The notes under the pieces are model-generated. The model saw nothing but the letters and a program-made list of their open reading frames with translations. It was not told the origin of the DNA and searched no databases. A DNA stretch of 64,000 bases from assembly GCF_025791835.1 (NCBI RefSeq), contig NZ_JAOXLP010000002.1, positions 261,764 to 325,763 of the forward strand. The letters are read 5' to 3'. This DNA is from Roseomonas xinghualingensis. GTDB lineage: Bacteria > Pseudomonadota > Alphaproteobacteria > Acetobacterales > Acetobacteraceae. Position 1 is the stretch's first letter. Each line of letters begins with the position of its first letter. Positions 1-64,000 of the stretch are shown in pieces. Position numbers and translations under genes: made by a program.

Positions 1-1058
1 TAGTAGTCGGTGGCCTGGGCGACGCGGGGAAGGTTGTGCATCCGCATCCTGCGATCCTGCGTGGCGCAGGCCAGCTGGGCCACCGCCCGCACCCCGGCAT
101 GGCCGGGATAGGGTGCAGGGGTGTTGCTGCGCAGGTCGGTCCAGGCCGGGAAGCTGCGATTCGCCGGATCGGTCCAGAAGCTCACGGAGGCACGCAGCGC
201 GGGGTCGTCCGAATGCCCCGCCCAGGCAAGATAAAGCGGCACGCGCACCGCATCCCAGGAGAAACGGGTCGGCCAGCCGGAGGCGAGGCGCGGCCTGAAG
301 GAAGTCTCGCGGGAGAACTCGATCCAGTCCGCCGGCAGGTTCCAGCGCCCGAAACGTGCCTCGTTCAGGATCGCGCGGCCATCCGCCGCGATGCGCCGCC
401 ATTGCGGCCCGGATACCAGCTTCTCGAATTCCTTCAGCGCCGGGAAGACATAGTAGGAGGGATTGAGAATGATGTGGTCACGCTTCTCGAAGCCCTGAAC
501 GGCCGGAAGCAGCACCAGCTTTCCCGCCACCTCGCGCGTGCAATGGGCCAGGATGTCCTGGCATATCTGGGTCGCCTCCCGCGCCAGGGCGGGGCGGGAG
601 AAGAGGTCGGCGCCACGCATCAGCGCCCAGGCGATCATGATGTCGCCATCCGTGGCGTTGTTGCGGTCCGCCACCGCATCCACCACGTCGCCGCGATAGC
701 GCCAGGCATGCAGATGCCCATGGCGATGCCGCAGATAGCGGCGGGTCCAGTCCAGGATCCTGTCGAAGGTGGCGATGTCGCCCGCCTCGGCAGCGAAGAG
801 CATGCCGAAACCCTGGCCCTCGGTATGGGTCTCGTCGCCCTTGCCGACATCGAGGACGCGCCCCTCGCGGGTCACGAAGCGGCCGCGGAACTGGGCCCAT
901 TCGGTCTTCAGCTCGGCAAGCCATTCCGGCATGCCCTGGGCCTGCGGCGCGCGTGGGGTGAGGAGGGCAGGGGCAGCGAGAAGGCCAAGCAGGCCGCGGC
1001 GGGCGATCGCCGCGGCGGGGATGTGGGAGGCCAGTCCGTCAGAATCGTTCTGCGTCAT
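1..1058 (-). CDS. bcsZ: Glycosyl hydrolase family 8 endoglucanase (BcsZ-like), 3' end outside window
   Basis: Family 8 glycosidases cut beta-1,4-glucans; BcsZ-type members act in the periplasm beside bacterial cellulose synthase. Read from the ATG at 1058, the protein has an arginine-rich, Tat-like leader (ARRGLLGLLAAPALL, about residues 19-33). It then shows TEGQGFGMLFA, where Glu80 fits the proton donor, and ATDGDIMIAWAL around residues 136-146, where an Asp fits the second catalytic residue. The motif NPSYYVFPAL follows further on. About 350 residues are present and the frame is still open at base 1, so the C-terminus is missing. A cellulose synthase operon may lie beyond the left edge. 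The family is well supported; the bcsZ assignment is inferred because the rest of the operon is not visible. Confidence 0.85.
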   Translation of the reverse strand, partial: MTQNDSDGLASHIPAAAIARRGLLGLLAAPALLTPRAPQAQGMPEWLAELKTEWAQFRGRFVTREGRVLDVGKGDETHTEGQGFGMLFAAEAGDIATFDRILDWTRRYLRHRHGHLHAWRYRGDVVDAVADRNNATDGDIMIAWALMRGADLFSRPALAREATQICQDILAHCTREVAGKLVLLPAVQGFEKRDHIILNPSYYVFPALKEFEKLVSGPQWRRIAADGRAILNEARFGRWNLPADWIEFSRETSFRPRLASGWPTRFSWDAVRVPLYLAWAGHSDDPALRASVSFWTDPANRSFPAWTDLRSNTPAPYPGHAGVRAVAQLACATQDRRMRMHNLPRVAQATDY

Positions 1059-1258
1059 GGCGGAGCCTGCTGGGCCTTTGCGAGTGTTGTGCCCGTTCAT
1101 TCACCACGCGTTAAGGTTGCAGGCAAGATGGGTCCATACTGCAGAGGTGGTGACAATTTCGTGCGCAATCCGTATCGGTGCGGCTCAATGTGCGATTCAC
1201 CCGCTGCACGCAACGTTCCGCGTTGACCGCATGCCACTCAGGCGGGCAGTTTGCGCAA

Positions 1259-1594
1259 GTGAACGCGATTGATCTGGAAACGACCGGCCAGCTGGCCGCA
1301 GAACTGCCCCGTGACGTCTTCGTGGGTATTGTCCGCACCTTCGAGCAGGATCTCGCCCGCCTTGTCAGGCAAATGGTCGAGGCAGCGCGCGAAGGGCAGG
1401 TGGAGGAATACCGTCAGGCGGCGCATGGGCTGGCGGGCGCTGCAGGCTCGATCGGCGCGAAGTCCCTCGAAGCTCTCGCGCGGCAGGCGATGCGGCCGGA
1501 TGATCGTGTTCCGGCCCAGCAGATGATCCTCAGCATCGGGGAAGAAGCAAAGGCCGTCCTGTCCGAACTGGCGGTGCTGGCCGGCTCCACCTGA
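1259..1594 (+). CDS. Stand-alone HPt (histidine phosphotransfer) domain protein
   Basis: This is a small, all-helical phosphotransfer module of about 111 residues. HPt proteins carry a phosphoryl group from the receiver of a hybrid kinase to a response regulator. The signature AAHGLAGAAGSIGA (residues 54-67) places the phospho-accepting histidine at His56 and matches the usual HxLKGxAxxxGA pattern. The GTG at 1259 is preferred because an upstream in-frame ATG at 1178 adds Cys- and Arg-rich sequence unlike an HPt domain. The gene converges, with a 21-bp gap, on a hybrid kinase that lacks its own HPt, so the two probably work together. No cognate DNA-binding response regulator is present in the window. 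Confidence 0.8.
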   Translation: MNAIDLETTGQLAAELPRDVFVGIVRTFEQDLARLVRQMVEAAREGQVEEYRQAAHGLAGAAGSIGAKSLEALARQAMRPDDRVPAQQMILSIGEEAKAVLSELAVLAGST

Positions 1595-1615
1595 TTCGGG
1601 GCGGCGCCCTTTGCG

Positions 1616-4264
1616 TCAGCCGCCCTCTTTCACCTCCTCGTCCTGACCCGCCGCGCCAATCGGCGTCGTCAGCCCGATCGCCTGGCTGAGCTGTCCGCGC
1701 TGCACGGGCTTGGAGAGATAGTCGTTCATTCCCGCCTGGCGGCATTGCCGCTCGAATTCCACCCCCACCGCCGCCGTCAGCCCGACGATCCGGGTACGGC
1801 GGTTCAGCCCTTCCCGGCGGATGGCGCGCGTTGCCTCAAGCCCGTCCATCACCGGCATCTGCAGATCCATCAGGATCACGTCGAAATTGGTGGCGCGGCA
1901 GTGTTCCACCGCTTCGGCCCCGTTGCCCGCGACCGTCACCTTCACCCCGAGCCGGGCCAGAAGCGCCTGCATGAGGAGTTGGTTGGTGGCGTTGTCCTCC
2001 ACCAACAGGACGCGCTGCGGGCGGTCCTCGACTCGTCCTCCCAACGGTAGCGAGAGAGGCAGGCCGCCTGCCGGCGCCAGGGCCTGCATCACCGCCTCCA
2101 GTAGCCGCTCGGGGAGGGCCGGCTTGAGCAGCATGGCATCCACCAACCCTGGCGGGGGGCCGCCATCCGGCATCTGATGCGCCTCGACTCCGAAGGAGCA
2201 GAGGATGAGGGCCGGATGGCCCAGTACCGCCTCCTCCGCCCGGATAGCCCCTGCTAACTCCAGCCCGCCCATGCCAGGCATGGAGGCGTCCAGCAGCGCG
2301 GCATGGAAGGCGGCGCCCCGCTGCGCCGCGAGCCGCAGCAGGTTCAGCGCCGCCGGGCCACTGTCTGCCGCCAGCACCGAGGCGCCATGGGCGCTGAGCT
2401 GGCGCTGCATCTCCTCGCGGTTCAGCGGCAGGTCATCCACCACCAGGAAGCGGCGCCCGGCGAGAAGGGAGGGCGATGGCTCCGGCTGCTCCATCGCGCC
2501 CACCACGATCCAGAAGCGGAAGACACTGCCGCCGCCCTTGCGCGGCGTCGCCTCGATGCCGCCACCCATCTGCTCCGCCAGCTTGCGGCAGATCGCGAGG
2601 CCGAGTCCCGTGCCGCCATATTTGCGGCTGATCGAGGCATCCGCCTGGGTGAAGCGTTCGAACAGCATCGGCACCTGGGCCGCATCCACGCCGATGCCCG
2701 TATCGGCCACCGAGCAGGTAAGCCGCAGTGCGCCCTCCTCCAGCGAGCTGGCGGCGATCGACACCTCGATCCAGCCCGTCTCGGTGAATTTAATGGCGTT
2801 GCCGACAAGGTTGAACAGGATCTGCCGGAACCGCCCGGGATCCCCCAGCACCTGCTTCGGCAGTTTGGGCGGCAGGGAGGCCACCATCTCCACGCCCTTG
2901 GAGGCCGCCCTTGCGGCGAAGAGCTCCACGATGGTGGAAACCTCGTTCTCCAGCGTGAAGGGGATGTTCTCATGATCGATCATCCCCGCCTCCAGCTTGG
3001 AGAAATCGAGAATGTCGTTCAGCACCATCAGCAAATGCTCGGCGCTGCCCTGGATCGTCTCGGCATAGCGGCGCTGGATGGGATCCAGGCTGGAATCCAG
3101 CAACAACCCGGTCATGCCGATCACGCCGTTCATCGGCGTGCGGATCTCGTGGCTCATCGCGGCCAGGAACTCCTCCTTGGCCCGCGTTGCTGCCCGTGCC
3201 TCCTGTTCGCTTTCGCCGAGCGCATCCCCCTGCGCCTTCAGCAGCGCTGCCTGGCGGGACATGAGCCAGAGCGCCACCAGCATGATCCCCGCGATGGTGA
3301 CGCCGCCGCCGATCAGCAGCGTGGCGAGCCGCTCCACCCCCTCGAAGGCCAGGGCCTTCCGCCGGGCGGCCTCGATCACGAGCATTCCCTGCCGGATGGT
3401 CGAGAAGGAGGCGAAAACATCCTGCCCATCCTGGTCGAGGCCCGAGAAGCTGCCGCTGTCGCGCCGCGGCAGGAAGTCGCGGAACAGCCAGGCGGTGGGA
3501 CTGGTCTCCCCCACCCCTTCCGCCCGCCCGTCCGAGCGCGCGAGCAACAGTCCGTTTAGCGAATGAATCCGCACCGTGACGCCGAAGGCATCCGCATGGC
3601 GGCGCCCCACCGAGATCAGGTAGTCCGGATTCAGCAGCGCGATCACCGCCCCGCTGAAATCTCCGCGCGGCGTGCGCAGCCCGCGGGCGAGGGGGATGGA
3701 CCAAACCCCTCCCGCCTGGATGGCGCGTGCCTGCGTGGCGGGCGATCCGCCGAGGAAATGCCCAGCCTCCGGCGAACCCAGCCGCAGCGCGGATCCTCCC
3801 AGGCGCAGCAGGCGGAACCATTCCCGGTTCGCCACCGAGGCGCCGCGCAGGCTCTCCACGGTCGAGGAGGTCACGATGCCATTGGCATCCACGATCAGCA
3901 CGGCCCGCAACTGCGGTACGTCGCGGATGCGACCGGCCAGGGATCGGGCTGTGCTGGCGGGATCGGCATCGCTTCTGCGCTCGGCCATCTCCAGCAGCAC
4001 GAAGTCCACCGTCTGGATCGCGCGGGTAAGCTGGTCCGCCATGGCGGCTGTAACGCCGGAGGTGAGGCGCTCCGCCTCATTCGCCGCCTCCCGCTGCCCG
4101 CGGTCGAAAAGGATGAAATAGACGGCGGCGAAGCAGATCCCCACGACCAGCACCGTCGCGGCGAAGAGTCGCCAAGGGCGGGGCGTTGCCGGCGTTGCGG
4201 GGCCCAGCTTCAGAAACCGGCGGAGGAGCGAGGAAGCGTTCATTTGTTCTGCGACCGCAGTCAT
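1616..4264 (-). CDS. Hybrid sensor histidine kinase with two receiver domains
   Basis: This is a membrane-bound sensor kinase of 882 residues. A membrane segment lies at about 32-53, a periplasmic sensor region of PDC/dCache character at about 60-305, and a second membrane segment at about 314-335. HisKA follows with [11 protein letters not shown] (His372 is the phosphorylation site). HATPase_c spans about 475-590 with the N-box [10 protein letters not shown] and the loops DTGIG and GGTGLGL. Two receivers come last: one from about 604 with Asp659 in LLDASMPGM, and one from about 750 with Asp800 in [10 protein letters not shown]. There is no HPt domain, which the convergent HPt gene could supply. 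An in-frame ATG at 4243 is an alternative start. The signal sensed cannot be read from the sequence. Confidence 0.92.
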
Positions 4265-4331
4265 TATCGCAGTCGTGTCGCAATTTTGCGATATAATATC
4301 GATGTTCTAGAAGAAATTTGCGGGGATCAAT

Positions 4332-4377
4332 GCTTAGTCTCTTATTCATACAACGCTTAGTCTCTTATTCATACAAC
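4332..4377. repeat. Perfect 23-bp tandem duplication in the hybrid kinase upstream region
   Basis: Two identical 23-bp units abut at 4332-4354 and 4355-4377. Each begins GCTTAGTCTC and ends TTCATACAAC. They lie in the AT-rich gap 4265-4503, the lowest-GC stretch in this part of the window, about 70 bp upstream of the hybrid kinase start. The duplication could be a doubled regulator site or a recent slippage event; no coding sequence overlaps it. Confidence 0.9.
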
Positions 4378-4503
4378 CTATAGTTGCGTAAATGGTTCTG
4401 GCAATTCACGATGCGATAAAAGAATGAAGGCATTCCCTTTTACGCATCTCTGATAAGCGGGGCTGCCCTTGTAGCGAGCATGCGCCGTGGAAAAGGCGAG
4501 GTC

Positions 4504-5181
4504 TCAGCCTTCGCCGAGCGAATCCAGCCAGCGTCGCTTGCCGCCTTGCGCCACATGCGCTTCGCCCAGCGCCCGGGCATGCGCGGCATCGCCTGCCGCC
4601 ACCGCATCCAGCATCGCCGCATGCTCGGCATTGCTTTCGCGCATCCGGACGGAGCGGGAGAGAGACCGCTGCCTCGCCAGATGACTTTCCTTCAGCAGGG
4701 ATTCGTACAGCCCTGCCGCACGACGGTGCCCGGCCGCCTCGTGCAGTGCCGCGTGGAAGGCCAGGTTGCGCGCATAATACCCGGTCGCGTTACCCGCGCT
4801 GGCATCCTCCTCCATGGCGGCGACCTGGGCGCGCAACTCCTCCAGCACCCGGGCCGGCAGCGCCCTGTCCGCCACGCGCTGCGCCAGCCGTGCCAGGATG
4901 AAGCCCTGCAGCAGCGCGCGCATGTCGTAGAGTTCGGCCATCTCCTCGGGTTCGAGCCGCCGCACGCTCATGCCTTGCCCGGCGGGCCCCGCCGCCACCA
5001 GCCCGTCCCGTTCCAGCCCCCGCAGGGCTTCCCGTAGAGGCCCGCGCGAAAGGCCCAGTCGCGCGGCCAGCGCCACCTCATTGATCCGCGCGCCCGGCGC
5101 GATCTCGCCCGAGAGGATGAGTTGCTCCAGCGCCGCGCGGGCGCGTTCGGGCAGCGGCACCTGCAAGGGAAGAGTGTCCAT
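4504..5181 (-). CDS. GntR family transcriptional regulator, FadR/FCD subfamily
   Basis: This is a 225-residue DNA-binding regulator. The N-terminal winged helix-turn-helix covers about residues 10-75, with INEVALAARLGLSRGPLREAL as its core. A helical FCD ligand-binding domain fills residues 80-215, with the usual Arg, Asp and His pattern (YDMRALLQ, HAALHEAAG). FCD regulators are usually repressors released by small organic acids or their CoA esters. The gene is divergent from the CoA transferase gene and 96 bp away; a perfect palindrome in the gap is its likely operator. Local control of the transferase, crotonase and Bug receptor genes is the simplest reading; the ligand is unknown. Confidence 0.88.
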   Translation of the reverse strand: MDTLPLQVPLPERARAALEQLILSGEIAPGARINEVALAARLGLSRGPLREALRGLERDGLVAAGPAGQGMSVRRLEPEEMAELYDMRALLQGFILARLAQRVADRALPARVLEELRAQVAAMEEDASAGNATGYYARNLAFHAALHEAAGHRRAAGLYESLLKESHLARQRSLSRSVRMRESNAEHAAMLDAVAAGDAAHARALGEAHVAQGGKRRWLDSLGEG

Positions 5182-5210
5182 TTCCGAAGCGCATCACAGG
5201 GGCACCAAAC

Positions 5211-5231
5211 CTGTCAACAGCCTGTTGACAG
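5211..5231. promoter_or_regulatory. 21-bp perfect palindrome, probable GntR operator
   Basis: The arms CTGTCAACAG (5211-5220) and CTGTTGACAG (5222-5231) are exact reverse complements around one central C. The site lies midway between the start of the FCD regulator (5181) and the CoA transferase start (5278). GntR/FCD proteins bind short inverted repeats with a GT/AC core, which fits. Its position would let one bound dimer control both divergent genes. Confidence 0.7.
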
Positions 5232-5277
5232 CCTGTATGCAGAAGCCGCAGCCTATGCCGTAACGGAGGAACCCCCC

Positions 5278-6501
5278 ATGCTCGATGCCCCGCAGTCGTC
5301 ACCCGGCCAGGACACCAGCGGCACCGCCGGAGGCGCCCTTTCGCGCTTCACCGTGCTCGACCTCACCCGCGTCCGTTCCGGCCCGACCTGCGTGCGCCAG
5401 CTCGCCGACTGGGGCGCGAAGGTCATCAAGATCGAGATGCCGGAAGGGCTGGACCAGGGGGACCCGATGGGCGGCCCGCGCGGCGGCCCGGACTTCCAGA
5501 ACCTGCACCGCAACAAGCGCGGCCTGACGCTGAACCTGAAGTCGCCCGAGGGCGTCGCCATCCTGAAGAAGCTGGCGCGCGAGGCGGATGTGGTGGTGGA
5601 GAACTTCCGCCCCGACGTGAAGGACCGCCTGGGCATCGGCTATGAGGCGCTTTCGGCCGAGAACCCGCGCCTGATCTACGCCTCCATCTCGGGTTTCGGC
5701 CAGGACGGCCCCTATGCCAAGCGCCCGGGCTTCGACCAGATCGCGCAGGGCATGGGCGGGCTGATGTCCATCACCGGCCTGCCGGGCCAGGGCCCCGTGC
5801 GCGTCGGCATTCCCATCGCCGACCTCACCGCCGGCATCTTCGCCGCCCAGGGCATCCTGGTCGCGCTGCTGGAGCGCGAGGTCTCCGGCAAGGGGCAGTG
5901 GGTGCAGACCTCGCTTCTCCAGGCTCAGGCCTTCATGCTGGACTTCCAGGCCGCGCGCTGGCTCCAGGCCGGCGAAGTGCCCAAGCAGGCCGGCAACAAC
6001 CACCCGACGAGCATCCCGACCGGTGTCTTCAAGACGAAGGACGGCCACATCAACATCGCCGCCACCGGCAATGCTATCTGGAAGCGCTTCTGCATCGCGG
6101 TCGGTGCGCCGGAATGGCTGGAGGACGAGCGCTTCAAGGATTCCGGCTCGCGCTCCACGAACCGCGACGCGCTGAACGCCCTGATCGATACCAAGATCGC
6201 CGAGCGCACGAGTGAGGAATGGGTGTCGATGCTGAACGAGGCCGGCGTGCCCGCGGGCCCGATCTACAGCATCGACAAGATGTTCGAGGACCCGCAGGTC
6301 CAGCATCTCGGCATCGCGGCGACGCTCGATGACGGCAGCAAGGCCCAGACCTATGTCGCGCAGCCCATGACGCTGTCGCGCACGCCCAGCCGCATCGCCA
6401 CCCATCCGCCGGCCATTGGCGAGCACTCGGCCGATGTGCTGCGCGAGATCGGCTATTCCGAAGACGAGATCGCGGACCTCAAGTCCCGCCAGGTGATCTA
6501 G
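5278..6501 (+). CDS. CaiB/BaiF family CoA transferase (class III)
   Basis: Class III CoA transferases move CoA between acids without a free thioester pool. The 407-residue product has the N-terminal Rossmann-like part (VLDLTRVRSGPTCVRQLADWGA, in part, from about residue 26; KVIKIE near 48). It has the family motif VVENFRPDV and VGIPIADLTAG, whose Asp182 fits the catalytic aspartate of formyl-CoA transferase. The ATG at 5278 follows a good ribosome site (GGAGGA at 5265-5270); upstream in-frame codons from 5122 would run through the operator palindrome. A crotonase gene follows after 14 bp, so the two are probably co-transcribed. The substrate is not identifiable from the sequence. Confidence 0.92.
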   Translation: MLDAPQSSPGQDTSGTAGGALSRFTVLDLTRVRSGPTCVRQLADWGAKVIKIEMPEGLDQGDPMGGPRGGPDFQNLHRNKRGLTLNLKSPEGVAILKKLAREADVVVENFRPDVKDRLGIGYEALSAENPRLIYASISGFGQDGPYAKRPGFDQIAQGMGGLMSITGLPGQGPVRVGIPIADLTAGIFAAQGILVALLEREVSGKGQWVQTSLLQAQAFMLDFQAARWLQAGEVPKQAGNNHPTSIPTGVFKTKDGHINIAATGNAIWKRFCIAVGAPEWLEDERFKDSGSRSTNRDALNALIDTKIAERTSEEWVSMLNEAGVPAGPIYSIDKMFEDPQVQHLGIAATLDDGSKAQTYVAQPMTLSRTPSRIATHPPAIGEHSADVLREIGYSEDEIADLKSRQVI

Positions 6502-6515
6502 GACCCATCACGCAG

Positions 6516-7331
6516 ATGCCCGACGCGCTTCCGCCGCCCAACCCCACCCTCGGCACCGACAAGATGCTCTCCCGCAAGGAGGGCGGCGTCGGCTGGATGA
6601 TCTTCAACAACCCCGAGCGCCACAACGCCGTTTCCATGGAGATGTGGATCGCGGCCGAGAAGATTCTCGCCGACTTCTCGGCTGATCCCGAGATCCGCGT
6701 CGTCGTCGTCACCGGCGCGGGCGGCAAGGCCTTCGTCTCCGGCGCCGATATCTCGAAGTTCGAGAGCGAGCGCGGCTCCAAGGAGGCGGTGGACGCCTAT
6801 CAGGCGCAGACCGCCAAAGTTTATGAGGCGCTGGCGAACTTCTCCAAGCCGACCATCGCCGCCATCCGCGGCCATTGCATCGGCGGCGGCAGCGCGCTCG
6901 CGGTCTGCTGCGACCTCCGCATCTGCACGGAGAAGTCCTCCTTCGGCATCCCGGCGGCCAAGCTCGGCCTCGGCTATCCGCTGCCGGGCATCCGGCGCCT
7001 CGTGCAGCTCGTCGGCCCCTCCTTCGCCAAGGAGCTGTTCTTCACGGCGAAGAAGTTCAGCGCGGAGGATGCCCGCATCATGGGGCTGGTGAACCGCGTG
7101 GTGGCCGATGACGCGTTGGACGCCACCATCGCCGATTACGCCAACACCATCGCAGGCAACGCGCCGCTCACCGTCGGATCGGTCAAGGCGATCGTCGCCG
7201 AGGCGCTGAAGGCCGATCCGGACGAGGAGCTCTGCGACCGCCTCGTCCTCGGTTGCTTCGCCAGCGAGGACTACATCGAAGGCCGCCGCGCCTTCATGGA
7301 AAAGCGCCCGCCGCAGTTCCGCGGCCGCTGA
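6516..7331 (+). CDS. Enoyl-CoA hydratase/isomerase (crotonase) family protein with both hydratase Glu positions replaced
   Basis: This is a 271-residue crotonase-fold protein. The oxyanion-hole segments are present: KAFVSGADIS near residues 71-80 and GHCIGGGSALAV near 119-130. True enoyl-CoA hydratases have Glu where this protein has Ala127 (GGGSAL instead of GGGCEL) and Ala147 (FGIPAA instead of FGQPEI). It is therefore unlikely to hydrate enoyl-CoA by the standard mechanism. Other crotonases with changed residues act as isomerases, decarboxylases, hydrolases or dehalogenases. The gene lies 14 bp after the CoA transferase gene, so the substrate is probably the CoA ester that transferase makes. 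Confidence 0.88.
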   Translation: MPDALPPPNPTLGTDKMLSRKEGGVGWMIFNNPERHNAVSMEMWIAAEKILADFSADPEIRVVVVTGAGGKAFVSGADISKFESERGSKEAVDAYQAQTAKVYEALANFSKPTIAAIRGHCIGGGSALAVCCDLRICTEKSSFGIPAAKLGLGYPLPGIRRLVQLVGPSFAKELFFTAKKFSAEDARIMGLVNRVVADDALDATIADYANTIAGNAPLTVGSVKAIVAEALKADPDEELCDRLVLGCFASEDYIEGRRAFMEKRPPQFRGR

Positions 7332-7443
7332 CACCGGACGGGCGGCGGTTCATGCCCGCCGCCCGCCCGCACAGCTTGAACCGGCCCCCTGAGAGAGACC
7401 CGCAAGAGACGGGGCGAGGGCGCCGCGAGAGGAGGAGAGTCCG

Positions 7444-8424
7444 ATGATCCATCGCCGCACCCTGGTGGGTGCCGGGCTGGGGGGGCTTGCCCTCTCCATG
7501 CCGGCCCTGCGCGCCCGCGCCCAGGCTTCCTGGCCCAACAAACCCATTCGCGTCGTGGTGGGCTTCGCCGCTGGCGGCGCCACCGATATCAGCACCCGCG
7601 TGATGCAGCCGAAGCTTTCGGCGCTGCTCGGCCAGCCGGTGGTGATCGAGAACCGTCCCGGCGCCGGCGGCAACATCGCAACCGAAGTTGTGGTGCATGC
7701 CCAGCCCGATGGCCATGCCTTCCTGATGGGCACGATCGGCGCGCTGGCGATCAACCCCACCCTCTATGGCAACCTGCCTTTCAACCCGCAGACCGATCTC
7801 ACCCCCGTCGCCATGGCGGGCAACGTGCTGAACGTGCTCGTCGTGCCCGCCGACCGCCCCTGGCGGAACGTGGCGGACCTGATCGAGGCGGCGAAGAAGG
7901 ACCCGGACGGCGTCACCTATGGCTCCTCCGGCGTCGGCGGCGCCGGGCATCTGGCGGGCGCGCTGCTGGACCGGATGGCCGGGGTGAAGACTGTCCACGT
8001 CCCCTATCGCGGCGGTGGCCCGCTGATGACGGACCTGACCGGCGGCAAGATCGACTACGCCTTCTCAACCGCCCCCACCGCCCTGCCGCAGGTGCAGAAC
8101 GGCCGGCTGCGGCTCCTGGCGGTACCGACCCTGCAGCGCGTGCGCTCGCTGCCCGACAAGCCCACGGTCGCCGAGACCCTGCCGGGCTATGAGGTCCAGA
8201 ACTGGTATGCGCTGGTCGGGCCAAAGGGCCTTTCGCCGGCCATCGTGACACGCATGAACGCCGTGATGCGCGAGGCCCTGGCCGACCCCACCGTGGCCAG
8301 CGCCCTGGAAGGGCAGGGGGTGGAACCCATCCCCAGCTCGCCGGAGGAGCTCGCCCGCTTCATCCGCGAGGAAGCGACGAAATGGGCGCCGATCGTCCGT
8401 TCGACGGGAGCGAGGGCAGAGTAA
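7444..8424 (+). CDS. Tripartite tricarboxylate transporter receptor (Bug/TctC family)
   Basis: This is a periplasmic solute receptor of 326 residues. A signal peptide covers residues 1-28 (twin Arg-like HRRTLVGAGLGG, then ALRARAQA). The mature part begins with WPNKPIRVVVGFAAGGATD, the standard Bug start, followed by VVIENRPGAGGNIATE. The TctA and TctB membrane partners are absent, as is common for Bug receptors, which are far more numerous than permeases. It follows the crotonase gene by 112 bp on the same strand with a ribosome site (GAGGAGAG) just ahead. It probably supplies the organic acid handled by the upstream CoA transferase and crotonase. Confidence 0.93.
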   Translation: MIHRRTLVGAGLGGLALSMPALRARAQASWPNKPIRVVVGFAAGGATDISTRVMQPKLSALLGQPVVIENRPGAGGNIATEVVVHAQPDGHAFLMGTIGALAINPTLYGNLPFNPQTDLTPVAMAGNVLNVLVVPADRPWRNVADLIEAAKKDPDGVTYGSSGVGGAGHLAGALLDRMAGVKTVHVPYRGGGPLMTDLTGGKIDYAFSTAPTALPQVQNGRLRLLAVPTLQRVRSLPDKPTVAETLPGYEVQNWYALVGPKGLSPAIVTRMNAVMREALADPTVASALEGQGVEPIPSSPEELARFIREEATKWAPIVRSTGARAE

Positions 8425-8525
8425 GCGCCGTATCGGAATGTGGGGCCGCCGCGCATTGGTGAGCGGCGGCTCATCCTGCATGCCGATGTCACGCGCGAAG
8501 GGTGTCGCGGGCCGCAACGGGCCGT

Positions 8526-11219
8526 TCAGGCATCCGCCCGGAATGCGAGCGCCGCCAGTTTGGCGATGTCCGGTCCCACGCTCCGCACGCCTCCCACCGT
8601 GCCCCCGCCGAGCAGCGTGACAAGACCCGACAGCTCCACTAACCGCGCCGAGGCGGCCCCCGCCGCCCGGCTGGCTCCCACGACGCCGCCGAAAAGCGCG
8701 GTGAGATCGATCGGGGTGGCGGCGCCGGCACTTCCCGTCGCGCGATAGGCACCCACGGCCGCCGCCAGTGCCTGTGCCGAAAGCGCCGGCTGGCTGGGCC
8801 GGACGCTACTGGAAAGCACGGGAGCGGAGGCGCTGTCGTAAACAGCGGCGTCGCGGATGACGCGATCGAAGCCGGATTCCGCGGCATTCTCCATCCGCAG
8901 CGCCGCCAGCGCATTGATCGAGCGCGTGCCGGTGGCACGGGCCGTGATTTCCAGCGCCGGGCTGTCGGTGATGAGGCCGTTGGCGCCGGTGCTCCGCGCC
9001 ACCACCAGCAGATCCTGCGCGCTGCCCTCCGGCCCGGCCTGGAAGAGCAGTGCCGCGAACTCAGCCCCGGTGAAATCCGTGCGTCCCGTCACATCTCCGC
9101 CGTTCAGGATCAGCCGTCCGCCAGCCGTGCCGGAAGGATCGTCCCGCATCGCCACGCGATAGGTCATGCCTTCGTCGAAGCTGCCTCCCGCCGTGTCGAA
9201 AAGCGTGTTCATCGAGAACAGATCGCCCGCAGCCGCGGTGAAGTCACCCACGGCCGAAAGCGCCGGAGCCTTCTGCCCGGCCAGTGGCGCGTGGACCGCC
9301 GCATCCTGCGCGATGCCCGCATAGGCATCCTCCGGCGAGGCATTCCGCAGCGCGGGCAGCGCATTGACCGAGCGCTCCCCAGTCACCGAGGCCGTGATCT
9401 GCACCGCGCGGCTGGCGATGATACCCGTGCCATCGGGCTTCGAGCTGCGCGCCACCACCAGGATGTCCTGCGCGCTGCCCGTGGCGCCCGCCACGAATTG
9501 CAGCGCATTGAATTCCTCCGCCGTGAATCCGATGCGATGGGTCACCTCCTCCCCGTTCAGCATCAGCCTCGTGCCCGAGGCCAGATCCTCGTCGCGCAGC
9601 GCCACGCGATATCCCGTCACCTCCACCGCCGCGCTATAGGGCGAGGTGAACAGGTCCCGCAGCGCGTATTGGTCCCCGGCGGCGGCGGTGATGTTCCCCG
9701 CCGTGGAAAGCCCTGGTGCCACCTGCCCGGAAAGCGGCGCGTAGAGCATGGCCTCCGATGCCACCCGCATGAACCCGGCATCCGCCGCGCCTGGCTCCAC
9801 CGCCGTTCGCAGCGCCTCCGCCATGTTGAGGGAGCGCGTGCCCGTCACCGCCGCGCGCAGTGCCGCCGGGGCACTGTCTGCTATGGCCGTCAGCCCGCCA
9901 GCCTCATCCGGCGTACCGGCGCGGGCGACCACCAGGATGTCCTGCGCCCCGCCCTCAGGCCCCGCCACATATTGCAGCGAGAGGAACTCCATCGGCGAGA
10001 AGTCTGTGCGATGGCTGACATCCTCGCCATCCAGCAGCAGCCTGCCACCTGGGGCGCCGCCAGGATCGTCCCGCAGCGCCACGCGATAAAGCGCCACCTC
10101 CACCATGCCGCTGGTGGGAAAAAGATCGCGGATGGAAAGCGCATCCCCGGCCTTCACCGTCAGGTCACCGGCATCGGATATTGCGGGCGCCTTGCGCGCA
10201 CCGGTTGCCGCGAAGATTGTCGCCTCCTGCGCGACCCGCAGGAACCCCGCATCCGCATCGCCAGGATCGACCACGCTCCGGAGCGCCGGCGCCGCATTGG
10301 CGGACCGCGCCCCGGTGACAGCCGCCGTGATCTGCGTTGCCGGGCTGTCCACGATATGGCGCCAGACGCCAGCCTCATCCTTCGTGCCGGCCCGCGCCAC
10401 CACCAGCAGATCCGCCGCGCTGCCATCGGGCCCGGCCATAAACTGCAGGTTGATGAATTCCTCCGGCGTGAAATCGATGCGGTGGGTGACGTCCTCCCCC
10501 TCCAGCATCAGCCGCGCGCCCGGCACGGAGGCATCGTCGCGCAGCGCCACGCGATACAGCGCTGTCTCCGCCCCGGCGCTGAACAGGTCGTGCAGCGCCA
10601 GGCTGTCGCCCGCCTTCAGCGTGATGTTGCCGACGGTTGAAAGGGAAGGGGCCTTCCGGTCGCCATAAGGCGTGAAGACCGAGGCCTCCTGCACGAGTTT
10701 CACGAAATCCGCATCCGCCTCCCCCTCCGGGGCGCCCATCCGCAGCGCGACGGCGGCCTCGATGGAGCGGATGCCGGTGACATGCGCGGTGATCTGCACC
10801 GGATCGCTATCCGCGATGTTGCGCCAGACGCCCGCCTCATCCTTCGTGCCGGAGCGAGCCACCGCCACGATCTTCTGCGCGCTGCCATCGGCGCCGGCGA
10901 TGAATTGCAGCTCGTTGTAGTCCATCGGATCGAAATCGACCCGGTCCGTCACATCCTCGCCGCGCAGCATCAGCCGCCCGCCACCTTCCCCGCGCAGTGC
11001 GATCCGCATCACCGCCGCATCCGGCGAGCCGAACAACTCCCGCACCGAATAGCTGTCGCCCGCGCGGGCGGTGAAGGAACCGGAGGGCAGGGGCACGCGG
11101 ATATCCACGATATCCGTCACCGTGGAACCACCCGCGCCGCTGGAAGGGGCGGCGGGCGCATAGCCGCTGGGGTAGTTCGTATAGAAGGCGGCGTTCGCGC
11201 CGCTGATGGCGCCGGACAC
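8526..11219 (-). CDS. Large repeat protein with five ~152-residue repeats, probably secreted or surface-located
   Basis: The protein has 897 residues and no recognised catalytic domain. Five related repeats start near residues 48, 198, 352, 509 and 659. Each runs: A-GD-hydrophobic-LF, a YRVALRDD strand, RLMLNGEDVT, DFTxEEFxxLQFxAGPxGSAQDLLVVAR, ITAxVTGxRS (pieces quoted separately). This layout resembles beta-sandwich repeats of RTX-type adhesins and serralysin-like proteins; that link is by eye. A ~32-residue linker with conserved ALR and DAGF joins each pair. No classical signal peptide is seen (MSGAISGANAAFY), so a type I or other non-Sec route is possible. The last ~120 residues are Ala/Gly-rich and unlike the repeats. 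It is monocistronic and its function is unknown. Confidence 0.7.
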   Translation of the reverse strand: MSGAISGANAAFYTNYPSGYAPAAPSSGAGGSTVTDIVDIRVPLPSGSFTARAGDSYSVRELFGSPDAAVMRIALRGEGGGRLMLRGEDVTDRVDFDPMDYNELQFIAGADGSAQKIVAVARSGTKDEAGVWRNIADSDPVQITAHVTGIRSIEAAVALRMGAPEGEADADFVKLVQEASVFTPYGDRKAPSLSTVGNITLKAGDSLALHDLFSAGAETALYRVALRDDASVPGARLMLEGEDVTHRIDFTPEEFINLQFMAGPDGSAADLLVVARAGTKDEAGVWRHIVDSPATQITAAVTGARSANAAPALRSVVDPGDADAGFLRVAQEATIFAATGARKAPAISDAGDLTVKAGDALSIRDLFPTSGMVEVALYRVALRDDPGGAPGGRLLLDGEDVSHRTDFSPMEFLSLQYVAGPEGGAQDILVVARAGTPDEAGGLTAIADSAPAALRAAVTGTRSLNMAEALRTAVEPGAADAGFMRVASEAMLYAPLSGQVAPGLSTAGNITAAAGDQYALRDLFTSPYSAAVEVTGYRVALRDEDLASGTRLMLNGEEVTHRIGFTAEEFNALQFVAGATGSAQDILVVARSSKPDGTGIIASRAVQITASVTGERSVNALPALRNASPEDAYAGIAQDAAVHAPLAGQKAPALSAVGDFTAAAGDLFSMNTLFDTAGGSFDEGMTYRVAMRDDPSGTAGGRLILNGGDVTGRTDFTGAEFAALLFQAGPEGSAQDLLVVARSTGANGLITDSPALEITARATGTRSINALAALRMENAAESGFDRVIRDAAVYDSASAPVLSSSVRPSQPALSAQALAAAVGAYRATGSAGAATPIDLTALFGGVVGASRAAGAASARLVELSGLVTLLGGGTVGGVRSVGPDIAKLAALAFRADA
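8895..11078 (-). repeat. Five tandem in-frame ~456-bp coding repeats
   Basis: The repeat units of the 897-residue protein lie at about 11078-10743, 10628-10278, 10166-9807, 9695-9345 and 9245-8895, read on the minus strand. Shared markers are the -AGD- start, YRVALRD, the GEDVTHR/DF block and the closing TGxRS. Units are clearly diverged at the DNA level, so this is an old duplication and not an assembly artefact. Confidence 0.75.
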
Positions 11220-11276
11220 GGGGGAACCTCCGCGAAACCCCGCGAGGCTAGCCCCCAGCCCCTAACGCCGCATGAA

Positions 11277-11996
11277 TCACCCCACGCGCAGCAGGGTCGG
11301 CCCGTGGCGCCGCAGCCAGTCCTGCGCCGCGTCCCGATGCGGCGTCAGCCGCTCCACATGGGCCCAGAAGCGGGAGGAATGGTTCAGTTCCCGCAGGTGT
11401 CCGACCTCATGCGCCACCACATAGTCGAGCACCCAGTCCGGGGCCATCACCAGCCGCCAGGAGAAGGCCAGCGTGCCATCCGGCGCGCAGCTTCCCCAGC
11501 GGGACCGGGTGTCCTTCAGCGTGATGCGCCGGACCTTCACCCCCAGCGTCGCGGCATGGCCGGCTGCCAGCACCGAAATGCGCCGCTTCGCCTCCGCCTT
11601 CAGGAAGTCGGCCACACGGCGGGCCAGGAACTCCTTGTCCCCCGCCACCACGATCTCCCCATTCCACAGGATGGCGGGGCCGCGCGTATGGGGATCATGC
11701 CGGATGACATGCGGCACCCCGCCCAGCGGCACGCGCTGGCCCTCGGCCAGCGGCACGGCGGGGGCAAGGCTGCCCAGCCTTTCCTTCACCCAGGCCGCAT
11801 GGGTGTTCAGCAGGGCCATCCCTGCCTTGCGGCCGGAACGGGGCGGCAAGGTCACCACAACCTCCCCTGCGCGCGGATCGATCCGGAGCGAAACCCGCCG
11901 TGCCCGGGTAGAGCGGTTCCAGCGCACCGGAGTCGGCGTCGGCAGCGCCAGCGGATGGGCGCGGAGGGGGACGCTCTCGATCTCGTTATGTTCCAT
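11277..11996 (-). CDS. YgjP-like (DUF45/SprT-type) metal-dependent hydrolase
   Basis: This 239-residue protein belongs to the YgjP/DUF45 group of putative zinc metallopeptidases. The metal site is VVAHEVGHLRELNHSSRFW, with the HExxH motif HEVGH and a downstream His that fits the third ligand. The preceding SRWGSCAPDGTLAFSW is the other signature of the family. The N-terminal half is a beta-rich region without known function. No signal peptide is seen, so it should be cytoplasmic. It is not obviously linked to its neighbours: the cupin operon upstream ends in a terminator before it. The in vivo substrate of this family is not established. Confidence 0.88.
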   Translation of the reverse strand: MEHNEIESVPLRAHPLALPTPTPVRWNRSTRARRVSLRIDPRAGEVVVTLPPRSGRKAGMALLNTHAAWVKERLGSLAPAVPLAEGQRVPLGGVPHVIRHDPHTRGPAILWNGEIVVAGDKEFLARRVADFLKAEAKRRISVLAAGHAATLGVKVRRITLKDTRSRWGSCAPDGTLAFSWRLVMAPDWVLDYVVAHEVGHLRELNHSSRFWAHVERLTPHRDAAQDWLRRHGPTLLRVG

Positions 11997-12070
11997 GAAG
12001 CCGAGAATGGACCCTGGGGGGGCTCCGGTTCAACGGCTTGACACGAAGATGGAAGGTCTTGTGGTGGGGG

Positions 12071-12109
12071 CAATTAAAAAGCCGGCCAGGATCAATATCT
12101 TGGCCGGCT
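12071..12109 (-). terminator. Rho-independent terminator of the YcgN/DapA-like/cupin operon
   Basis: A perfect 9-bp GC-rich stem (AGCCGGCCA at 12080-12088 with TGGCCGGCT at 12101-12109) closes a 12-base loop. Read on the minus strand, it is followed at once by TTTTTAATTG. It lies 25 bp after the cupin stop codon. Confidence 0.9.
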
Positions 12110-12133
12110 ATCTTCAAGGAATGTAGAGCCTGC

Positions 12134-12448
12134 TCAGCCCGGACGCGCCTTGAACTCGATCTCCACGAAGGAGAAGGGCACCGTTCCGGCATTGATGACG
12201 TTGTGCTCGATCCCGGGAGCGCGGGTGTAGGAGATGCCCGCCTTGATCTGGGCCTCCCGCGTCGTGCCGCCCGGTTCCTCCAGCAGCATGGTCCCATCCG
12301 TCACCGGCACCACGAGATAGCCCCAGCCATGGCGGTGCCAGCCTGTTTCGGAGCCCGGCGGGAAGTCCCAGCGGGTGACGCGGGCGATCTCGTCATCCGC
12401 CTGGACGGTGGCGACGGCGGGGATGCGGCAACGCAGAGGCTCGGACAT
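12134..12448 (-). CDS. Single-domain cupin protein
   Basis: This small cupin has 104 residues. The first cupin motif reads GSETGWHRHGWGYLVVPVTDG, in which His residues and the following Glu position fit metal ligands; the second lies around APGIEHNVINAGTVP. Cupins of this size are often metal-dependent isomerases, dioxygenases or ligand-binding proteins. It is the last gene of an operon, 29 bp after the DapA-like aldolase/lyase gene and just before the terminator. A role in metabolising the same keto acid or sugar acid as the DapA-like enzyme is inferred. Confidence 0.82.
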   Translation of the reverse strand: MSEPLRCRIPAVATVQADDEIARVTRWDFPPGSETGWHRHGWGYLVVPVTDGTMLLEEPGGTTREAQIKAGISYTRAPGIEHNVINAGTVPFSFVEIEFKARPG

Positions 12449-12477
12449 GGAACTCCCTTGGCGACTCAGTCAGCGAC

Positions 12478-13425
12478 TCAGACAGAAGCAACAAGGAGAC
12501 CATGCTCGGCTAGGCCGGGAAGGGGAAGGGCGCCCGTCGCCTGCCAAGCGGCCCAGACGCCATCCGCCTCGGCCGGCGAAAGGCGGGTATGGGGCGGGCG
12601 GATATGGCGCCAGGCCTCGTCCCCCGTGCTGCGCGCCAGGATCTCCCGCAGGCCGGGGATCAGCGGCACGGTGCCCGCGGCGGCGCGGCAGGCATTCATC
12701 ATGGCCTGGGCCGCATCCGCCTCCGGCCCCGTCCGCCTGGAATAGACCACCTGGGCGAAGCGGCTGGTCAGGTTGGTGGCCGCCGTGATGCAGCCCGCCG
12801 CCCCCAGACCCAGCATCCGCTGGAACAGGCTGTCGCCGCCCGGATAGACCTCGAATCCGCGTGAGGCGAAGGCAGAGAGATAGGCCTCGGCCTGGGCCGC
12901 ATCACCCGTGCTGTCCTTGATCCCTCGCACCACGCCGGGGAAGGCTTCCAGCAGCCGCCCGATCAGCTCCACCGTCAGCGGCACCGCCGACTGGGCCGGG
13001 AAATGGTAGAGATAGAGCGCCAGCCCGCCGCCGATCCGCTCGATCACCTCGGAGAAATAGGCGTAGAGCCCCTCCTCGCCGGGGTTCTTGTAGTAGAAGG
13101 GCGGCAGCACCAGCACGCCCGGGCAGCCCAGGTCGCGGGCATGGCGGGACAGCTCAACCGTATCGGTCAGGCTGGTGCAGCCCGTGCCGGGCATGAGCCG
13201 CGTCACCGGCAACCCGTTCTCCACCAGCTTCTCCAAGATCTCCCGGCGCTCGCGCAGGCCGAAGGAATTGGCCTCGCCCGTGGTACCGAGCACGCCCAGC
13301 CCATCGCAGCCATGGGCCAGCAGCCATTTCGCATAGGCGGCGGTGCGGCGGTGGTCCGGCGAGAGATCCGCATGCATTGCCGTGATCAGGGCGGCATTCA
13401 CGCCGCCATAAAGCGCTTCCGTCAT
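12478..13425 (-). CDS. Dihydrodipicolinate synthase / N-acetylneuraminate lyase family aldolase
   Basis: These TIM-barrel enzymes form or cleave C-C bonds of pyruvate through a Schiff base. The 315-residue product shows the GTTGEA phosphate/carboxylate loop near residue 48. [10 protein letters not shown] follows, whose Tyr fits the catalytic tyrosine, and then [10 protein letters not shown], whose Lys fits the Schiff-base lysine. It is probably not the biosynthetic DapA: it is somewhat longer, is not next to lysine genes, and is paired with a cupin gene. A role in 2-keto-3-deoxy sugar acid or related degradation is possible. Its ATG overlaps the stop of the upstream YcgN-like gene (ATGA), which indicates translational coupling. 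Confidence 0.88.
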
Positions 13426-13931
13426 CCCGCCTTCCTCCCTCGTGGCCCGGCGGCAGCCCCGGGCGCACGCGGCGCGCGGCGGCTGGGCCAGCGACCCGGC
13501 CAGGTCACCACATGATCCTCCAGCGCTCCAGCCTCGCGCTCGGACACAGCCTTACCGCGCACGGAAATCCCGGCGCGATGGACGCTCTCGGGATCGCCGG
13601 TCACCAGCGGATGCCAGTCCGGCAGGTCCTGCCCGCGGGCGAGGAGGTGGTAGGCGCAGGTCGGCGGCAGCCAGTCCAGCGCCGCCAGCATCTTCGGCTT
13701 CAACTGCACGCAATCCGGCACATGGGCGCGGCGATTGGCATAGTCGCGGCAGCCGCAGCCCTGGGTGTCCAGCAGGCGGCAGGCCACGTTGGTGAAGTGG
13801 ATCTCCTCCGTATCCTCGTCCCGGATCTTGTGCAGGCAGCAACGGCCGCAGCCGTCGCACAGGGACTCCCACTCGGCCTTGGTCATCGCCGAGAGGGACT
13901 TACGCTTCCAGAAGGGGAGGGGGTCTGACAC
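13422..13931 (-). CDS. YcgN/UPF0260 family cysteine-cluster protein
   Basis: This is a 169-residue protein with many conserved cysteines: [12 protein letters not shown] near residue 24, [16 protein letters not shown] near 49, then VPDCVQL and PTCAYHLL. This matches the YcgN/UPF0260 (YkgJ-like, CxxCxxC-type) family, thought to bind zinc or an iron-sulfur cluster; the function is unknown. Length and motifs are complete. It is the first gene of the operon with the DapA-like and cupin genes and overlaps the DapA-like start by four bases. A Pro- and Arg-rich tail follows VVTWPGRW. Confidence 0.88.
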
Positions 13932-14004
13932 GGCGCCCTCCTACACCCTTGGCGGAGCGCAAAGGAAGCTTGACCTGCTCCCCGACTCGGCGTGAATCCG
14001 GCCG

Positions 14005-14478
14005 ATGCCGCTGGACCTGACCATCCCCGAGCGCACCGCCACCACCTGCCGCGCCGCCATGCGCTTCTGCGCCCGCAACCGCTGGGCACCGCTGGCGGAA
14101 ATGCCCATCCCCTGCGGCCGCCGCCTGGACATCATGGCGCTGACCCCCGAGGGCCACCTCATCGCCATCGAGGTGAAGTCGGGCCCGCGCGACTATCTTT
14201 CCGACAACAAGTGGCACGAATACCGGGACTGGTGCGACCGGCTCTATTTCGCCGTGGATTGCGACTTCCCGCAGGAACTCATCCCCGGGGATGTTGGCCT
14301 GATCGTCAGCGACGGCTTCGACGCCGTGATGATCCGCGATACGGAGCACAAGCCGCTCGCCGGCGCCAGGCGGAAATCCCTGATGCACCGCTACGCCGTG
14401 CTGGCGGCCGGGCGGCTGGCGGCCCTGTCCGATCCGGTCGGCGCGCAGGAGATGCGGGCCGCCCTGCTTTGCGAATAG
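14005..14478 (+). CDS. mmcB: MmcB family DNA repair nuclease-like protein
   Basis: This 157-residue protein has a PD-(D/E)xK core: CGRRLDIMALTPEGHLIAIEVKSGPRDY, in which Asp, Glu and Lys form the expected nuclease triad (residues about 45-60). MmcB is a DNA-repair protein of alphaproteobacteria known from the damage response of Caulobacter, where it belongs to the SOS-independent regulon. The N-terminus (TCRAAMRFCARNRWAPLAEMPIPCG, in part) also fits the family. It is divergent from the YcgN-like gene by 73 bp. No SOS box is obvious upstream. Confidence 0.85.
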   Translation: MPLDLTIPERTATTCRAAMRFCARNRWAPLAEMPIPCGRRLDIMALTPEGHLIAIEVKSGPRDYLSDNKWHEYRDWCDRLYFAVDCDFPQELIPGDVGLIVSDGFDAVMIRDTEHKPLAGARRKSLMHRYAVLAAGRLAALSDPVGAQEMRAALLCE

Positions 14479-14587
14479 GGTGGACGATCAGGATTTAACT
14501 GTTCCGGAGTACGGAACCACTACCCGGCCGCCCCGTTTCCCTCCGGCGCCCCACCCCCCCGGGACGCCTTCTGGGAGACACGCTATC

Positions 14588-15145
14588 ATGCAACGTCGTT
14601 CGCTTTCGCTCGCCCTGGCAGGAGCCAGCCTCGTCCCCGTCGCCGCCATGGCCCAGGGTACCGGCAGCCGTGCCCAGGGTTCGGGCGCGACGCCGCAGGC
14701 CAATACCCCGCCCGCCAACCTCGCCAATATGCCGCCCGATCGCCTGGCGGCGATGACGCATGAAGCGGGGAGCTTCGCCCTGGCCACCGCCAAGATCGGG
14801 GCGCAGAAGGCGTCCAAGCCCGAAGTGAAGCGCTTCGCCAATTTCGAGGTGCAGGAGCAGGAGGGTGTCGCCCAGGCCATGAAGATGGCCGGGCATAACT
14901 TCCCCGACTATCGCCCCACCGGTGAGAAGGCGCAGGTCATCCAGCGCCTGCAATCCGCCAGCGGCGCGGATTTCGACAAGATTTTCCTCGAGGTGCAGGA
15001 GCAGGGCCATCAGGAGCTGCTGAACCTGACCACCGCCATGATGCAGAGCCGCGCTCCGGTCGCGGACCGGATCACGGCGACTCTGTCGAATGGCCAGATT
15101 AAGGAGCACCTGGTCCTGCTGAACGTCATGCAGGGCCGCGCCTGA
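14588..15145 (+). CDS. DUF4142 family exported ferritin-like protein
   Basis: The precursor has 185 residues with a Sec signal peptide MQRRSLSLALAGASLVPVAAMAQ. A low-complexity Gly/Gln/Ala linker follows, then a helical DUF4142 domain (about residues 55-183) containing EAGSFALATAKIGAQ, VKRFANFEVQEQEGV and IKEHLVLL. DUF4142 domains have a ferritin-like four-helix bundle and are common in Acetobacteraceae and rhizobia; some are stress-induced, but no biochemical role is established. The ATG at 14588 is chosen because the signal peptide starts there. The gene converges on hldE across a strong hairpin. Confidence 0.85.
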   Translation: MQRRSLSLALAGASLVPVAAMAQGTGSRAQGSGATPQANTPPANLANMPPDRLAAMTHEAGSFALATAKIGAQKASKPEVKRFANFEVQEQEGVAQAMKMAGHNFPDYRPTGEKAQVIQRLQSASGADFDKIFLEVQEQGHQELLNLTTAMMQSRAPVADRITATLSNGQIKEHLVLLNVMQGRA

Positions 15146-15151
15146 GCAGGG

Positions 15152-15186
15152 CGGGGGATGGGCGGCCGCATGGCCGCCTTCCCCCG
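15152..15186. terminator. Bidirectional hairpin between the DUF4142 gene and hldE
   Basis: An inner 7-bp stem GGCGGCC/GGCCGCC with loop GCAT (15161-15178) is extended by an outer 7-bp stem CGGGGGA/TCCCCCG (15152-15158 and 15180-15186). There is no clear T-run, but the position between convergent stop codons suits a shared terminator. Confidence 0.6.
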
Positions 15187-15193
15187 CGGGGTA

Positions 15194-16681
15194 TCAGCCC
15201 CGGATGCGCGCCACGGTGGCGGTGGTGGAATTGCCCGGCAGCAGCTCGGCCAGGCGCACCACCCCACCCCATTCCTGCACCATGGAGCCGCCGACCACCT
15301 GGTCCACGCTGTAGTCTGCGCCCTTCACCAGCACATCAGGCCGCAGCGCCTCGATCAGCGCCTCGGGCGTGTCCTCCTCGAACAGCGTCACGAGATCGAC
15401 AGTGGCCAGGGATGCCAGCACCGCCGCCCGCGCCGCCTCGGACTGCACCGGGCGAGTCGGGCCCTTCAGGCGCCGCACGCTTTCATCCGCGTTCAGCCCC
15501 ACCACCAGCCGGTCGCACCAGCTGCGCGCCTGCTCCAGCAGATGCACATGGCCGGGATGCAGCAGGTCGAAGCAGCCATTGGTGAAGCCCACGCGATAGC
15601 CACGCTGCCGCCAGCGCTCGGCCTGCTCCACCGCTTTCATGCGGGAAACCACCTTGCGCAGCGCCCCGCGCTCGGCGCTCAGCGCCTCCAGCAGGTCGGT
15701 GTCGCGCGCCACTGCCGTGCCGACCTTTCCAACGGCCAGCCCGGCCGCGATGTTGGAAAGCCGCGCCGCGATCGGCAGGGGCAGGCCCACCGCCATGCCG
15801 GCCGCCACCACCGCCACCACCGTATCGCCGGCGCCCGAGACATCAGCCACTTCCGGCGCCTCGGCCGGGAAGTGATGGACGGCGTCCTCCTCCACCAGCG
15901 ACATGCCGTCCTCGCTGCGCGTCACCAGCACGGCGCCGAAGCCATGGCGCTCGCGCAGCGCACGGGCGGCGGCGACCAGCGCCGGCTCGCTGTCGATGCT
16001 CATTCCCGTCGCCTGGCGCAGCTCCGCCCGGTTGGGGGTGATCAGGTCCGCCCCGGCATAGCAGGAATAGTCGTCGCCCTTCGGATCGACGATCACCTTG
16101 CGCCCGGCGGCACGGGCAGCGGCGATCAGCCGCTCCGGCACGTCCCCGGCCAGCACGCCCTTGCGGTAGTCGGACAGGACCATGACCTTGGTGGCCGCCA
16201 CCGTGTCCTGCGCGATCCGCACCATCCGGTCCGACAGGCGGGGATGGATGGCCCGCGCCACCTCGTGATCCGCGCGCAGCATCTGCTGGCCGGCGGCGAT
16301 GAAGCGGGTCTTGGTGGTGGTGGCGCGGCCGCCTTGCACCAGCAGCCAGGGCTCCACGCCCGGCTGGCCGCCGATCAGCCCGGTCAGGTCGGAACCCGCC
16401 TGGTCGTCGCCCACCACGGAAAGGAAGGCCACGGCGGCGCCCAGGGCCGTGAGGTTCCGCACCACGTTCCCGGCTCCGCCGGGCATGGCCACCTCGCGGT
16501 CCACGCTCAGCACGGGCACCGGCGCCTCGGGCGAGATGCGGCTCACATGGCCATAAACATAGCGGTCCAGCATCGCATCTCCGACCACAAGGACGGATGC
16601 GCGCTTGAGCGCCCGGACGGCCTCCGAAAGGTCGGCGGTCGTCATGGACGGGATCGGGGTATCGGGCGCTGGGCCGGTCAT
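15194..16681 (-). CDS. hldE: Bifunctional heptose-7-phosphate kinase / heptose-1-phosphate adenylyltransferase
   Basis: HldE makes ADP-heptose for the LPS inner core: it phosphorylates D-glycero-beta-D-manno-heptose 7-phosphate, then after dephosphorylation adds AMP. The N-terminal PfkB-type kinase (about residues 25-330) shows DRYVYGHVSRISPEAPVP, PGGAGNVVRNL and the catalytic VSGAGDTVVAV. The C-terminal nucleotidyltransferase (about 355-490) shows GFTNGCFDLLHPGHVHLL with the HxGH site. The protein has 495 residues from the ATG at 16681; an internal ATG at 16645 is possible, and the open frame further upstream overlaps the divergent gene. GmhA, GmhB and HldD are not in the window. Confidence 0.95.
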   Translation of the reverse strand: MTGPAPDTPIPSMTTADLSEAVRALKRASVLVVGDAMLDRYVYGHVSRISPEAPVPVLSVDREVAMPGGAGNVVRNLTALGAAVAFLSVVGDDQAGSDLTGLIGGQPGVEPWLLVQGGRATTTKTRFIAAGQQMLRADHEVARAIHPRLSDRMVRIAQDTVAATKVMVLSDYRKGVLAGDVPERLIAAARAAGRKVIVDPKGDDYSCYAGADLITPNRAELRQATGMSIDSEPALVAAARALRERHGFGAVLVTRSEDGMSLVEEDAVHHFPAEAPEVADVSGAGDTVVAVVAAGMAVGLPLPIAARLSNIAAGLAVGKVGTAVARDTDLLEALSAERGALRKVVSRMKAVEQAERWRQRGYRVGFTNGCFDLLHPGHVHLLEQARSWCDRLVVGLNADESVRRLKGPTRPVQSEAARAAVLASLATVDLVTLFEEDTPEALIEALRPDVLVKGADYSVDQVVGGSMVQEWGGVVRLAELLPGNSTTATVARIRG

Positions 16682-16777
16682 CGCCTGGGGCGTAGCCCGC
16701 CGCTGGGGCAAGTGGCAACCGGGCGTTGCGTGAGGTGACGCCGCGTTAACCTGGCGAGGCGCAGATTCCGGGCCGCG

Positions 16778-17677
16778 ATGCACCCCGTCACCCTCCCGGC
16801 CCAGCATGGGCCAGCCCTTGCGGCGCTGCTCTTCCGGCCCGGTCCCCACCTGCCGCCGGAGGCGCACCGCGTGGCCCACGCCCTGCTACAGGATGCCGCC
16901 CGCAATCGCGGGGGGCGGGTCTCCTCGGCCGCGGATGGCACCTGGCGGCTAGAGGCCACGCCCCCCGCGCTGGAACACGCCCGCCGCGCGCTTGCGGCCG
17001 TCTTGAACGGGCGGGACGCGGTGCTGGTGACAGAAGCGGTGGCGGCACCTCCCGTCCCTGAACGCCCCGGCACGGGGCCGGAGGCCATCCTCGCAGCCAA
17101 GCCCCTCCACAGCCTGCTGGAACGCCGCCCGATCCTGGGCTTCGGCTCCGGCGGCATCCCCCGGCCTGCGGGCCTGCGCCTCCTGCCATCCGCCCCCGCC
17201 ATCGCGGCCGCGCTCGGCACCGCCTGGGAGGGTTCCCCGTGGCAGGCGCATGGCTGGGAGGTGGTGGCGCGCCGCGCCCTGGCCTCTCCCCACCCTGCCG
17301 AGACCCCGTTGCATCTGGACCTGCCGCCTGAGGCCCTGCCTTTGGTCAAGGGAGCGGCCCTGCTCCCAGTCCTGCCACCCCGTATCCTGGCCCGCCCGCC
17401 CATCAGGCCCTTCGCCGTGGCCGGCCTCACCGCCGCGCATCTGGCGATACTCGATCCAGCCCATCTGCCCGGCACCGCCATCCATCTGAACCATGACCCC
17501 GCCCTCGAAGCCCTGCCGCCCGCCTTCTGGCGCGCCCTGAAGCCGGCGCGCGTGGTGCTGGAGGGCGTGGCCGATGCGGCCGGGCTGGAATGGGGACTCT
17601 CGCGCGGCATCGCGCGCTTCACCGGCCCGCAGGCGGATCGTCTTCTCGATGTCCTGCGCCGGAACGGCGGGACATGA
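16778..17677 (+). CDS. Uncharacterised protein with a degenerate EAL-like C-terminus
   Basis: The product has 299 residues and no confident family. Its C-terminal 50 residues (FWRALKPARVVLEGVADAAG then LEWGLSRGIARFTG) resemble the end of an EAL phosphodiesterase domain (VVAEGVE...QG), with the terminal motif decayed. LHLDLPPEALPLV earlier could be the remnant of another EAL strand. The core EAL, DDFG and metal-binding motifs are absent, so no c-di-GMP hydrolysis is expected. The next gene carries the same kind of C-terminus (ITHFQGRATDR) and starts inside this stop codon (ATGA), so the two are coupled and probably paralogous. It is divergent from hldE by 96 bp. The family link is inferred by eye. 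Confidence 0.6.
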   Translation: MHPVTLPAQHGPALAALLFRPGPHLPPEAHRVAHALLQDAARNRGGRVSSAADGTWRLEATPPALEHARRALAAVLNGRDAVLVTEAVAAPPVPERPGTGPEAILAAKPLHSLLERRPILGFGSGGIPRPAGLRLLPSAPAIAAALGTAWEGSPWQAHGWEVVARRALASPHPAETPLHLDLPPEALPLVKGAALLPVLPPRILARPPIRPFAVAGLTAAHLAILDPAHLPGTAIHLNHDPALEALPPAFWRALKPARVVLEGVADAAGLEWGLSRGIARFTGPQADRLLDVLRRNGGT

Positions 17678-18816
17678 GCCTCGCCCCCGATCCGCCGCCG
17701 CTGACCGGCCCCGATGGCGGCGCGGGGGAGCTGGCCGGGTTGGTCCGGCGCTGCATCGCCTCCGGTGCCGTGCGGGACATCCTATGGCTGCGCCTTTCCC
17801 GCCTTCCCAAGGGGCTGGACCGCCCGCATCACCGCCGGCTGCTGCGCGAGGCCCTGGCTCTGCCGCAGCATGCCCGCCGCGCCCGCGTCTTCCACCTGCC
17901 CGATGGCGACATGGCCGTGGCCACCGCCCCGCCCGACAGCCTGCGCCCCGCCGTGCTGCGCGTGCTGGACGGCGCGGTGGAGGATGCCGCCCTCGGCCAG
18001 ATCCTCCGATCCCTGCGCCTGCCGGAGGAATCCGGTGCCCTGCTGGCGGGGCTGGAGGAAAGCCTCGGCCTGGCCCCCGCCATGCCCAGCGAGGCGCCCG
18101 AGCCACCTCCGCTGGAGGCGGAGGCCCTGGCCGCCATCCTGCCCAGCCTTTCCCGTGCCGATCCCGCCCCCTATCTCCGCCGCCAGCCCATCTGCCGCCT
18201 GACGCCGGAGGGGGACTCCGCCATCGCGGCCGAGGCCATCGCTCCCATGCCCGGCGCCCTGCGGGACCGGCTGCTGCCCGGGCGCGGGCTGGAAGCCGTT
18301 CCCATCCTGGCGGCCCGCCTCAGCCTTGCGCTCGAAACCCGGATGCTCGCCAGCGTCGCCCGCCCCGAATGGCTGGCGCGGCCCGTTCCGCTGCATCTTT
18401 CCCTTTCGGTCGCGGCCCTCACATCGGATGCCTTCCTGGCGCTGGATGGCCGCCTTCCAGGTGCCGTGCGCCCCATGCTCACCCTGGCCGTCCCCATGGC
18501 CGAGGTGCTGTCGGACCCCACCGGCTTTGCCCTGGGCCGGGACCTTGCCACCAGCCGCGGCTATGGCCTGGCGATCGAGGCACCGGGCGGCCCTGTCCTC
18601 GCCTTGCTGCCCCCCGCCCGCCTGGGCGCTGGGATGCTGCGGCTGGCCTGGGACGAAATCCTGCCCTCCGATCCCGGCCCGGTCGCCACCCTGGCCGGGG
18701 AGGGGATCACGGTGGTCCTGACCGGCGCCGACCGTGCCGCCGCCATCGCCTGGGGCTGGGAGAATGGCATCACCCATTTCCAGGGCCGCGCCACGGACCG
18801 CCACCTGCGCCGATGA
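17674..18816 (+). CDS. Probable catalytically inactive EAL-domain protein
   Basis: This 380-residue protein has an N-terminal helical part (1-160) and an EAL-like part (about 167-376). YLRRQPICRL begins the domain like a normal EAL protein (RxQPI). AEAIA (186-190) stands where EALxR should be, PLHLSLSVAALTSDAF matches the SVNLS strand, and VPMAEVLSDP replaces the EITE strand. GYGLAIEAPG replaces RLALDDFG, and the end ITHFQGRAT matches the QGY segment. Loss of the DD and EITE acids argues against phosphodiesterase activity; a c-di-GMP-binding or scaffold role is possible. The ATG at 17674 overlaps the upstream stop. An ABC exporter follows within 60 bp and may be in the same transcript. Confidence 0.6.
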   Translation: MSLAPDPPPLTGPDGGAGELAGLVRRCIASGAVRDILWLRLSRLPKGLDRPHHRRLLREALALPQHARRARVFHLPDGDMAVATAPPDSLRPAVLRVLDGAVEDAALGQILRSLRLPEESGALLAGLEESLGLAPAMPSEAPEPPPLEAEALAAILPSLSRADPAPYLRRQPICRLTPEGDSAIAAEAIAPMPGALRDRLLPGRGLEAVPILAARLSLALETRMLASVARPEWLARPVPLHLSLSVAALTSDAFLALDGRLPGAVRPMLTLAVPMAEVLSDPTGFALGRDLATSRGYGLAIEAPGGPVLALLPPARLGAGMLRLAWDEILPSDPGPVATLAGEGITVVLTGADRAAAIAWGWENGITHFQGRATDRHLRR

Positions 18817-18874
18817 TGCAGGCGTGAAGCCGCCCGTCCTTCCGGGCAGCGCCGCACCGGCCTATGCGGACCCG

Positions 18875-19639
18875 ATGCGCCAGCACACCGATCCCGCGAT
18901 CCCGGCCATCGCCGCGGAGGGCCTGACCAAGCGCTATGGCGAGACGGTCGCGGTGGATTCCCTCAGCTTCACCCTGCCACGCGGCCAGACCTTTGGCCTG
19001 CTGGGCGGCAATGGCGCCGGCAAGAGCACCACCATCGCCATGCTCCTCGGCCTGCTCGTTCCCACCGCCGGCACCGCCCGGCTGCTGGGCCATGACATGG
19101 CCACGGACCGTTTTGCCGCCCTGGCGCGGGCCAATTTCTCCTCGCCCTATATCGCCCTGCCGCACCGGCTCAGCGTCGCCGAGAACCTGCGCGTCTATGC
19201 CCATCTCTACGACGTGCCCCGCGCCGGGGAGCGGATCGCGGAACTGGCGGAACAACTCGCGCTGACGGAATTGCTGGACCGCCCCGCGGGCGAGCTCTCC
19301 GCCGGCCAGAAAACCCGTGTGGCGCTGGCAAAATCGCTCATCAACCGCCCCGACGTGCTGCTGCTGGACGAGCCCACCGCCAGCCTCGATCCCGACACCG
19401 CCGACTGGGTGCGGAGCTGGCTGGAGCGCTACCGGGCCGAGAGCGGCTGCGCGATCCTGCTCGCCTCCCACAACATGGCGGAGGTGGAGCGCCTCTGCGG
19501 CCATGTGCTCATGCTGAAGAAGGGCCGGCTGGTGGACAGCGGCTCCCCCGCCGAACTTCTCGCGCGCTACGGCCGTGGGGACCTGGAGGAAGTCTTCCTC
19601 GACATCGCGCGCGACCGACGCGCGGCGGAGAACGCCTGA
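18875..19639 (+). CDS. ABC-2 type transporter ATP-binding protein
   Basis: This 254-residue ATPase energises the permease encoded immediately downstream. Walker A is GGNGAGKST, the signature is LSAGQKTRVALAKSL, Walker B is VLLLDEPTASLDPD, and the switch His lies in ILLASHNMAEVERLCG. It resembles the NodI/CcmA-like drug, polysaccharide or lipid exporter ATPases. The ATG at 18875 is used; a GTG at 18824 in the same frame would add 17 residues. The last base of its stop is the first base of the permease ATG, so the pair is coupled. The exported substrate is unknown. Confidence 0.9.
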   Translation: MRQHTDPAIPAIAAEGLTKRYGETVAVDSLSFTLPRGQTFGLLGGNGAGKSTTIAMLLGLLVPTAGTARLLGHDMATDRFAALARANFSSPYIALPHRLSVAENLRVYAHLYDVPRAGERIAELAEQLALTELLDRPAGELSAGQKTRVALAKSLINRPDVLLLDEPTASLDPDTADWVRSWLERYRAESGCAILLASHNMAEVERLCGHVLMLKKGRLVDSGSPAELLARYGRGDLEEVFLDIARDRRAAENA

Positions 19640-20511
19640 TGCATGCCTCCCTGGACAATTCCCCGCGCGCCTCCGCAGGCAATTCCCCGCGCGCTTCCGC
19701 GGGCAATACTCCGCGCGCTTCCGCGCGACGCATCTGGGGCATGATGTACCGCCATCTCGCCCTGTTCCGCCGCTCCTGGCCGCGGGTGCTGGAGCTGATG
19801 TACTGGCCCATCCTCCAGATGATCGTCTGGGGCTTCGTCACGGCCTATGTCGCCGGGGTGCAGCAGAACACGGCCAGCCTCGCGGCCGGCGCGCTGCTGG
19901 GCGGCGTGCTGCTCTGGGAGGTGGCGCTGCGCAGCCAGATGGGCTTCGCCATCTCCTTCCTGGAGGAGATCTGGTCCCGCAATCTCGGCCATGTCTTCGT
20001 CTCCCCCTTGCGCCCCTGGGAGCTGGTGGCGGCGCTGGTGGGGATGAGCGCCATCCGCATGCTCACCGGCGTGCTGCCCGCGATCCTGCTCGCCTGGCTG
20101 CTCTACGGCTTCGACCTGTTCTCGCTCGGCCCGGTGGTCGTGCTGTTCTTCGCCGCGCTGATGATCATGGGCTGGGCCGTGGCGCTGGGCGTCACCAGCC
20201 TCATCCTCCGCCATGGCGCGGGGGCGGAGGCGCTGGCCTGGTCGGTGCTCTTCGGCCTCACCCCTTTCGCGGCGGTGTTCTACCCCGTCTCGGTCCTGCC
20301 CTGCTGGCTGCAGCCCGTGGCCCTGGCCACCCCCGCCGCCCATGTCTTCGAGGGGATGCGCGCCGCCCTGCTGGAGGGCCGCATCGCCTGGAGCCATCTC
20401 GGCTGGGCCTTCGGGCTGGACCTGATCTGGCTCGGCCTCCTGGCCTGGCTCTTCATGCGAGAGTTCCAGGGCGCGCGGGAACGTGGCGCGCTGCTGACCA
20501 TCGGGGAGTAG
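19639..20511 (+). CDS. ABC-2 type transporter permease with an N-terminal octapeptide repeat
   Basis: This is the 290-residue membrane subunit of the exporter. Six hydrophobic segments follow a soluble N-terminus: around 48-75 (LELMYWPILQMIVWGF), 85-105, 130-155, 160-180, 195-225 and 255-275. Residues 7-30 are three near-identical octapeptides (NSPRASAG, NSPRASAG, NTPRASAR), an unusual low-complexity leader ahead of the amphipathic helix. ABC-2 permeases of this size work as dimers with two ATPase subunits. If the repeat is not translated, an internal ATG (MMYRHLALF, near residue 35) could serve as start. Confidence 0.9.
   Translation: MHASLDNSPRASAGNSPRASAGNTPRASARRIWGMMYRHLALFRRSWPRVLELMYWPILQMIVWGFVTAYVAGVQQNTASLAAGALLGGVLLWEVALRSQMGFAISFLEEIWSRNLGHVFVSPLRPWELVAALVGMSAIRMLTGVLPAILLAWLLYGFDLFSLGPVVVLFFAALMIMGWAVALGVTSLILRHGAGAEALAWSVLFGLTPFAAVFYPVSVLPCWLQPVALATPAAHVFEGMRAALLEGRIAWSHLGWAFGLDLIWLGLLAWLFMREFQGARERGALLTIGE
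19656..19727. repeat. Three 24-bp tandem repeats in the permease N-terminus
   Basis: Units at 19656-19679, 19680-19703 and 19704-19727 start CAATTCCCCGCGCGC or CAATACTCCGCGCGC and differ at a few bases. They keep the frame and encode NSPRASAG, NSPRASAG and NTPRASAR. A 24-bp unit can gain or lose copies by slippage without a frameshift. Confidence 0.9.
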
Positions 20512-20542
20512 GCGGGCCGCCCGTGGCGGAGTAGAGGGCCCC

Positions 20543-21169
20543 ATGCCGGTCAGCACCCGAATCTTCCTCATCCGCCACGCCCTGGTGGAAGCCGCCGCGC
20601 GCCGCACCGTCTATGGCGCCAATGACGTCGCCCTTTGCGAGGAGACGCTGGCGCGGGAGCGCCCGGCCCATGCCTGGCTGGCCCGCCGCCTGCCCGCCGA
20701 GGCCCGCTGGTACTGCACGCCCCTGGCCCGCACCCGCGCCACCGCCATGGCCATCTTCGCCGCCGGCTATCCCGAGCAGGAGCTGACCGACCTGCCGCAT
20801 TTCGTGGAACAGCACCTGGGCGAATGGCAGGGGCTGACCCATGAGGAGTTCACCGCCGTCCTCAGCGAGCCGCCGCACCCCTTCTGGGACCATGCGGCGG
20901 ATGAGAAGCCCCCCGGCGGCGAGAGCCTGTCCGATGTGGTGGCCCGGGTCGGCCCGACGCTGGAGGCCGTGGCGGATGAGAACGAGGGTGGGGATGCCGT
21001 GATCGTGGCCCATGGCGGCTCGATCCGCGCCGCCCTGGCCCATGCCTGCAACTTCACCCCCTACCAGGCCCTGCAGTTCAGCGTGAAGAACCTCTCCGTG
21101 ACGAGGCTGGAGCGGCAGAACGGCCACTGGAAGGTCGGCTGCGTGAACGAGGAGCCGCCCCTCTTCTGA
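20543..21169 (+). CDS. Histidine phosphatase superfamily protein
   Basis: This 208-residue branch-1 histidine phosphatase is phosphoglycerate-mutase-like. The phospho-accepting histidine is His12 in FLIRHALVEA; the usual RHG is RHA here, a mild deviation. The acid/base Glu lies in EQHLGEWQGL, and the second catalytic His in VIVAHGGSIRAAL. A short Arg motif (YCTPLARTRATA) completes the pocket. Such proteins act on phosphosugars, alpha-ribazole phosphate or other small phosphates; the substrate cannot be fixed from the sequence. It follows the ABC exporter by 31 bp and may share its transcript. Confidence 0.88.
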   Translation: MPVSTRIFLIRHALVEAAARRTVYGANDVALCEETLARERPAHAWLARRLPAEARWYCTPLARTRATAMAIFAAGYPEQELTDLPHFVEQHLGEWQGLTHEEFTAVLSEPPHPFWDHAADEKPPGGESLSDVVARVGPTLEAVADENEGGDAVIVAHGGSIRAALAHACNFTPYQALQFSVKNLSVTRLERQNGHWKVGCVNEEPPLF

Positions 21170-21252
21170 GGCGCGCCGCAAGGCCACCCTGGCCTCGGCC
21201 CGCTCCAGCCGCTAGTCTCCCCGGCAGAGCAAGGGGTTGGGGGAAGAACTTC

Positions 21253-22083
21253 ATGCGACGCAGGACCGTGGCCATCGGCACCCTCGCGGCCGGGCTGGCC
21301 GCCCTTCCGGGTCTCGCCTACGCACAGGCGGAGCAGCAGGCCCTCGTGGACCGCGCCACGCTGACGGTGCAGGAAATGCTGTCGGACGGCGACCCGAACG
21401 CCCTGCGGGACGCCAGCAGCACGCTGGCCCGCGCCCGTGCGGTCATCGTCTGCCCCCGCATCTTCCGCGCCGGCTTCCTTTTCGGCGGGCAGGGCGGCGA
21501 TTGCGTGCTGACGGCGCGCGACGGCGCCGGCTCCTGGTCCTCGCCCGCCTTCTACACCATCGGCTCGGCCAGCTTCGGCCTGCAGATCGGCGTGCAGGAC
21601 ATGGCCGTGATGATGATGGTCCTGACGGAAAAGGGCCTGAACGCCGTCATGGACAGCCAGTTCAAGATCGGTGCCGACGCCTCCGTGGCGGTTGCCGCCA
21701 TCGGTGCCGGCATTGCGGGGGCCACCACCGCCGCTGTGGGGGCGGATATCGTCAGCTTCGCCCGCACGCGCGGCCTCTATGCCGGCGTTTCGCTGGAGGG
21801 CTCGCTCCTCTCCAGCCGCAGCGAGTTCAACCAGGCCTATTACGGGCGCTCGGTCGCGGCGCGGCAGATCGTGGTGGACATGCAGGCCCACAACCCGGCC
21901 GCCGACCCGCTGCGCGCCACGCTGATGCGCTTCAGCACCCCGGGCGCCGGCGGGCCGCCCCCGATGGCCGCTGCCCAGCAGGGCGGCGCGCCTTACCAGG
22001 GCGGGATGCCGATGCAGCAGGGCGGCATGCCGACGATGCAGGCCGCGCCCAGCGGCACGGTCACGCGCGAGACGCTGCGCTAA
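21253..22083 (+). CDS. Exported SYLF-domain (YSC84-like) lipid-binding protein
   Basis: The precursor has 276 residues with signal peptide MRRRTVAIGTLAAGLAALPGLAYAQA. The SYLF domain follows: ARAVIVCPRIFRAGFLFGGQGG, then SASFGLQIGVQDMAVMMMVLTEKGL, and YAGVSLEGSLLSSRSEFNQAYYG near 179-201. SYLF domains bind phosphoinositides or other anionic lipids in eukaryotes; bacterial members are periplasmic with unknown role. The last 45 residues are a Gly/Met/Gln-rich tail with QGGAPYQGGMPMQQGGMP. The gene is monocistronic and converges on the gamma-glutamyltransferase gene across a 12-bp-stem hairpin. Confidence 0.88.
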   Translation: MRRRTVAIGTLAAGLAALPGLAYAQAEQQALVDRATLTVQEMLSDGDPNALRDASSTLARARAVIVCPRIFRAGFLFGGQGGDCVLTARDGAGSWSSPAFYTIGSASFGLQIGVQDMAVMMMVLTEKGLNAVMDSQFKIGADASVAVAAIGAGIAGATTAAVGADIVSFARTRGLYAGVSLEGSLLSSRSEFNQAYYGRSVAARQIVVDMQAHNPAADPLRATLMRFSTPGAGGPPPMAAAQQGGAPYQGGMPMQQGGMPTMQAAPSGTVTRETLR

Positions 22084-22090
22084 CCAGGAG

Positions 22091-22119
22091 CGGTGGCGTG
22101 CCGGAAGGGCACGCCACCG
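22091..22119. terminator. Hairpin between convergent SYLF and gamma-glutamyltransferase genes
   Basis: A perfect 12-bp stem, CGGTGGCGTGCC (22091-22102) with GGCACGCCACCG (22108-22119), closes a 5-base loop. No T-run follows on either strand. Its place eight bases after one stop and 14 bases before the other fits a bidirectional terminator. Confidence 0.65.
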
Positions 22120-22132
22120 GCTCATTGCAGGA

Positions 22133-23767
22133 TCAGGCGATCCCGGCGGCGTAGCCATCGCGCTGAGGGTCCGCGCCACCCTCGATCACGCCATCGAACA
22201 TCGTGATCCCGTGCACGGCGGCGAAGGGATAGCTGGTGGGGTTGCGCCGCACCGGATAGCCCATCGCCTCCAGCGCTTTCTGCGTGGCGCGCGGGATGCG
22301 GTTGGAGATATCGACCGCGTCGCTGGTGGAGGAGAAGCGCGGCGCCATCACCGCTTCCTGCATCGTCATCCCCCAGTCGATCACGTTCAGCAGCACCTGC
22401 AGGATCGCGACCCCGATCCAGGCCCCACCCGGCGCCCCCAGCGTCGCGACCGGCGTGTTCCCATCGAAGACGATGCCCGGCGACATGGTGGAGAAGCGCC
22501 GCTTGCCCGGCGCGATGGAGCCCGCGCGGCCCGGCCGCGGATCATAGTTGTTCATGGCACCATTCAGCATGAAGCCCGTGCCCGGCGGGATGACGCCCGA
22601 GGGCAGGCCGAGCGTATGCGTCAGCGACACCACCATCCCATCCGCATCGACGCAGGAGATGGTGGTGGTGTGCTTCGCATCCGCGCCGATGCGCGGCAGC
22701 GACACCTTCTCGCCCGCGCGGATGCCGGCCGCGCATTCCTCCGCATAGGCATCGGAGAGCAGCCGGTCGAGCGGCGGCGGGATGAAGTCCGGATCGCCGA
22801 TATGGCGGTCCTTGTCCCGCATCGCCGTCTTCATCGCCTCTGCCACCACGCGGATGTATTCGGGCGAGTTGTGGCCGAGCGCGACGAGGTCGAAGCGCTC
22901 CAGGATGCGCAGCATCTCCGCCACCAGCACGCCGCCGGCGGGCGGCGGGGGAACGGCGATGCCATAGCCGCGGTAATCCACGCGTAGCGGCTCCCGCCAG
23001 GCAGGCATGAAGTCCGCAAGATCTTCCGCCGAGAGCAGCCCGCCATGCGCCTGCATATCCGCCACGATCCGCCGCGCCAACTCGCCCGTGTAGAGCGTCT
23101 CCGCGCCCTCGCGCGCCACCAGCCGCAGCGTGCCGGCCAGCTCGGGATTGCGCACCAGCTGCCCCAGCCGCTTCGGCGCGCCGTCCTCGCCCATGTAGAT
23201 GCGGCGCCCATCCTCGGTGAAGCCGAGCTTCGCCGCATAGCTCAGGCGGCCATAGGCCTTCTCGTCGAGATGGAACATGGTCGCGACATGCGGCCGCACA
23301 ATCCAGCCTTCCTCGGCCAGCCCGATGGCCGGGGCGAAGAGGCTGTCCCATGCCACGCGGCCGAAGCGCTCATGCGCCATGCCGAAGACGCGCAGGATGC
23401 CTGGCGTGGTCACCGCCTGATGGCCCAGCTCGTTCACATGGTCCTTGACGATATAGCCGAAGCCGTCGGGGCATTCGCCCAGGTAGCGGTCGGCCCACAT
23501 GTCCTCGCGGCAGGCGCTCGGTGCTGCCGAGAGGCCGTCCAGGATGATGTGCTGCCCGCTCTTCGGCTCCAGCACATGCAGCACGCCCAGGCCCCCGATG
23601 CCGCACATCATCGGGTCCACCACGCCCTGCGCCAGCGCGCAGGCGAGCACGGCATCCAGCGCATTGCCGCCGCCGCGCAGGATGGCCTCGCCCGCCTCCA
23701 CCGCCTCGGGCTGCGGGGCGACGATCATGGCGCGGGCGGCGGGAAGGCGGCGGATCGGTCTGGGCAT
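22133..23767 (-). CDS. Gamma-glutamyltransferase family protein
   Basis: These Ntn hydrolases cleave gamma-glutamyl or related amide bonds after self-processing into two chains. The 544-residue product has the N-terminal family block EAGEAILRGGGNALDAVLA. The processing site is KHTTTISCVDADGMVVSLTHT, where a Thr becomes the new N-terminus and nucleophile. The PGKRRFSTMSPGIVF and GAPGGAWI segments follow. The ATG at 23767 has an AGGAG site upstream. No signal peptide is seen (MPRPIRRLPAARAM), so the protein may be cytoplasmic, unlike the classical periplasmic enzyme. Such forms are often annotated as acylases or oxamate-amidohydrolase-like, so the substrate may not be glutathione. Confidence 0.88.
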   Translation of the reverse strand: MPRPIRRLPAARAMIVAPQPEAVEAGEAILRGGGNALDAVLACALAQGVVDPMMCGIGGLGVLHVLEPKSGQHIILDGLSAAPSACREDMWADRYLGECPDGFGYIVKDHVNELGHQAVTTPGILRVFGMAHERFGRVAWDSLFAPAIGLAEEGWIVRPHVATMFHLDEKAYGRLSYAAKLGFTEDGRRIYMGEDGAPKRLGQLVRNPELAGTLRLVAREGAETLYTGELARRIVADMQAHGGLLSAEDLADFMPAWREPLRVDYRGYGIAVPPPPAGGVLVAEMLRILERFDLVALGHNSPEYIRVVAEAMKTAMRDKDRHIGDPDFIPPPLDRLLSDAYAEECAAGIRAGEKVSLPRIGADAKHTTTISCVDADGMVVSLTHTLGLPSGVIPPGTGFMLNGAMNNYDPRPGRAGSIAPGKRRFSTMSPGIVFDGNTPVATLGAPGGAWIGVAILQVLLNVIDWGMTMQEAVMAPRFSSTSDAVDISNRIPRATQKALEAMGYPVRRNPTSYPFAAVHGITMFDGVIEGGADPQRDGYAAGIA

Positions 23768-23937
23768 GCGGGACTCCTGGCTGCGGCGGGCGAAGATGCT
23801 CTGATTTGCCCGGCACGTCGCGCCATGGCCATGCGAAGCCTGTTCGTCACGCAAACGTAAGCTTGACGCGCTGCGGCGCCTGCGAGCGAATTTCCGCAAC
23901 CGGAGGCCGTGAAGGACGTCCGGGCGGAGGAAACAGG

Positions 23938-25224
23938 ATGATCTCACGCCGGCTTCTGCTCGGCCTGTTCGGGGCCGGGGCGCTCGCCCTTGGCGGCATC
24001 GCGGCACCGGCCCTGGGCCGCTCGCCGGAGGTCCGCACCTCGAAGATCGACGAGGCGCTCCGGACGCTGGTCGAAGGGCGCAGCACGCCCGGCATCGCGG
24101 TGCTGATCCTCCAGGAGGGCCGCCCCGTCTACAGCCGCAGCATGGGCGTCCGCGAAGCCGGCGGCTCCGCACCGATCGCCGAGACGGACATGTTCCGCTA
24201 CGCCTCCATGACCAAGGCCGTCACCTCGGTCGCCGCCCTGATCCTCGTCGAGGAAGGGAAGCTGGGGCTGGATGAGCCGGTCAGCCGCTACCTCCCCGAA
24301 TTCGCCAATCTCCGCGTCCGCGCGCCGGATGGGAGCGAGGCGGCGGCCACCCGGCCGCCCACGATCCGGGAGTTGCTGACTCATACCGCCGGCTTCTCCT
24401 ACAACTTCATCAACCGCCCCCGCATCGCGGACACCTATCGCGAGGCGCGGGTCACGGATGGGCTGGACCAGCCCGATGTCACGACGGCCGAGGCGATGCG
24501 CCGCCTGGCCGCCGCGCCGCTGGGCTACCAGCCCGGCAGCGGCTGGGACTACTCGCTGGCCACCGATGTGCTCGGCGCCGTGGTCGAGAAGGTGACGGGC
24601 GGCACGCTCGGCGCCTTCGTCATAGAGCGGATCGCCAAGCCGCTGCGCATCGAAAGCTGGGTCTTCCAGGCGCCGGAGGCGGCGCGGCCCCGCTTCGTGG
24701 GCGTGACGCGCCCGGCGCAGCCCACGGGCGCGCTCGGTGCCGGTTACGAGCCGGTCAAGGCCGCCGAGGCCGTTCCCTATCCCTCCACCCGCGGCACCGC
24801 CAGCCTGGACCCGAACCGTGCCTTCTCCACCACCGCCTATCATTCCGGCGGCGCGGGGATGAGCGGCACGCTCGGCGACTACGCGCGCTTCGCGCAGATG
24901 CTCCTGAACGATGGCGAGTTGGACGGGGCCCGGGTGCTCCGCCCCGAAAGCGTCCGGCAACTTGCGACGAATGCCACGGGCAGCATGCCCACCCTGCGCG
25001 GGCCCGGCTGGGGCTTCAGCCTTGGCCTGGGCGTGCTGACCGACCCCGCCGCCGCCAAGACCGGCATGCCCGCCGGCAGCTATGGCTGGGGCGGCATCTA
25101 CGGCACGCAGTTCTGGGTGGACCCGGTCAACCGCGTGGTCGGCGTCGTCATGACGCAGACCGCCGTCATCGGTTCCGGCCCGATCGCGAATGCGGTGCGC
25201 GAAGCCTATTACGCGGCTGATTGA
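23938..25224 (+). CDS. Serine hydrolase of the beta-lactamase/class C (penicillin-binding) family
   Basis: The precursor has 428 residues with a Tat-like signal (MISRRLLLGLFGAGALALGG). The catalytic SxxK is RYASMTKAVTS (near residue 87), the second motif is YSLATDVLGAVV (Tyr), and the third is HSGGAGMSG in place of KTG. This pattern is typical of esterase- or carboxypeptidase-like members (EstB, AmpC-like, beta-lactamase-related), and substrate prediction within it is unreliable. The ATG at 23938 follows GGAGGAAACAGG. It is divergent from the gamma-glutamyltransferase gene by 170 bp. A role in antibiotic resistance should not be assumed. Confidence 0.88.
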   Translation: MISRRLLLGLFGAGALALGGIAAPALGRSPEVRTSKIDEALRTLVEGRSTPGIAVLILQEGRPVYSRSMGVREAGGSAPIAETDMFRYASMTKAVTSVAALILVEEGKLGLDEPVSRYLPEFANLRVRAPDGSEAAATRPPTIRELLTHTAGFSYNFINRPRIADTYREARVTDGLDQPDVTTAEAMRRLAAAPLGYQPGSGWDYSLATDVLGAVVEKVTGGTLGAFVIERIAKPLRIESWVFQAPEAARPRFVGVTRPAQPTGALGAGYEPVKAAEAVPYPSTRGTASLDPNRAFSTTAYHSGGAGMSGTLGDYARFAQMLLNDGELDGARVLRPESVRQLATNATGSMPTLRGPGWGFSLGLGVLTDPAAAKTGMPAGSYGWGGIYGTQFWVDPVNRVVGVVMTQTAVIGSGPIANAVREAYYAAD

Positions 25225-25246
25225 ACCAGATTGTCCGGGGCTGTGC

Positions 25247-25272
25247 CCTTCATCCCCATGCGGGGATGAAGG
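25247..25272. terminator. Hairpin between convergent serine hydrolase and MFS genes
   Basis: The perfect 11-bp stem CCTTCATCCCC (25247-25257) with GGGGATGAAGG (25262-25272) closes an ATGC loop. It has no T-run. It sits 22 bp after one stop and 12 bp before the other. Confidence 0.6.
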
Positions 25273-25284
25273 TGGCTCCGGGCC

Positions 25285-26490
25285 TCAGGCCGCCTGCGGC
25301 AGCGCCCGCAACCGCCGCGCGGGAGAGGCCAGGATCACCCCCGCCTGCATCATGAACCCCGCCGCCGATGCCGCGAGGCAGGCGCCCGCCCCATAGTGCG
25401 CCGCCAGGAGCGCCCCGATCGCGGCGCCCAGCGGCCGGGCACCGAAGGTTGCCGTCAGTACCACCGCCGAGACGCGCCCCAGCATCGCCTGCGGGGTCAC
25501 CGTCTGGCGCAGGGTGGTGGTGTTGATGGTCCAGAGGATCGGCCCCGCCCCGAAGAGGAACATGGCCGCACCCGCCAGGGCGGCGGATGGCAGCGCCAGC
25601 GTCGCGAGCATCAGAAGCGATGCCACGGCCGCCATGCAGGGCCCGGTGGCGATCAGCCCGCCCAGCGTCATCCGTGCCGCCAGGGCGGGGGCCGCCAGCG
25701 CGCCCGCCACCATGCCGGCGCCGACCAGCCCGAGCGTCCCCCCCACTTCAGCCGCCGTGAGGCCGATGGAATGGACCGCATGGACCACATAGGCCGCGAG
25801 CAGGACGAACCAGGCCGTGTTGAACACCACCGCCGTCACCAGGATGGGCCGCAGCAATTCATGGGAGAGGACGAAGCCGATCCCCTCGCGAAGCTCCCGC
25901 CCCAGGTTCCGCCGCGCGGGAACCGCGCGAGGCGGCTCGGGCACCCCCGCCAGCAGCCCCGCCGCCAGGAAGGAAAGCCCCGCTGCCACCCCATAGGCTG
26001 GCGATGCGCCCAGCCAGCCGATCAGCGCGCCTCCCAGGGCTGGCCCGGCCGTGAAGGCGCCGCTGCGTCCCAGTTCGAGCCAGCGATTGGCGGCGGCAAG
26101 GCCCTCGCGCGGCACCAGGGCCGGGAGCAGGGCAGGGGCCGCCACCCCCTGCGCCACCGTGCCCGCCGCGCCCAGGAATCCCAGCGCCGCCAGGACAGGA
26201 AGGTCCAGCCGCCCGATGGCGGCCAGGGCGAGGATGGCTATCAGCACCCCCGCCCGCAGCGCCTCCGCTCCCATCATCAGCCGCCGGCGGGAGAAGCGGT
26301 CCGCCAGCACGCCAGCCGGCAGGGAGAGCAGCAGGAAGGGAAGGGTCTGCGCCGCCTGCAACCACCCCGTCTCCGTCGCGCCCGCGCCCAGGGCCAGAAC
26401 GGCCAGCAGCGGCGCGGCCGCCAGGGCGACTTGCTCGGAGGACTGGGCCGCGAGGTTGGAGAGGACAAGGCGGCGGAAGGCATGGGGCAT
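25285..26490 (-). CDS. MFS transporter (enterobactin-exporter/DHA-like)
   Basis: This 401-residue inner-membrane carrier has about 10-12 hydrophobic segments. The loop between helices 2 and 3 reads GVLADRFSRRRLMMGAEALRAG, the MFS signature A region. LAPALLP, GALIGWLG and LGALLAAHYGAGA resemble the EntS/MFS_3 group. Such carriers usually export siderophores or drugs by proton exchange. The cluster context gives no substrate. It is divergent from an SDR gene by 172 bp. The C-terminus is short and cytoplasmic. Confidence 0.88.
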   Translation of the reverse strand: MPHAFRRLVLSNLAAQSSEQVALAAAPLLAVLALGAGATETGWLQAAQTLPFLLLSLPAGVLADRFSRRRLMMGAEALRAGVLIAILALAAIGRLDLPVLAALGFLGAAGTVAQGVAAPALLPALVPREGLAAANRWLELGRSGAFTAGPALGGALIGWLGASPAYGVAAGLSFLAAGLLAGVPEPPRAVPARRNLGRELREGIGFVLSHELLRPILVTAVVFNTAWFVLLAAYVVHAVHSIGLTAAEVGGTLGLVGAGMVAGALAAPALAARMTLGGLIATGPCMAAVASLLMLATLALPSAALAGAAMFLFGAGPILWTINTTTLRQTVTPQAMLGRVSAVVLTATFGARPLGAAIGALLAAHYGAGACLAASAAGFMMQAGVILASPARRLRALPQAA

Positions 26491-26662
26491 GGGAGCGAAT
26501 CCGGCTGTGTCACCACAGCCTCCTCATGCCGTCCTCGCAGCGCTTCCCGTTGCTTGCGCCGCAATCCCTGGCAGGTTGCTTGCACGGCACCGCCGCCTGG
26601 CGCCATCTGGCCCCCGCCAGAATGCCATGCAGGCTCCCACCCGCCCTCAGGATGACGCAACC

Positions 26663-27403
26663 ATGAGCGACAGCCCCAGGATCATGCTGCTGACCGGCGC
26701 CAGCCGGGGCATCGGCCATGCCACGGTGAAGCGCTTCCAGGGCGAGGGCTGGCGCATCCTCACCGTCTCCCGTCAGCCCTTTTCCGAGGAATGCCGCTGG
26801 CCCGGGGCCCGATGGGGCCATATCCAGGCCGATCTCTCCGATCCCGCCCAGGTGGAGGCAATGATCGCCGAGGTGCGGGAACGCCTGCCCGAAGGCCGCC
26901 TGCATGCCCTGGTCAACAATGCCGGCATCTCGCCCAAGGGGGAGGGCGGCGCGCGGCTGGGCGCGCTGGATTCAGATCACGCGGTCTGGACCTCGGTCTT
27001 CAACGTGAACCTCTTTTCCACCGCCGCGCTGGCGCGCGGGCTTTTCCCCGAGCTGAAGGCGGGGGGCGCCAGCATCGTGAACGTCACCTCGATCGTGGGC
27101 TCGCGCGTGCATCCCTTCGCGGGCGCCGCCTATGCCTGCTCCAAGGCCGCGCTGGCGGCGCTGACGCGGGAACTGGCCTATGAATTCGGCGCCCATGGCG
27201 TGCGGGTGAACGCCATTGCGCCCGGCGAGATCGACACCGCCATTCTCTCCCCCGGCACGGAGGACATCGTGGAGCGGCAAATTCCCATGCGCCGCCTGGG
27301 CACGGCGGACGAGGTGGCGGAGACGATCCTGTTCCTCTGCTCCAAGGCTTCGTCCTACGTGAACGGCGCCGAGATCCACATCAATGGCGGGCAGCACGTC
27401 TAG
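26663..27403 (+). CDS. Short-chain dehydrogenase/reductase
   Basis: This 246-residue NAD(P)-dependent oxidoreductase has the cofactor loop TGASRGIGHA (residues 12-21), the NNAGIS motif near 93, the catalytic Ser in VTSIVGS, and YACSKAAL with Tyr and Lys. The end HINGGQHV is typical of classical SDRs related to FabG. The ATG at 26663 is used; an in-frame ATG at 26627 would add 12 residues. It is a single gene, divergent from the MFS gene. The substrate is unknown. Confidence 0.9.
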   Translation: MSDSPRIMLLTGASRGIGHATVKRFQGEGWRILTVSRQPFSEECRWPGARWGHIQADLSDPAQVEAMIAEVRERLPEGRLHALVNNAGISPKGEGGARLGALDSDHAVWTSVFNVNLFSTAALARGLFPELKAGGASIVNVTSIVGSRVHPFAGAAYACSKAALAALTRELAYEFGAHGVRVNAIAPGEIDTAILSPGTEDIVERQIPMRRLGTADEVAETILFLCSKASSYVNGAEIHINGGQHV

Positions 27404-27535
27404 GATATCCGGGAACACCTGCGAGCGATCGGTCTGTGCCTGTTGCTTCACCAATCCCAATTGGCACAGCGTCCGTCACAGGCGGGGAGACTGCCGCATT
27501 CCGCGATGGACGACCGGACTTCGGAGCACCACCGC

Positions 27536-27811
27536 ATGAGCATCCCTGAGCCGTACAAGAAGACGCCCGAGTTCGATCAGGAAACGCTGCCAGCGGGCAT
27601 CCGGAATGCGCACAGTACGAAAGCCGGCGTCTGGGGCCTGCTGCGCGTGCTGGAAGGCGAGGTTGACCTGATCTTCCATGAACCACGGCGCTCGGTGCGT
27701 GTATCGGCCGGCCATCCAGCGACCATACCGCCCGAAGCCGTCCACCACGTCGAAGCCCAGGGCCCCATGCGGATGCGGGTGGAGTTCTACCACGAGCCGC
27801 CGCTCCCCTAG
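27536..27811 (+). CDS. DUF1971 (TehB-like/YeaR) domain protein
   Basis: This 91-residue beta-sandwich protein has KKTPEFDQETLPAGIRNAHSTK at the start, then GVWGLLRVLEGEVDLIF and TIPPEAVHHVEA. This matches the DUF1971 family, seen as stand-alone YeaR-like proteins and as a domain fused to tellurite-resistance methyltransferase TehB. The stand-alone form is linked to nitrate and nitrite stress in enterobacteria; that may not apply here. An ATG at 27506 is an alternative start. It converges on a Bug receptor gene. Confidence 0.8.
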   Translation: MSIPEPYKKTPEFDQETLPAGIRNAHSTKAGVWGLLRVLEGEVDLIFHEPRRSVRVSAGHPATIPPEAVHHVEAQGPMRMRVEFYHEPPLP

Positions 27812-27840
27812 CCCCGGCGCAGGAAAGCCTGGAGCGGACA

Positions 27841-27866
27841 GCTTGCGGGCGACGCCGCCCGCAAGC
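27841..27866. terminator. Hairpin between the convergent DUF1971 and Bug receptor genes
   Basis: The 10-bp perfect stem GCTTGCGGGC (27841-27850) with GCCCGCAAGC (27857-27866) has a 6-base loop. It lacks a T-run. It is placed between two convergent stop codons. Confidence 0.6.
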
Positions 27867-27877
27867 CTGAACCGGTC

Positions 27878-28855
27878 CTATTCGACGCGCAGGTTCTTGC
27901 GGCGGATGAAGGCGCCCCAATCCGCGCTGTCCTTCGCCACGCTGTCGCGCACGAACTGCGCGCTGCCCTGCATCGGCTCCAGATACTGGTCGCGCAGGGC
28001 CTTGGAGACGGTGGGGTCCTGGAGCGCCTTGCGGATGGCCGCGTTGATCCGGTCCACCAGCGGCGCCGGCATGCCGGCAGGCCCGACCATCGCGTACCAG
28101 CCGGGCATGACCAGCCCTTCCAGTCCCAGCTCCTTCAGCGTCGGCACCTCGGGCAAGGACGCCACCCGCTCGCGCGTCAGCAGTGCGAGGGCGGTGACAT
28201 TGCCCGCCAGCGCCTGCGGCAGCGCGGTGACCAGCGGGATCACCATGCAATCCGTCTCGCCGGTCATCACGCTGGTCAGCGAGGGACCGGAGCCGTTGAA
28301 GGGCACATGCGTCATCTTCACGCCGGCCGTATCCGTCAGCATCTCCATGGAGAGATGCGTCGAGTTGCCGATGCCGACGCTGGCGAAGGTCAGCCGCTCC
28401 GGCTCGGCCTTGGCGCGCTCGATCAGCTGCGCGACGCTCTTGATGCCGCTCTTCGGCCCCGCGATCAGGACCAGCGCGGTATCCACCACGGGCGCGATAT
28501 AGGTGAAGTCGCGCGCCGCGTCGTAGTTCAGCTTCGAGTAGAGGTTCGGGTTGAAGCTGAACAGCGAGACGCCGCCGAGGAGCACGCCGCTGCCATCGGG
28601 GCGGGACTGCTTCAGCGCGTTCACCGCGATCAGGCCGTTCGCGCCGGCGCGGTTGTCCACCACCACCGTCTGCCCCAGCTCACGACCCATCACCTCCGCG
28701 ATCAGCCGCGCGATCACATCCGTGCCGCCGCCCGGCGGCTGCGGGACGAAGAGCCGCATGATGGAGGGAAGGCTGTCCTGGGCCGAAGCCGTGCCCGCGG
28801 CCAGGGTGCTCGCCAGCAGGGCAGCAGCGCCGCGCCGGGTGATGATGGGACTCAT
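27878..28855 (-). CDS. Tripartite tricarboxylate transporter receptor (Bug/TctC family)
   Basis: This 325-residue periplasmic receptor has signal peptide MSPIITRRGAAALLASTLAAGTASA. The mature start reads IMRLFVPQPPGGGTDVIARLIAE, followed by VVVDNRAGANGLIAVNAL, both diagnostic for the family. The ATG at 28855 is preferred to upstream codons because the signal peptide begins there. It is downstream of the creatinase-like M24 gene by 72 bp on the same strand, so the two likely form an operon under the TetR-type regulator. The ligand is then perhaps the M24 substrate or product, which is inference. Confidence 0.92.
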   Translation of the reverse strand: MSPIITRRGAAALLASTLAAGTASAQDSLPSIMRLFVPQPPGGGTDVIARLIAEVMGRELGQTVVVDNRAGANGLIAVNALKQSRPDGSGVLLGGVSLFSFNPNLYSKLNYDAARDFTYIAPVVDTALVLIAGPKSGIKSVAQLIERAKAEPERLTFASVGIGNSTHLSMEMLTDTAGVKMTHVPFNGSGPSLTSVMTGETDCMVIPLVTALPQALAGNVTALALLTRERVASLPEVPTLKELGLEGLVMPGWYAMVGPAGMPAPLVDRINAAIRKALQDPTVSKALRDQYLEPMQGSAQFVRDSVAKDSADWGAFIRRKNLRVE

Positions 28856-28927
28856 GGGCTGTTCTCTGTCTTTGCGAAAGGAATGGACTTGAGGCCGTGG
28901 CGCCGGCAGGGCCGGCGCCACCTGCGA

Positions 28928-30118
28928 TCAGAGGATGGTCTGGGACGCGATGTCCTTGGGCGCACGGGTCAGCACCTCGGGGCTTGCCCCGACCACCACG
29001 GTGTCATCATGCCGGAAGCCGCCCAGGCCCCATTCGTAGAGGCCGGGCTCGGCCGAATACACCTCGTTCTCCAGCAGCGGGCGGCTGTTGAAGGCCATGT
29101 CCTCGGGGAACTCATGGCCCAGCGTGCCCATGCCATGACCGGTGCGGTGCAGGATCAGGTCGGCGCAGCCCGCGCGCTCGATCACCGCCTGGGCGGCCGC
29201 ATCGATGTCCGAGACCGGGCGACCGGTCACCGCGGCCTCGCAGGCGGCCTCGTTCGCGGCGCGGGCCGTCTCGTAGAGGAAGACCTGGCGTTCGCTGGGG
29301 CGCCCGCAGAACCAGGTGCGCTCATTCTCCACCACCAGCCCGTTCACGCGCGGGATGACGATGTTCACCAGCCCGTCGCCCTTCTCGATGCGCGCGCCGG
29401 AGGAGCGGCCATCGCCATGCGGGGCGCAGCTCGCCGGGCCGGAAAGGGTCCAGCAGCGCATGATCTCCAGATGCTCGCCAGGGAAGCGCCGGGCGGATTC
29501 CTCGGCCAGCAGCGCCGCCATGGCCATGTCCATCTCCTGGACCAGCCGCCCGGGGCGGATGGCCTCGCGATAGCGGTCCTGCACCCAGTCGGTGAGGGAG
29601 GCGATCTGGCGCAGCAGCGCGATCTCCTCAGGGTGCTTCACCCAGCGGAGGGAACGGCAGCCCGCCGTCATCGGCTCAAGCTTCAACCCTGGCAGCAGGG
29701 AGGCCGCGCGGGACAGCGGGCCGCTGCCGGCATCCACCCCGATGCGGCCCCGCGCCAGCCCCGCGCGCGTCAGCCGGTCCGCCACCATATCCGCCCATTG
29801 CGGCATCAGCGGCACGCGGCGCGTCAGGCGCGGGTGCTCGGCATAGAACTCGGCATCCGTGACCCAGAGCTTCCCGGCCTCGATGCCGAAGCGCCAGTGA
29901 TTGGTGGACAGCTCGTTGAGGACGACGAAGGGCGTCCCGTTGCGCGGTACCACGCAGACGATCGGCCGCTCCCAGACCTGAACATCGGTGCTGAAATTCG
30001 TGGCGAACTGGAAGAAATCCGCGCTGGTGAAGGCCAGTGCGTCCAGCCCGTGCCGGTCCATAAGGGCGTGCATCAGCCCCCAGCGGTGGTCACGCGCGGC
30101 ATTGCCCAGGAAAGCCAT
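28928..30118 (-). CDS. M24 family protein, creatinase/DddP-like
   Basis: This 396-residue pita-bread-fold protein has an N-terminal creatinase domain (1-145) and a C-terminal catalytic domain. HRTGHGMG and SAEPGLYEWG keep the His and Glu of the metal site. The first half of the site is changed: VIPRVNGLVVENERTW stands where aminopeptidases have DxGA...GYxSDxTRT, so the first Asp is missing and the second is Glu. The PxxxGxxxxxERT pattern resembles creatinase and the DMSP lyase DddP, which do not act as standard dimetal peptidases. A C-N or C-S hydrolase or lyase is therefore more likely than Xaa-Pro peptidase. It probably forms an operon with the Bug receptor gene. Confidence 0.85.
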   Translation of the reverse strand: MAFLGNAARDHRWGLMHALMDRHGLDALAFTSADFFQFATNFSTDVQVWERPIVCVVPRNGTPFVVLNELSTNHWRFGIEAGKLWVTDAEFYAEHPRLTRRVPLMPQWADMVADRLTRAGLARGRIGVDAGSGPLSRAASLLPGLKLEPMTAGCRSLRWVKHPEEIALLRQIASLTDWVQDRYREAIRPGRLVQEMDMAMAALLAEESARRFPGEHLEIMRCWTLSGPASCAPHGDGRSSGARIEKGDGLVNIVIPRVNGLVVENERTWFCGRPSERQVFLYETARAANEAACEAAVTGRPVSDIDAAAQAVIERAGCADLILHRTGHGMGTLGHEFPEDMAFNSRPLLENEVYSAEPGLYEWGLGGFRHDDTVVVGASPEVLTRAPKDIASQTIL

Positions 30119-30147
30119 CTGTTCGGAGATCCCTCACTTAACTAAAT

Positions 30148-30161
30148 ACAGACTGGCCTGT
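30148..30161. promoter_or_regulatory. Imperfect palindrome, candidate TetR operator
   Basis: The 14-bp ACAGACTGGCCTGT has matching ends ACAG-C and G-CTGT. It lies in the 106-bp gap between the divergent M24 and TetR genes, next to the AT-rich runs ACTAAATACA and TTTGTTTTAA that could be promoter elements. Assignment rests on position and symmetry only. Confidence 0.5.
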
Positions 30162-30224
30162 TTGTTTTAATCCGGTCAAGGTTCCGTACCGGCATCAAGC
30201 CGCACAGGGAGGAATGACAATCCG

Positions 30225-30857
30225 ATGTCGAAGCCGCCGGAACCGCATGGAGCCGCCTCCAGCCGACAGGCGCAGCGATCGGCCGATATGCGGCGGCGCC
30301 TCTGCCAGGCCGCGATCGATGTGCTCTGCGATGTCGGCTACGAAAGGCTTTCAACGCCGCTGATCGCAGCGCGGGCCGGGGTGTCGCGCGGCGCGCAGAC
30401 TCATCATTTCCCGGCCAAGGCGGACCTGATGGTCGGCGCCTTCCGGCATCTTCTCCAGAGCTGGGAGGAGGCGCGCGTCGCTACCTTCGGCACCACCGAC
30501 CCGCCCCGCGTGACGCTGGAAACCTATCTCCGATTCGCCTGGCGCGAGATCTTCGGCAAGCCGAGCTATGTGGCCGCGCTGGAGCTGATGATGGCCGCCC
30601 GCGCCGATGAGCGGCTGGGCGGGCAGCTGCGCGAGGCGCTGGACGAATGGGCCGTGCGGCGCGGCGCGGTCTGGCGGGAGGTGCTGCGCTTCTCCGGCCT
30701 GCGGGACGACGATGCGTTCCAGCACATCAACATGTCCCTGCTGCGCGGCATGGCCGTGCACCGGGGCTTCAACCACGCCGAATCCGAGAATGAGGCGGTG
30801 CTGGATGAGTGGATCGCCCTGGTGCGGCATATGGGAGTGGTCCCGCCCGCGCCCTGA
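30225..30857 (+). CDS. TetR family transcriptional regulator
   Basis: This 210-residue regulator has an N-terminal helix-turn-helix at about residues 25-70: RRRLCQAAIDVLCDVGYERL, then STPLIAARAGVSRGAQTHHFPAKADLM. The C-terminal ligand domain is helical. TetR proteins usually repress an adjacent divergent operon, here the M24 plus Bug receptor genes. The ATG at 30225 follows GGAGGAATGAC. An inducer cannot be predicted. Confidence 0.88.
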   Translation: MSKPPEPHGAASSRQAQRSADMRRRLCQAAIDVLCDVGYERLSTPLIAARAGVSRGAQTHHFPAKADLMVGAFRHLLQSWEEARVATFGTTDPPRVTLETYLRFAWREIFGKPSYVAALELMMAARADERLGGQLREALDEWAVRRGAVWREVLRFSGLRDDDAFQHINMSLLRGMAVHRGFNHAESENEAVLDEWIALVRHMGVVPPAP

Positions 30858-30870
30858 GACGGGCGTGCGG

Positions 30871-31728
30871 TCAGGCCAGCTGGTCCAGCCCCGCCCGCAG
30901 CGATCCGTCCGGGTCCTCCACCAGCCCTTCCCGGAGGAACAGGTCGATCAGCACCAGGTTCACATTGAACTTCACGCTGTCCGTGTCCCGCACCGCCTCC
31001 AGCACGCGCCGGATGGGCCAGAGCTCGAAGCGCTCCACCTCGTCGTCATTCGGCCTGGGGATCACATCCTCCGGCATCTCCAGGTCGAAGAGATGCAGCA
31101 GGTCCCGCCGCATCCCCTCATCGGTCCGCATGATGTAGGAGACCCGCCCCACTGGCCGTGCCTTCACCGCCAGATCGGCGGGGATGGAGGCTTCCTCCTC
31201 CGCCTCCTTCACCAGGCAGCGCTCCGGCGTGAGGCCGGCGGGGATGCCGCCCGCCACCACATTGTCCATCTGCCCCGGCGCCACCGCCTTGTCCTTCGAG
31301 CGCCAGCCCACCCAGAGGTGAAGCCCGCCATCCGGTCCAGGAGGCCGCCGCACCAGCCCGTTCACATGCACGCCCTGGCTGATGATGCCGAGCGCGGGCA
31401 GCACGCCCCGGTCCACCGTCGCCAGCACCGGCCCCTCCGGGCTGGCGCGCACGTCGAACTCCTCGCCCCGGATGCGCCCGAAGCCCGACTTCGCCAGGGT
31501 TCGCCCGATTTCCGCCAGGGCATGGCTGCGGGCGGCCACGCCTCGCACGCTCGCGGCCAGCGAAACCCCGCCCGGCCCGAAATGCACGGTCTTCGGCAGG
31601 AAGGTGAGGGCACGCGCCGCATCCGGCTCCAGCCATCCCACCTGGGCCTCCCCGATGCGGAAGGGCAGGTAGCCGGCCGGGGACGGGATGTTGTTGCAGG
31701 CGGCGATGTGGCGGCTGAAGCGTTCCAT
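30871..31728 (-). CDS. DUF4743 Nudix hydrolase
   Basis: This 285-residue protein has an N-terminal DUF4743 region (MERFSRHIAACNNI to about residue 125) and a Nudix domain. The Nudix box reads AGGIPAGLTPERCLVKEAEEEASI, with Lys where Arg is usual in REUXEE. This architecture is shared with the Nudix part of yeast Tnr3-like thiamine pyrophosphokinases and plant NUDT20/24 proteins, some of which hydrolyse oxidised thiamine diphosphate. A house-cleaning role is plausible; the substrate is not proven. The ATG at 31728 follows AGGGAC. The gene converges on the TetR gene with a 13-bp gap. Confidence 0.88.
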   Translation of the reverse strand: MERFSRHIAACNNIPSPAGYLPFRIGEAQVGWLEPDAARALTFLPKTVHFGPGGVSLAASVRGVAARSHALAEIGRTLAKSGFGRIRGEEFDVRASPEGPVLATVDRGVLPALGIISQGVHVNGLVRRPPGPDGGLHLWVGWRSKDKAVAPGQMDNVVAGGIPAGLTPERCLVKEAEEEASIPADLAVKARPVGRVSYIMRTDEGMRRDLLHLFDLEMPEDVIPRPNDDEVERFELWPIRRVLEAVRDTDSVKFNVNLVLIDLFLREGLVEDPDGSLRAGLDQLA

Positions 31729-31936
31729 GTCCCTATTCTGCCCTGTGAAGCCCGCCCCGGCATCCCCGCCATGCGGCGCCGTGGCTGGCGCCGGAGCATG
31801 TAAGGCCCCATCTCCCCTCTCAAGGCCGTTCCGCCCCCGGCGGAGTCCGGCATCCCATACCGGTTCCGCCCATCGTGGCTCCGGCCTTCCACCGGGCCGC
31901 CCATGACCTGCCGCGCGACCGTCTCGGAGTTCTCGC

Positions 31937-33847
31937 GTGCCTCCCACAGCACCTGACCAAACCGCCCAGCGCGGCGATCTTTCCACCCTCCGGACCCTTG
32001 CCCCCTATCTCTGGCCCAAGGGCGAGACCGGGCTGCGCGTGCGCGTCGTCGCCGCGCTTCTGTTGCTGGTGGCGGCGAAGGTGGCGAATGTCCTCGTCCC
32101 GCTCGCCTATGCGCGTGCCGTCGATGCGCTGACACCCCATGTCGGCGAGGGGGCGGGCACGGCGGCGGCCGTTCTCACGGTGCCGGTGGCGCTGGTGGTC
32201 GGCTATGGCCTTCTGCGCATCGCCTCCAGCGCCTTCGGGGAACTGCGCGACGCCGTCTTCACCAAGGTGCAGGCCCGCGCCGCCCGGCGCATCGCGCTGC
32301 AGGTCTTCACCCATCTGCACGCCCTGTCCCTGCGCTTCCACCTGGACCGACAGACGGGCGGCGTCTCCCGCATCATCGAGCGCGGGACGAGGGGCATCAA
32401 CTTCGTCCTCGACTTCATGCTCTTCAACATCATCCCCACCATCTTCGAGATCCTGATGGTGGCGGCGATCCTGTGGAAGCTGTTCGACTTCAGCTTCGCC
32501 GCCGTCACGCTGGGGACGATCGCGGTCTATGTCGCCTTCACGCTGTTGTTCACCAACTGGCGCCTCCAGTTCCGGCGCCGGATGAACGACACGGATCAGG
32601 AGGCGAATACCCGCGCCATTGACAGCCTGCTGAACTACGAGACGGTCAAGTATTTCGGCAATGAGCGCCACGAGCAGCGCCGCTACGACGCCTCGCTGGA
32701 ACGCTACGAGCAGGCCTATAACCGCTCCGAGGTCTCGCTGAATGTCCTCAACATGGGGCAGGCGGCGATCATCGCGCTGGGCCTGACGGGCGTGATGCTG
32801 ATGGCCGCGCAGGGCGTGGCCGCCGGGCGCATGACGGTCGGCGACTTCGTGCTGGTGAACACCTATCTCATCCAGCTCTACCTTCCGCTGAACTTCCTGG
32901 GCTTCGTCTATCGCGAGATGAAGCAGGGGCTGGTGGACATGGAGGCCATGTTCAGCCTGCTCCGCCAGTCCCGCGAAGTGGCGGACAAGCCCGGCGCCCC
33001 GCCCCTGCCGGCGGGCCCCGGAGAGGTGCGCTTCGAGGATGTGCGCTTCGGCTACAACCGCAACCGCGAGATCCTGCACGGGGTCAGCTTCACGGTGGAG
33101 CCCGGGAAGATGCTGGCCATCGTTGGCCCCACCGGCGCCGGCAAGTCCACCATCTCCCGCCTGATGTTCCGCTTCTACGACGTGTGGGACGGCCGCGTGA
33201 CCATCGACGGCGCCGACCTGCGGGATGTGACGCAGGAGAGCGTGCGCGCCGCCATCGGCGTGGTGCCGCAGGACACGGTGCTGTTCAACGACACGATCTT
33301 CTACAACATCGCCTATGGCCGCCCCGACGCCACCGAGGAGCAGGTGATCGAGGCCGCGAAGCTGGCCCAGGTGCATGATTTCGTGATGCGCCTTCCGGAA
33401 GGCTACAAGACCCGCGTTGGCGAGCGCGGCCTGAAGCTCTCGGGCGGCGAGAAGCAGCGCGTGGCCATCGCGCGCACCATCCTGAAGGACCCCCGCATCC
33501 TGATCCTGGACGAGGCGACCAGTGCGTTGGACACCCGCACGGAGCAGGAGATCCAGTCCGCCCTGCGCGGGGTGGCGCGGGGCCGCACCACGCTGGTGAT
33601 CGCCCACCGCCTTTCCACCGTGGTGGAGGCGGACGAGATCATCGTGCTCTCCGAAGGCCGCATCGCCGAGCGCGGCACCCATGCCCAGCTGGTCGCCGCA
33701 GGGGGCATCTATGCCGGCATGTGGCGCCGCCAGGCCCAGGCGGTGGCGCTCGCCGAAGCCGCCGCGGCGGCCCGCGATGCCTCTCCGGCGCCCGGAGATC
33801 TGGACACCTCATCGGCGATGGGGTCTTCCACCCCGGCATCCGCCTGA
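31937..33847 (+). CDS. Atm1-type ABC exporter (fused permease and ATPase)
   Basis: This is a 636-residue half-transporter of the Atm1/HMT group, which moves glutathione-bound sulfur or metal species across the membrane and supports Fe-S biogenesis or metal detoxification. Six membrane helices occupy about residues 35-310. The family marker IDSLLNYETVKYFGNE lies near 230. The ATPase has Walker A GPTGAGKST, Q-loop VVPQDTVLFND, signature LSGGEKQRVAIAR, Walker B ILILDEATSALD and the H-loop AHRLST. The start is a GTG at 31937 with GGAG upstream. A small hypothetical gene follows after 38 bp. Confidence 0.93.
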   Translation: MPPTAPDQTAQRGDLSTLRTLAPYLWPKGETGLRVRVVAALLLLVAAKVANVLVPLAYARAVDALTPHVGEGAGTAAAVLTVPVALVVGYGLLRIASSAFGELRDAVFTKVQARAARRIALQVFTHLHALSLRFHLDRQTGGVSRIIERGTRGINFVLDFMLFNIIPTIFEILMVAAILWKLFDFSFAAVTLGTIAVYVAFTLLFTNWRLQFRRRMNDTDQEANTRAIDSLLNYETVKYFGNERHEQRRYDASLERYEQAYNRSEVSLNVLNMGQAAIIALGLTGVMLMAAQGVAAGRMTVGDFVLVNTYLIQLYLPLNFLGFVYREMKQGLVDMEAMFSLLRQSREVADKPGAPPLPAGPGEVRFEDVRFGYNRNREILHGVSFTVEPGKMLAIVGPTGAGKSTISRLMFRFYDVWDGRVTIDGADLRDVTQESVRAAIGVVPQDTVLFNDTIFYNIAYGRPDATEEQVIEAAKLAQVHDFVMRLPEGYKTRVGERGLKLSGGEKQRVAIARTILKDPRILILDEATSALDTRTEQEIQSALRGVARGRTTLVIAHRLSTVVEADEIIVLSEGRIAERGTHAQLVAAGGIYAGMWRRQAQAVALAEAAAAARDASPAPGDLDTSSAMGSSTPASA

Positions 33848-33885
33848 CCATCTCACCGTAACTTTTGATATAGGAGGCCCCGGGA

Positions 33886-34149
33886 ATGTCCCTGGACCCG
33901 CAAGGAATGGCACCCGAGGATCTGAGCCATGCAGGCTCGGTCACCGATAAGGCGATTGAATACATGATGGAGCAGGGCATCGCCCCGATCTCCGTGGCAT
34001 CCGCCCTGCTGGGCGGCGCGCTGGGCCTGATGGCCCGCACCATGGAGGACCAGGCTATCGCCCGCGTGCTCCGCAGTGCCCTGATGTCGGTGGAGAGCGG
34101 CGAACTGCAGGAGATGCGGGCGCAGTCCGCGCCGCCGCAGGCCTCCTGA
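33886..34149 (+). CDS. Small hypothetical protein with a helical hydrophobic centre
   Basis: This 87-residue protein is not recognised. It has an acidic N-terminus (SLDPQGMAPEDLSHAGSV), an amphipathic helix (DKAIEYMMEQGI) and a hydrophobic stretch (ISVASALLGGALGLMARTM). A second helix and a polar tail follow. A strong ribosome site (AGGAGG at 33871-33876) supports translation. It lies 38 bp after the Atm1-type exporter gene, so it may be in that operon. The single hydrophobic stretch is short for a true membrane span; peripheral attachment is possible. Confidence 0.7.
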   Translation: MSLDPQGMAPEDLSHAGSVTDKAIEYMMEQGIAPISVASALLGGALGLMARTMEDQAIARVLRSALMSVESGELQEMRAQSAPPQAS

Positions 34150-34176
34150 CCGCCCTCATCCTTTGACCCTCATCAC

Positions 34177-34205
34177 TTGACTCTGGGGCGCGGCGCCTCC
34201 ATACG
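34177..34205 (+). promoter_or_regulatory. Possible promoter of rpmB
   Basis: TTGACT (34177-34182) and CATACG (34200-34205) are separated by 17 bp, about 80 bp before the rpmB start. The -35 element is close to consensus and the -10 element is poor. A second TTGACC lies just upstream (34163-34168). Confidence 0.35.
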
Positions 34206-34285
34206 CCGCCCTTCCAGACAGTTCACCACCGTGCCCCGTGCCTTCATGCATGGCCGCGCGGCCCGAAGACCCAGGGGTTTCCACC

Positions 34286-34582
34286 ATGTCGCGCCGCTGC
34301 AGCATCACAGGCAAGGGCGTTCAGGCCGGCAACAACGTCAGCCACGCCAACAACAAGACCCGCCGCCGGTTCCTGCCGAACCTTCAGCACACCTCGTTCT
34401 TCTCGGACGTCCTCGGCGCTTCCATCCAGCTGCGCCTTTCCACCCGCGGCATCCGCACGGTGGAGCACAATGGCGGCCTGGACTCCTTCCTGCTCGGCAC
34501 GCCGGACCGCGCCCTGACCGTCGAGGCGAAGGTCCTGAAGCGCCGCATCGAGAAGGCCCAGGCGAAGAAGCAGGCGGCGTAA
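34286..34582 (+). CDS. rpmB: 50S ribosomal protein L28
   Basis: L28 is a core protein of the large ribosomal subunit. The 98-residue product begins [29 protein letters not shown] (quoted only to locate the family block, residues 1-20 shown: [20 protein letters not shown]) and ends with a basic [18 protein letters not shown] tail. Length and motifs match alphaproteobacterial L28. The zinc-binding CxxC pairs of some L28 paralogues are absent, so this is the zinc-free type. A 14-bp-stem hairpin follows the gene. Confidence 0.97.
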
Positions 34583-34612
34583 GCCCCTTCCGCCACCAAA
34601 GGCCAGTATTTC

Positions 34613-34645
34613 AAAGGGCGCGAGGAGCCATTCCTCGCGCCCTTT
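34613..34645 (+). terminator. Strong hairpin after rpmB
   Basis: The perfect 14-bp stem AAAGGGCGCGAGGA (34613-34626) with TCCTCGCGCCCTTT (34632-34645) closes a GCCAT loop. The TTT ending the stem is the only T-run. It starts 30 bp after the rpmB stop codon. Confidence 0.8.
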
Positions 34646-34703
34646 GCCTGTTCCGGGCGGCTTGTTAACCCTCCGGCAGCCAGCCCCTGGCAGGTTGCGC
34701 CAC

Positions 34704-35465
34704 ATGGAGATGCTGCCCATCACGCTGGCGGTTGCCGCCGCCCTCACGGCTCTGGCCGCCTGGCACCTGCTGGGCCGCGCCCGCGCCGCCGAGTCCCGTG
34801 CCGCCCAGGCGGAGCTGCGCCTGGGCACCGCCACCCGCTCCCTGGGGCTGCTGGCGAGGGAGCTGGAGGTGCCGGGCCTGTCCCTGCTCGGCCTCGCCGC
34901 CCGCCTGCCGCCCGAGGCCGCCTCCGCCGTCGAGGCGGAAGGCCGCCGCCTGCTCTCCCTTTCCGAGGAGGTGAGCGACCACCTCGCTACCCCCTCCGGC
35001 TCCCGGCGCATCATGGAAAACCGGATTCCCCTCGGCCCGCTGCTGCGCGAGGCGGTGGCGGAGATCGCCCTGCCGCTGGGCCAGGGCGCCCGCCACTGGT
35101 GGATCGCGCCCGAGGCCGAGTCCCTCATCCTTCTCGCCGACCGCCGCGCCCTGCGCCGCGCCCTTTCGCAATCCCTGGCCAGGGCCGCGCGGGAGACGCG
35201 CATGGGCGACCGGATCGCCCTGCGCTTGGTGCGCGCCGCCGAGACGGTGGCGCTGGTGATCGAGGATGAAGGCGCCGGCCTCTCCCATGGTGACCTTGCG
35301 GGTGGGGACGGCACCCGTGGCCTGTCTCTGGGCCTGTCCGCGGCGCGGGAGTTGATGCGTGCCCATGGGGGCGACCTCACTCTGGAAGCGGCGCCCGGAA
35401 TCGGGGCCCGCACCTGGCTGACACTGCCGCGCGGGCGGGTGCTGGAAGGTCAGGCCATGGCCTGA
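34704..35465 (+). CDS. Histidine-kinase-like ATPase domain protein lacking the phospho-histidine
   Basis: This 253-residue protein has an N-terminal membrane segment (residues 5-24), a short coiled helix and a kinase-like core. The DHp-like helix reads LLARELEVPG, where Arg52 replaces the histidine of the usual HE.RTP. The HATPase_c part keeps the G1 box EDEGAG (187-192) and a G2-like GTRGLSLGL, but the N-box has Arg160 where the Mg-binding Asn should be. Both autophosphorylation and normal ATP binding are therefore doubtful. It may be a regulatory pseudo-kinase. The stop overlaps the convergent phytase-like gene by 16 bp. No response-regulator gene is adjacent. Confidence 0.75.
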   Translation: MEMLPITLAVAAALTALAAWHLLGRARAAESRAAQAELRLGTATRSLGLLARELEVPGLSLLGLAARLPPEAASAVEAEGRRLLSLSEEVSDHLATPSGSRRIMENRIPLGPLLREAVAEIALPLGQGARHWWIAPEAESLILLADRRALRRALSQSLARAARETRMGDRIALRLVRAAETVALVIEDEGAGLSHGDLAGGDGTRGLSLGLSAARELMRAHGGDLTLEAAPGIGARTWLTLPRGRVLEGQAMA

Positions 35466-36469
35466 TCCCCCCAGCCCAGCACCATGAGCAGCGTGCGTTG
35501 GAACAGCATGGAATTGTCGTCCGAAACCACCGCCACCAGATCGCGCCCGTTGTGGCGGAAGGTGCTGATGCCTTCCCAGTTGTCGCTCGGCAGGGGCGCC
35601 GCCAGATGTGCCACGCCCTGGCCCTCCAGCAGGTCCGGTGCGGCCGGAAGGGGCGGCAGGCGCATGATCCTGGCCGAGAAGCCCTCGAAGGGCGTGAAGC
35701 GGCGCTCCAGCACCAGGGCGCCTCCATCCGGCAGGGAGCACAGGTCGCTGGGGTCATGCCCTGGGCTGGGACGATAGGCGAAGCGCTGCCAGCCGCGCGG
35801 GCCACCGATCCACGCCATGCGAGACGTGTCGTCGCCCGGCGGCTGCTGCGACTCCGCAATGGCCAGCCAGCGCCCATCCGCAAGCACGCCAAGCGATTCC
35901 AGCCCGCCATTCCCTGGCGCGCGGCGGAGTTCGCGCGGGGCGTCCACCGGCTCCCCCGGCCCGTCCAGGCGCCGGTAGCGCCAGATGCGGTGCAGCCTCT
36001 CGAATCCCACCAGCCAGGAGCCGTCGGGCAGGGACGCGAGGCATTCCGCATCGCTCAGAATGGCGTGGGGCAGGGGGCGGCTGGCGATGTCGCGCAAGGG
36101 CCCGGAGCGCGGCGCCTCCAGCCCCAGGGGCTTGCCATCCGGCGCCAGTACCAGCTTGGCTTGGCACCAGCGCCCGCGATCCGCGAGGGCCGTCAGGGTC
36201 AGGTCGGGCCCGATATGCAGCCCCGAGAGCCCATCCGCCCCCAGGATCCGGGTATTGATCGCCATGCTCCCGAGGGGCCGCAGCGGCGTATCCGCGGAAG
36301 CCTGGGGCAGGACCTCGGTCAGGCTGGTGAAGTTTGGTCTCTGGCAGGCCGTGGCGGCGAAGAGCGTCGCGAGGGCCGCCCGCCGCCGTACCACCAGCCT
36401 CTCGCGGGGACCTGGGGGCGCATCCGCCCCCGGGCGTAGGATGCGGGAGGCGAAGCCTCCCGGGATCAC
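35450..36469 (-). CDS. Esterase-like phytase family protein, probable lipoprotein
   Basis: This 339-residue protein is of the 'esterase-like activity of phytase' family. A leader with [21 protein letters not shown] offers a lipobox ATAC, so the mature protein may be lipid-anchored. The beta-propeller part follows: [58 protein letters not shown] and [13 protein letters not shown]. The start is GTG at 36469, overlapping the cobT stop (GTGA), so it is translationally coupled to cobT. No direct link to cobalamin is known. The family's in vivo substrate is unclear. Confidence 0.82.
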
Positions 36470-38343
36470 ACCATCACCGGCGCCCGTTCCGCCGCCGCCC
36501 GCTGCCAGGCCATCGCCGCATCATCGTCGAACAGCTCCGCCAGCTTCTTCATCATCGTGCCGCCGAGTTCCTCCGCATCCACGATGGTGACGGCGCGGTG
36601 GTAGTAGCGGGTGACGTCATGGCCGATGCCGATGGCGATCAGCTCCACGATGTCGCGCCCCTCGATGTCATGGATGACCTTGCGGAGATGCCGTTCCAGG
36701 TAGTTCCCCGGATTCACCGACAGGGTAGAATCATCCACCGGCGCGCCATCCGAGATGACCATCAGGATGCGCCGCTTCTCCGGGCGGGCGAGCAGGCGCT
36801 TATACGCCCATTCCAGCGCCTCCCCGTCGATGTTCTCCTTCAGGAGGCCCTCGCGCAGCATCAGGCCCAGATTCTTGCGCGCCCGGCGCCAGGGGGCGTC
36901 GGCGGACTTGTAGATCACGTGGCGCAGGTCGTTCAGGCGGCCCGGATTGCGCGGCTTGCCATCCTGCACCCAGCGCTCGCGCGATTGCCCGCCCTTCCAG
37001 GCGCGGGTGGTGAAGCCAAGGATCTCCACCTTCACGGCGCAACGTTCCAGCGTACGGGCCAGGATGTCGCAGCACATGGCGGCCACCGTGATCGGCCGGC
37101 CGCGCATGGAGCCGGAATTGTCGATCAGCAGCGTCACGACCGTGTCGCGGAAATCCGCCTCTCGCTCGCGCTTGTAGGTCAGCGAATGGGTAGGGGAGGC
37201 GACGATGCGGGCGAGGCGCGCCACATCGAGCAGCCCTTCCTCCAGGTCGAACTCCCAGGCGCGCTGCTGCTGCGCCAGGAGGCGGCGCTGAAGGCGGTTG
37301 GCGAGCTTGGAAACCACGCCCTGCAAGTGGGAAAGCTGCTGGTCCAGCTGCTGCCGCAGCCGCGCCAGTTCCTCCGGATCGCAGAGGTCGTCGGCCGACA
37401 CCTCCTCGTCGAACTGGCGGGTATAGGCGCGATAGGCGGAGGCGTCGTCCGTGACAGGCACTTCCTTGCGCTGCTGCGGGCCGCCCGGGCGGTCCTCGCC
37501 CTCGGCGGCGGCGCCTTCGTCATCCTCGTCCTCGCCGGCCTCTTCCTCGCCGGCCTCGCCCTGGGTCTGCTCCGGCTGGGCGCCCATCAGGCTCTCGGAT
37601 TCCTGGGGCTTGCTCTCGCCCTCGCCCGACTGGTCCTGGGCGCCGGTGGTCTCGCTGCCCTCGTCCTCCTGGTCCTGGGACTCCTCGGATTCTGCTTCCA
37701 CCTCGGCTTCGGCCAGGTCCAGCGCAGCCAGCAGCTTGCGGGAGGCGCGGCTGAAGGCGTCCTGGTCCTCGGCATGGGTGGCCATCTCGGCCAGGGCCTC
37801 GTCGGCACGGGGGCCGAGCGTGTCGCGCCACAAATCCACCACGCGGCGCGCGGCTTCGGGCACGGGCTCGCCGGTCAACTGCTCGCGCGCCAGCAGGGAC
37901 AGCGCCGCGGTCAGCGGCAGCTGGTCCTTGCGCGTCATGCGGTCGTAGCCCTCGGCCTCCGCCTGCTCGGTGAGGCGGGCGCGGAGATTGGCGGCGACGC
38001 CGGCCATGTGGCGGCCGCCCACGGCCTCCACGCGGGCCTGCTCCAGCGCATCGAACACCTCGCGTGCCTCGCGGCGGCCGGGGGTGCGGGCGGCATGGGT
38101 CGCCTCGTCATGGTAGCGAAGCTTGAGGGCCACGGAATCGGCCGCGCCGCGCAGTTTCGCCATCTCGGTGGGGGGCAGGGCGCGGGTGGGAAGAGGCAGG
38201 CGGGCGCGCTTGCCCGCCAGGCCCGAAGGGCCGGGCTGGAAAGCGACCTGCACATCCGAGGAACGCGCCATGGCGCGTAGCGCGCCGGCGGTGGCGCGCT
38301 TGAACTCCTCCTGCCGGGTGGTGTCCTTGTTGCTGCCGCTCAT
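36466..38343 (-). CDS. cobT: Aerobic cobaltochelatase subunit CobT
   Basis: CobN-CobS-CobT inserts cobalt into hydrogenobyrinic acid a,c-diamide in the oxygen-requiring cobalamin pathway. The 625-residue CobT has an N-terminal helical part. A very acidic linker comes next (about residues 210-290, rich in E, D, S and Q, such as [12 protein letters not shown]). A C-terminal VWA domain follows with the MIDAS motif [11 protein letters not shown] (Asp408). The ATG at 38343 overlaps the stop of the GST gene (ATGA). CobS is encoded upstream beyond the GST gene. CobN is not in the window. Confidence 0.95.
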
Positions 38344-38978
38344 GCCGGCGCGGCTCCCTTGCGAATAGCGGCCTGCCGGGCGGGGCGGGCCTCGATGGCG
38401 GTAAGGTAACGGGCGAGATTCGGGCCAGGCTGGAGCATGCCCCATTGCGCGGCATAGGCCAGCAGCCCGCCGACCGTGATGTCGGCCGCGGTGAATTGCG
38501 CGCCCAGGAGCCAGGGGCCGGCGGAGAGTGCCGTCTCCACGCGCTCCACGGCTTCGGGGAAGGAGGGCCAGCCCAGGGCGGTGGAGGGGGCCTCCTTCGC
38601 CCGGGGGAAGGCCATGTCGGACAGGGCAGGCTCGATCACGCCCGGTCCATAAGTCATCCAGAAGGCATAGGCGGCGCGGCCGGGCGTGCCGACAGGCGGC
38701 GCTAGATTCGATTCGTGCAGCGTATCCGCGACATAGGCGCAGATGGCGGCGGATTCCGTCACCACCACGCCCTTCCAGTCGCCCGCGGGGCCGTGATCCA
38801 CCAGGGCGGGAAGCTTCCCGGCCGGGTTCAGGGCCAGGTATCCGGCGCTCTTATGGGTGCCTGCGGCGGCGTCGTGCCAGTAAAGGCCGTAATCGGCGCC
38901 GGCTTCCTCCAGCAGCCAAAGGCTGACGGTGGAGCGGGTCTTCGGCGCGTGGTGCAGCAGGAAACGTGGCTCTGCCAT
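38340..38978 (-). CDS. Glutathione S-transferase family protein
   Basis: This 212-residue cytosolic GST has an N-terminal thioredoxin fold: [20 protein letters not shown] with a Ser/Thr-rich active-site region, [14 protein letters not shown] with the cis-Pro, and [14 protein letters not shown] with the Glu-Ser that binds glutathione. The helical C-terminal domain has [19 protein letters not shown]. It lies between cobS and cobT and overlaps the cobT start by four bases, so it is expressed with the chelatase genes. A direct chelatase role is not established. The ATG at 38978 fits the fold start. Confidence 0.9.
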
Positions 38979-39183
38979 GCTCAGCGATCCTCGACCGCGG
39001 GCATCAGCTCGGGAGAGCGCTGAGGGCGGCACAAAGAAGAAAGGCGGCGCTCAGCCCCGTATGCCCGGTGGTGAACGCCGCCCCGATATTCAGGCCCCGG
39101 CGTCACGGCCAGCCCGCATCCCGAGACACCCCGCATCGCCGGGGCGTTCCGTGAATGGCCGAGCCGCAACGCCACGCGGCGGA

Positions 39184-40182
39184 TTACCGCTTCACATAGA
39201 GACCCGTCGGGATCTCCTCGTTGAAGCAGCGCTGGTAGTACTCGGCCACCGTGGAACGCTCCGCCTCGTCGCACTTGTTGAGGAAGGAAAGGCGGAAGGC
39301 GAAGCCGACATCGCCGAAGATCTTGGCGTTCTCAGCCCAGGTGATGACCGTGCGCGGGGACATGACCGTGGAGATGTCGCCGGCGATGAAGCCCGCGCGG
39401 GTCAGGTCGGCCAGCGCCACCATCGCCTCGATCTGCTTGCGGCCCTTGGCGTCGTTCTCCGCCACGCCCAGCTTGGCGGCCACGATGGCGGTTTCCTGCG
39501 CATGCGGCAGGTAGTTCAGGGTCGCCACGATGTTCCAGCGGTCCATCTGGCCCTGATTGATCTGCTGGGTGCCGTGATACAGGCCGGTCGTGTCACCCAG
39601 GCCCACCGTGTTGGCGGTGGCGAAGATGCGGAAGGCCGGATGCGGGCGGATCACCTTGTTCTGGTCGAGCAGGGTCAGCTTGCCCTCGACCTCCAGCACG
39701 CGCTGGATGACGAACATCACGTCCGGGCGGCCGGCGTCATACTCGTCGAAGACCATGGCGCAGGGGCGCTGCAGGGCCCAGGGAAGGATGCCTTCCTTGA
39801 ACTCCGTCACCTGCTTGCCATCCTTCAGGACGATGGCGTCCTTGCCGACCAGGTCGATGCGGCTGATGTGGCTGTCCAGGTTCACGCGCAGGCAGGGCCA
39901 GTTCAGGCGCGCGGCCACCTGTTCGATATGCGTGGACTTGCCGGTGCCGTGATAGCCCTGGACCATCACGCGCCGGTTGAAGGCGAAGCCGGCGAGGATC
40001 GCGAGCGTGGTGTCGCGGTCGAACTTATAGGTGTCGTCCACCTCCGGCACATGCTCGGTCCGGATGGAATAGCCCGGAACGGTAAGATCGCTGTCGATGC
40101 CAAAGACCTCGCGGACCGAGATCTGCCTGTCCGGCATGTCGATCATGGGGCGGCTCTCGGCGATGCTGGCGACCTTGTTCAT
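39184..40182 (-). CDS. cobS: Aerobic cobaltochelatase subunit CobS (AAA+ ATPase)
   Basis: CobS forms a hexameric AAA+ ring with CobT that drives cobalt insertion by CobN. The 332-residue product has an N-terminal block ([20 protein letters not shown]), Walker [10 protein letters not shown] (76-84), Walker [15 protein letters not shown] and sensor 1 [26 protein letters not shown] follows, and the C-terminus reads [18 protein letters not shown]. The ATG at 40182 is used. A J-domain gene lies 49 bp upstream on the same strand. The 205-bp gap 38979-39183 down to the GST gene holds no convincing gene, only a weak CCCCG/CGGGG hairpin near its right end. Confidence 0.96.
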
Positions 40183-40231
40183 GGGTGAATCCGGTTCCGT
40201 GAGAAGGTGGTAAGCGGCGTGCCTTTCGGGG

Positions 40232-40822
40232 TCAGGCCGCCTGACTCGGCTGCGGGGCAAGCGTCGCGAGGCGCTTGCGGATCAGGCTGTAGGCTCGGTT
40301 GATATCTTTCAACCGTTCCTCCGACGATTTATCGCCACCATTGGCATCCGGATGGTAACGCTTCGCGAGGTCCTTGTACCGCGCGCGCAGCCCATCCTCA
40401 TCGAGCGGCCATCCAAGGCCCAGAACGTCAAGCGCGGCACGAAGCTCCGGCGGAGCCTCCTTCGCGGTCTTCTTCGGCGTCGGCTTGGTGTCGGCGAAGA
40501 GGCCAAGCGGATCGCGTAGGGCCTCGGGCCCTAGATGGGCCTGGGCACCCAGCCGGCCAAGGGGCCAGGTGGGCCGTTGCCAGCCGGAATCCGAGCGCAG
40601 GTTCTGCTCAATCTCCTCCGGGCTCATGCCGCGGTAGAAATCCCAGGCCTGATTGTAGGCCCGGACATGTTCCAGGCAGAAATGATAATAGTCCCTCAGG
40701 CGCGAGCGGTCGCGCGGGGCGCGGAACTCGCCCGGGGCCTCGCAGCCGGGGGCATCGCAGGGCCGCATGGAGCTGCTGGGGGAGGCTGTGGATCGGAGGG
40801 GCGTCGTGCCGCGTCGGGCCAT
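40232..40822 (-). CDS. J-domain (DnaJ-like) co-chaperone
   Basis: This 196-residue protein has a C-terminal J domain (about 130-190) with the HPD motif in [12 protein letters not shown], which stimulates Hsp70 ATPase. The N-terminal part has [12 protein letters not shown] and [14 protein letters not shown]; the spaced cysteines could bind a metal. This architecture is common in alphaproteobacteria directly upstream of cobS, so a role in folding or assembling chelatase parts is possible but unproven. It is divergent from bolA by 90 bp. Confidence 0.9.
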
Positions 40823-40912
40823 GGTGGGGACCTTATGAGCGCAGCCGCCTTTGCGGGCAAGGTACGAAACGTCCCTTCACACCCGCCCGCAACACATGGA
40901 AAAGCCTCTTGA

Positions 40913-41200
40913 ATGAGCACCACCAGCCCATCTCCCCGCGCCGAGCGCCTTCGTGCCACCCTGCTGCATGCCTTTCCGGGGGCGGAGGTCGCGGTACGCG
41001 ATGACAGCCACCAGCATGCCGGCCATGCCGGGGCGCGGCCGGGCGGCGAGACGCATTTCTCCGTGCGGGTCGTTGCGCCTGGATTCGCCGGAATGACACG
41101 GCTGGCGCGCTCCCGTGCCGTGCATGCCGCATTGGAGGCGGAGTTCGGCGGCGGGATGCATGCCCTGTCCCTGGAGTTGCGGGCGCCGGGAGAGGCCTGA
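40913..41200 (+). CDS. BolA family protein
   Basis: This 95-residue protein has the BolA fold: RLRATLLHAFPGAEVAVRDDSHQHAGH with the conserved His region, THFSVRVVAPGFAGMTRLARSRAV, and GGMHALSLELRAP. BolA proteins pair with monothiol glutaredoxins around Fe-S clusters; some also act on transcription. Three to four His residues around 33-39 could be Fe-S ligands. It is divergent from the J-domain gene and converges on the DUF2889 gene with a gap of 18 bp. Confidence 0.9.
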   Translation: MSTTSPSPRAERLRATLLHAFPGAEVAVRDDSHQHAGHAGARPGGETHFSVRVVAPGFAGMTRLARSRAVHAALEAEFGGGMHALSLELRAPGEA

Positions 41201-41218
41201 GGCGCCCGCGGGCTTCTC

Positions 41219-41773
41219 TCAGCCCGTCTCCACTGTCTTGAAGCGCCGCGTCACCACCGGGCTGTCCGGCGCATAGGCGTAGCAGCTGCCCAGAAGCCGG
41301 TCCTTCGCCGCCTCGGCGGCCGAGGGATCGGTCAGTTCCTTCTTCCGGCGCACCGGATAGATTGTCTGGAAGGCCACGGTGGCCATCTGGGCCAGCATCT
41401 CCCGCAGATGGGTGCAGCCATGCGCACCGCCCACCCGCTCCTTCACCACCCTGGTGAAGCCGGGGCCGATCCGCACCCCGGCCAGCGCCGCGAAATTCGG
41501 CGCGGCCTCGGGGCAGATGGAATAGGGGGAGAAGTCGGTGGCCGCCTCGCAGGAGAGGATCAGCAGATCCTCATCCACCGTGAGCCGGATCCACATGCCA
41601 TGCAGCGCCTCGCCGGGCTGGATGGTACCGCGATCCATCATGTCGAAGGCGTAGCTCTTCGTATCGACGAGATGCCCCTCGATATCGAAATGCCCGTCGG
41701 AGCGGCGATAGCCGTTCATGATGATCTCGCGCCGGTGAAGGGGTTCCCGGGCGGCAGGGGATGAAAGCGGCAT
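41219..41773 (-). CDS. DUF2889 domain protein
   Basis: This 184-residue protein matches DUF2889: REIIMNGYRRSDGHFDIEGHL, VDTKSYAFD, LHGMWIRLTVDEDLLI, GCTHLREMLAQMATVAFQT, and a C-terminal Cys-containing LLGSCYAYAP. The family has no known activity; many members occur beside degradation genes. The conserved Cys-His pairs (CTHL, GSCYAY) may matter. The ATG at 41773 is used. Its start lies 46 bp before the stop of aroKB on the opposite side of transcription (same strand, upstream gene is aroKB), so it could be read from the aroKB transcript. Confidence 0.85.
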   Translation of the reverse strand: MPLSSPAAREPLHRREIIMNGYRRSDGHFDIEGHLVDTKSYAFDMMDRGTIQPGEALHGMWIRLTVDEDLLILSCEAATDFSPYSICPEAAPNFAALAGVRIGPGFTRVVKERVGGAHGCTHLREMLAQMATVAFQTIYPVRRKKELTDPSAAEAAKDRLLGSCYAYAPDSPVVTRRFKTVETG

Positions 41774-41819
41774 GGTGCGGCGCAGGATAGGGAGAGGGGA
41801 GGCTGGTTGCCAGGGGCGA

Positions 41820-43538
41820 TCAATCCGCCCCTTCATCCCGCAGCAGCGCCTCCACCGCCCCGGGCGGCACATCGCCCGTGGTGAAGACCTCGCCCGCGCC
41901 CCGCATCAGCACGAAGCGCAGGGCGCCATCCCGCACCTTCTTGTCCTTGCGCATCCGGCCGATCAGCGCCTCCGCCGAGAAGCCACGCGGAAGGTCCTTC
42001 AGCCGGGCGGGCAGGCCCACCGAGGCCAGGTGCTCCATCACCCGCCCCGGCCATTCCTGCGAGCAATGCCCGAGCCGCGCGGAAAGCGCCGCCGCCAGCC
42101 CGAGTCCCACCGCCACCGCCTCTCCATGCAGCAGCGTGCCGTCATAGCCGCACTCGGCCTCGAGCGCGTGGGCGAAGGTATGGCCCAGATTCAGCAGGGC
42201 ACGGCCACCCTCCTTCGCCTCCTCCCGCTCATCGGCCACCACCACCGCGGCCTTCAGACGGCAGGATTCCAGCACGGCATGGCGCAGCGCGCCTGGGTCG
42301 CCCTTCATGGCGGCCGCGCCATGGGCCTCGCACCAGTTCCAGAGCGGGCCCTGGAGAAGCCCGTGCTTCGCCACTTCGCCCCATCCGGCCCGAAGCTCGC
42401 GCGGGGGCAGGGTGGAGAGGGTGTCGGTATCCGCCAGGACGATGCGGGGCTGGTGGAAGGCGCCGGCCAGGTTCTTGCCCGCGCGCAGGTTCACGCCCGT
42501 CTTGCCGCCGACCGAACTGTCCACCTGGGCCAGCAGGGTGGTCGGGACCTGGACGAAGGGCAGGCCGCGCAGGGCCACGGCGGCCGCGAAGCCAGCCAGA
42601 TCCCCCACCACGCCACCGCCGAGCGCGATCACCGCCGTGCCGCGATCGGCTCCGGCCGCCAGGATGCGCTCCAGCACATCCTCCAGCACATGCATGCGCT
42701 TGGAGCCTTCGCCGGGCGGCACCGCCACCTCGGCGCGGATGGTGAAGCCGGCTTCCTCAAGCCCGGCCCGCAGGGTGGGCAGGTGCAGGGCGGCCACGGC
42801 GGCGTCGGAGACGATGACGACATTGCGCGAGGGCAGGTGCGGCGCCAGCAGCCCCCCGGCGCGGGCCAGCAGCCCGGTGCCCACCACCACGTCATAGGCA
42901 TTGGCGGAAAGCGCCACCGGCAGCCGCGCCGGTTTCCGCCAGGATGCAATGGCCTCTTCGGCGCGCAAGGTCGTCTCCTCCGGCGTATCGTCGCCGCAAT
43001 CCAGCCAGAGGTCGGCTTCGGCATAGAAGGGGGTGCGGGCGGCCATCAGGCCGCGCAGAACCTCATCCGGATCCCGCCCGATGAAGAGGGGGCGGTTGCT
43101 GCGCCCGGCGATGCGGCGCTTGAGCACCGGGATGTCGGCGCGGATCCAGAGGGTGATGGCCCCCGATTCCCGCAGCGCCTGGCGGGTACGGGAATCGACG
43201 AAGGCGCCGCCGCCCGTAGCCAGCACCACCGGCGGCCCGGCCGCGATGCGGGAGATGACCCGGCGCTCGCCATCCCGGAAATGCGCCTCGCCATAGCGGG
43301 CGAAGATCTCGGCGACGGTCAGCCCGGCCGCGTTCTCGATTTCCGCATCGGCATCGAGGAAAGGCAGGCCAAGCCGCAGCGCCAGGCGGCGCCCGATGGC
43401 GGATTTCCCCGCGCCGGGCATGCCGACGAGCACGATGCTCCGGTCCGGCACGAAGGCCGGGCTGGGGGAGGGAGGCCCGGCGGGAGCCTCATCAAGGCCC
43501 GGCTGGGAAACGAGGGGATCGGCGAGGTTGCGTGACAC
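41820..43538 (-). CDS. aroKB: Fused shikimate kinase / 3-dehydroquinate synthase
   Basis: The product carries two shikimate-pathway enzymes in one chain of about 572 residues. The N-terminal shikimate kinase (30-190) has Walker A GMPGAGKSA (39-47), FLDADAEIE, and ATGGGAFVD. The C-terminal 3-dehydroquinate synthase (about 205-565) has GGGVVGDLAGFAAAVALRG, VPTTLLAQVDSSVGGKTGVN (20 residues), NLGHTFAHALE and the metal-site His in LLHGEAVA. There is no stop or frameshift at the junction, so the fusion is real in this sequence. The start is uncertain: GTG at 43538 is favoured, and an in-frame ATG at 43604 would run into the divergent small gene's upstream region. Fusing non-consecutive pathway steps is notable. 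Confidence 0.93.
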   Translation of the reverse strand: MSRNLADPLVSQPGLDEAPAGPPSPSPAFVPDRSIVLVGMPGAGKSAIGRRLALRLGLPFLDADAEIENAAGLTVAEIFARYGEAHFRDGERRVISRIAAGPPVVLATGGGAFVDSRTRQALRESGAITLWIRADIPVLKRRIAGRSNRPLFIGRDPDEVLRGLMAARTPFYAEADLWLDCGDDTPEETTLRAEEAIASWRKPARLPVALSANAYDVVVGTGLLARAGGLLAPHLPSRNVVIVSDAAVAALHLPTLRAGLEEAGFTIRAEVAVPPGEGSKRMHVLEDVLERILAAGADRGTAVIALGGGVVGDLAGFAAAVALRGLPFVQVPTTLLAQVDSSVGGKTGVNLRAGKNLAGAFHQPRIVLADTDTLSTLPPRELRAGWGEVAKHGLLQGPLWNWCEAHGAAAMKGDPGALRHAVLESCRLKAAVVVADEREEAKEGGRALLNLGHTFAHALEAECGYDGTLLHGEAVAVGLGLAAALSARLGHCSQEWPGRVMEHLASVGLPARLKDLPRGFSAEALIGRMRKDKKVRDGALRFVLMRGAGEVFTTGDVPPGAVEALLRDEGAD

Positions 43539-43637
43539 GGCGTGCGACGCTAGCACAGCCTGGCCGCCGCGTCGTCCCGGCGGGCCGTCCACCAGGCCGG
43601 CCATGGCCGTCAAGCCGTTTTGGGAAGCCGATCCCGC

Positions 43638-43784
43638 ATGTTCCGACGCCCCCTCCTGCTGCTCGTCATGCTCCTCATCGTTGCTGCGGTGGGAACGCTG
43701 CTGGCCGTGGGCGCCTTCCCCCCGGCCGTGAACCAGCAGCCGGTGGAGCGTGTGTTGCCGAACGAGCGCTTCGGCACCCGCTGA
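43638..43784 (+). CDS. Small single-pass membrane protein ahead of xerD
   Basis: A 48-residue open frame starts at ATG 43638: MFRRPLLLLVMLLIVAAVGT, then a short hydrophobic remainder, FPPAVNQQPVERVLPNERFG and a stop at 43784. The first 27 residues form one membrane helix and the tail is polar with PVExVLPNxRF. From memory, similar small proteins with this tail sit before xerD in related bacteria, but this needs a search. It lies 14 bp before the xerD start, so it is probably co-transcribed with it. Function unknown. Confidence 0.7.
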   Translation: MFRRPLLLLVMLLIVAAVGTLLAVGAFPPAVNQQPVERVLPNERFGTR

Positions 43785-43797
43785 CCCAAGCCCCGGC

Positions 43798-44733
43798 TTG
43801 AACCGCCACCTCGAGGCCTTCCTGGAGATGCTGGCGGCCGAGCGCGGCGCCGCCCGCAACACGCTGGCCGCCTATCAGTCCGACCTTGAGGACGCGATCG
43901 GCTTCGCCGCCCGCCAGGCCCACGAAGCGCCCGAGGCGATGAGCGCCGGCACGCTGCGCCGCTACATCGCCGGGCTGACCGATTCCGGCCTCTCCCCCCG
44001 CACCGCCGCACGGCGCCTGTCCGCCCTGCGCCAGTTCCACCGCTTCCTGGCGCGGGAGGGCGTGCGCGCCGACGACCCGACCGAGGCGCTGGACAGCCCG
44101 CGCAAGCCCGCCTTGCTGCCCCGCCCGTTGCGGGAGGAGGAGGTGGAGACGCTGATCGCCGCCGCCGGGCGCCTGGCGGAGAAGCGTGCCCCGCTGGCCG
44201 TGGCCGTCTGCGAACTCCTCTATTGCTCCGGCCTTCGGGCGAGCGAGCTGGTGGAACTGCCCGCCACCGCCCTGCGGGAGGATTCCCCGCTGGTGACCGT
44301 GCGCGGCAAGGGCGGCAAGGAGCGGCTGGTGCCGGTCAGCACCCGCGCCCGGGAAGCCGTGCTGGCGGCGCGGGCGGCCATGAAGGGCAGCGAGGCCTCG
44401 CGTTGGCTTTTCCCCTCGCGCGGAGCCTCGGGGCACCTGACGCGGCAGAGCCTGAACAATCTGCTCTGCGAAACCGCCCTGGCGGCGGGAATCGATCCGG
44501 AGCGGGTCTCGCCGCATGTGCTGCGGCACTCCTTCGCCTCGCATCTGCTCGGCCGGGGCGCCGATCTGCGCAGTCTGCAGGTGCTGCTGGGCCATGCGGA
44601 TATCGCGACGACCCAAATCTACACCCAGGTGCTGGAGGAAAGGCTGCGGGCGCTGGTGGAGACCCATCATCCGCTGGCGAGGGATAGGGAAGGGGCTCAC
44701 CCACCCCCTATCGTCCCCCCGCCATTGGGATGA
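43798..44733 (+). CDS. xerD: Tyrosine recombinase XerD
   Basis: XerD resolves chromosome dimers at dif together with XerC, at the septum under FtsK control. The 311-residue protein has the SAM-like N-terminal domain (1-95) and the catalytic domain with Arg147 (CSGLRASE), Lys172 (RGKGGKER), His240-x-x-Arg243 (PHVLRHSF), His266 (LLGHADI) and the nucleophile Tyr275 (TQIYTQV). The most likely start is TTG at 43798, because upstream in-frame codons overlap the 48-residue gene. The C-terminus overlaps the convergent SDR gene by 26 bp. The XerD assignment over XerC rests on context with aroK-aroB and accA. Confidence 0.92.
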   Translation: MNRHLEAFLEMLAAERGAARNTLAAYQSDLEDAIGFAARQAHEAPEAMSAGTLRRYIAGLTDSGLSPRTAARRLSALRQFHRFLAREGVRADDPTEALDSPRKPALLPRPLREEEVETLIAAAGRLAEKRAPLAVAVCELLYCSGLRASELVELPATALREDSPLVTVRGKGGKERLVPVSTRAREAVLAARAAMKGSEASRWLFPSRGASGHLTRQSLNNLLCETALAAGIDPERVSPHVLRHSFASHLLGRGADLRSLQVLLGHADIATTQIYTQVLEERLRALVETHHPLARDREGAHPPPIVPPPLG

Positions 44734-45454
44734 CCGCGCCCGTCATGTAGGCGGCCTCGCCGGAGAGCAGCCAGACCACCGCCTCCGCGCATTCCTCGGC
44801 CGTCCCGATCCGCCCGGCTGGCACGCTGGGCACCGCTTTGCTCAGCCGGTCGCCGACACCCGCGGCCTCATGGATCTCAGTGTCGATCAGCCCCGGCATC
44901 AGCGCATTCACCCGGATGCCCTCCGGCGCCAGCTCCTTCGCCAGCCCGATGGTGAGGCTGTTGATCGCCCCCTTGGCGGCCGCATAGGCCGTCCATTGCC
45001 CCGCGCCGCCGAGAACGGCCGCGATGGAGGAGAGGTTCACGATGGAGCCGCCTCCGCCGCCATGGCGGGTGGACATGCGCCGAAGTGCCGCCTGGGCGCA
45101 GAGGAAGGTGCCGGTGACATTCACGTCCAGGATGCGGCGGATGGTGGCCGCATCGTAATCCTCCGTGCGGCCGGCGGGGCCGGTGATGCCGGCATTGTTC
45201 ACCAGCCCGGTAAGGGGACCGAGTTCCCGGTCCACCGCCTCGAACAGTGCCGCCACCTCATCCTCGCGGGACACGTCGGCGCGCGCCATCGCGGCCCGGC
45301 CGCCGCCCGCGCGGATCTCGTCCACCACGGTGCGGGCACGATCCTCCCGGTCGGCATAGTTCACGAAGACGGCGTGGCCGCGCCGTGCCGCCAGCCAGGC
45401 GGTCGCGGCACCGATGCCGCGGCCGGAGCCGGTGATCAGGATCGCGCCCTTCAC
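44708..45454 (-). CDS. Short-chain dehydrogenase/reductase (FabG-like)
   Basis: This 248-residue SDR has the cofactor loop ITGSGRGIGAA (7-17), ARADVSRED, the NNAGI motif near 87, the catalytic Ser in VNLSSIAAV, and TAYAAAKGAINS with Tyr and Lys. The PGLIDTEIH loop and the end TGAVIPMAGG are typical of FabG-like enzymes. It follows a Bug receptor gene by 4 bp, so it is not the fatty-acid FabG; it likely oxidises or reduces the compound bound by the receptor. The pair sits between xerD and accA. Confidence 0.9.
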   Translation of the reverse strand: MKGAILITGSGRGIGAATAWLAARRGHAVFVNYADREDRARTVVDEIRAGGGRAAMARADVSREDEVAALFEAVDRELGPLTGLVNNAGITGPAGRTEDYDAATIRRILDVNVTGTFLCAQAALRRMSTRHGGGGGSIVNLSSIAAVLGGAGQWTAYAAAKGAINSLTIGLAKELAPEGIRVNALMPGLIDTEIHEAAGVGDRLSKAVPSVPAGRIGTAEECAEAVVWLLSGEAAYMTGAVIPMAGGR

Positions 45455-45458
45455 CGGC

Positions 45459-46457
45459 CTATTCCACCTGCAGCCTCAGCTCCGTGATCAACGGGCGCAC
45501 CTGGGCCATTTGTTCGCTGACCACCTGGCGCAGCTCGGCGGCGGAGGAGCCGACCGGCTCGGCTCCCACCTCGCTCATGCGGCGGTGGGCATCCGGATGG
45601 GCCGCCGCCTCCGCGATTGCGTGCTGCAGCCGCGCGATGACCGCCTCCGGCGTGCGGGCGGGAGCGAAGAAGCCGTTCCAGCCGCGAAGCTCCATGTTCG
45701 GATAGCCCTGCTCCCGCACCGTCGGCACATCGGGCAGAGCCGGGGAGCGCTGGGCAGCGAGGGTGGCGATCGGTCTCAGCGCCCCGCCGCGCACATGGGG
45801 CAGGGCGGTGGAAAGCTGGTCGCCGCCGAACTGGATGCGGCCGGCCACCATCTCCTGCACCAGGGGCGCCGCGCCGCGGAAGGGGACATGCTCCATGGCG
45901 ATTTCGGCGTCGCGCTTCAGCACCTCGCAGGCCAGGTTCATGATGCTGCCCGGCCCGGTCGAGCCATAGAACAGCGCCGCCTGCTGCGGCTGCCTGGCAT
46001 AGGCGACGAACTCGCGAAGGTCCTGCACCGGCAATTGCTTCGAGGCGATCAGCAGCATCGGCACATTGGCCGCGAGGGAAACGGGGGCGAAATCCCGCTC
46101 GATGTCATGCGGGGCGCGGTTGGCGAGCTGCAGCGCCGCCGTGGTGGAGCTGAAGGTAAGGTTGTGGAACAGCAGCGTGTAGCCGTCCGGCGTCGCCTTC
46201 GCGACCGCATCGGCCCCCACCGAGCCGCCCGCGCCGCCGCGGTTCTCCACCACCACCGGCTGGCCCAGCCCCTCGGTCATGCGTTGGGCAAAGAGGCGGG
46301 CAAGCATGTCGGTGGTGCCGCCGGCCGGAAAGGGCACGATCACGCGGATGGGCCGGTCCGGAAAGGTACCCTGGGCATGGGCGCCCATGCGAGGCAAGGC
46401 GGCGCCTGAAAGGGTGGCAGCGAGCAGCAGGCTCCGGCGGCGGGTGAGCAAGGCCAT
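45459..46457 (-). CDS. Tripartite tricarboxylate transporter receptor (Bug/TctC family)
   Basis: This 332-residue periplasmic receptor has a Tat-like signal peptide: ALLTRRRSLLLAATLSGAALPRMGAHA. The mature start is FPDRPIRVIVPFPAGGTTDM, then VVVENRGGAGGSVGADAV. It is the third Bug receptor of the window, and its sequence around the ligand loops differs clearly from the other two, so it is not a recent duplicate. It shares a transcript with the SDR gene downstream. No TctA or TctB gene is present. Confidence 0.92.
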   Translation of the reverse strand: MALLTRRRSLLLAATLSGAALPRMGAHAQGTFPDRPIRVIVPFPAGGTTDMLARLFAQRMTEGLGQPVVVENRGGAGGSVGADAVAKATPDGYTLLFHNLTFSSTTAALQLANRAPHDIERDFAPVSLAANVPMLLIASKQLPVQDLREFVAYARQPQQAALFYGSTGPGSIMNLACEVLKRDAEIAMEHVPFRGAAPLVQEMVAGRIQFGGDQLSTALPHVRGGALRPIATLAAQRSPALPDVPTVREQGYPNMELRGWNGFFAPARTPEAVIARLQHAIAEAAAHPDAHRRMSEVGAEPVGSSAAELRQVVSEQMAQVRPLITELRLQVE

Positions 46458-46501
46458 GGCGATCCTCCGTCCGCCCCGCGCCGGGCGGTTGCGGAGAGCC
46501 T

Positions 46502-46527
46502 ATATCGTTTCTGTTTATAAATGATAT
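46502..46527. promoter_or_regulatory. AT-rich divergent promoter region between the Bug receptor gene and accA
   Basis: ATATC at 46502-46506 and GATAT at 46523-46527 are inverted around an AT-rich centre holding the 8-bp palindrome TTTATAAA (46514-46521). The block stands out from very GC-rich surroundings and lies 45 bp upstream of the Bug start. It is likely promoter or operator DNA; the exact elements are not resolved. Confidence 0.4.
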
Positions 46528-46628
46528 GGGATTGCGCTGCTGATGGCGCAGCCCTGCGATACAGGCTGAGACTGGCGTCCCGGGGCGCCCTGCGCTAAGC
46601 CCGCCGCGCCCCCGAACCGGACTTTTTG

Positions 46629-47585
46629 ATGCGTCATTTCCTGGATTTCGAGAAGCCGATCGCCGAACTGGAAGGCCAGATCGAGGAACTCCGCCGGACG
46701 ACCGATGCCGGCGGCATCGATGTGGCCGATGAGATCGGCAAGCTGCGCGACAAGGCCGAGAAGCTGCTGGTCGCGACCTATGCCAAGCTCACTCCCTGGC
46801 AGAAGGCCCAGGTGGCGCGGCATCCGGACCGGCCGAAATGCCTGGCCTATATCGCCGGGCTGATCGAGGACTTCACCCCGCTGGCCGGTGACCGCGCCTT
46901 CGCCGACGACCAGGCGATGGTGGGCGGCCTCGGCCGCTTCCGGGGCCGCTCCGTGATGGTGCTGGGCATCGAGAAGGGCTCGGATACCGAAAGCCGGATC
47001 AAGCATAACTTCGGAAGCCCCCGGCCGGAGGGCTACCGCAAGGCGCGGCGCCTGATGGAACTGGCGGCCCGCTTCAACCTGCCCATCCTCTCCTTCGTGG
47101 ATACGGCCGGTGCCTTTCCGGGCGTGGAGGCCGAGGCGCGCGGCCAGGCCGAGGCCATTGCCCGCTCCATCGAGGCCGGGCTCGATGCACCGGTGCCCTT
47201 CGTCGCCACCATCATCGGTGAGGGCGGCTCGGGCGGCGCCATCGCCATCGCGGCGGCGGACCGGGTGCTGATGCTGGAGCACTCCATCTACAGCGTGATC
47301 AGCCCCGAGGGCTGCGCCAGCATCCTGTGGCGGGACGCCGCCCAGGCGCCCACCGCCGCCGAGGCGCTGCGCCTGACCGCCGATGACCTGAAGCGTCTCA
47401 ACCTGGTGGATGCCGTGGTGCCGGAGCCCATGGGCGGCGGGCATCGCGAGCCCGAGGGCATGGTGAGCCGCGTGGGCGACCGGATCGAGGCCGCGCTGGA
47501 GCCGCTGCTGGCGCTGGATGGCGCCACGCTGAAGGCGCGCCGGCGCGAGAAGTTCCTTGAGATGGGGCGCACCGGGCTCGTTTGA
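46629..47585 (+). CDS. accA: Acetyl-CoA carboxylase carboxyltransferase subunit alpha
   Basis: AccA pairs with AccD to move the carboxyl group from biotin to acetyl-CoA, the first committed step of fatty-acid synthesis. The 318-residue product begins RHFLDFEKPIAELEGQIEEL, the standard AccA start. It carries the crotonase-fold core: LPILSFVDTAGAFPGVEAEARG (in pieces), IIGEGGSGGAIAI and YSVISPEGCASILWRD. The ATG at 46629 is right; a TTG precedes it by one codon. AccD is not in the window. Position next to xerD (beyond the SDR and Bug genes) recalls the conserved xerD-accA order. Confidence 0.96.
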   Translation: MRHFLDFEKPIAELEGQIEELRRTTDAGGIDVADEIGKLRDKAEKLLVATYAKLTPWQKAQVARHPDRPKCLAYIAGLIEDFTPLAGDRAFADDQAMVGGLGRFRGRSVMVLGIEKGSDTESRIKHNFGSPRPEGYRKARRLMELAARFNLPILSFVDTAGAFPGVEAEARGQAEAIARSIEAGLDAPVPFVATIIGEGGSGGAIAIAAADRVLMLEHSIYSVISPEGCASILWRDAAQAPTAAEALRLTADDLKRLNLVDAVVPEPMGGGHREPEGMVSRVGDRIEAALEPLLALDGATLKARRREKFLEMGRTGLV

Positions 47586-47617
47586 CGCCCTGGCGTCCGG
47601 CGCCGGGCGTCCGGCGC

Positions 47618-48100
47618 TCAGCTGGCCGGTGGACGAACGCCCGGCAACCAGCCGGGGCCTGGGGGCGGGCCACCACGCGGACCAGGGGGTGGGCCAGCGC
47701 GCGGGCCAGGGGGCGGACCGCGAGGTGGGCCAGGGGGCGGGCCGCGATAATAGCCCCGGCCACGATAATAGCCGCGGCCACGATAGTGCCTGGGGCCATA
47801 ATAATACCCGTCGTCCACGCTGCTCGCGATGGCTGCGCCCGCGACAGCGCCCAGCACGCCCGCCGTCACCGCGGTGCCGACCGTGGCATCCTGCTGTGCC
47901 TGCGCCGCCTCCGCATTCGCGATCGGAGCAAGGTACTGGTAGTCGTAGCAGGCCTGCTGGATGCCCTGCTGGCAGGCATAGGCGGCGCTGTCCGCCTGCT
48001 GCTGATAGGGGCCGACGGCCGGAGTGCAGGCGGCCAACATGGTTCCCGCCGCCAGCGCCGTGGCTGTCCTGAAGGCGAAGCGTTGTCGGGACATTGCCAT
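47618..48100 (-). CDS. Glycine-zipper lipoprotein with Gly-Arg-Tyr and Pro-Gly repeats
   Basis: This 160-residue protein has a lipoprotein signal ending in MLAACTP (Cys25). A Gln- and Cys-containing helix follows (ACQQGIQQACYDYQY), then a glycine zipper (VGTAVTAGVLGAVAGAAIA). The C-terminal half is low complexity: GRGYYRGRGYYRG, then PPPGP repeats. Glycine zippers of this kind occur in outer-membrane lipoproteins and may insert into the membrane. The coding DNA has short repeats (GGCCACGATAATAG-like units at about 47755-47795), which might expand or contract. Function unknown. It converges on accA with a 32-bp gap. Confidence 0.75.
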   Translation of the reverse strand: MAMSRQRFAFRTATALAAGTMLAACTPAVGPYQQQADSAAYACQQGIQQACYDYQYLAPIANAEAAQAQQDATVGTAVTAGVLGAVAGAAIASSVDDGYYYGPRHYRGRGYYRGRGYYRGPPPGPPRGPPPGPRAGPPPGPRGGPPPGPGWLPGVRPPAS

Positions 48101-48222
48101 GACGGCTGGATTCCCTTGTGATTCTTCCGAAGATTCAACGCTTGTTCAGCCCGGCGGTTCAGGCCTTCGGGAAGAGATAGATTCTCCGGGATGCAGCCGC
48201 GGCTCCTGGACCGCAGCCCATT

Positions 48223-49305
48223 TCACCCCGCGCCCGCCTTTTCGCGCGCCAGCAGGTCACGCTTTCGCTCGATGCCCCAGCGATAGCCTGAACGGCCCCC
48301 ATCGCTGCGCAACACGCGATGGCAAGGAATGGCGACGGCGATGGCATTGGCCCCGCAGGCCGTCCCCACGGCGCGCACCGCCTGGGGGGCACCGATGCGC
48401 CGGGCGATCTCGGCATAGGTGACGGTCTCGCCCGGCGGGATCTCGCGCAGCGCCTGCCAGACGCGTTGCTGGAAGGCGGTGCCGCGCAGGTCCAGCGGCA
48501 GCTCCAGCCCGATGCCCGGTGCCTCGACGAAGCCGACCACCCGGGCCACCATCGCCTCGAACTCCGCGTCGCCGCCGATCAGCCGGGCGCGGGGGAAGCG
48601 GTCCTGCAGGTCGCGCAGCAGCGCGTCGGGATCGTCGCCGAGCAGGATGGCGCAGACACCCCGCTCGCTGCGCGCGACCAGTATGGCGCCGAGCGAGCAT
48701 TGCCCGACGGCGAAGCGGATTTCCGCATGGGTGCCGCCCGCCCTGTAGTCGGAAGGCGTCATGCCCAGCATCCCATCCGCCGCCTCGTAGAACCGGCTGC
48801 TGGCGTTGAAGCCGGCCCCGTAGATCGCTTCGGTCACGCTTTCCCTGCGCTCCAGCGCGTCCCGCACGCGCCGGGCGCGATGGGCGGCGGCATAGGCCTT
48901 CGGAGTGAGGCCGGTAACGGCCCGGAAGACCCGGTGGAAATGATGCGGGCTCAGCCCCGCCGCCTCGGCCAGTGCGGAGAGGGAAGGGGGTTCCTCCGCC
49001 GTCTCGATCATCCGGCAGGCTTCGGCCACCAATGTTGCCTGGCGTGCGCGGGGCGAGGCCTCGTCTGGCCGGCACCGGCGGCAGGGTCGGAAGCCGGCGG
49101 CCTCCGCCTCCGCTGCGGTGGCGTGGAAGCGGATATTGCGCGGGTTGGGGCGCCGCGCGGCGCAGCTGGGGCGGCAATACACCCCTGTCGTCCGCACCGA
49201 GTAGAAGAAGCTGCCTTCCGCCGCCGGATCGCGGGCGGTGAGGGCGGCCCAGCGGGGATCGCGTTCCGCCCGGATGCCCGGTTGTGGCTTCGTCATGACG
49301 TTCAT
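48223..49305 (-). CDS. ada: Ada: bifunctional DNA-methylation sensor/activator and O6-methylguanine-DNA methyltransferase
   Basis: Ada removes methyl groups from DNA phosphotriesters and O6-methylguanine and, once methylated, activates the adaptive response. The 360-residue product has the N-terminal zinc domain with Cys44, Cys48, Cys75 and Cys78 (VYCRPSC and FRPCRRC). An AraC-type helix-turn-helix follows (LSALAEAAGLSPHHFHRVFR). The methyltransferase domain has GTAFQQRVWQAL and the acceptor Cys328 in AIPCHRV. The ATG at 49305 follows a GGGAAAGG site; an ATG at 49323 is possible. An Ada box was not identified. Confidence 0.94.
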   Translation of the reverse strand: MNVMTKPQPGIRAERDPRWAALTARDPAAEGSFFYSVRTTGVYCRPSCAARRPNPRNIRFHATAAEAEAAGFRPCRRCRPDEASPRARQATLVAEACRMIETAEEPPSLSALAEAAGLSPHHFHRVFRAVTGLTPKAYAAAHRARRVRDALERRESVTEAIYGAGFNASSRFYEAADGMLGMTPSDYRAGGTHAEIRFAVGQCSLGAILVARSERGVCAILLGDDPDALLRDLQDRFPRARLIGGDAEFEAMVARVVGFVEAPGIGLELPLDLRGTAFQQRVWQALREIPPGETVTYAEIARRIGAPQAVRAVGTACGANAIAVAIPCHRVLRSDGGRSGYRWGIERKRDLLAREKAGAG

Positions 49306-49406
49306 GGCCGATGCCTTTCCCATGCCGTGGATATGGACCCCAATCTGGCCTTCCGCAGGGGGCGGCGCACTCCGCCCCTTGCGGTTGAATCGAGGTCCAC
49401 GACCCG

Positions 49407-51707
49407 TCAGGGCATGAAGGTCTGGCTCGTCTTCGCCTCGGCCTCGATTCCGCGCCAATCATAGCGCATCGGCACCATCTCGCAGGCCGACCAGGGAATG
49501 TTCTGGTCAGTGTAATGCGGACTGCCGGGCTGGCCGGAGACGCCGTGGAAGACGGCCCAGCGGCTGGCCTCCCAGTTGCCGACATCGAAGGCATAGCGCG
49601 CCAGCGGCCCATAGGCGGCGGTGGGGCCGGCGGTGCAGATCACGCCATCGGCCAGCACCGTGTCGCCATCGCCACCGATGGGCAGGGCGGGCGGGTCCAG
49701 CAGCGCGGCCGCTTCCGGGAAAAGGGGCGACAGAGGATGGGTGAGGCGGGGCCTATGCGCCTCGCCCCAGGGCTGCGGCTGGGTTCCCGCCGCCTGGGCC
49801 AGCGCCGCCTCCAGCGCCTGCGCCCAGTCCCAGCCGCCGAGCAGGGAGACGTCATCCTTCCGCAGCAGCGTCGGGAGCGTCCACCAGAGCTGGTTCTGCG
49901 GCGCGATGCCGGGGGAGGGGGAGAGCCAGGGATGGCCGGAAAGCCGCGCAAGGCCGCTTCGCTCCGCCAGGATGGCCGTCAGGGCGCGGCGCAGGGCGAT
50001 ATAGGCGGTGGCTGCCTCGCTGCCCGCATCCATCCGTCCGTCCCAGTCCAGCAGGAGCTGCCACAGTGCGGCCTGCGCCGTATCGGCGGGGGCGGGAAGG
50101 GCGGCCAGCCTGTCCCGGAACAGCAGCGCGATGGGGGAGAGCGTGTCGCCATGGATGGCGCCCGCCGTCTCCGGTGCGTGGGGCGCTTCCGCGAGCAGTT
50201 CCGCGATGCGGCGCGCGCGGTGCGGTGGATGGCAGTCGGTGCAGAGGTAATCCGGGTGGTCATCCGCCACCACGCGGTTGTTGGCAGTGACGATCACGCC
50301 ACCCGGCGGGTCGATCGCCACCGGCATCTCCTCATGCGCGATCCAGCCCTGCCATTCATGCGCGCCGGTCCAGCCCGGCACCGGCAGCCAGCCATTGCTG
50401 CGCGGCCGGCGGGGCATCCGGGCGCGCACGAGATGGCCGATATGGCCGTCCACATCAGCGGCGACGAGGTTGTGGTCGATCACGCCCCAGCCACGCGTGG
50501 CCTTGTAGAGTTCCTCCACGCCGCCCGCGCGCAGCATGCGGGGCAGGCAGTCGAAGGAATGATCCGTCTCGGCGAATTGCACGGAGCGCAGTGCCAGCGC
50601 CGTACCGTCGCGCGGGTCTCCGGCGATCACTGGGCCATGCATGGTTTCGACGATTTCCACCTCGCGCGGGGCGGCGCCGCGCACCTGCACCGCTTCCGTC
50701 CGGCGCGTCACCGGTGCCCAGCCATCACCCGTCTGCGTCTTCGCGCCAGTTGCGTCGAAGCGCTCCAGAAACAGGTCGTGGATGTCCATGAAGGCGTGGG
50801 TCACGCAATAGGCGACGCGGCCGTTATGCGCGAAATGCGGGAAGCCGGGCACGCCAGGGACCGTTAGGCCGATCACGTCGAAGGCCTCGCAGGCCAGGTG
50901 GTGCTGCGCGTACATGTTCGGGATTTCGAAGACGCGGTGCGGGTCGCCTGCCAGCACCGGGCGCCTGGTGGCACTCCGCGACGGTGCCACCGCCCAGTTG
51001 TTGCTGCCACCGCCGGTGACATCGGCGCTGGATGCCTCCAGCAGCGCGGCGATGGCCGGCGCCAGCGCCTTCAGATCCGCCTGCCAGCGCTCTGCCTCCA
51101 CGCCAGGCGGGATGCAGAGCAGGTCGCTGCCGCCATCGTCGTAGCGCAGCTTCGCCGCGCCCTCCGGGCCGACCACGGTGAGGGCGGCGGCGCGCCAGAG
51201 CTTGAACCAGACCGATCCCATCAGCAGCCCCAGGCGACGCATCACCGCGATCGGGTGCCAGGGCTCCCAGGGCTCCGGCTCGGCCTCCAGCAGCGCGTAT
51301 TCCACCGGGCGCGGCACGCCGGAGCCAAGATAGGCGTTCACCCCGGCCACATAGGAGGAGAGCATGTCCCGCGCCTCGGGCGAGGCGGCCTCGTAGTCAC
51401 GGCGGCTGGCGGCCTCGATGCCCAGGCGGCGGGCCAGCGCATCACCATCGGCGGCCGGCGCGCCCAGCCATTCGGCGGAACGGCCCAGGGCGCGCCGGCG
51501 GTTCAGTTCCATCTGGAACAGCCGGTCCTGTGCATGCACCGCGCCAAGGGAGAACCACGCATCGGCCTCGCTCCCCGCGCGGATATGCGGGATGCCCCAG
51601 GCATCGCGATGCACCGTTACCCCGGCCCTCAGCCCAGGTAGGCGAAGCGCGCCGGAGAGCGGCGGCAGCGCCGCTTGCAGGGTGGCGGGATCGAGTGGAT
51701 GAGGCAT
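49407..51707 (-). CDS. Penicillin acylase family amidohydrolase
   Basis: These Ntn hydrolases cleave amide bonds (penicillins, acyl-homoserine lactones, other acyl amides) after autoprocessing. The 766-residue precursor has the alpha-chain motif VTVHRDAWGIPHIRAGSEAD and AVHAQDRLFQMELNRR. The beta chain begins at Ser235 in TGGGSNNWAVAPS, the new N-terminal nucleophile; GDPHRVFEIP and NWEASRW follow. No signal peptide is visible at MPHPLDPATLQ, although most family members are periplasmic. It is divergent from a GntR regulator by 116 bp, with a perfect palindrome in the gap. The natural substrate is unknown. Confidence 0.9.
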   Translation of the reverse strand: MPHPLDPATLQAALPPLSGALRLPGLRAGVTVHRDAWGIPHIRAGSEADAWFSLGAVHAQDRLFQMELNRRRALGRSAEWLGAPAADGDALARRLGIEAASRRDYEAASPEARDMLSSYVAGVNAYLGSGVPRPVEYALLEAEPEPWEPWHPIAVMRRLGLLMGSVWFKLWRAAALTVVGPEGAAKLRYDDGGSDLLCIPPGVEAERWQADLKALAPAIAALLEASSADVTGGGSNNWAVAPSRSATRRPVLAGDPHRVFEIPNMYAQHHLACEAFDVIGLTVPGVPGFPHFAHNGRVAYCVTHAFMDIHDLFLERFDATGAKTQTGDGWAPVTRRTEAVQVRGAAPREVEIVETMHGPVIAGDPRDGTALALRSVQFAETDHSFDCLPRMLRAGGVEELYKATRGWGVIDHNLVAADVDGHIGHLVRARMPRRPRSNGWLPVPGWTGAHEWQGWIAHEEMPVAIDPPGGVIVTANNRVVADDHPDYLCTDCHPPHRARRIAELLAEAPHAPETAGAIHGDTLSPIALLFRDRLAALPAPADTAQAALWQLLLDWDGRMDAGSEAATAYIALRRALTAILAERSGLARLSGHPWLSPSPGIAPQNQLWWTLPTLLRKDDVSLLGGWDWAQALEAALAQAAGTQPQPWGEAHRPRLTHPLSPLFPEAAALLDPPALPIGGDGDTVLADGVICTAGPTAAYGPLARYAFDVGNWEASRWAVFHGVSGQPGSPHYTDQNIPWSACEMVPMRYDWRGIEAEAKTSQTFMP

Positions 51708-51738
51708 GGACGAATCCGGAGGCTTGTTGTTCTCGGGA

Positions 51739-51748
51739 TGATATATCA
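51739..51748. promoter_or_regulatory. Palindrome TGATATATCA between the acylase gene and the GntR gene
   Basis: A perfect 10-bp palindrome sits in the divergent gap 51708-51823, 32 bp upstream of the acylase start. The nine bases GATATATCA (51740-51748) recur at 58115-58123 in the other divergent gap of the same island. This is a candidate operator for the adjacent GntR/FCD regulator. Confidence 0.6.
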
Positions 51749-51823
51749 AATAGTGAGTGGAGCCGAAGAGACTGTGGAGACCCTTTCCTTGCCTGTGGTG
51801 CGCGCCTGGCCCGGAGGTCCGTT

Positions 51824-52534
51824 GTGAACATGGACCCTCTGGGCTCGCTGGTCCCGGTCGGCCGCGACAACCTGGCTGGCCGCGTCTATGCCGAGTTGCG
51901 CTCCGCGCTGATGGAAGGACGCATGGCGCCGGGGCAGCGCCTCAAGATCCGTGAGCTTGCCGCCGCCATGGGTGTTTCCGAAACCCCGGTGCGGGAAGCC
52001 GTGATGCAGCTGGTGCGGGAGCGGGCGCTGCGGATGGAGGCGGCGAAGGCCATTACCGTCGCGGGACTGACGCTGGAGCAGTATCTGGAATTGCGGACCA
52101 TCCGGCTGGAACTGGAGGGGCTTGCCGCCGAGGCCGCCGCGCTCCGCATCAGCCCGGCTGCCATCGATGAGCTGGCGGCGGCGCATGAGGCGCTGGTCGC
52201 GGCCGAGGCCGCCGGTGATGCGCCCGCGGCGAACCGCGCCAATTGGGCTTTCCATCACGGCATCCATCGCGCCGCGCAGATGCCCGAGCTGCTGGCGATC
52301 ATCGAGGGGATCTGGCTGCGCAACGGGCCGACCCTCGCGCATCTCTATCCGCATGCACCGCCCACCTATCCCGGCCGCCACCGCCACCTGGATGTGCTGG
52401 ACGGGCTGCGGGCGCGCGATCCGGCCGCAACGCGCGCGGCCCTGGCGGCGGACATGACCGAGGGCGGCGCGGGACTGGTGCGCCGGCTGAAGGAGCTGGA
52501 GGACGCGGCGCGGCTGATGCCAGCCACGCCGTGA
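51824..52534 (+). CDS. GntR family transcriptional regulator, FadR/FCD subfamily
   Basis: This 236-residue regulator has a winged helix-turn-helix (about 15-80): LAGRVYAELRSALMEGRMAP (20 residues), then LKIRELAAAMGVSETPVREAVMQL. An FCD ligand domain with NRANWAFHHGIHRAAQ and PGRHRHLDVLDGL supplies likely metal-binding His residues. The GTG at 51824 is preferred: GGAGG (51812-51816) is 7 bp ahead of it; the ATG at 51830 is the alternative. It probably controls the divergent acylase gene and the downstream E1 gene, and perhaps the promoter at 58.1 kb that shares the operator 9-mer. Confidence 0.88.
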   Translation: MNMDPLGSLVPVGRDNLAGRVYAELRSALMEGRMAPGQRLKIRELAAAMGVSETPVREAVMQLVRERALRMEAAKAITVAGLTLEQYLELRTIRLELEGLAAEAAALRISPAAIDELAAAHEALVAAEAAGDAPAANRANWAFHHGIHRAAQMPELLAIIEGIWLRNGPTLAHLYPHAPPTYPGRHRHLDVLDGLRARDPAATRAALAADMTEGGAGLVRRLKELEDAARLMPATP

Positions 52535-52601
52535 CGTGCAGGGAAGGGCGTGTCCCCGCCTGAGGGACGCGCCAGGGGGAAGCCCCAGGGGGGAAGCCAG
52601 G

Positions 52602-54767
52602 GTGAAGCGCCAAGCGATCCGCAGCGAAACCGAGTGGTTCCGGCTGGAATCCGATGAGGCGGACTGGGCCGCGGAGAATCCCGCCGACCTCGCGCGATGG
52701 ATGGAGCAGTTGCTCGTCATCCGGCGCTTCGAGGAGAAGATCCTGGAACTGCATGGCCAGGGGCTGGTGCATGGCCCGGCCCATGCCTCGATCGGGCAGG
52801 AGGCGGGGGCCGTTGGCGCCATGTCCATCCTGAACAGTGGGGACAAGATCAACGGCACGCATCGCGCGCATCACCAGATCCTGGCGAAGCTGCTGAACCA
52901 TGCGACGCCCGCGGGATATGATCCACGACGGGACGCGCCGGCCGCCGGGGCGGGCGCGCTGGTACAGGGCGCGATGGCGGAGATCATGGGGCTTCGCACC
53001 GGCTTCTGCGGTGGGCGCGGCGGGTCCATGCATATGCGCCACGCGCCATCCGGCGTGGTGGGCAGCAGCGCCATCATCGGCGGCAATGTGCCCCATGCCG
53101 TCGGCTACGGGCTGGCGGATAAGGTGCTCGGGCGGGACCAGATCTCGGTCGCCTTCTTCGGCGACGGCACGCTGATGGCCGGGCAGACGCTGGAGGCGAT
53201 CAACCTCGCCGCCCTCTACACCTTGCCAGTGATCTTTTTCCTGGAGAACAACTTCTACGCCGTCTCCACCCATGTCAGGGAACAGACGCGCGAGACGCGG
53301 CTGACGGGGCGCGGCGCCATGTTCGGCGTACCCTCCATCGAATGCGACGGAATGGATGTGATCGCCGTGCGCCGCGCCATGCAATGGGCGGCGGAGACGA
53401 TCCGCGCCAGGGGCGGGCCGGTTTTCATCGAGGCGATCTGCTACCGCTTCCTGCACCAATCGGGCCCGCTGCATGGGAGCCAACTCGGCTACCGCTCGAA
53501 GGAAGAGGAGGCGGAGTGGCGCGCGCGTGATCCCTTGCTGACCATGCCGGCGCGGCTGAAGGCGCTGGGCGTGCTGGACGATGCGGGACTCGTGGCGCTT
53601 GAGGCGCGGGCGCGGGCTATGGTGGAGGATGCCGCCGCAGCGCTGACGGAGACCGATCCCGGTGCCAATGCGCCGCGCGTGCGGCCCGGCCTCTATCCCA
53701 GCCCTTCCGAGGTGGACAAGGGCATCCGGGGCGATCTCTCGGAGCTGCGGGGCGAGGCCTTCCGTGAAGCGGCGTCCGTACCCGCGGAGGCGGTGCGGGA
53801 GATGAAGTATATCGATGCCGTCGCCGCCACGCTGGTGCGGAACATGGAGCGCGACCCGCGCATCGTGGTGATTGGCGAGGATGTCCACAGGCTGCGCGGC
53901 GGCGTCTCCGGCTCCACGCGCGGGGTGATGGAGCGGTTTCCGGAACGCGTCTTTGCCACGCCCATCTGCGAGAACGGCTTCACCGGCATGGCGCTGGGTG
54001 CCGCGCTCTGCGGGCTGCGGCCTGTGGTGGACATCATGTTCGGCGACTTCACCATCGTGGCGGCCGACCAGATGTTCAATGGCATCGGCAAGTTCGCCCA
54101 TATGTTCGGCGGTGGCTTCGGCATCCCGCTGGTGGTGCGGGCGCGGGTGAATCCCGGGGCGGGCTATGGATCGCAGCATTCCATGGACCCTTCGGCGATC
54201 TTCGCCATGTATCCGGGCTGGCGCATCGTCTCGCCTTCTACGCCGCATGACTATGTGGGGCTGATGAACAGCGCGCTGCGCTGCGAGGACCCGGTGCTGA
54301 TGATCGAGCATCAGGACCTGTTCCAGACCACGGGGCCGGTGCCGGAGGATCTCGACTACTGCGTGGAACTGGGGAAGGCGCGCATCGCCAAGCCGGGCAG
54401 CGCCTGCACGGTGCTGACCTATTCCGCCATGGTGCGCGCCAGCGAGGAGGCGGCGGTCGAGGCGGGGATCGACGCGGAGGTGATCGACCTGCGCACGCTC
54501 GATCCGCAAGGGATCGACTGGGCGGCCGTGGAAGACAGCATCCGGCGCACCAACCGCGTGCTGATCGCCGAGCAGACGGCGCGCGGCACATCCCATGGCG
54601 CAAGGTTGGCGCAGGAGGTGCAGGAGCGCTGCTTCGACTGGCTGGACGCCGAGATCCTGCGCGTCTCCGGCAGCGAGTCCGCGCCTGTCGTCTCGAAGCC
54701 GCTGAACATGGCGGCCCTGGCCGATGCGGCGAAGGTGGCGGCGGGTTTACGGCGGCTGCTAGCCTGA
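52602..54767 (+). CDS. Fused thiamine-diphosphate dehydrogenase E1 alpha-beta subunits
   Basis: This protein fuses E1 alpha and E1 beta of a 2-oxoacid or acetoin dehydrogenase (721 residues). The alpha part (1-375) has the thiamine-diphosphate motif FFGDGTLMAGQTLEAINLAA (20 residues) with ENNFY at its end, and RTGFCGGRGGSMHM. The beta part (about 400-721) has IDAVAATLVRNMERDP, VIGEDVHRLRGG and RFPERVF-type motifs. No E2 or E3 gene is near, so it either borrows them or acts without them. The GTG start at 52602 has GGGGGGAAG ahead. A terminator overlaps the stop codon. The fusion is unbroken, with no frameshift at the joint. Substrate unknown. Confidence 0.9.
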   Translation: MKRQAIRSETEWFRLESDEADWAAENPADLARWMEQLLVIRRFEEKILELHGQGLVHGPAHASIGQEAGAVGAMSILNSGDKINGTHRAHHQILAKLLNHATPAGYDPRRDAPAAGAGALVQGAMAEIMGLRTGFCGGRGGSMHMRHAPSGVVGSSAIIGGNVPHAVGYGLADKVLGRDQISVAFFGDGTLMAGQTLEAINLAALYTLPVIFFLENNFYAVSTHVREQTRETRLTGRGAMFGVPSIECDGMDVIAVRRAMQWAAETIRARGGPVFIEAICYRFLHQSGPLHGSQLGYRSKEEEAEWRARDPLLTMPARLKALGVLDDAGLVALEARARAMVEDAAAALTETDPGANAPRVRPGLYPSPSEVDKGIRGDLSELRGEAFREAASVPAEAVREMKYIDAVAATLVRNMERDPRIVVIGEDVHRLRGGVSGSTRGVMERFPERVFATPICENGFTGMALGAALCGLRPVVDIMFGDFTIVAADQMFNGIGKFAHMFGGGFGIPLVVRARVNPGAGYGSQHSMDPSAIFAMYPGWRIVSPSTPHDYVGLMNSALRCEDPVLMIEHQDLFQTTGPVPEDLDYCVELGKARIAKPGSACTVLTYSAMVRASEEAAVEAGIDAEVIDLRTLDPQGIDWAAVEDSIRRTNRVLIAEQTARGTSHGARLAQEVQERCFDWLDAEILRVSGSESAPVVSKPLNMAALADAAKVAAGLRRLLA

Positions 54768-54796
54768 AGGGATTTCCCCTTCAGGCCTTTTCTTCT
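54762..54796 (+). terminator. Rho-independent terminator overlapping the E1 stop codon
   Basis: The 10-bp stem GCCTGAAGGG (54762-54771) with CCCTTCAGGC (54777-54786) closes an ATTTC loop, and CTTTTCTTCTT follows. The stem contains the TGA stop (54765-54767). It separates the E1 gene from the convergent binding-protein gene. Confidence 0.9.
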
Positions 54797-56311
54797 TCAG
54801 CCGCCGCGCAGCTTCAGCCCCTGCACCCGCACCAACCCATCCGGCAGCGCCCGCATCCCTTCCAGGCGCGCGGTGGCGCCATGCAGGATGCGGGAGTGCC
54901 AGAGATAGATATAGGGCCGGTCGTTCAGCAGCACGCGCATGGCGCGTTCATAGGCGGCGGGACGCTTTTCGGGGTCTACGCTGGTGCGGCCCTCGCGCAG
55001 GGCGGCGTCTGCTTCCTGCGAGCAGTATTTGCCGCCGTTCAGGCTTTCGCCACAGGCATTGAAGCCCCAGAGATTGCCATCCAGGTCCACGCGGCCAGAC
55101 CAGGCGATCAGAAGGCTTTCGAAATCGCCAGACGTCCATTGGCGGAGAAGGGTGGCCGTCTCGATCACCTGCAATTCGATGTCGATGCCGGCTTCGGCAG
55201 CCATGGCCTGGATGACTTCGGCGGCCTGGGCGTATTCGCTGGTGTTGGGCACCGACATGCGCATCTTCACGCGCCCGGTGACGCCCGATTCGCGCAGCAG
55301 CGCGCGGGCACGGTCCAGGTTGCGGCCGGGAACGGGGAGCGATTTTACGTAGTTCGGGCTGGAAGGCGAGACGGACTGGTTGCCCGGGATATACTGGCCG
55401 TCGAAGGCCACCTGCACGAGGGCGGCACGATCGATGGAGAGTTCCAGCGCCTCGCGCAGGCGGCGGTCGCGGCCGATGGGCGTGTCGGCTCTCGCTCCAT
55501 TCGCGACATTCACCGCGATATAGACGCTGTTGAGGCTCGGCACGGTCGCGATCTGCACGCGGCGGTCGCCGCGAAGCTCTGGCAGGTCGTTGGCGGCCAC
55601 GCGCTCAACCACCTCCAGCGTGCCGGAGCGGAGATTGGCGGCGGTCACGGTGCTGTCGGTGATGGGGCGATAGACCAGGCGGTCGAAATGGATGTTCGCG
55701 GCGTCCCAGTATTCAGGGAAGCGCTCCAGCTCGATGCGGTCCTGCGCCACGCGGCGGACGAAGCGGAAGGGGCCAGCGCAGGCGGGCTCGCGCGCGAAAT
55801 CCTGGTTCACCCGGCCGGCGGCGCGTGGTGAGACGATCATGCCCGCGCGGTCGGAGAGCGCGGCGAGGAGGGGAGCGAAAGGCTGTTCCAGCCGCAGCGT
55901 CACTTCCAGCGGGCCGGTTGCCGCCACCTCGCGCACCGGGCCCATTTCCCCACGGCGGGTGGAGCCTGGGGTTTCCAGATGGCGTTTCAGCCCGGCGGCT
56001 ACGGCATCGGCATCCATCGTGGCGCCGTCATGGAAGCGGACATTGGGCCGCAGCGTGAGGATCAGGCTGCGGCCTTCATCCTCCCAGCGCCAGGCGGTTG
56101 CGAGCTGCGGGACGAAGCGGAGATCGGCATCCACATCGATCAGCTTGTCGCACATGGCGGCGAAGACCTGCCGCGCCGCCAGGCTGCGCGACAGGGTCGG
56201 GTCCAGCACATCCGGATCACTGGCAATGCCGATCCGCAGCGTCTGGGCCGGCGCGGCGCCGGCCCAGAGCATGGCCGTCAGTCCGATCGCGGCAAGGCGG
56301 GACCATTTCAT
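54797..56311 (-). CDS. ABC transporter substrate-binding protein, family 5 (peptide/nickel type)
   Basis: This 504-residue periplasmic receptor has signal peptide MKWSRLAAIGLTAMLWAGAAPAQ. The SBP_bac_5 core follows: LRIGIASDPDVLDPTLSRSLAAR (start), FVPQLATAWRWEDEGRSLILTL, VRFHDGATMDADAVAAGLKRH and IDRAALVQVAFDG. Family 5 receptors bind peptides, opines, glutathione or nickel complexes. No permease or ATPase gene is in the window, so it must use a distant transporter. The second receptor gene lies 88 bp upstream on the same strand, so they may be co-transcribed. Confidence 0.92.
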   Translation of the reverse strand: MKWSRLAAIGLTAMLWAGAAPAQTLRIGIASDPDVLDPTLSRSLAARQVFAAMCDKLIDVDADLRFVPQLATAWRWEDEGRSLILTLRPNVRFHDGATMDADAVAAGLKRHLETPGSTRRGEMGPVREVAATGPLEVTLRLEQPFAPLLAALSDRAGMIVSPRAAGRVNQDFAREPACAGPFRFVRRVAQDRIELERFPEYWDAANIHFDRLVYRPITDSTVTAANLRSGTLEVVERVAANDLPELRGDRRVQIATVPSLNSVYIAVNVANGARADTPIGRDRRLREALELSIDRAALVQVAFDGQYIPGNQSVSPSSPNYVKSLPVPGRNLDRARALLRESGVTGRVKMRMSVPNTSEYAQAAEVIQAMAAEAGIDIELQVIETATLLRQWTSGDFESLLIAWSGRVDLDGNLWGFNACGESLNGGKYCSQEADAALREGRTSVDPEKRPAAYERAMRVLLNDRPYIYLWHSRILHGATARLEGMRALPDGLVRVQGLKLRGG

Positions 56312-56399
56312 GCGGATGCCTCATCAAGAGGCGCGGCGGAGGAATCGCCCGCGCCTTGTGACCCAACAGGAAGAAGCGCGGCGCGTCCGTCCAACGGGA

Positions 56400-57977
56400 T
56401 CAGACGGACACTTCCCAGAAGATCGGGAAGCTGGAGCGCGGCAGGTTCTTCAGGCGGTTCCGGTAGCCTGCCGGGCGCGAGAACTGGCCCCACATCAGAT
56501 TCGGCACCAGCTCATAGGCGATGGTCTGGATTTCCGCCGCGATCTGCTTCTTCTCTTCCATGCTCCCGGCCTTGGCGAATTTCTCGATCAGCGACGGGAT
56601 GCGGTTGTCGCAGCTCCAGCCAGGGTAATCGTTGCAGGTGCTGGCGATGTAGAAGTGGTTGAGCGGGGAGACCATGTCGATCCCGTTGGAGTAGACGGGG
56701 AACAGGCTCCAGCCTTCCTTGTTGCCGCGGCGCGCGAGCACCGTGCCCCAGTCCATCACCTGCTCATCCACCGTAAAGCCAGCCTCCTTCATGGATTGTG
56801 CGAGCACCTGGGACGCCGTTTGCGAAATGGAGCCGGAAACCTGTAGCATGACCACAGGCGCGCCCTTGTATTTCGTGCGGCGCAGCGCCTCGCGCGCCGC
56901 GGCCACGTCGAAGCGCGCGGGTTCGCTGCCGGCGGTGGTCTCCAGCGGCGCGTCGCACATCCAGAAGGAGGCACAGTCGGCGCGGGCGAAGCGTTCCGGG
57001 ATGCCGACGGCCTGCATGATGCCCTTCTGGTCCACCAGCTTCAGCATCACCTTCCGCACCTCGGGATCGGCGAAGGGGCCGCTGGCGTGGTTCAGGCGGA
57101 AATTGCCCTGGAACATGTGGATGCCGGTAAGGCCCATCAGCTCCACGCCGCGCGCCCGCTCCAGCCGGGGGAGCTGATCGAAGCCGAGATACTGGACGTA
57201 ATCCACCTCGCCGGCGGAAAGGGCGCTGGCGGCGGTGCCTTCATCGGGCATGACGCGCAGCACGAGGCTATCCACCTTCACGCGCTTGCCGCCGGCGAGG
57301 AAGTCGGGCGCTTCCTCGCGCGGGACGTAGTTCGTGTTGCGGTCCAGCACCATGCGGTCTCCGGCACGCCACTGTGCCGGGCGGAAGATGAAGGGGCCGG
57401 AGCCGATGATTTCGGTGATGCGCCCGTTGCCGGCGGATTTGACCACGCGTTCGGGCAGGATGAAGGGCACGGGGGCGTTGGGCTTGCCCAGCACATCGAG
57501 CAGAAGCGGGAAGGGTTCCTTCAGCGTCAGGGTGAAGCTGTCCGCGCCCTTCGCCTCGATGGAGGCGGTGACGGTCTGGAGCATGCGGCCGAGCGGATCG
57601 CGCGGCATCCAGCGGTTGAGCGAGGCGACGCAGTCGGCCGCCGTGACGGGCGCGCCGTCATGGAACCTCAGCCCTTCGCGCAGGGTGAAGCTCCAGTTCA
57701 GCCCATCGGGCGATGTGGTGTGGGAGCGCACCATCTGCGGGCGGATCTCGCCATTCTCAGCCATGGAGAAGAGCGTGTCCCAGACAAGATAACCGAAGGT
57801 GCGGGTGATCGCCGCCGTGGTCGCATAGGGATCGAGGATCACCACCTCGGATTCCAGCACCAGGTTCAGCGTTCCGGCGGCCTGGGCAGGGCGGATGACG
57901 GCAGGGAAGCCGGCGGCTGCGAGTCCGGCGGCACCGGCGCGAAACAGGGCGCGCCTTCCGGGAAGCGGCGTCAGCAT
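56400..57977 (-). CDS. ABC transporter substrate-binding protein, family 5, Tat-type leader
   Basis: This 525-residue receptor is preceded by an excellent ribosome site (AAGGAGG). The leader PGRRALFRAGAAGLAAAGFPA suggests Tat export. The SBP core has LNLVLESEVVILDPYATTAA, LRFHDGAPVTAADCVASLNRW and ATNYVPREEAP-type segments, ending in PNLMWGQFSRPAGYRNRL. It is not a recent copy of the downstream receptor: the two align only in the family motifs. It starts opposite the amidase gene, with a 215-bp divergent gap that holds the shared operator-like element. Confidence 0.92.
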   Translation of the reverse strand: MLTPLPGRRALFRAGAAGLAAAGFPAVIRPAQAAGTLNLVLESEVVILDPYATTAAITRTFGYLVWDTLFSMAENGEIRPQMVRSHTTSPDGLNWSFTLREGLRFHDGAPVTAADCVASLNRWMPRDPLGRMLQTVTASIEAKGADSFTLTLKEPFPLLLDVLGKPNAPVPFILPERVVKSAGNGRITEIIGSGPFIFRPAQWRAGDRMVLDRNTNYVPREEAPDFLAGGKRVKVDSLVLRVMPDEGTAASALSAGEVDYVQYLGFDQLPRLERARGVELMGLTGIHMFQGNFRLNHASGPFADPEVRKVMLKLVDQKGIMQAVGIPERFARADCASFWMCDAPLETTAGSEPARFDVAAAREALRRTKYKGAPVVMLQVSGSISQTASQVLAQSMKEAGFTVDEQVMDWGTVLARRGNKEGWSLFPVYSNGIDMVSPLNHFYIASTCNDYPGWSCDNRIPSLIEKFAKAGSMEEKKQIAAEIQTIAYELVPNLMWGQFSRPAGYRNRLKNLPRSSFPIFWEVSV

Positions 57978-58113
57978 GGGGACCTCCTTGGCGTTTGGCA
58001 GGGTGTTGCGCGCACAGGAGGCGGTAGGCCGCGGGTTGCACGGCGGCGGAGAGGCTGGACGATCCTGGACGCGAGGACGGGCACGCGGTGGCTCCTTGGA
58101 AGCCTTTCCTTGA

Positions 58114-58130
58114 CGATATATCACATATCG
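58114..58130. promoter_or_regulatory. Inverted repeat CGATAT-N5-ATATCG between the receptor and amidase genes
   Basis: Arms at 58114-58119 and 58125-58130 are exact reverse complements. The element contains GATATATCA (58115-58123), identical to 51740-51748 in the acylase/GntR gap. Both lie in divergent gaps of the same gene island, which suggests one regulator. Confidence 0.6.
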
Positions 58131-58192
58131 GTCTGACTCCAGCGGGATCAGCAAGGAACGCCTGGCGAATGTCCGGTCTGGGGAAACAAGAA

Positions 58193-59626
58193 ATGCCGAA
58201 TGACGATCTGCTCTTCCTCACTGCTGCTCAGGCAGGGGCACTGATCCGCAGGCGAGCGCTGTCACCGGTGGAATATGTCGATGCCGTGCTGGCTGCGGCG
58301 GAGCGGGCGCAGCCAAGGCTGAATGCCTTCGTCACGCTGCTACCCGAGCAGGCGCGGGCGGCGGCACGCGCGGCCGAGCAGGCTGTGATGGATGGCGTGC
58401 CGCTCGGGCCACTCCACGGCATTCCCGTCAGCATCAAGGATCAGGTGGACACGGCTGGAATCCGCACCACTCATGGTTCCGCGATCTTCGCGGACAACAT
58501 CCCCGCGCGCGATGACATCATCGTCACCCGGCTGCGGGAGGCCGGCGCGATCCTGGTCGGCAAGACGCGGATGCCGGAATTCGGGCACAAGGCACTCACG
58601 GATGGGCCGGGCTTTGGCGTCACGCCCAATCCCTGGGATCTTTCGCGCACCTCCGGCGGATCGAGCGGCGGCGCGGCCGCGGCCGTGGCAATGGGACTGG
58701 GACCAATCGCCGTCGGCACGGATGGCGCGGGCTCCATCCGTATCCCGGCGGCCTGCTGTGGCGTGGTGGGGCTGAAGCCGACACTGGGGGCCGTGCCCTG
58801 GGAGGCTGCGTCGGATGCCTTCGGCAACTACACCTATGCCGGGCCGATATCACGCAGCGTGACGGATGCGGCTGTGATGCTCGGCGTGATGGCCGGGCCC
58901 AGCCCGCGCGATCCCTGGAGCATGAACGGGCCTTCCGTTACCGCGCTGTCGCCGCGCCTGATCGGCGGTGACCTCTCTGGGCTGCGCGTCGGCTATATCG
59001 CACAGGCTTCAAATCCGCGGCTGGACCGGGAGATGGAGGCCAATACGCGCGCCTCGCTGGATGCGCTGGCGGCTCTGGGCGCGGAGGTGGAGCCTGTGAC
59101 GGAGGTGATCGACTGGATCGAGTTTCCTGGCCGCATCATGTATCAGGGCAACTTCGCCGTCGCGATGGCGAAGCATCTGGCGGAATGGCGGGACAGCATG
59201 GACCCGGTGCTGCTCGCCTTCATGGAGCGGGGGGAAGGCTTCAGCCTCGCGCAGTTCCGCCAGGCGCAGTTCGCGCGCACCGGCCTGTTCCGCGCGATAC
59301 AGGGGCTGCTGGAGCGCTATGACGTGCTGGTTTCGCCAACGCTGACGCGCACCGCCCTGCCTGCCGGTTTCGATGCCGCGCATGACGAGGTGGAGGTTGA
59401 GGGCAAGAAAAGCGGCATCACCCGCCAGGGATGGAGCGCCTATGTCTATCCCTTCAACCTCACGGGCCATCCGGCGCTGACGGTGCCCTCCGGCTTCGCC
59501 TCGGATGGCTTGCCCACGGGCGTGCAGATCGTGGGGCGCTGGGGTGCCGATCTGGATCTGCTGCGGCTTGGCGCGGTGCTGGAGGCGGCGCGGCCCTGGA
59601 GCGGGCGCCGTCCGCCGGGGGTGTGA
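58193..59626 (+). CDS. Amidase (amidase-signature family)
   Basis: These Ser-Ser-Lys hydrolases convert amides to acids and ammonia. The 477-residue product (485 from the alternative ATG at 58169) has the catalytic Lys in VSIKDQVDTAG. The signature is RTSGGSSGGAAAAVAMGLGP (20 residues), which carries the cis-Ser and the nucleophile region, and GTDGAGSIRIPAACCGVVG follows with the second Ser. SPTLTRTALPAGF and FNLTGHPALTVPSGF close the active site. It is divergent from the receptor genes across the shared operator-like element. With the acylase-family hydrolase it suggests the island degrades an amide-containing compound. Confidence 0.92.
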   Translation: MPNDDLLFLTAAQAGALIRRRALSPVEYVDAVLAAAERAQPRLNAFVTLLPEQARAAARAAEQAVMDGVPLGPLHGIPVSIKDQVDTAGIRTTHGSAIFADNIPARDDIIVTRLREAGAILVGKTRMPEFGHKALTDGPGFGVTPNPWDLSRTSGGSSGGAAAAVAMGLGPIAVGTDGAGSIRIPAACCGVVGLKPTLGAVPWEAASDAFGNYTYAGPISRSVTDAAVMLGVMAGPSPRDPWSMNGPSVTALSPRLIGGDLSGLRVGYIAQASNPRLDREMEANTRASLDALAALGAEVEPVTEVIDWIEFPGRIMYQGNFAVAMAKHLAEWRDSMDPVLLAFMERGEGFSLAQFRQAQFARTGLFRAIQGLLERYDVLVSPTLTRTALPAGFDAAHDEVEVEGKKSGITRQGWSAYVYPFNLTGHPALTVPSGFASDGLPTGVQIVGRWGADLDLLRLGAVLEAARPWSGRRPPGV

Positions 59627-59676
59627 TGCGCGGCGCGGCACCCTATGATCTCGGCTCCTTACAAGGGAGCCACGCC

Positions 59677-60309
59677 ATGGATGACCAGGGCTTGAAGCTT
59701 GCCGTTCCAACGCGCCGTTCGCTGCTGGCGGGCGCCATACTGGCAACAGGCGCAGCACCGGCTCTCGCACAGACTTCGCCTGCGGAGGTGGTGGGGCGCT
59801 TCCATGCCGCGCTGATCCAGGTGATGCGGGATGCCAGGCGGCTTGGTGTGCGCGGAAGGTACGAGCGGTTGCGCCCGGTCATGGAGGCTGCCTTCGACCT
59901 TCCGGCCATGACCCGCATCGCGGTGGGCCCGCCCTGGAACCGCATGACGCCGGACCAGCAGGCGCAACTCACCCAGGCCTTCTCCGAATGGTCGATTGCG
60001 AGCTACGCGAAGAACTTCGATGGCTATTCGGGCGAGAGCTTCGTCACCACCGGCACCACCCCGCTGCAGAACGGGGACCAGATGGTGCGGACCGTGCTGA
60101 ACCGCCCGAACGATGCGCCGCTGCAGTTGAACTACCTGATGCGGCGAATGGCGAATGGCGGCTGGCGCATCGTGGACGTGTATCTGACTGGCTCGATCAG
60201 CGAGCTGGCCTCAAGGCGTTCGGATTTCGCGGCCATTCTGCGCGAAGGCGGTGCCGATCGGCTGACGGCGGAACTGCGCCGGCGTACGGCGGAGCTGTTG
60301 CGGAGCTGA
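59677..60309 (+). CDS. MlaC/Ttg2D-family periplasmic lipid carrier, HpnM-like
   Basis: This 210-residue exported protein has signal AVPTRRSLLAGAILATGAAPALAQ. The MlaC-type domain follows: VVGRFHAALIQVMRDARRLG, RPVMEAAFDLPAMTRIAVGP and WRIVDVYLTGSISELASRRSDF. In hopanoid-producing bacteria such a protein, HpnM, accompanies HpnN. The nearby hpnN and mlaA genes support that role: shuttling hopanoids or phospholipids between membranes. The ATG at 59677 follows AAGGGAGC. It converges with mlaA, six bp apart. Confidence 0.85.
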   Translation: MDDQGLKLAVPTRRSLLAGAILATGAAPALAQTSPAEVVGRFHAALIQVMRDARRLGVRGRYERLRPVMEAAFDLPAMTRIAVGPPWNRMTPDQQAQLTQAFSEWSIASYAKNFDGYSGESFVTTGTTPLQNGDQMVRTVLNRPNDAPLQLNYLMRRMANGGWRIVDVYLTGSISELASRRSDFAAILREGGADRLTAELRRRTAELLRS

Positions 60310-60315
60310 GGGGCG

Positions 60316-61059
60316 CTACTGCGTGGCGCCCGGATCCTCCAGCACGTCGAGGCGGTGGCCCGTGTCGCCGATGGCGTTCAGCTCAGCATTCCGGCGCTGC
60401 TCCCAGACGCTGCGCAGCCTTGCGTAGAAGTCGAGCGAGCCGCTGCGCAGGGCGTCGATGCTCTCGATGTTCTGCTCCCTTGTGTCCACGCTATCCACGA
60501 CGAAGCGTGACACATCCGCCTCGATTGGCATCAGCCAGTTGATCGGGTTCAGGAAGCCGTCGCTTACCCGCCCCACCAAGTCGCGCGGGTTGGAGGGGCC
60601 TGCGATGGGCAGCATGAGATAGGGACCGCCATCGACGACGCCCCATCTGTGCAGTGTCTGGCCAAAATCACCGCTGCGCCGCGCAATGCCCCAATCCGTG
60701 GCGACATCGAAGAGGCCGCCGAGGCCAATGGTGGAGTTGAAGACGAAGCGGAGCGTGGTGTGGCCGGCATCCAGGAAGCGGCCCTGGAGGATGTTGTTCG
60801 CGAGGATCCGTGGTTCCTGGATGTTGGCGAGAGCGTTCCGTATGCCGGTGCGGGCGAATTCGGGCACCACCGCGCGATAGCCGACGGCAACAGGACGGAA
60901 CACGGCATCATCGAGCGCGATATTGACGTCCAGCACCTCACGGTTGAGTGGCTCGAGCGGATCGCCAGGCGTGCTCGCCTCCATATCCCCGTTCCGCGTC
61001 GCGCAGGCCGCGAGGGACAGGCCAAGGGCAAGGATCAGCGGGAGATTCCGGGGGCGCAT
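60316..61059 (-). CDS. mlaA: MlaA (VacJ) family outer-membrane lipoprotein
   Basis: MlaA forms a ring in the inner leaflet of the outer membrane and returns surface phospholipids to MlaC. The 247-residue product has signal RPRNLPLILALGLSLAACAT with a lipobox Cys. The MlaA core follows: DPLEPLNREVLDVNIALDDA, LANIQEPRILANNILQGRF, FNSTIGLGGLFDVA and GGPYLMLPIAGPSNPRD. The ATG at 61059 is preferred; in-frame codons up to 61128 exist. The stop of hpnN lies 72 bp upstream on the same strand, so the two are probably one operon. Confidence 0.92.
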   Translation of the reverse strand: MRPRNLPLILALGLSLAACATRNGDMEASTPGDPLEPLNREVLDVNIALDDAVFRPVAVGYRAVVPEFARTGIRNALANIQEPRILANNILQGRFLDAGHTTLRFVFNSTIGLGGLFDVATDWGIARRSGDFGQTLHRWGVVDGGPYLMLPIAGPSNPRDLVGRVSDGFLNPINWLMPIEADVSRFVVDSVDTREQNIESIDALRSGSLDFYARLRSVWEQRRNAELNAIGDTGHRLDVLEDPGATQ

Positions 61060-61131
61060 GGCAGGAGCATAGAGGCCGTCCAGGGCAGGAACATCTTCCA
61101 TCTGTGCACGAGCCTGTGATGTGCGCATGTG

Positions 61132-63726
61132 TTACGAGGCGGGTGGCTTCGCGAGCAGGGCCGGGCGGAAGATCAGCGTCACCAGCAACTCCCAGCCCAG
61201 CGAGACCATCAGAAGTCGGCCCATGCTGGCCGTGCCGGGATGGCTGGAGAGCCAGAGGGCGCCGAAGGCAGTGGCGGTGGTCATGGCGCTGAAGACCACG
61301 GCGCGGGTGAGGCTGGATTGCAGCAGCCCGTGTTCCCCCGCGCGCCAGGCCATGACGAAATAGATGTTGAAGGCCACGCCGATGCCGAAGAGCAGCGGCA
61401 GGGCGATGATGTTGGCGAAGTTCAGCGGCAGGTCGAAGACCACGCAGGAGGCGAGGGTCAGCAACCCGCTCAGCAGGACGGGCAGCATGGTCAGCACCAC
61501 GTCCCGCGCCCGGCGCAGCACCAGGGCAAGCAGGAGGGTGATGGCGAGGCCGGAGAGGATGCCAGCCTGGAGGAAGGCGGTGACGATGCTGTCCCCGGCC
61601 TCGCGGATGGAGATGGGAGGGCCCGTGGCGTCGGGCGCGACGGACTGGATGGCTTCGGAGAAGCGGCGGAGGGTTTCGTTGTCGTTCGAATCGCCGCTCG
61701 GGGAGAGTTGGAGGCGCGCGCGGCCGTCCTGCGTAATCCAGTCCGCGACAAGATCGGGCGGCAGGGTGTCCCGCGTGATCGGGGCGGCCTGGAGCATCGC
61801 GCGGGTCTGGTTCAGCAGGACGCGCAGGGGCGTGACCAGGGTTTCCGCCGCCGCGGCGCGGGCGGAGGGCGGAGCGGCCCGCAGGCGGTCCAGCAGTTCG
61901 GCGAGGTGGCGGGCTGCGAGGGAGGGCGGGTCCTGTGCCTCCCCCGCCGTGCGGCGCAGGGCATCCGCCGTGGTGGAGAGGGCCCTGATGACTTCCTCAT
62001 CGTTCGGAGGCGGCAGCGGCTCCACGGCTTCCAGCACGGGCTGGAGGAACATGGCGGCATCCTGGATCAGGGCCAGCTTCTCCTCCTGCCGGGAGGGGAT
62101 GAAGGTGCTGAGCGTGATGGTGCGGGAGACCTCTGGAAGAGCCGCCAGGCGCTGCGCAAGGGCATCGGCCTCTTCCAGCGAGGGAGCGAGGATGCTGATG
62201 GTGTTGGGCGTGCGGTCCTGGTCCTTCATCAGGTCCTGCAGGGTGGACATGGATTCCACCCTGGGGCTGCGGAGATGCAGCGGGTTGAAGTCGAAGCGCA
62301 GCAGCGGGAGCAGGGCAATGCAGCCGAGGGCTGCCAGGGCCGAGATGGCCAGCACCACCCGGCGATGGCGTGTGAGGGCTGCCTCGACCGGGGCCAGCGC
62401 AGGGTAGCCTACCTCCGCCTGGCCGCCCGGCGGCGGGCGCATCAGGACCAGCAGCGCAGGCAGCAGCGTGACGCTGAGGACGAGGGCGACGATCATCCCA
62501 AGGCCCGCGATGGCGCCCAGCTCGGCAACGCCGATGAAGGTGGTGGGCAGGAAGGCGAAGAAGCCCGCCGCGATGGCCACCGCCGCAAGAGTCAGGGCGC
62601 GTCCGACACTGCGGCCGGCGGCCGTCAGCGCATCTTTGAGGTCGGGGCGTTCCACGCGCTCGGCGAGGCAGCGCACGCTGAACTGGATGCTGAAATCAAC
62701 GCCAAGGCCGACGAAGAGCGGAATGAAGGCCACCGAGATCAGGTTGAAGCGGCCGGTTGCCATCAGGCCAAGCCCGGCGGTGATGACCAGGCCGAGCAGG
62801 GTGGTGGCGAGGATGGCGATGACGAAGCGCGCGGACCGGACGGCGAGCCAGAGGATGCCGACCAGGGCGAGGAGCATGGCGCCGGTGACCAGCTCCGCAT
62901 CCTCTGCCAGGGAGGCGAATTCCTCATCGGCCAGGGGTACGGAGCCGGTCAGGCGCAGGGTGACGCCATGGGCGGGATCCAGGCCGAGTTCCCTGGCGGT
63001 TTCGCGGATGGCCCTCGCGGCGGCGGCGCCGGGCTGGAGGGAGCCGTAATCCATCACCGGCTGCACCAGGAGGAAGCGGCGGGTTTCCCTGGTGCCCGGG
63101 TCGGTGCCCCTGAAGAGGCTGCGCCAGGAGAAGAAGGCTGGCCGCCCTTCCACAGCCGCTTCCAGCGGGGGGGCGAGGGCGGTCATGGCGGGTTCGATAT
63201 CGGCCAGGGACGCATCGCCGCGCCTGACGCCCTCCAGCACGTTGGAGAGGCTGGTGAGCACGCCGCGGAGGCTGGGATCGGCGGCCAGCGGCCCCAGGAA
63301 GGGCTGGGCCTCGATCAGCTTCTCCGTGGTGGCCTGCACATCTTCCAGCGGCAGGAGGAGCAGGCCGTTGCGGGCGAAGAAGGGGCCTCCCTCGGCCTGC
63401 CTCACGCTGCGGAACAACGAGGTTTGTGACTCCAGGGCTTTGGCGAGGCGGGTACTGGCGGCATCGGCCAGTTCCGGGTTGGCGCCGTCGATCACCACCA
63501 GGGTCAGGTCGCTCTGCTGCGGAAAGGCCGCGGCATAGGCCAGTTCCCGTTGGCGCCAGATCTGGTCGGTGGAGATCAGCTCGGCGGTATCGGTCGTCAT
63601 GGCGAAGTGGCGCGTGGTGTAGAACAGCGCACCGGATGCCAGGAGGAAGGCCAGGAACAGGGTGAGCCAGGGGTGGCGGCAGCTGGCCGCGACGATGCGG
63701 CCGGTCAGCGAAGACTGGTGGGGCAC
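61132..63726 (-). CDS. hpnN: HpnN-type RND (MMPL) transporter for hopanoids
   Basis: This 864-residue inner-membrane protein has two RND halves: a membrane helix at about 16-36, a periplasmic loop to 270, five or six helices at 275-445, a second periplasmic loop and five helices from about 705 to 860. Typical motifs are VGLGVDFSIQFSVR and LLFGIGVAFNIYFVMAW. HpnN moves hopanoids to the outer membrane in Rhodopseudomonas-type bacteria. The neighbouring mlaA and hpnM-like genes support this role rather than drug efflux. Start is ATG at 63726. The 147 bp between it and the dxs-like stop hold no clear feature. Confidence 0.9.
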   Translation of the reverse strand: MPHQSSLTGRIVAASCRHPWLTLFLAFLLASGALFYTTRHFAMTTDTAELISTDQIWRQRELAYAAAFPQQSDLTLVVIDGANPELADAASTRLAKALESQTSLFRSVRQAEGGPFFARNGLLLLPLEDVQATTEKLIEAQPFLGPLAADPSLRGVLTSLSNVLEGVRRGDASLADIEPAMTALAPPLEAAVEGRPAFFSWRSLFRGTDPGTRETRRFLLVQPVMDYGSLQPGAAAARAIRETARELGLDPAHGVTLRLTGSVPLADEEFASLAEDAELVTGAMLLALVGILWLAVRSARFVIAILATTLLGLVITAGLGLMATGRFNLISVAFIPLFVGLGVDFSIQFSVRCLAERVERPDLKDALTAAGRSVGRALTLAAVAIAAGFFAFLPTTFIGVAELGAIAGLGMIVALVLSVTLLPALLVLMRPPPGGQAEVGYPALAPVEAALTRHRRVVLAISALAALGCIALLPLLRFDFNPLHLRSPRVESMSTLQDLMKDQDRTPNTISILAPSLEEADALAQRLAALPEVSRTITLSTFIPSRQEEKLALIQDAAMFLQPVLEAVEPLPPPNDEEVIRALSTTADALRRTAGEAQDPPSLAARHLAELLDRLRAAPPSARAAAAETLVTPLRVLLNQTRAMLQAAPITRDTLPPDLVADWITQDGRARLQLSPSGDSNDNETLRRFSEAIQSVAPDATGPPISIREAGDSIVTAFLQAGILSGLAITLLLALVLRRARDVVLTMLPVLLSGLLTLASCVVFDLPLNFANIIALPLLFGIGVAFNIYFVMAWRAGEHGLLQSSLTRAVVFSAMTTATAFGALWLSSHPGTASMGRLLMVSLGWELLVTLIFRPALLAKPPAS

Positions 63727-63873
63727 GTCGGCGCCTCGCGGAATGGGCGATCGGTGGTCAGGGCCGCGCGGCGGGCCGGATTCCGGACGTGCGGGCGGAT
63801 TCCCGGATACAGGATCGCCGGCTGGCAGGCCACGGAGGAAAGGTGGCTCCTTGGGGTACCGCTCTTTTGTGGT

Positions 63874-64000
63874 TCAGGCGCGCGCGGGTTGTTGTGTGTT
63901 GTTGTGTTGTCCGAGGGCCTGTCGTGCGGCCTGGGCGATCTGGGGGGCGTTGAGGCCGGCGAGGTCGTACTGCTTTTTGGGTGTGTCGTGGTCGATATAG
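63874..64000 (-). CDS. dxs: 3' end of a probable 1-deoxy-D-xylulose-5-phosphate synthase gene
   Basis: Reading leftwards from base 64000, an open frame encodes YIDHDTPKKQYDLAGLNAPQ, then IAQAARQALGQHNNTQQPARA, and stops at 63874. The xIDHDTPxxQYxxAGLxAxxI pattern resembles the C-terminal end of alphaproteobacterial DXS, which makes the first isoprenoid precursor from pyruvate and glyceraldehyde 3-phosphate. Only 41 residues are visible, so the call rests on this pattern and on the adjacent hopanoid-transport genes. The Asn/Gln-rich tail (CAACAACACAACAACACAC, minus strand) is compositionally unlike the neighbouring coding DNA. Confidence 0.6.
   Translation of the reverse strand, partial: YIDHDTPKKQYDLAGLNAPQIAQAARQALGQHNNTQQPARA

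Follow-up and report, generated by a model that had tools for sequence, protein, structure and literature searches.

A five-unit Ig-like repeat protein of Roseomonas xinghualingensis as a candidate extracellular protein without RTX repeats

Introduction

Rap proteins such as RapA2 and RapD are extracellular alphaproteobacterial proteins with cadherin-like domains (Ra/CHDL) of 100-120 amino acids, and are exported by the PrsDE type I system, the substrate genes of which are dispersed over the genome. Among the PrsDE substrates of Rhizobium leguminosarum are CHDL proteins that lack RTX repeats and bind exopolysaccharide (PMC9298526). A similar use of repeated domains is found in the extenders of the RTX adhesins MpIBP, MhLap, AhLap and SiiE, in which tandem beta-sandwiches of about 100 amino acids form a region that extends reach (PMC7493085). 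Immunoglobulin-like (Ig) domains also occur in S-layer proteins such as SbsB.

In this study, a repeat protein of 897 amino acids from Roseomonas xinghualingensis was analyzed and compared with these systems. Its gene lies in a stretch of 64,000 nucleotides of contig NZ_JAOXLP010000002.1 (assembly GCF_025791835.1), referred to here as the window. By published description, RapA2 carries two CHDL domains and RapD a single one, and the folding of Rap proteins is calcium-dependent; the window protein has five units of 147-157 amino acids, and no Pfam cadherin model matched them. The likeness to Rap proteins is thus one of description. The predicted tandem beta-sandwich arrangement is shared with the RTX adhesin extenders. 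However, the extender linkers are described as short and calcium-holding, whereas those of the window protein are long and predicted to be partly helical, and neither a ligand-binding tip nor a retention module or an RTX repeat was recognized in the window protein. No sequence similarity to SbsB-type S-layer proteins was found.

Gene and protein anatomy

The coding sequence and the parts of its product are as follows.

8526..11219, minus strand: coding sequence of the five-unit protein, GTG start, stop codon at 8526-8528
11227..11231, minus strand: likely ribosome-binding site GGAGG, 7 nt upstream of the GTG (comparison across seven genomes)
11160..11186, minus strand: N-terminal motif FYTNYPSGY at residues 12-20 (consensus in the family approximately PFYxxxPxGY), ahead of a linker rich in Ser, Gly and Ala
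10650..11090, minus strand: unit 1, residues 44-190 (unit profile)
10188..10649, minus strand: unit 2, residues 191-344 (unit profile and structure model)
9717..10187, minus strand: unit 3, residues 345-501 (unit profile)
9267..9716, minus strand: unit 4, residues 502-651 (unit profile)
8817..9266, minus strand: unit 5, residues 652-801 (unit profile)
8529..8816, minus strand: conserved Ala-rich C-terminal region, residues 802-897 (family alignment and profile)

The reading frame encodes 897 amino acids with no internal stops, and the plus strand of the same interval has two stops in frame 1. When the upstream sequences of the seven genomes were compared, an exact GGAGG was found near the same place in four. 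The frame is open over its whole length in six genomes, including that of R. xinghualingensis, changes at the third codon position form the commonest class and dN/dS is approximately 0.26-0.31 in the five pairs tested; the gene is therefore real. It is under purifying selection and is present in a single copy in its own genome.

The five tandem units of about 152 residues described in the original prediction were confirmed. With borders taken from the five envelopes of a profile built on the units, each unit spans 147-157 amino acids (mean of about 152), and together they cover 84.5% of the protein. All ten unit pairs matched in BLASTP with E values of 3e-24 to 2e-59 and identities of 41-57%, which excludes chance, and the repeat motifs that had been named (A-GD...LF, YRVALRDD, GEDVTHR and TGxRS) are found in the units. 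The reported lack of a signal peptide also held, as the N-terminus has no hydrophobic segment (highest 19-residue Kyte-Doolittle mean 0.48). The last 120 residues had been called Ala/Gly-rich, which is true of alanine (25% versus 18.7% overall) and hardly of glycine (12.5% versus 11.0%). The six full orthologues contain no cysteine, have pI values of 4.6-5.3 and have N-termini that are not hydrophobic; lysines number 11-20 per protein.

Domain fold and remote homology

The structure model of unit 2 (m678e7c4bf043) contains an Ig-like beta-sandwich at approximately residues 191-301, followed by two predicted helices in the linker. The unit is thus predicted to have an Ig-like fold, in agreement with the beta-sandwich expected from its layout. 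A unit profile matched the Ig/cadherin-like domains of true RTX proteins with an E value of 9e-10, and HHalign gave 96.1% for the same relationship, with 1.6% for the best shuffled control. On these profile comparisons, the unit is a remote homologue of the Ig/cadherin-like domains inside RTX proteins. A Pfam scan of the 897-residue protein at E values up to 10 returned nothing but a sub-threshold DUF6324, and no enzyme or phage structural family was matched in Pfam, NCBIfam or PHROG; the outcomes named beforehand as contrary to the original prediction, a match of that kind or a fold other than a beta-sandwich, did not occur.

The closest domains of this kind are those of a subtilase-RTX protein and a second protein of genome G685, which are homologous by profile and occur in tandem copies, as here; the likeness of the Ig domains in RTX proteins of G569 and G646 is weaker. 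The Ig domains of these RTX proteins fall near Pfam Cadherin_4, PKD_4 and Big_9, in all cases below the cut-off. The RTX relatives carry RTX nonapeptides, whereas the window protein does not. In addition, the G685 copies have a loop of the DPNGD/DANGD type (DPNSD in one) that the window units lack, and each window unit is extended by a linker of about 40 residues that is predicted to be partly helical. The subtilase of G685 (L148:5205-8534) combines RTX repeats with three tandem Ig-like domains that remain below the Pfam cut-offs. In G569 (L061:10800-16000), the giant RTX protein adjoins frames that by eye resemble a translated CRISPR array, beside Cas-like open reading frames.

The original prediction likened the layout to RTX adhesins and serralysin-like proteins. 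The kinship of the Ig/cadherin-like domains to those of RTX proteins agrees with this likeness, whereas no serralysin match was found in NCBIfam. That the protein is itself a classical RTX adhesin or serralysin-like exoprotein is hardly credible: homologous Ig domains do occur in RTX proteins, but a PF00353 hit is lacking in Pfam, as the earlier statement on nonapeptides had it, the C-terminus is not of the RTX type and none of the five neighbours scanned is a type I gene. With nonapeptides and an RTX-type C-terminus both absent, membership of these families is refuted.

The same features bear on whether the protein leaves the cell. A periplasmic or cytoplasmic scaffold that stays inside the cell would fit the lack of a recognized export signal; however, cysteine-free acidic Ig repeats and kinship to the domains of exported proteins point outside, and a periplasmic scaffold would as a rule need a Sec or Tat signal. 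Such a scaffold is considered distinctly unlikely.

Distribution and evolution of the family

Judging from the searches, the five-unit family is small and has no Pfam, NCBIfam or PHROG name. In the genus of the window (Roseomonas type), the gene is present in seven of 15 genomes, including G008, in which it forms two split frames. A search of 60 genomes gave seven matches, that of the window included, all within the genus and none among the 45 genomes outside it. With a profile of the six orthologues, 12 of 397 genomes of the bacterial family matched, five of which (G100, G115, G144, G165 and G203) lie outside the genus. The unit profile gave seven matches at E values up to 0.01 among 385 genomes of the class, again with its own genome included: G494, from another bacterial family, has a clear five-unit protein, and the matches of G435, G437, G569, G593 and G646 are weak. 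A broader profile of 14 units, of which G494 supplied five, retained just G494 and G685 at E values up to 0.001 in the same 385 genomes. The gene was also found in named records of R. populi and R. nepalensis. The members of G008 (L016:8422-11126) and G144 (L043:6925-9333) are each divided between two frames that overlap or neighbour each other, through either a draft-assembly error or pseudogene formation.

Plasmids, phages and viral contigs gave no match to the five-unit protein. Ig-like domains are common in phage virions, and one relative, L039, has weak PHROG matches (best 5e-6, to a virion structural protein), which would speak for a structural protein of a phage, tailocin or gene-transfer agent that bears Ig decorations. 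Nevertheless, none of 50,697 phage records matched, no relative was found in IMG/VR contigs, the window protein has no PHROG hit and the neighbours examined include no phage genes, leaving this origin next to no probability and effectively refuting it.

The unit count varies little. Five units are present in each of the six full orthologues and in L039, L041 and L060, three in L040 and at least five in L042, which runs to a contig end; counted across the broken frame, G008 has five and G144 four. Within the genus, identity is 70.6% when units of the same position are compared across species and 49.3% between positions, so the five units are old. Within the proteins of five relatives in other genera, units average 80-97% identity, and four of these relatives, when compared with the window, showed no clear one-to-one correspondence of units; together, these findings suggest that the units of other genera were homogenized or amplified separately. 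For L039, L040, L041 and L042 the within-protein averages are 87-97%, versus approximately 50% in the genus of the window, and the units of L060 are 49% identical to each other. Homogenization would thus have been repeated, yet the number of units is mostly five and the length nearly constant.

Both ends of the protein are conserved. Among 13 aligned N-termini, the glycine of the motif is present in 13, the phenylalanine in 11 and the tyrosine after the glycine in 11. The C-terminal region comprises 87-118 amino acids across the family, with borders set by us, and its profile gave strong matches in the five-unit family only when run against the 397 genomes; at the level of sequence, this conserved tail is family-specific. 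Cysteine occurs in five of the 15 family pieces counted (L039, L040, L043a, L043b and L016a; the L041 piece in this count starts inside unit 1). By inspection, the cysteines of L039 and L040 precede the likely start and those of L043a and L043b are out of frame; two of those in L016a are out of frame and one, in unit 1, is genuine.

Genomic neighbourhood

One further feature of the window adjoins the gene.

11277..11996, minus strand: YgjP-like metallopeptidase (PF01863), the upstream neighbour, 57 bp away on the same strand

The YgjP-like gene lies directly upstream of the repeat gene in six of seven carriers of the genus; in G009 the repeat gene sits elsewhere. Since YgjP is present in all 15 genomes, carrier or not, it is probably not functionally tied to the repeat gene. 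The five nearest genes scanned encode YgjP, cupin, DHDPS, TctC and ECH, so that, as originally stated, there are no secretion genes beside the repeat gene; no mobile genes were noticed there by eye. The YgjP-TctC neighbourhood occurs without the repeat gene in five of nine fetched regions (G001, G002, G009, G010 and G014), where no remnant of a unit was found (best E value 0.09), and the other four regions have different neighbours. The repeat gene is accordingly accessory, occupies a fairly constant site and has no operon partner that names a function. The stretch from YgjP to TctC (L129-L133, L011, L012, L013 and L015) varies between species, gaining or losing SDR, Na+/H+ antiporter, DctA-like, epimerase and other genes (named by eye). 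In G007 (L013:6020-8240), two low-GC3 genes separate the repeat gene from the genes that normally flank it and look like a recent acquisition; we take their products to be glycosyltransferase-like and DUF1796/papain-like.

A coat protein that is S-layer-like or forms fibres, in which the units tile or polymerize, the conserved N-terminal peptide or the C-terminal tail acts as an assembly or anchor element and export may follow any route, is unlikely, although to be taken seriously. The window gene is accessory and patchy (7/15 genomes of the genus), lysine amounts to just 11-20 residues per protein, no known S-layer anchor was recognized, and a literature search on Roseomonas and S-layers gave no title on an S-layer of the genus.

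Export machinery

A candidate exporter is encoded on a contig other than that of the repeat gene.

L096:6201-9307, contig C42 of the same genome: pair of a PrtD-type ABC transporter and HlyD

The PrtD-type ABC protein scores 652 bits (cut-off 510) and the adjoining type I HlyD 364 bits (cut-off 209), and no substrate gene was recognized by eye within 18 kb around the pair. By analogy, it resembles PrsDE of R. leguminosarum, the substrates of which are dispersed. Scored by presence only, a PrtD-type ABC above the cut-off is found in all seven carriers of the genus and in seven of eight non-carriers; it is found in one of six distant carriers, two of these six genomes being less than 90% complete. 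Since the transporter is also present in most non-carriers and no clear one is seen in several distant carriers, we infer type I export of the five-unit protein by analogy rather than assert it.

The C-terminal residues had been proposed as a secretion signal or anchor, which was not borne out. For RTX substrates, [FLI][VAI] has been reported as the last two residues (PMC8861453), and none of 12 family C-termini ends in [FLI][VAI] or DFxF. RTX repeats are present in all 15 genomes of the genus, and four of ten RTX loci end in DFxFx, although the end of the locus may have truncated some of these. A different reading is that of an extracellular Ig-repeat family, mostly five domains long, whose two conserved terminal peptides would direct export and assembly along a pathway that differs from the one set by the classical RTX C-terminal signal. 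Chains might, for example, build a fibre or coat by docking the PFYxxxPxGY peptide of each on the next. This reading is considered quite improbable. Export by a flagellar or other type III apparatus, with the conserved N-terminal peptide as its signal, would suit a signal-less N-terminus with a conserved motif before a flexible linker. However, no flagellar gene is among the five neighbours scanned, and we know of no type III signal that resembles PFYxxxPxGY; this route is very unlikely.

Discussion

An extracellular structural or adhesive protein, Rap-like and leaving the cell through a type I system whose genes lie elsewhere in the genome, is the explanation preferred here, with about an even chance of being correct. 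The chain would be made cysteine-free and acidic, without a Sec/Tat-like signal, and its five Ig/cadherin-like beta-sandwiches, joined by partly helical linkers of about 40 residues, would line up as a rod or string with conserved end peptides. Export would probably take a single step, with a PrtD/PrsD-type system as the likeliest route, and the final site may be the cell coat or the biofilm matrix, where the Ig units could provide reach or bind polysaccharide or protein. Such a mode of action would be like that of the Rap (CHDL) proteins and the RTX adhesin extenders, without RTX repeats or an acidic DxNGD-type loop. The extracellular location and the role in matrix or adhesion are deduced from these likenesses, and the protein would presumably be calcium-independent.

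The family thus represents an accessory candidate surface protein that is invisible to the domain libraries used, and in it an Ig domain of RTX proteins is re-used without RTX. Members keep close to five units, even though those of other genera were apparently homogenized separately. If the protein is exported, it poses the question of which signal a non-RTX chain uses.
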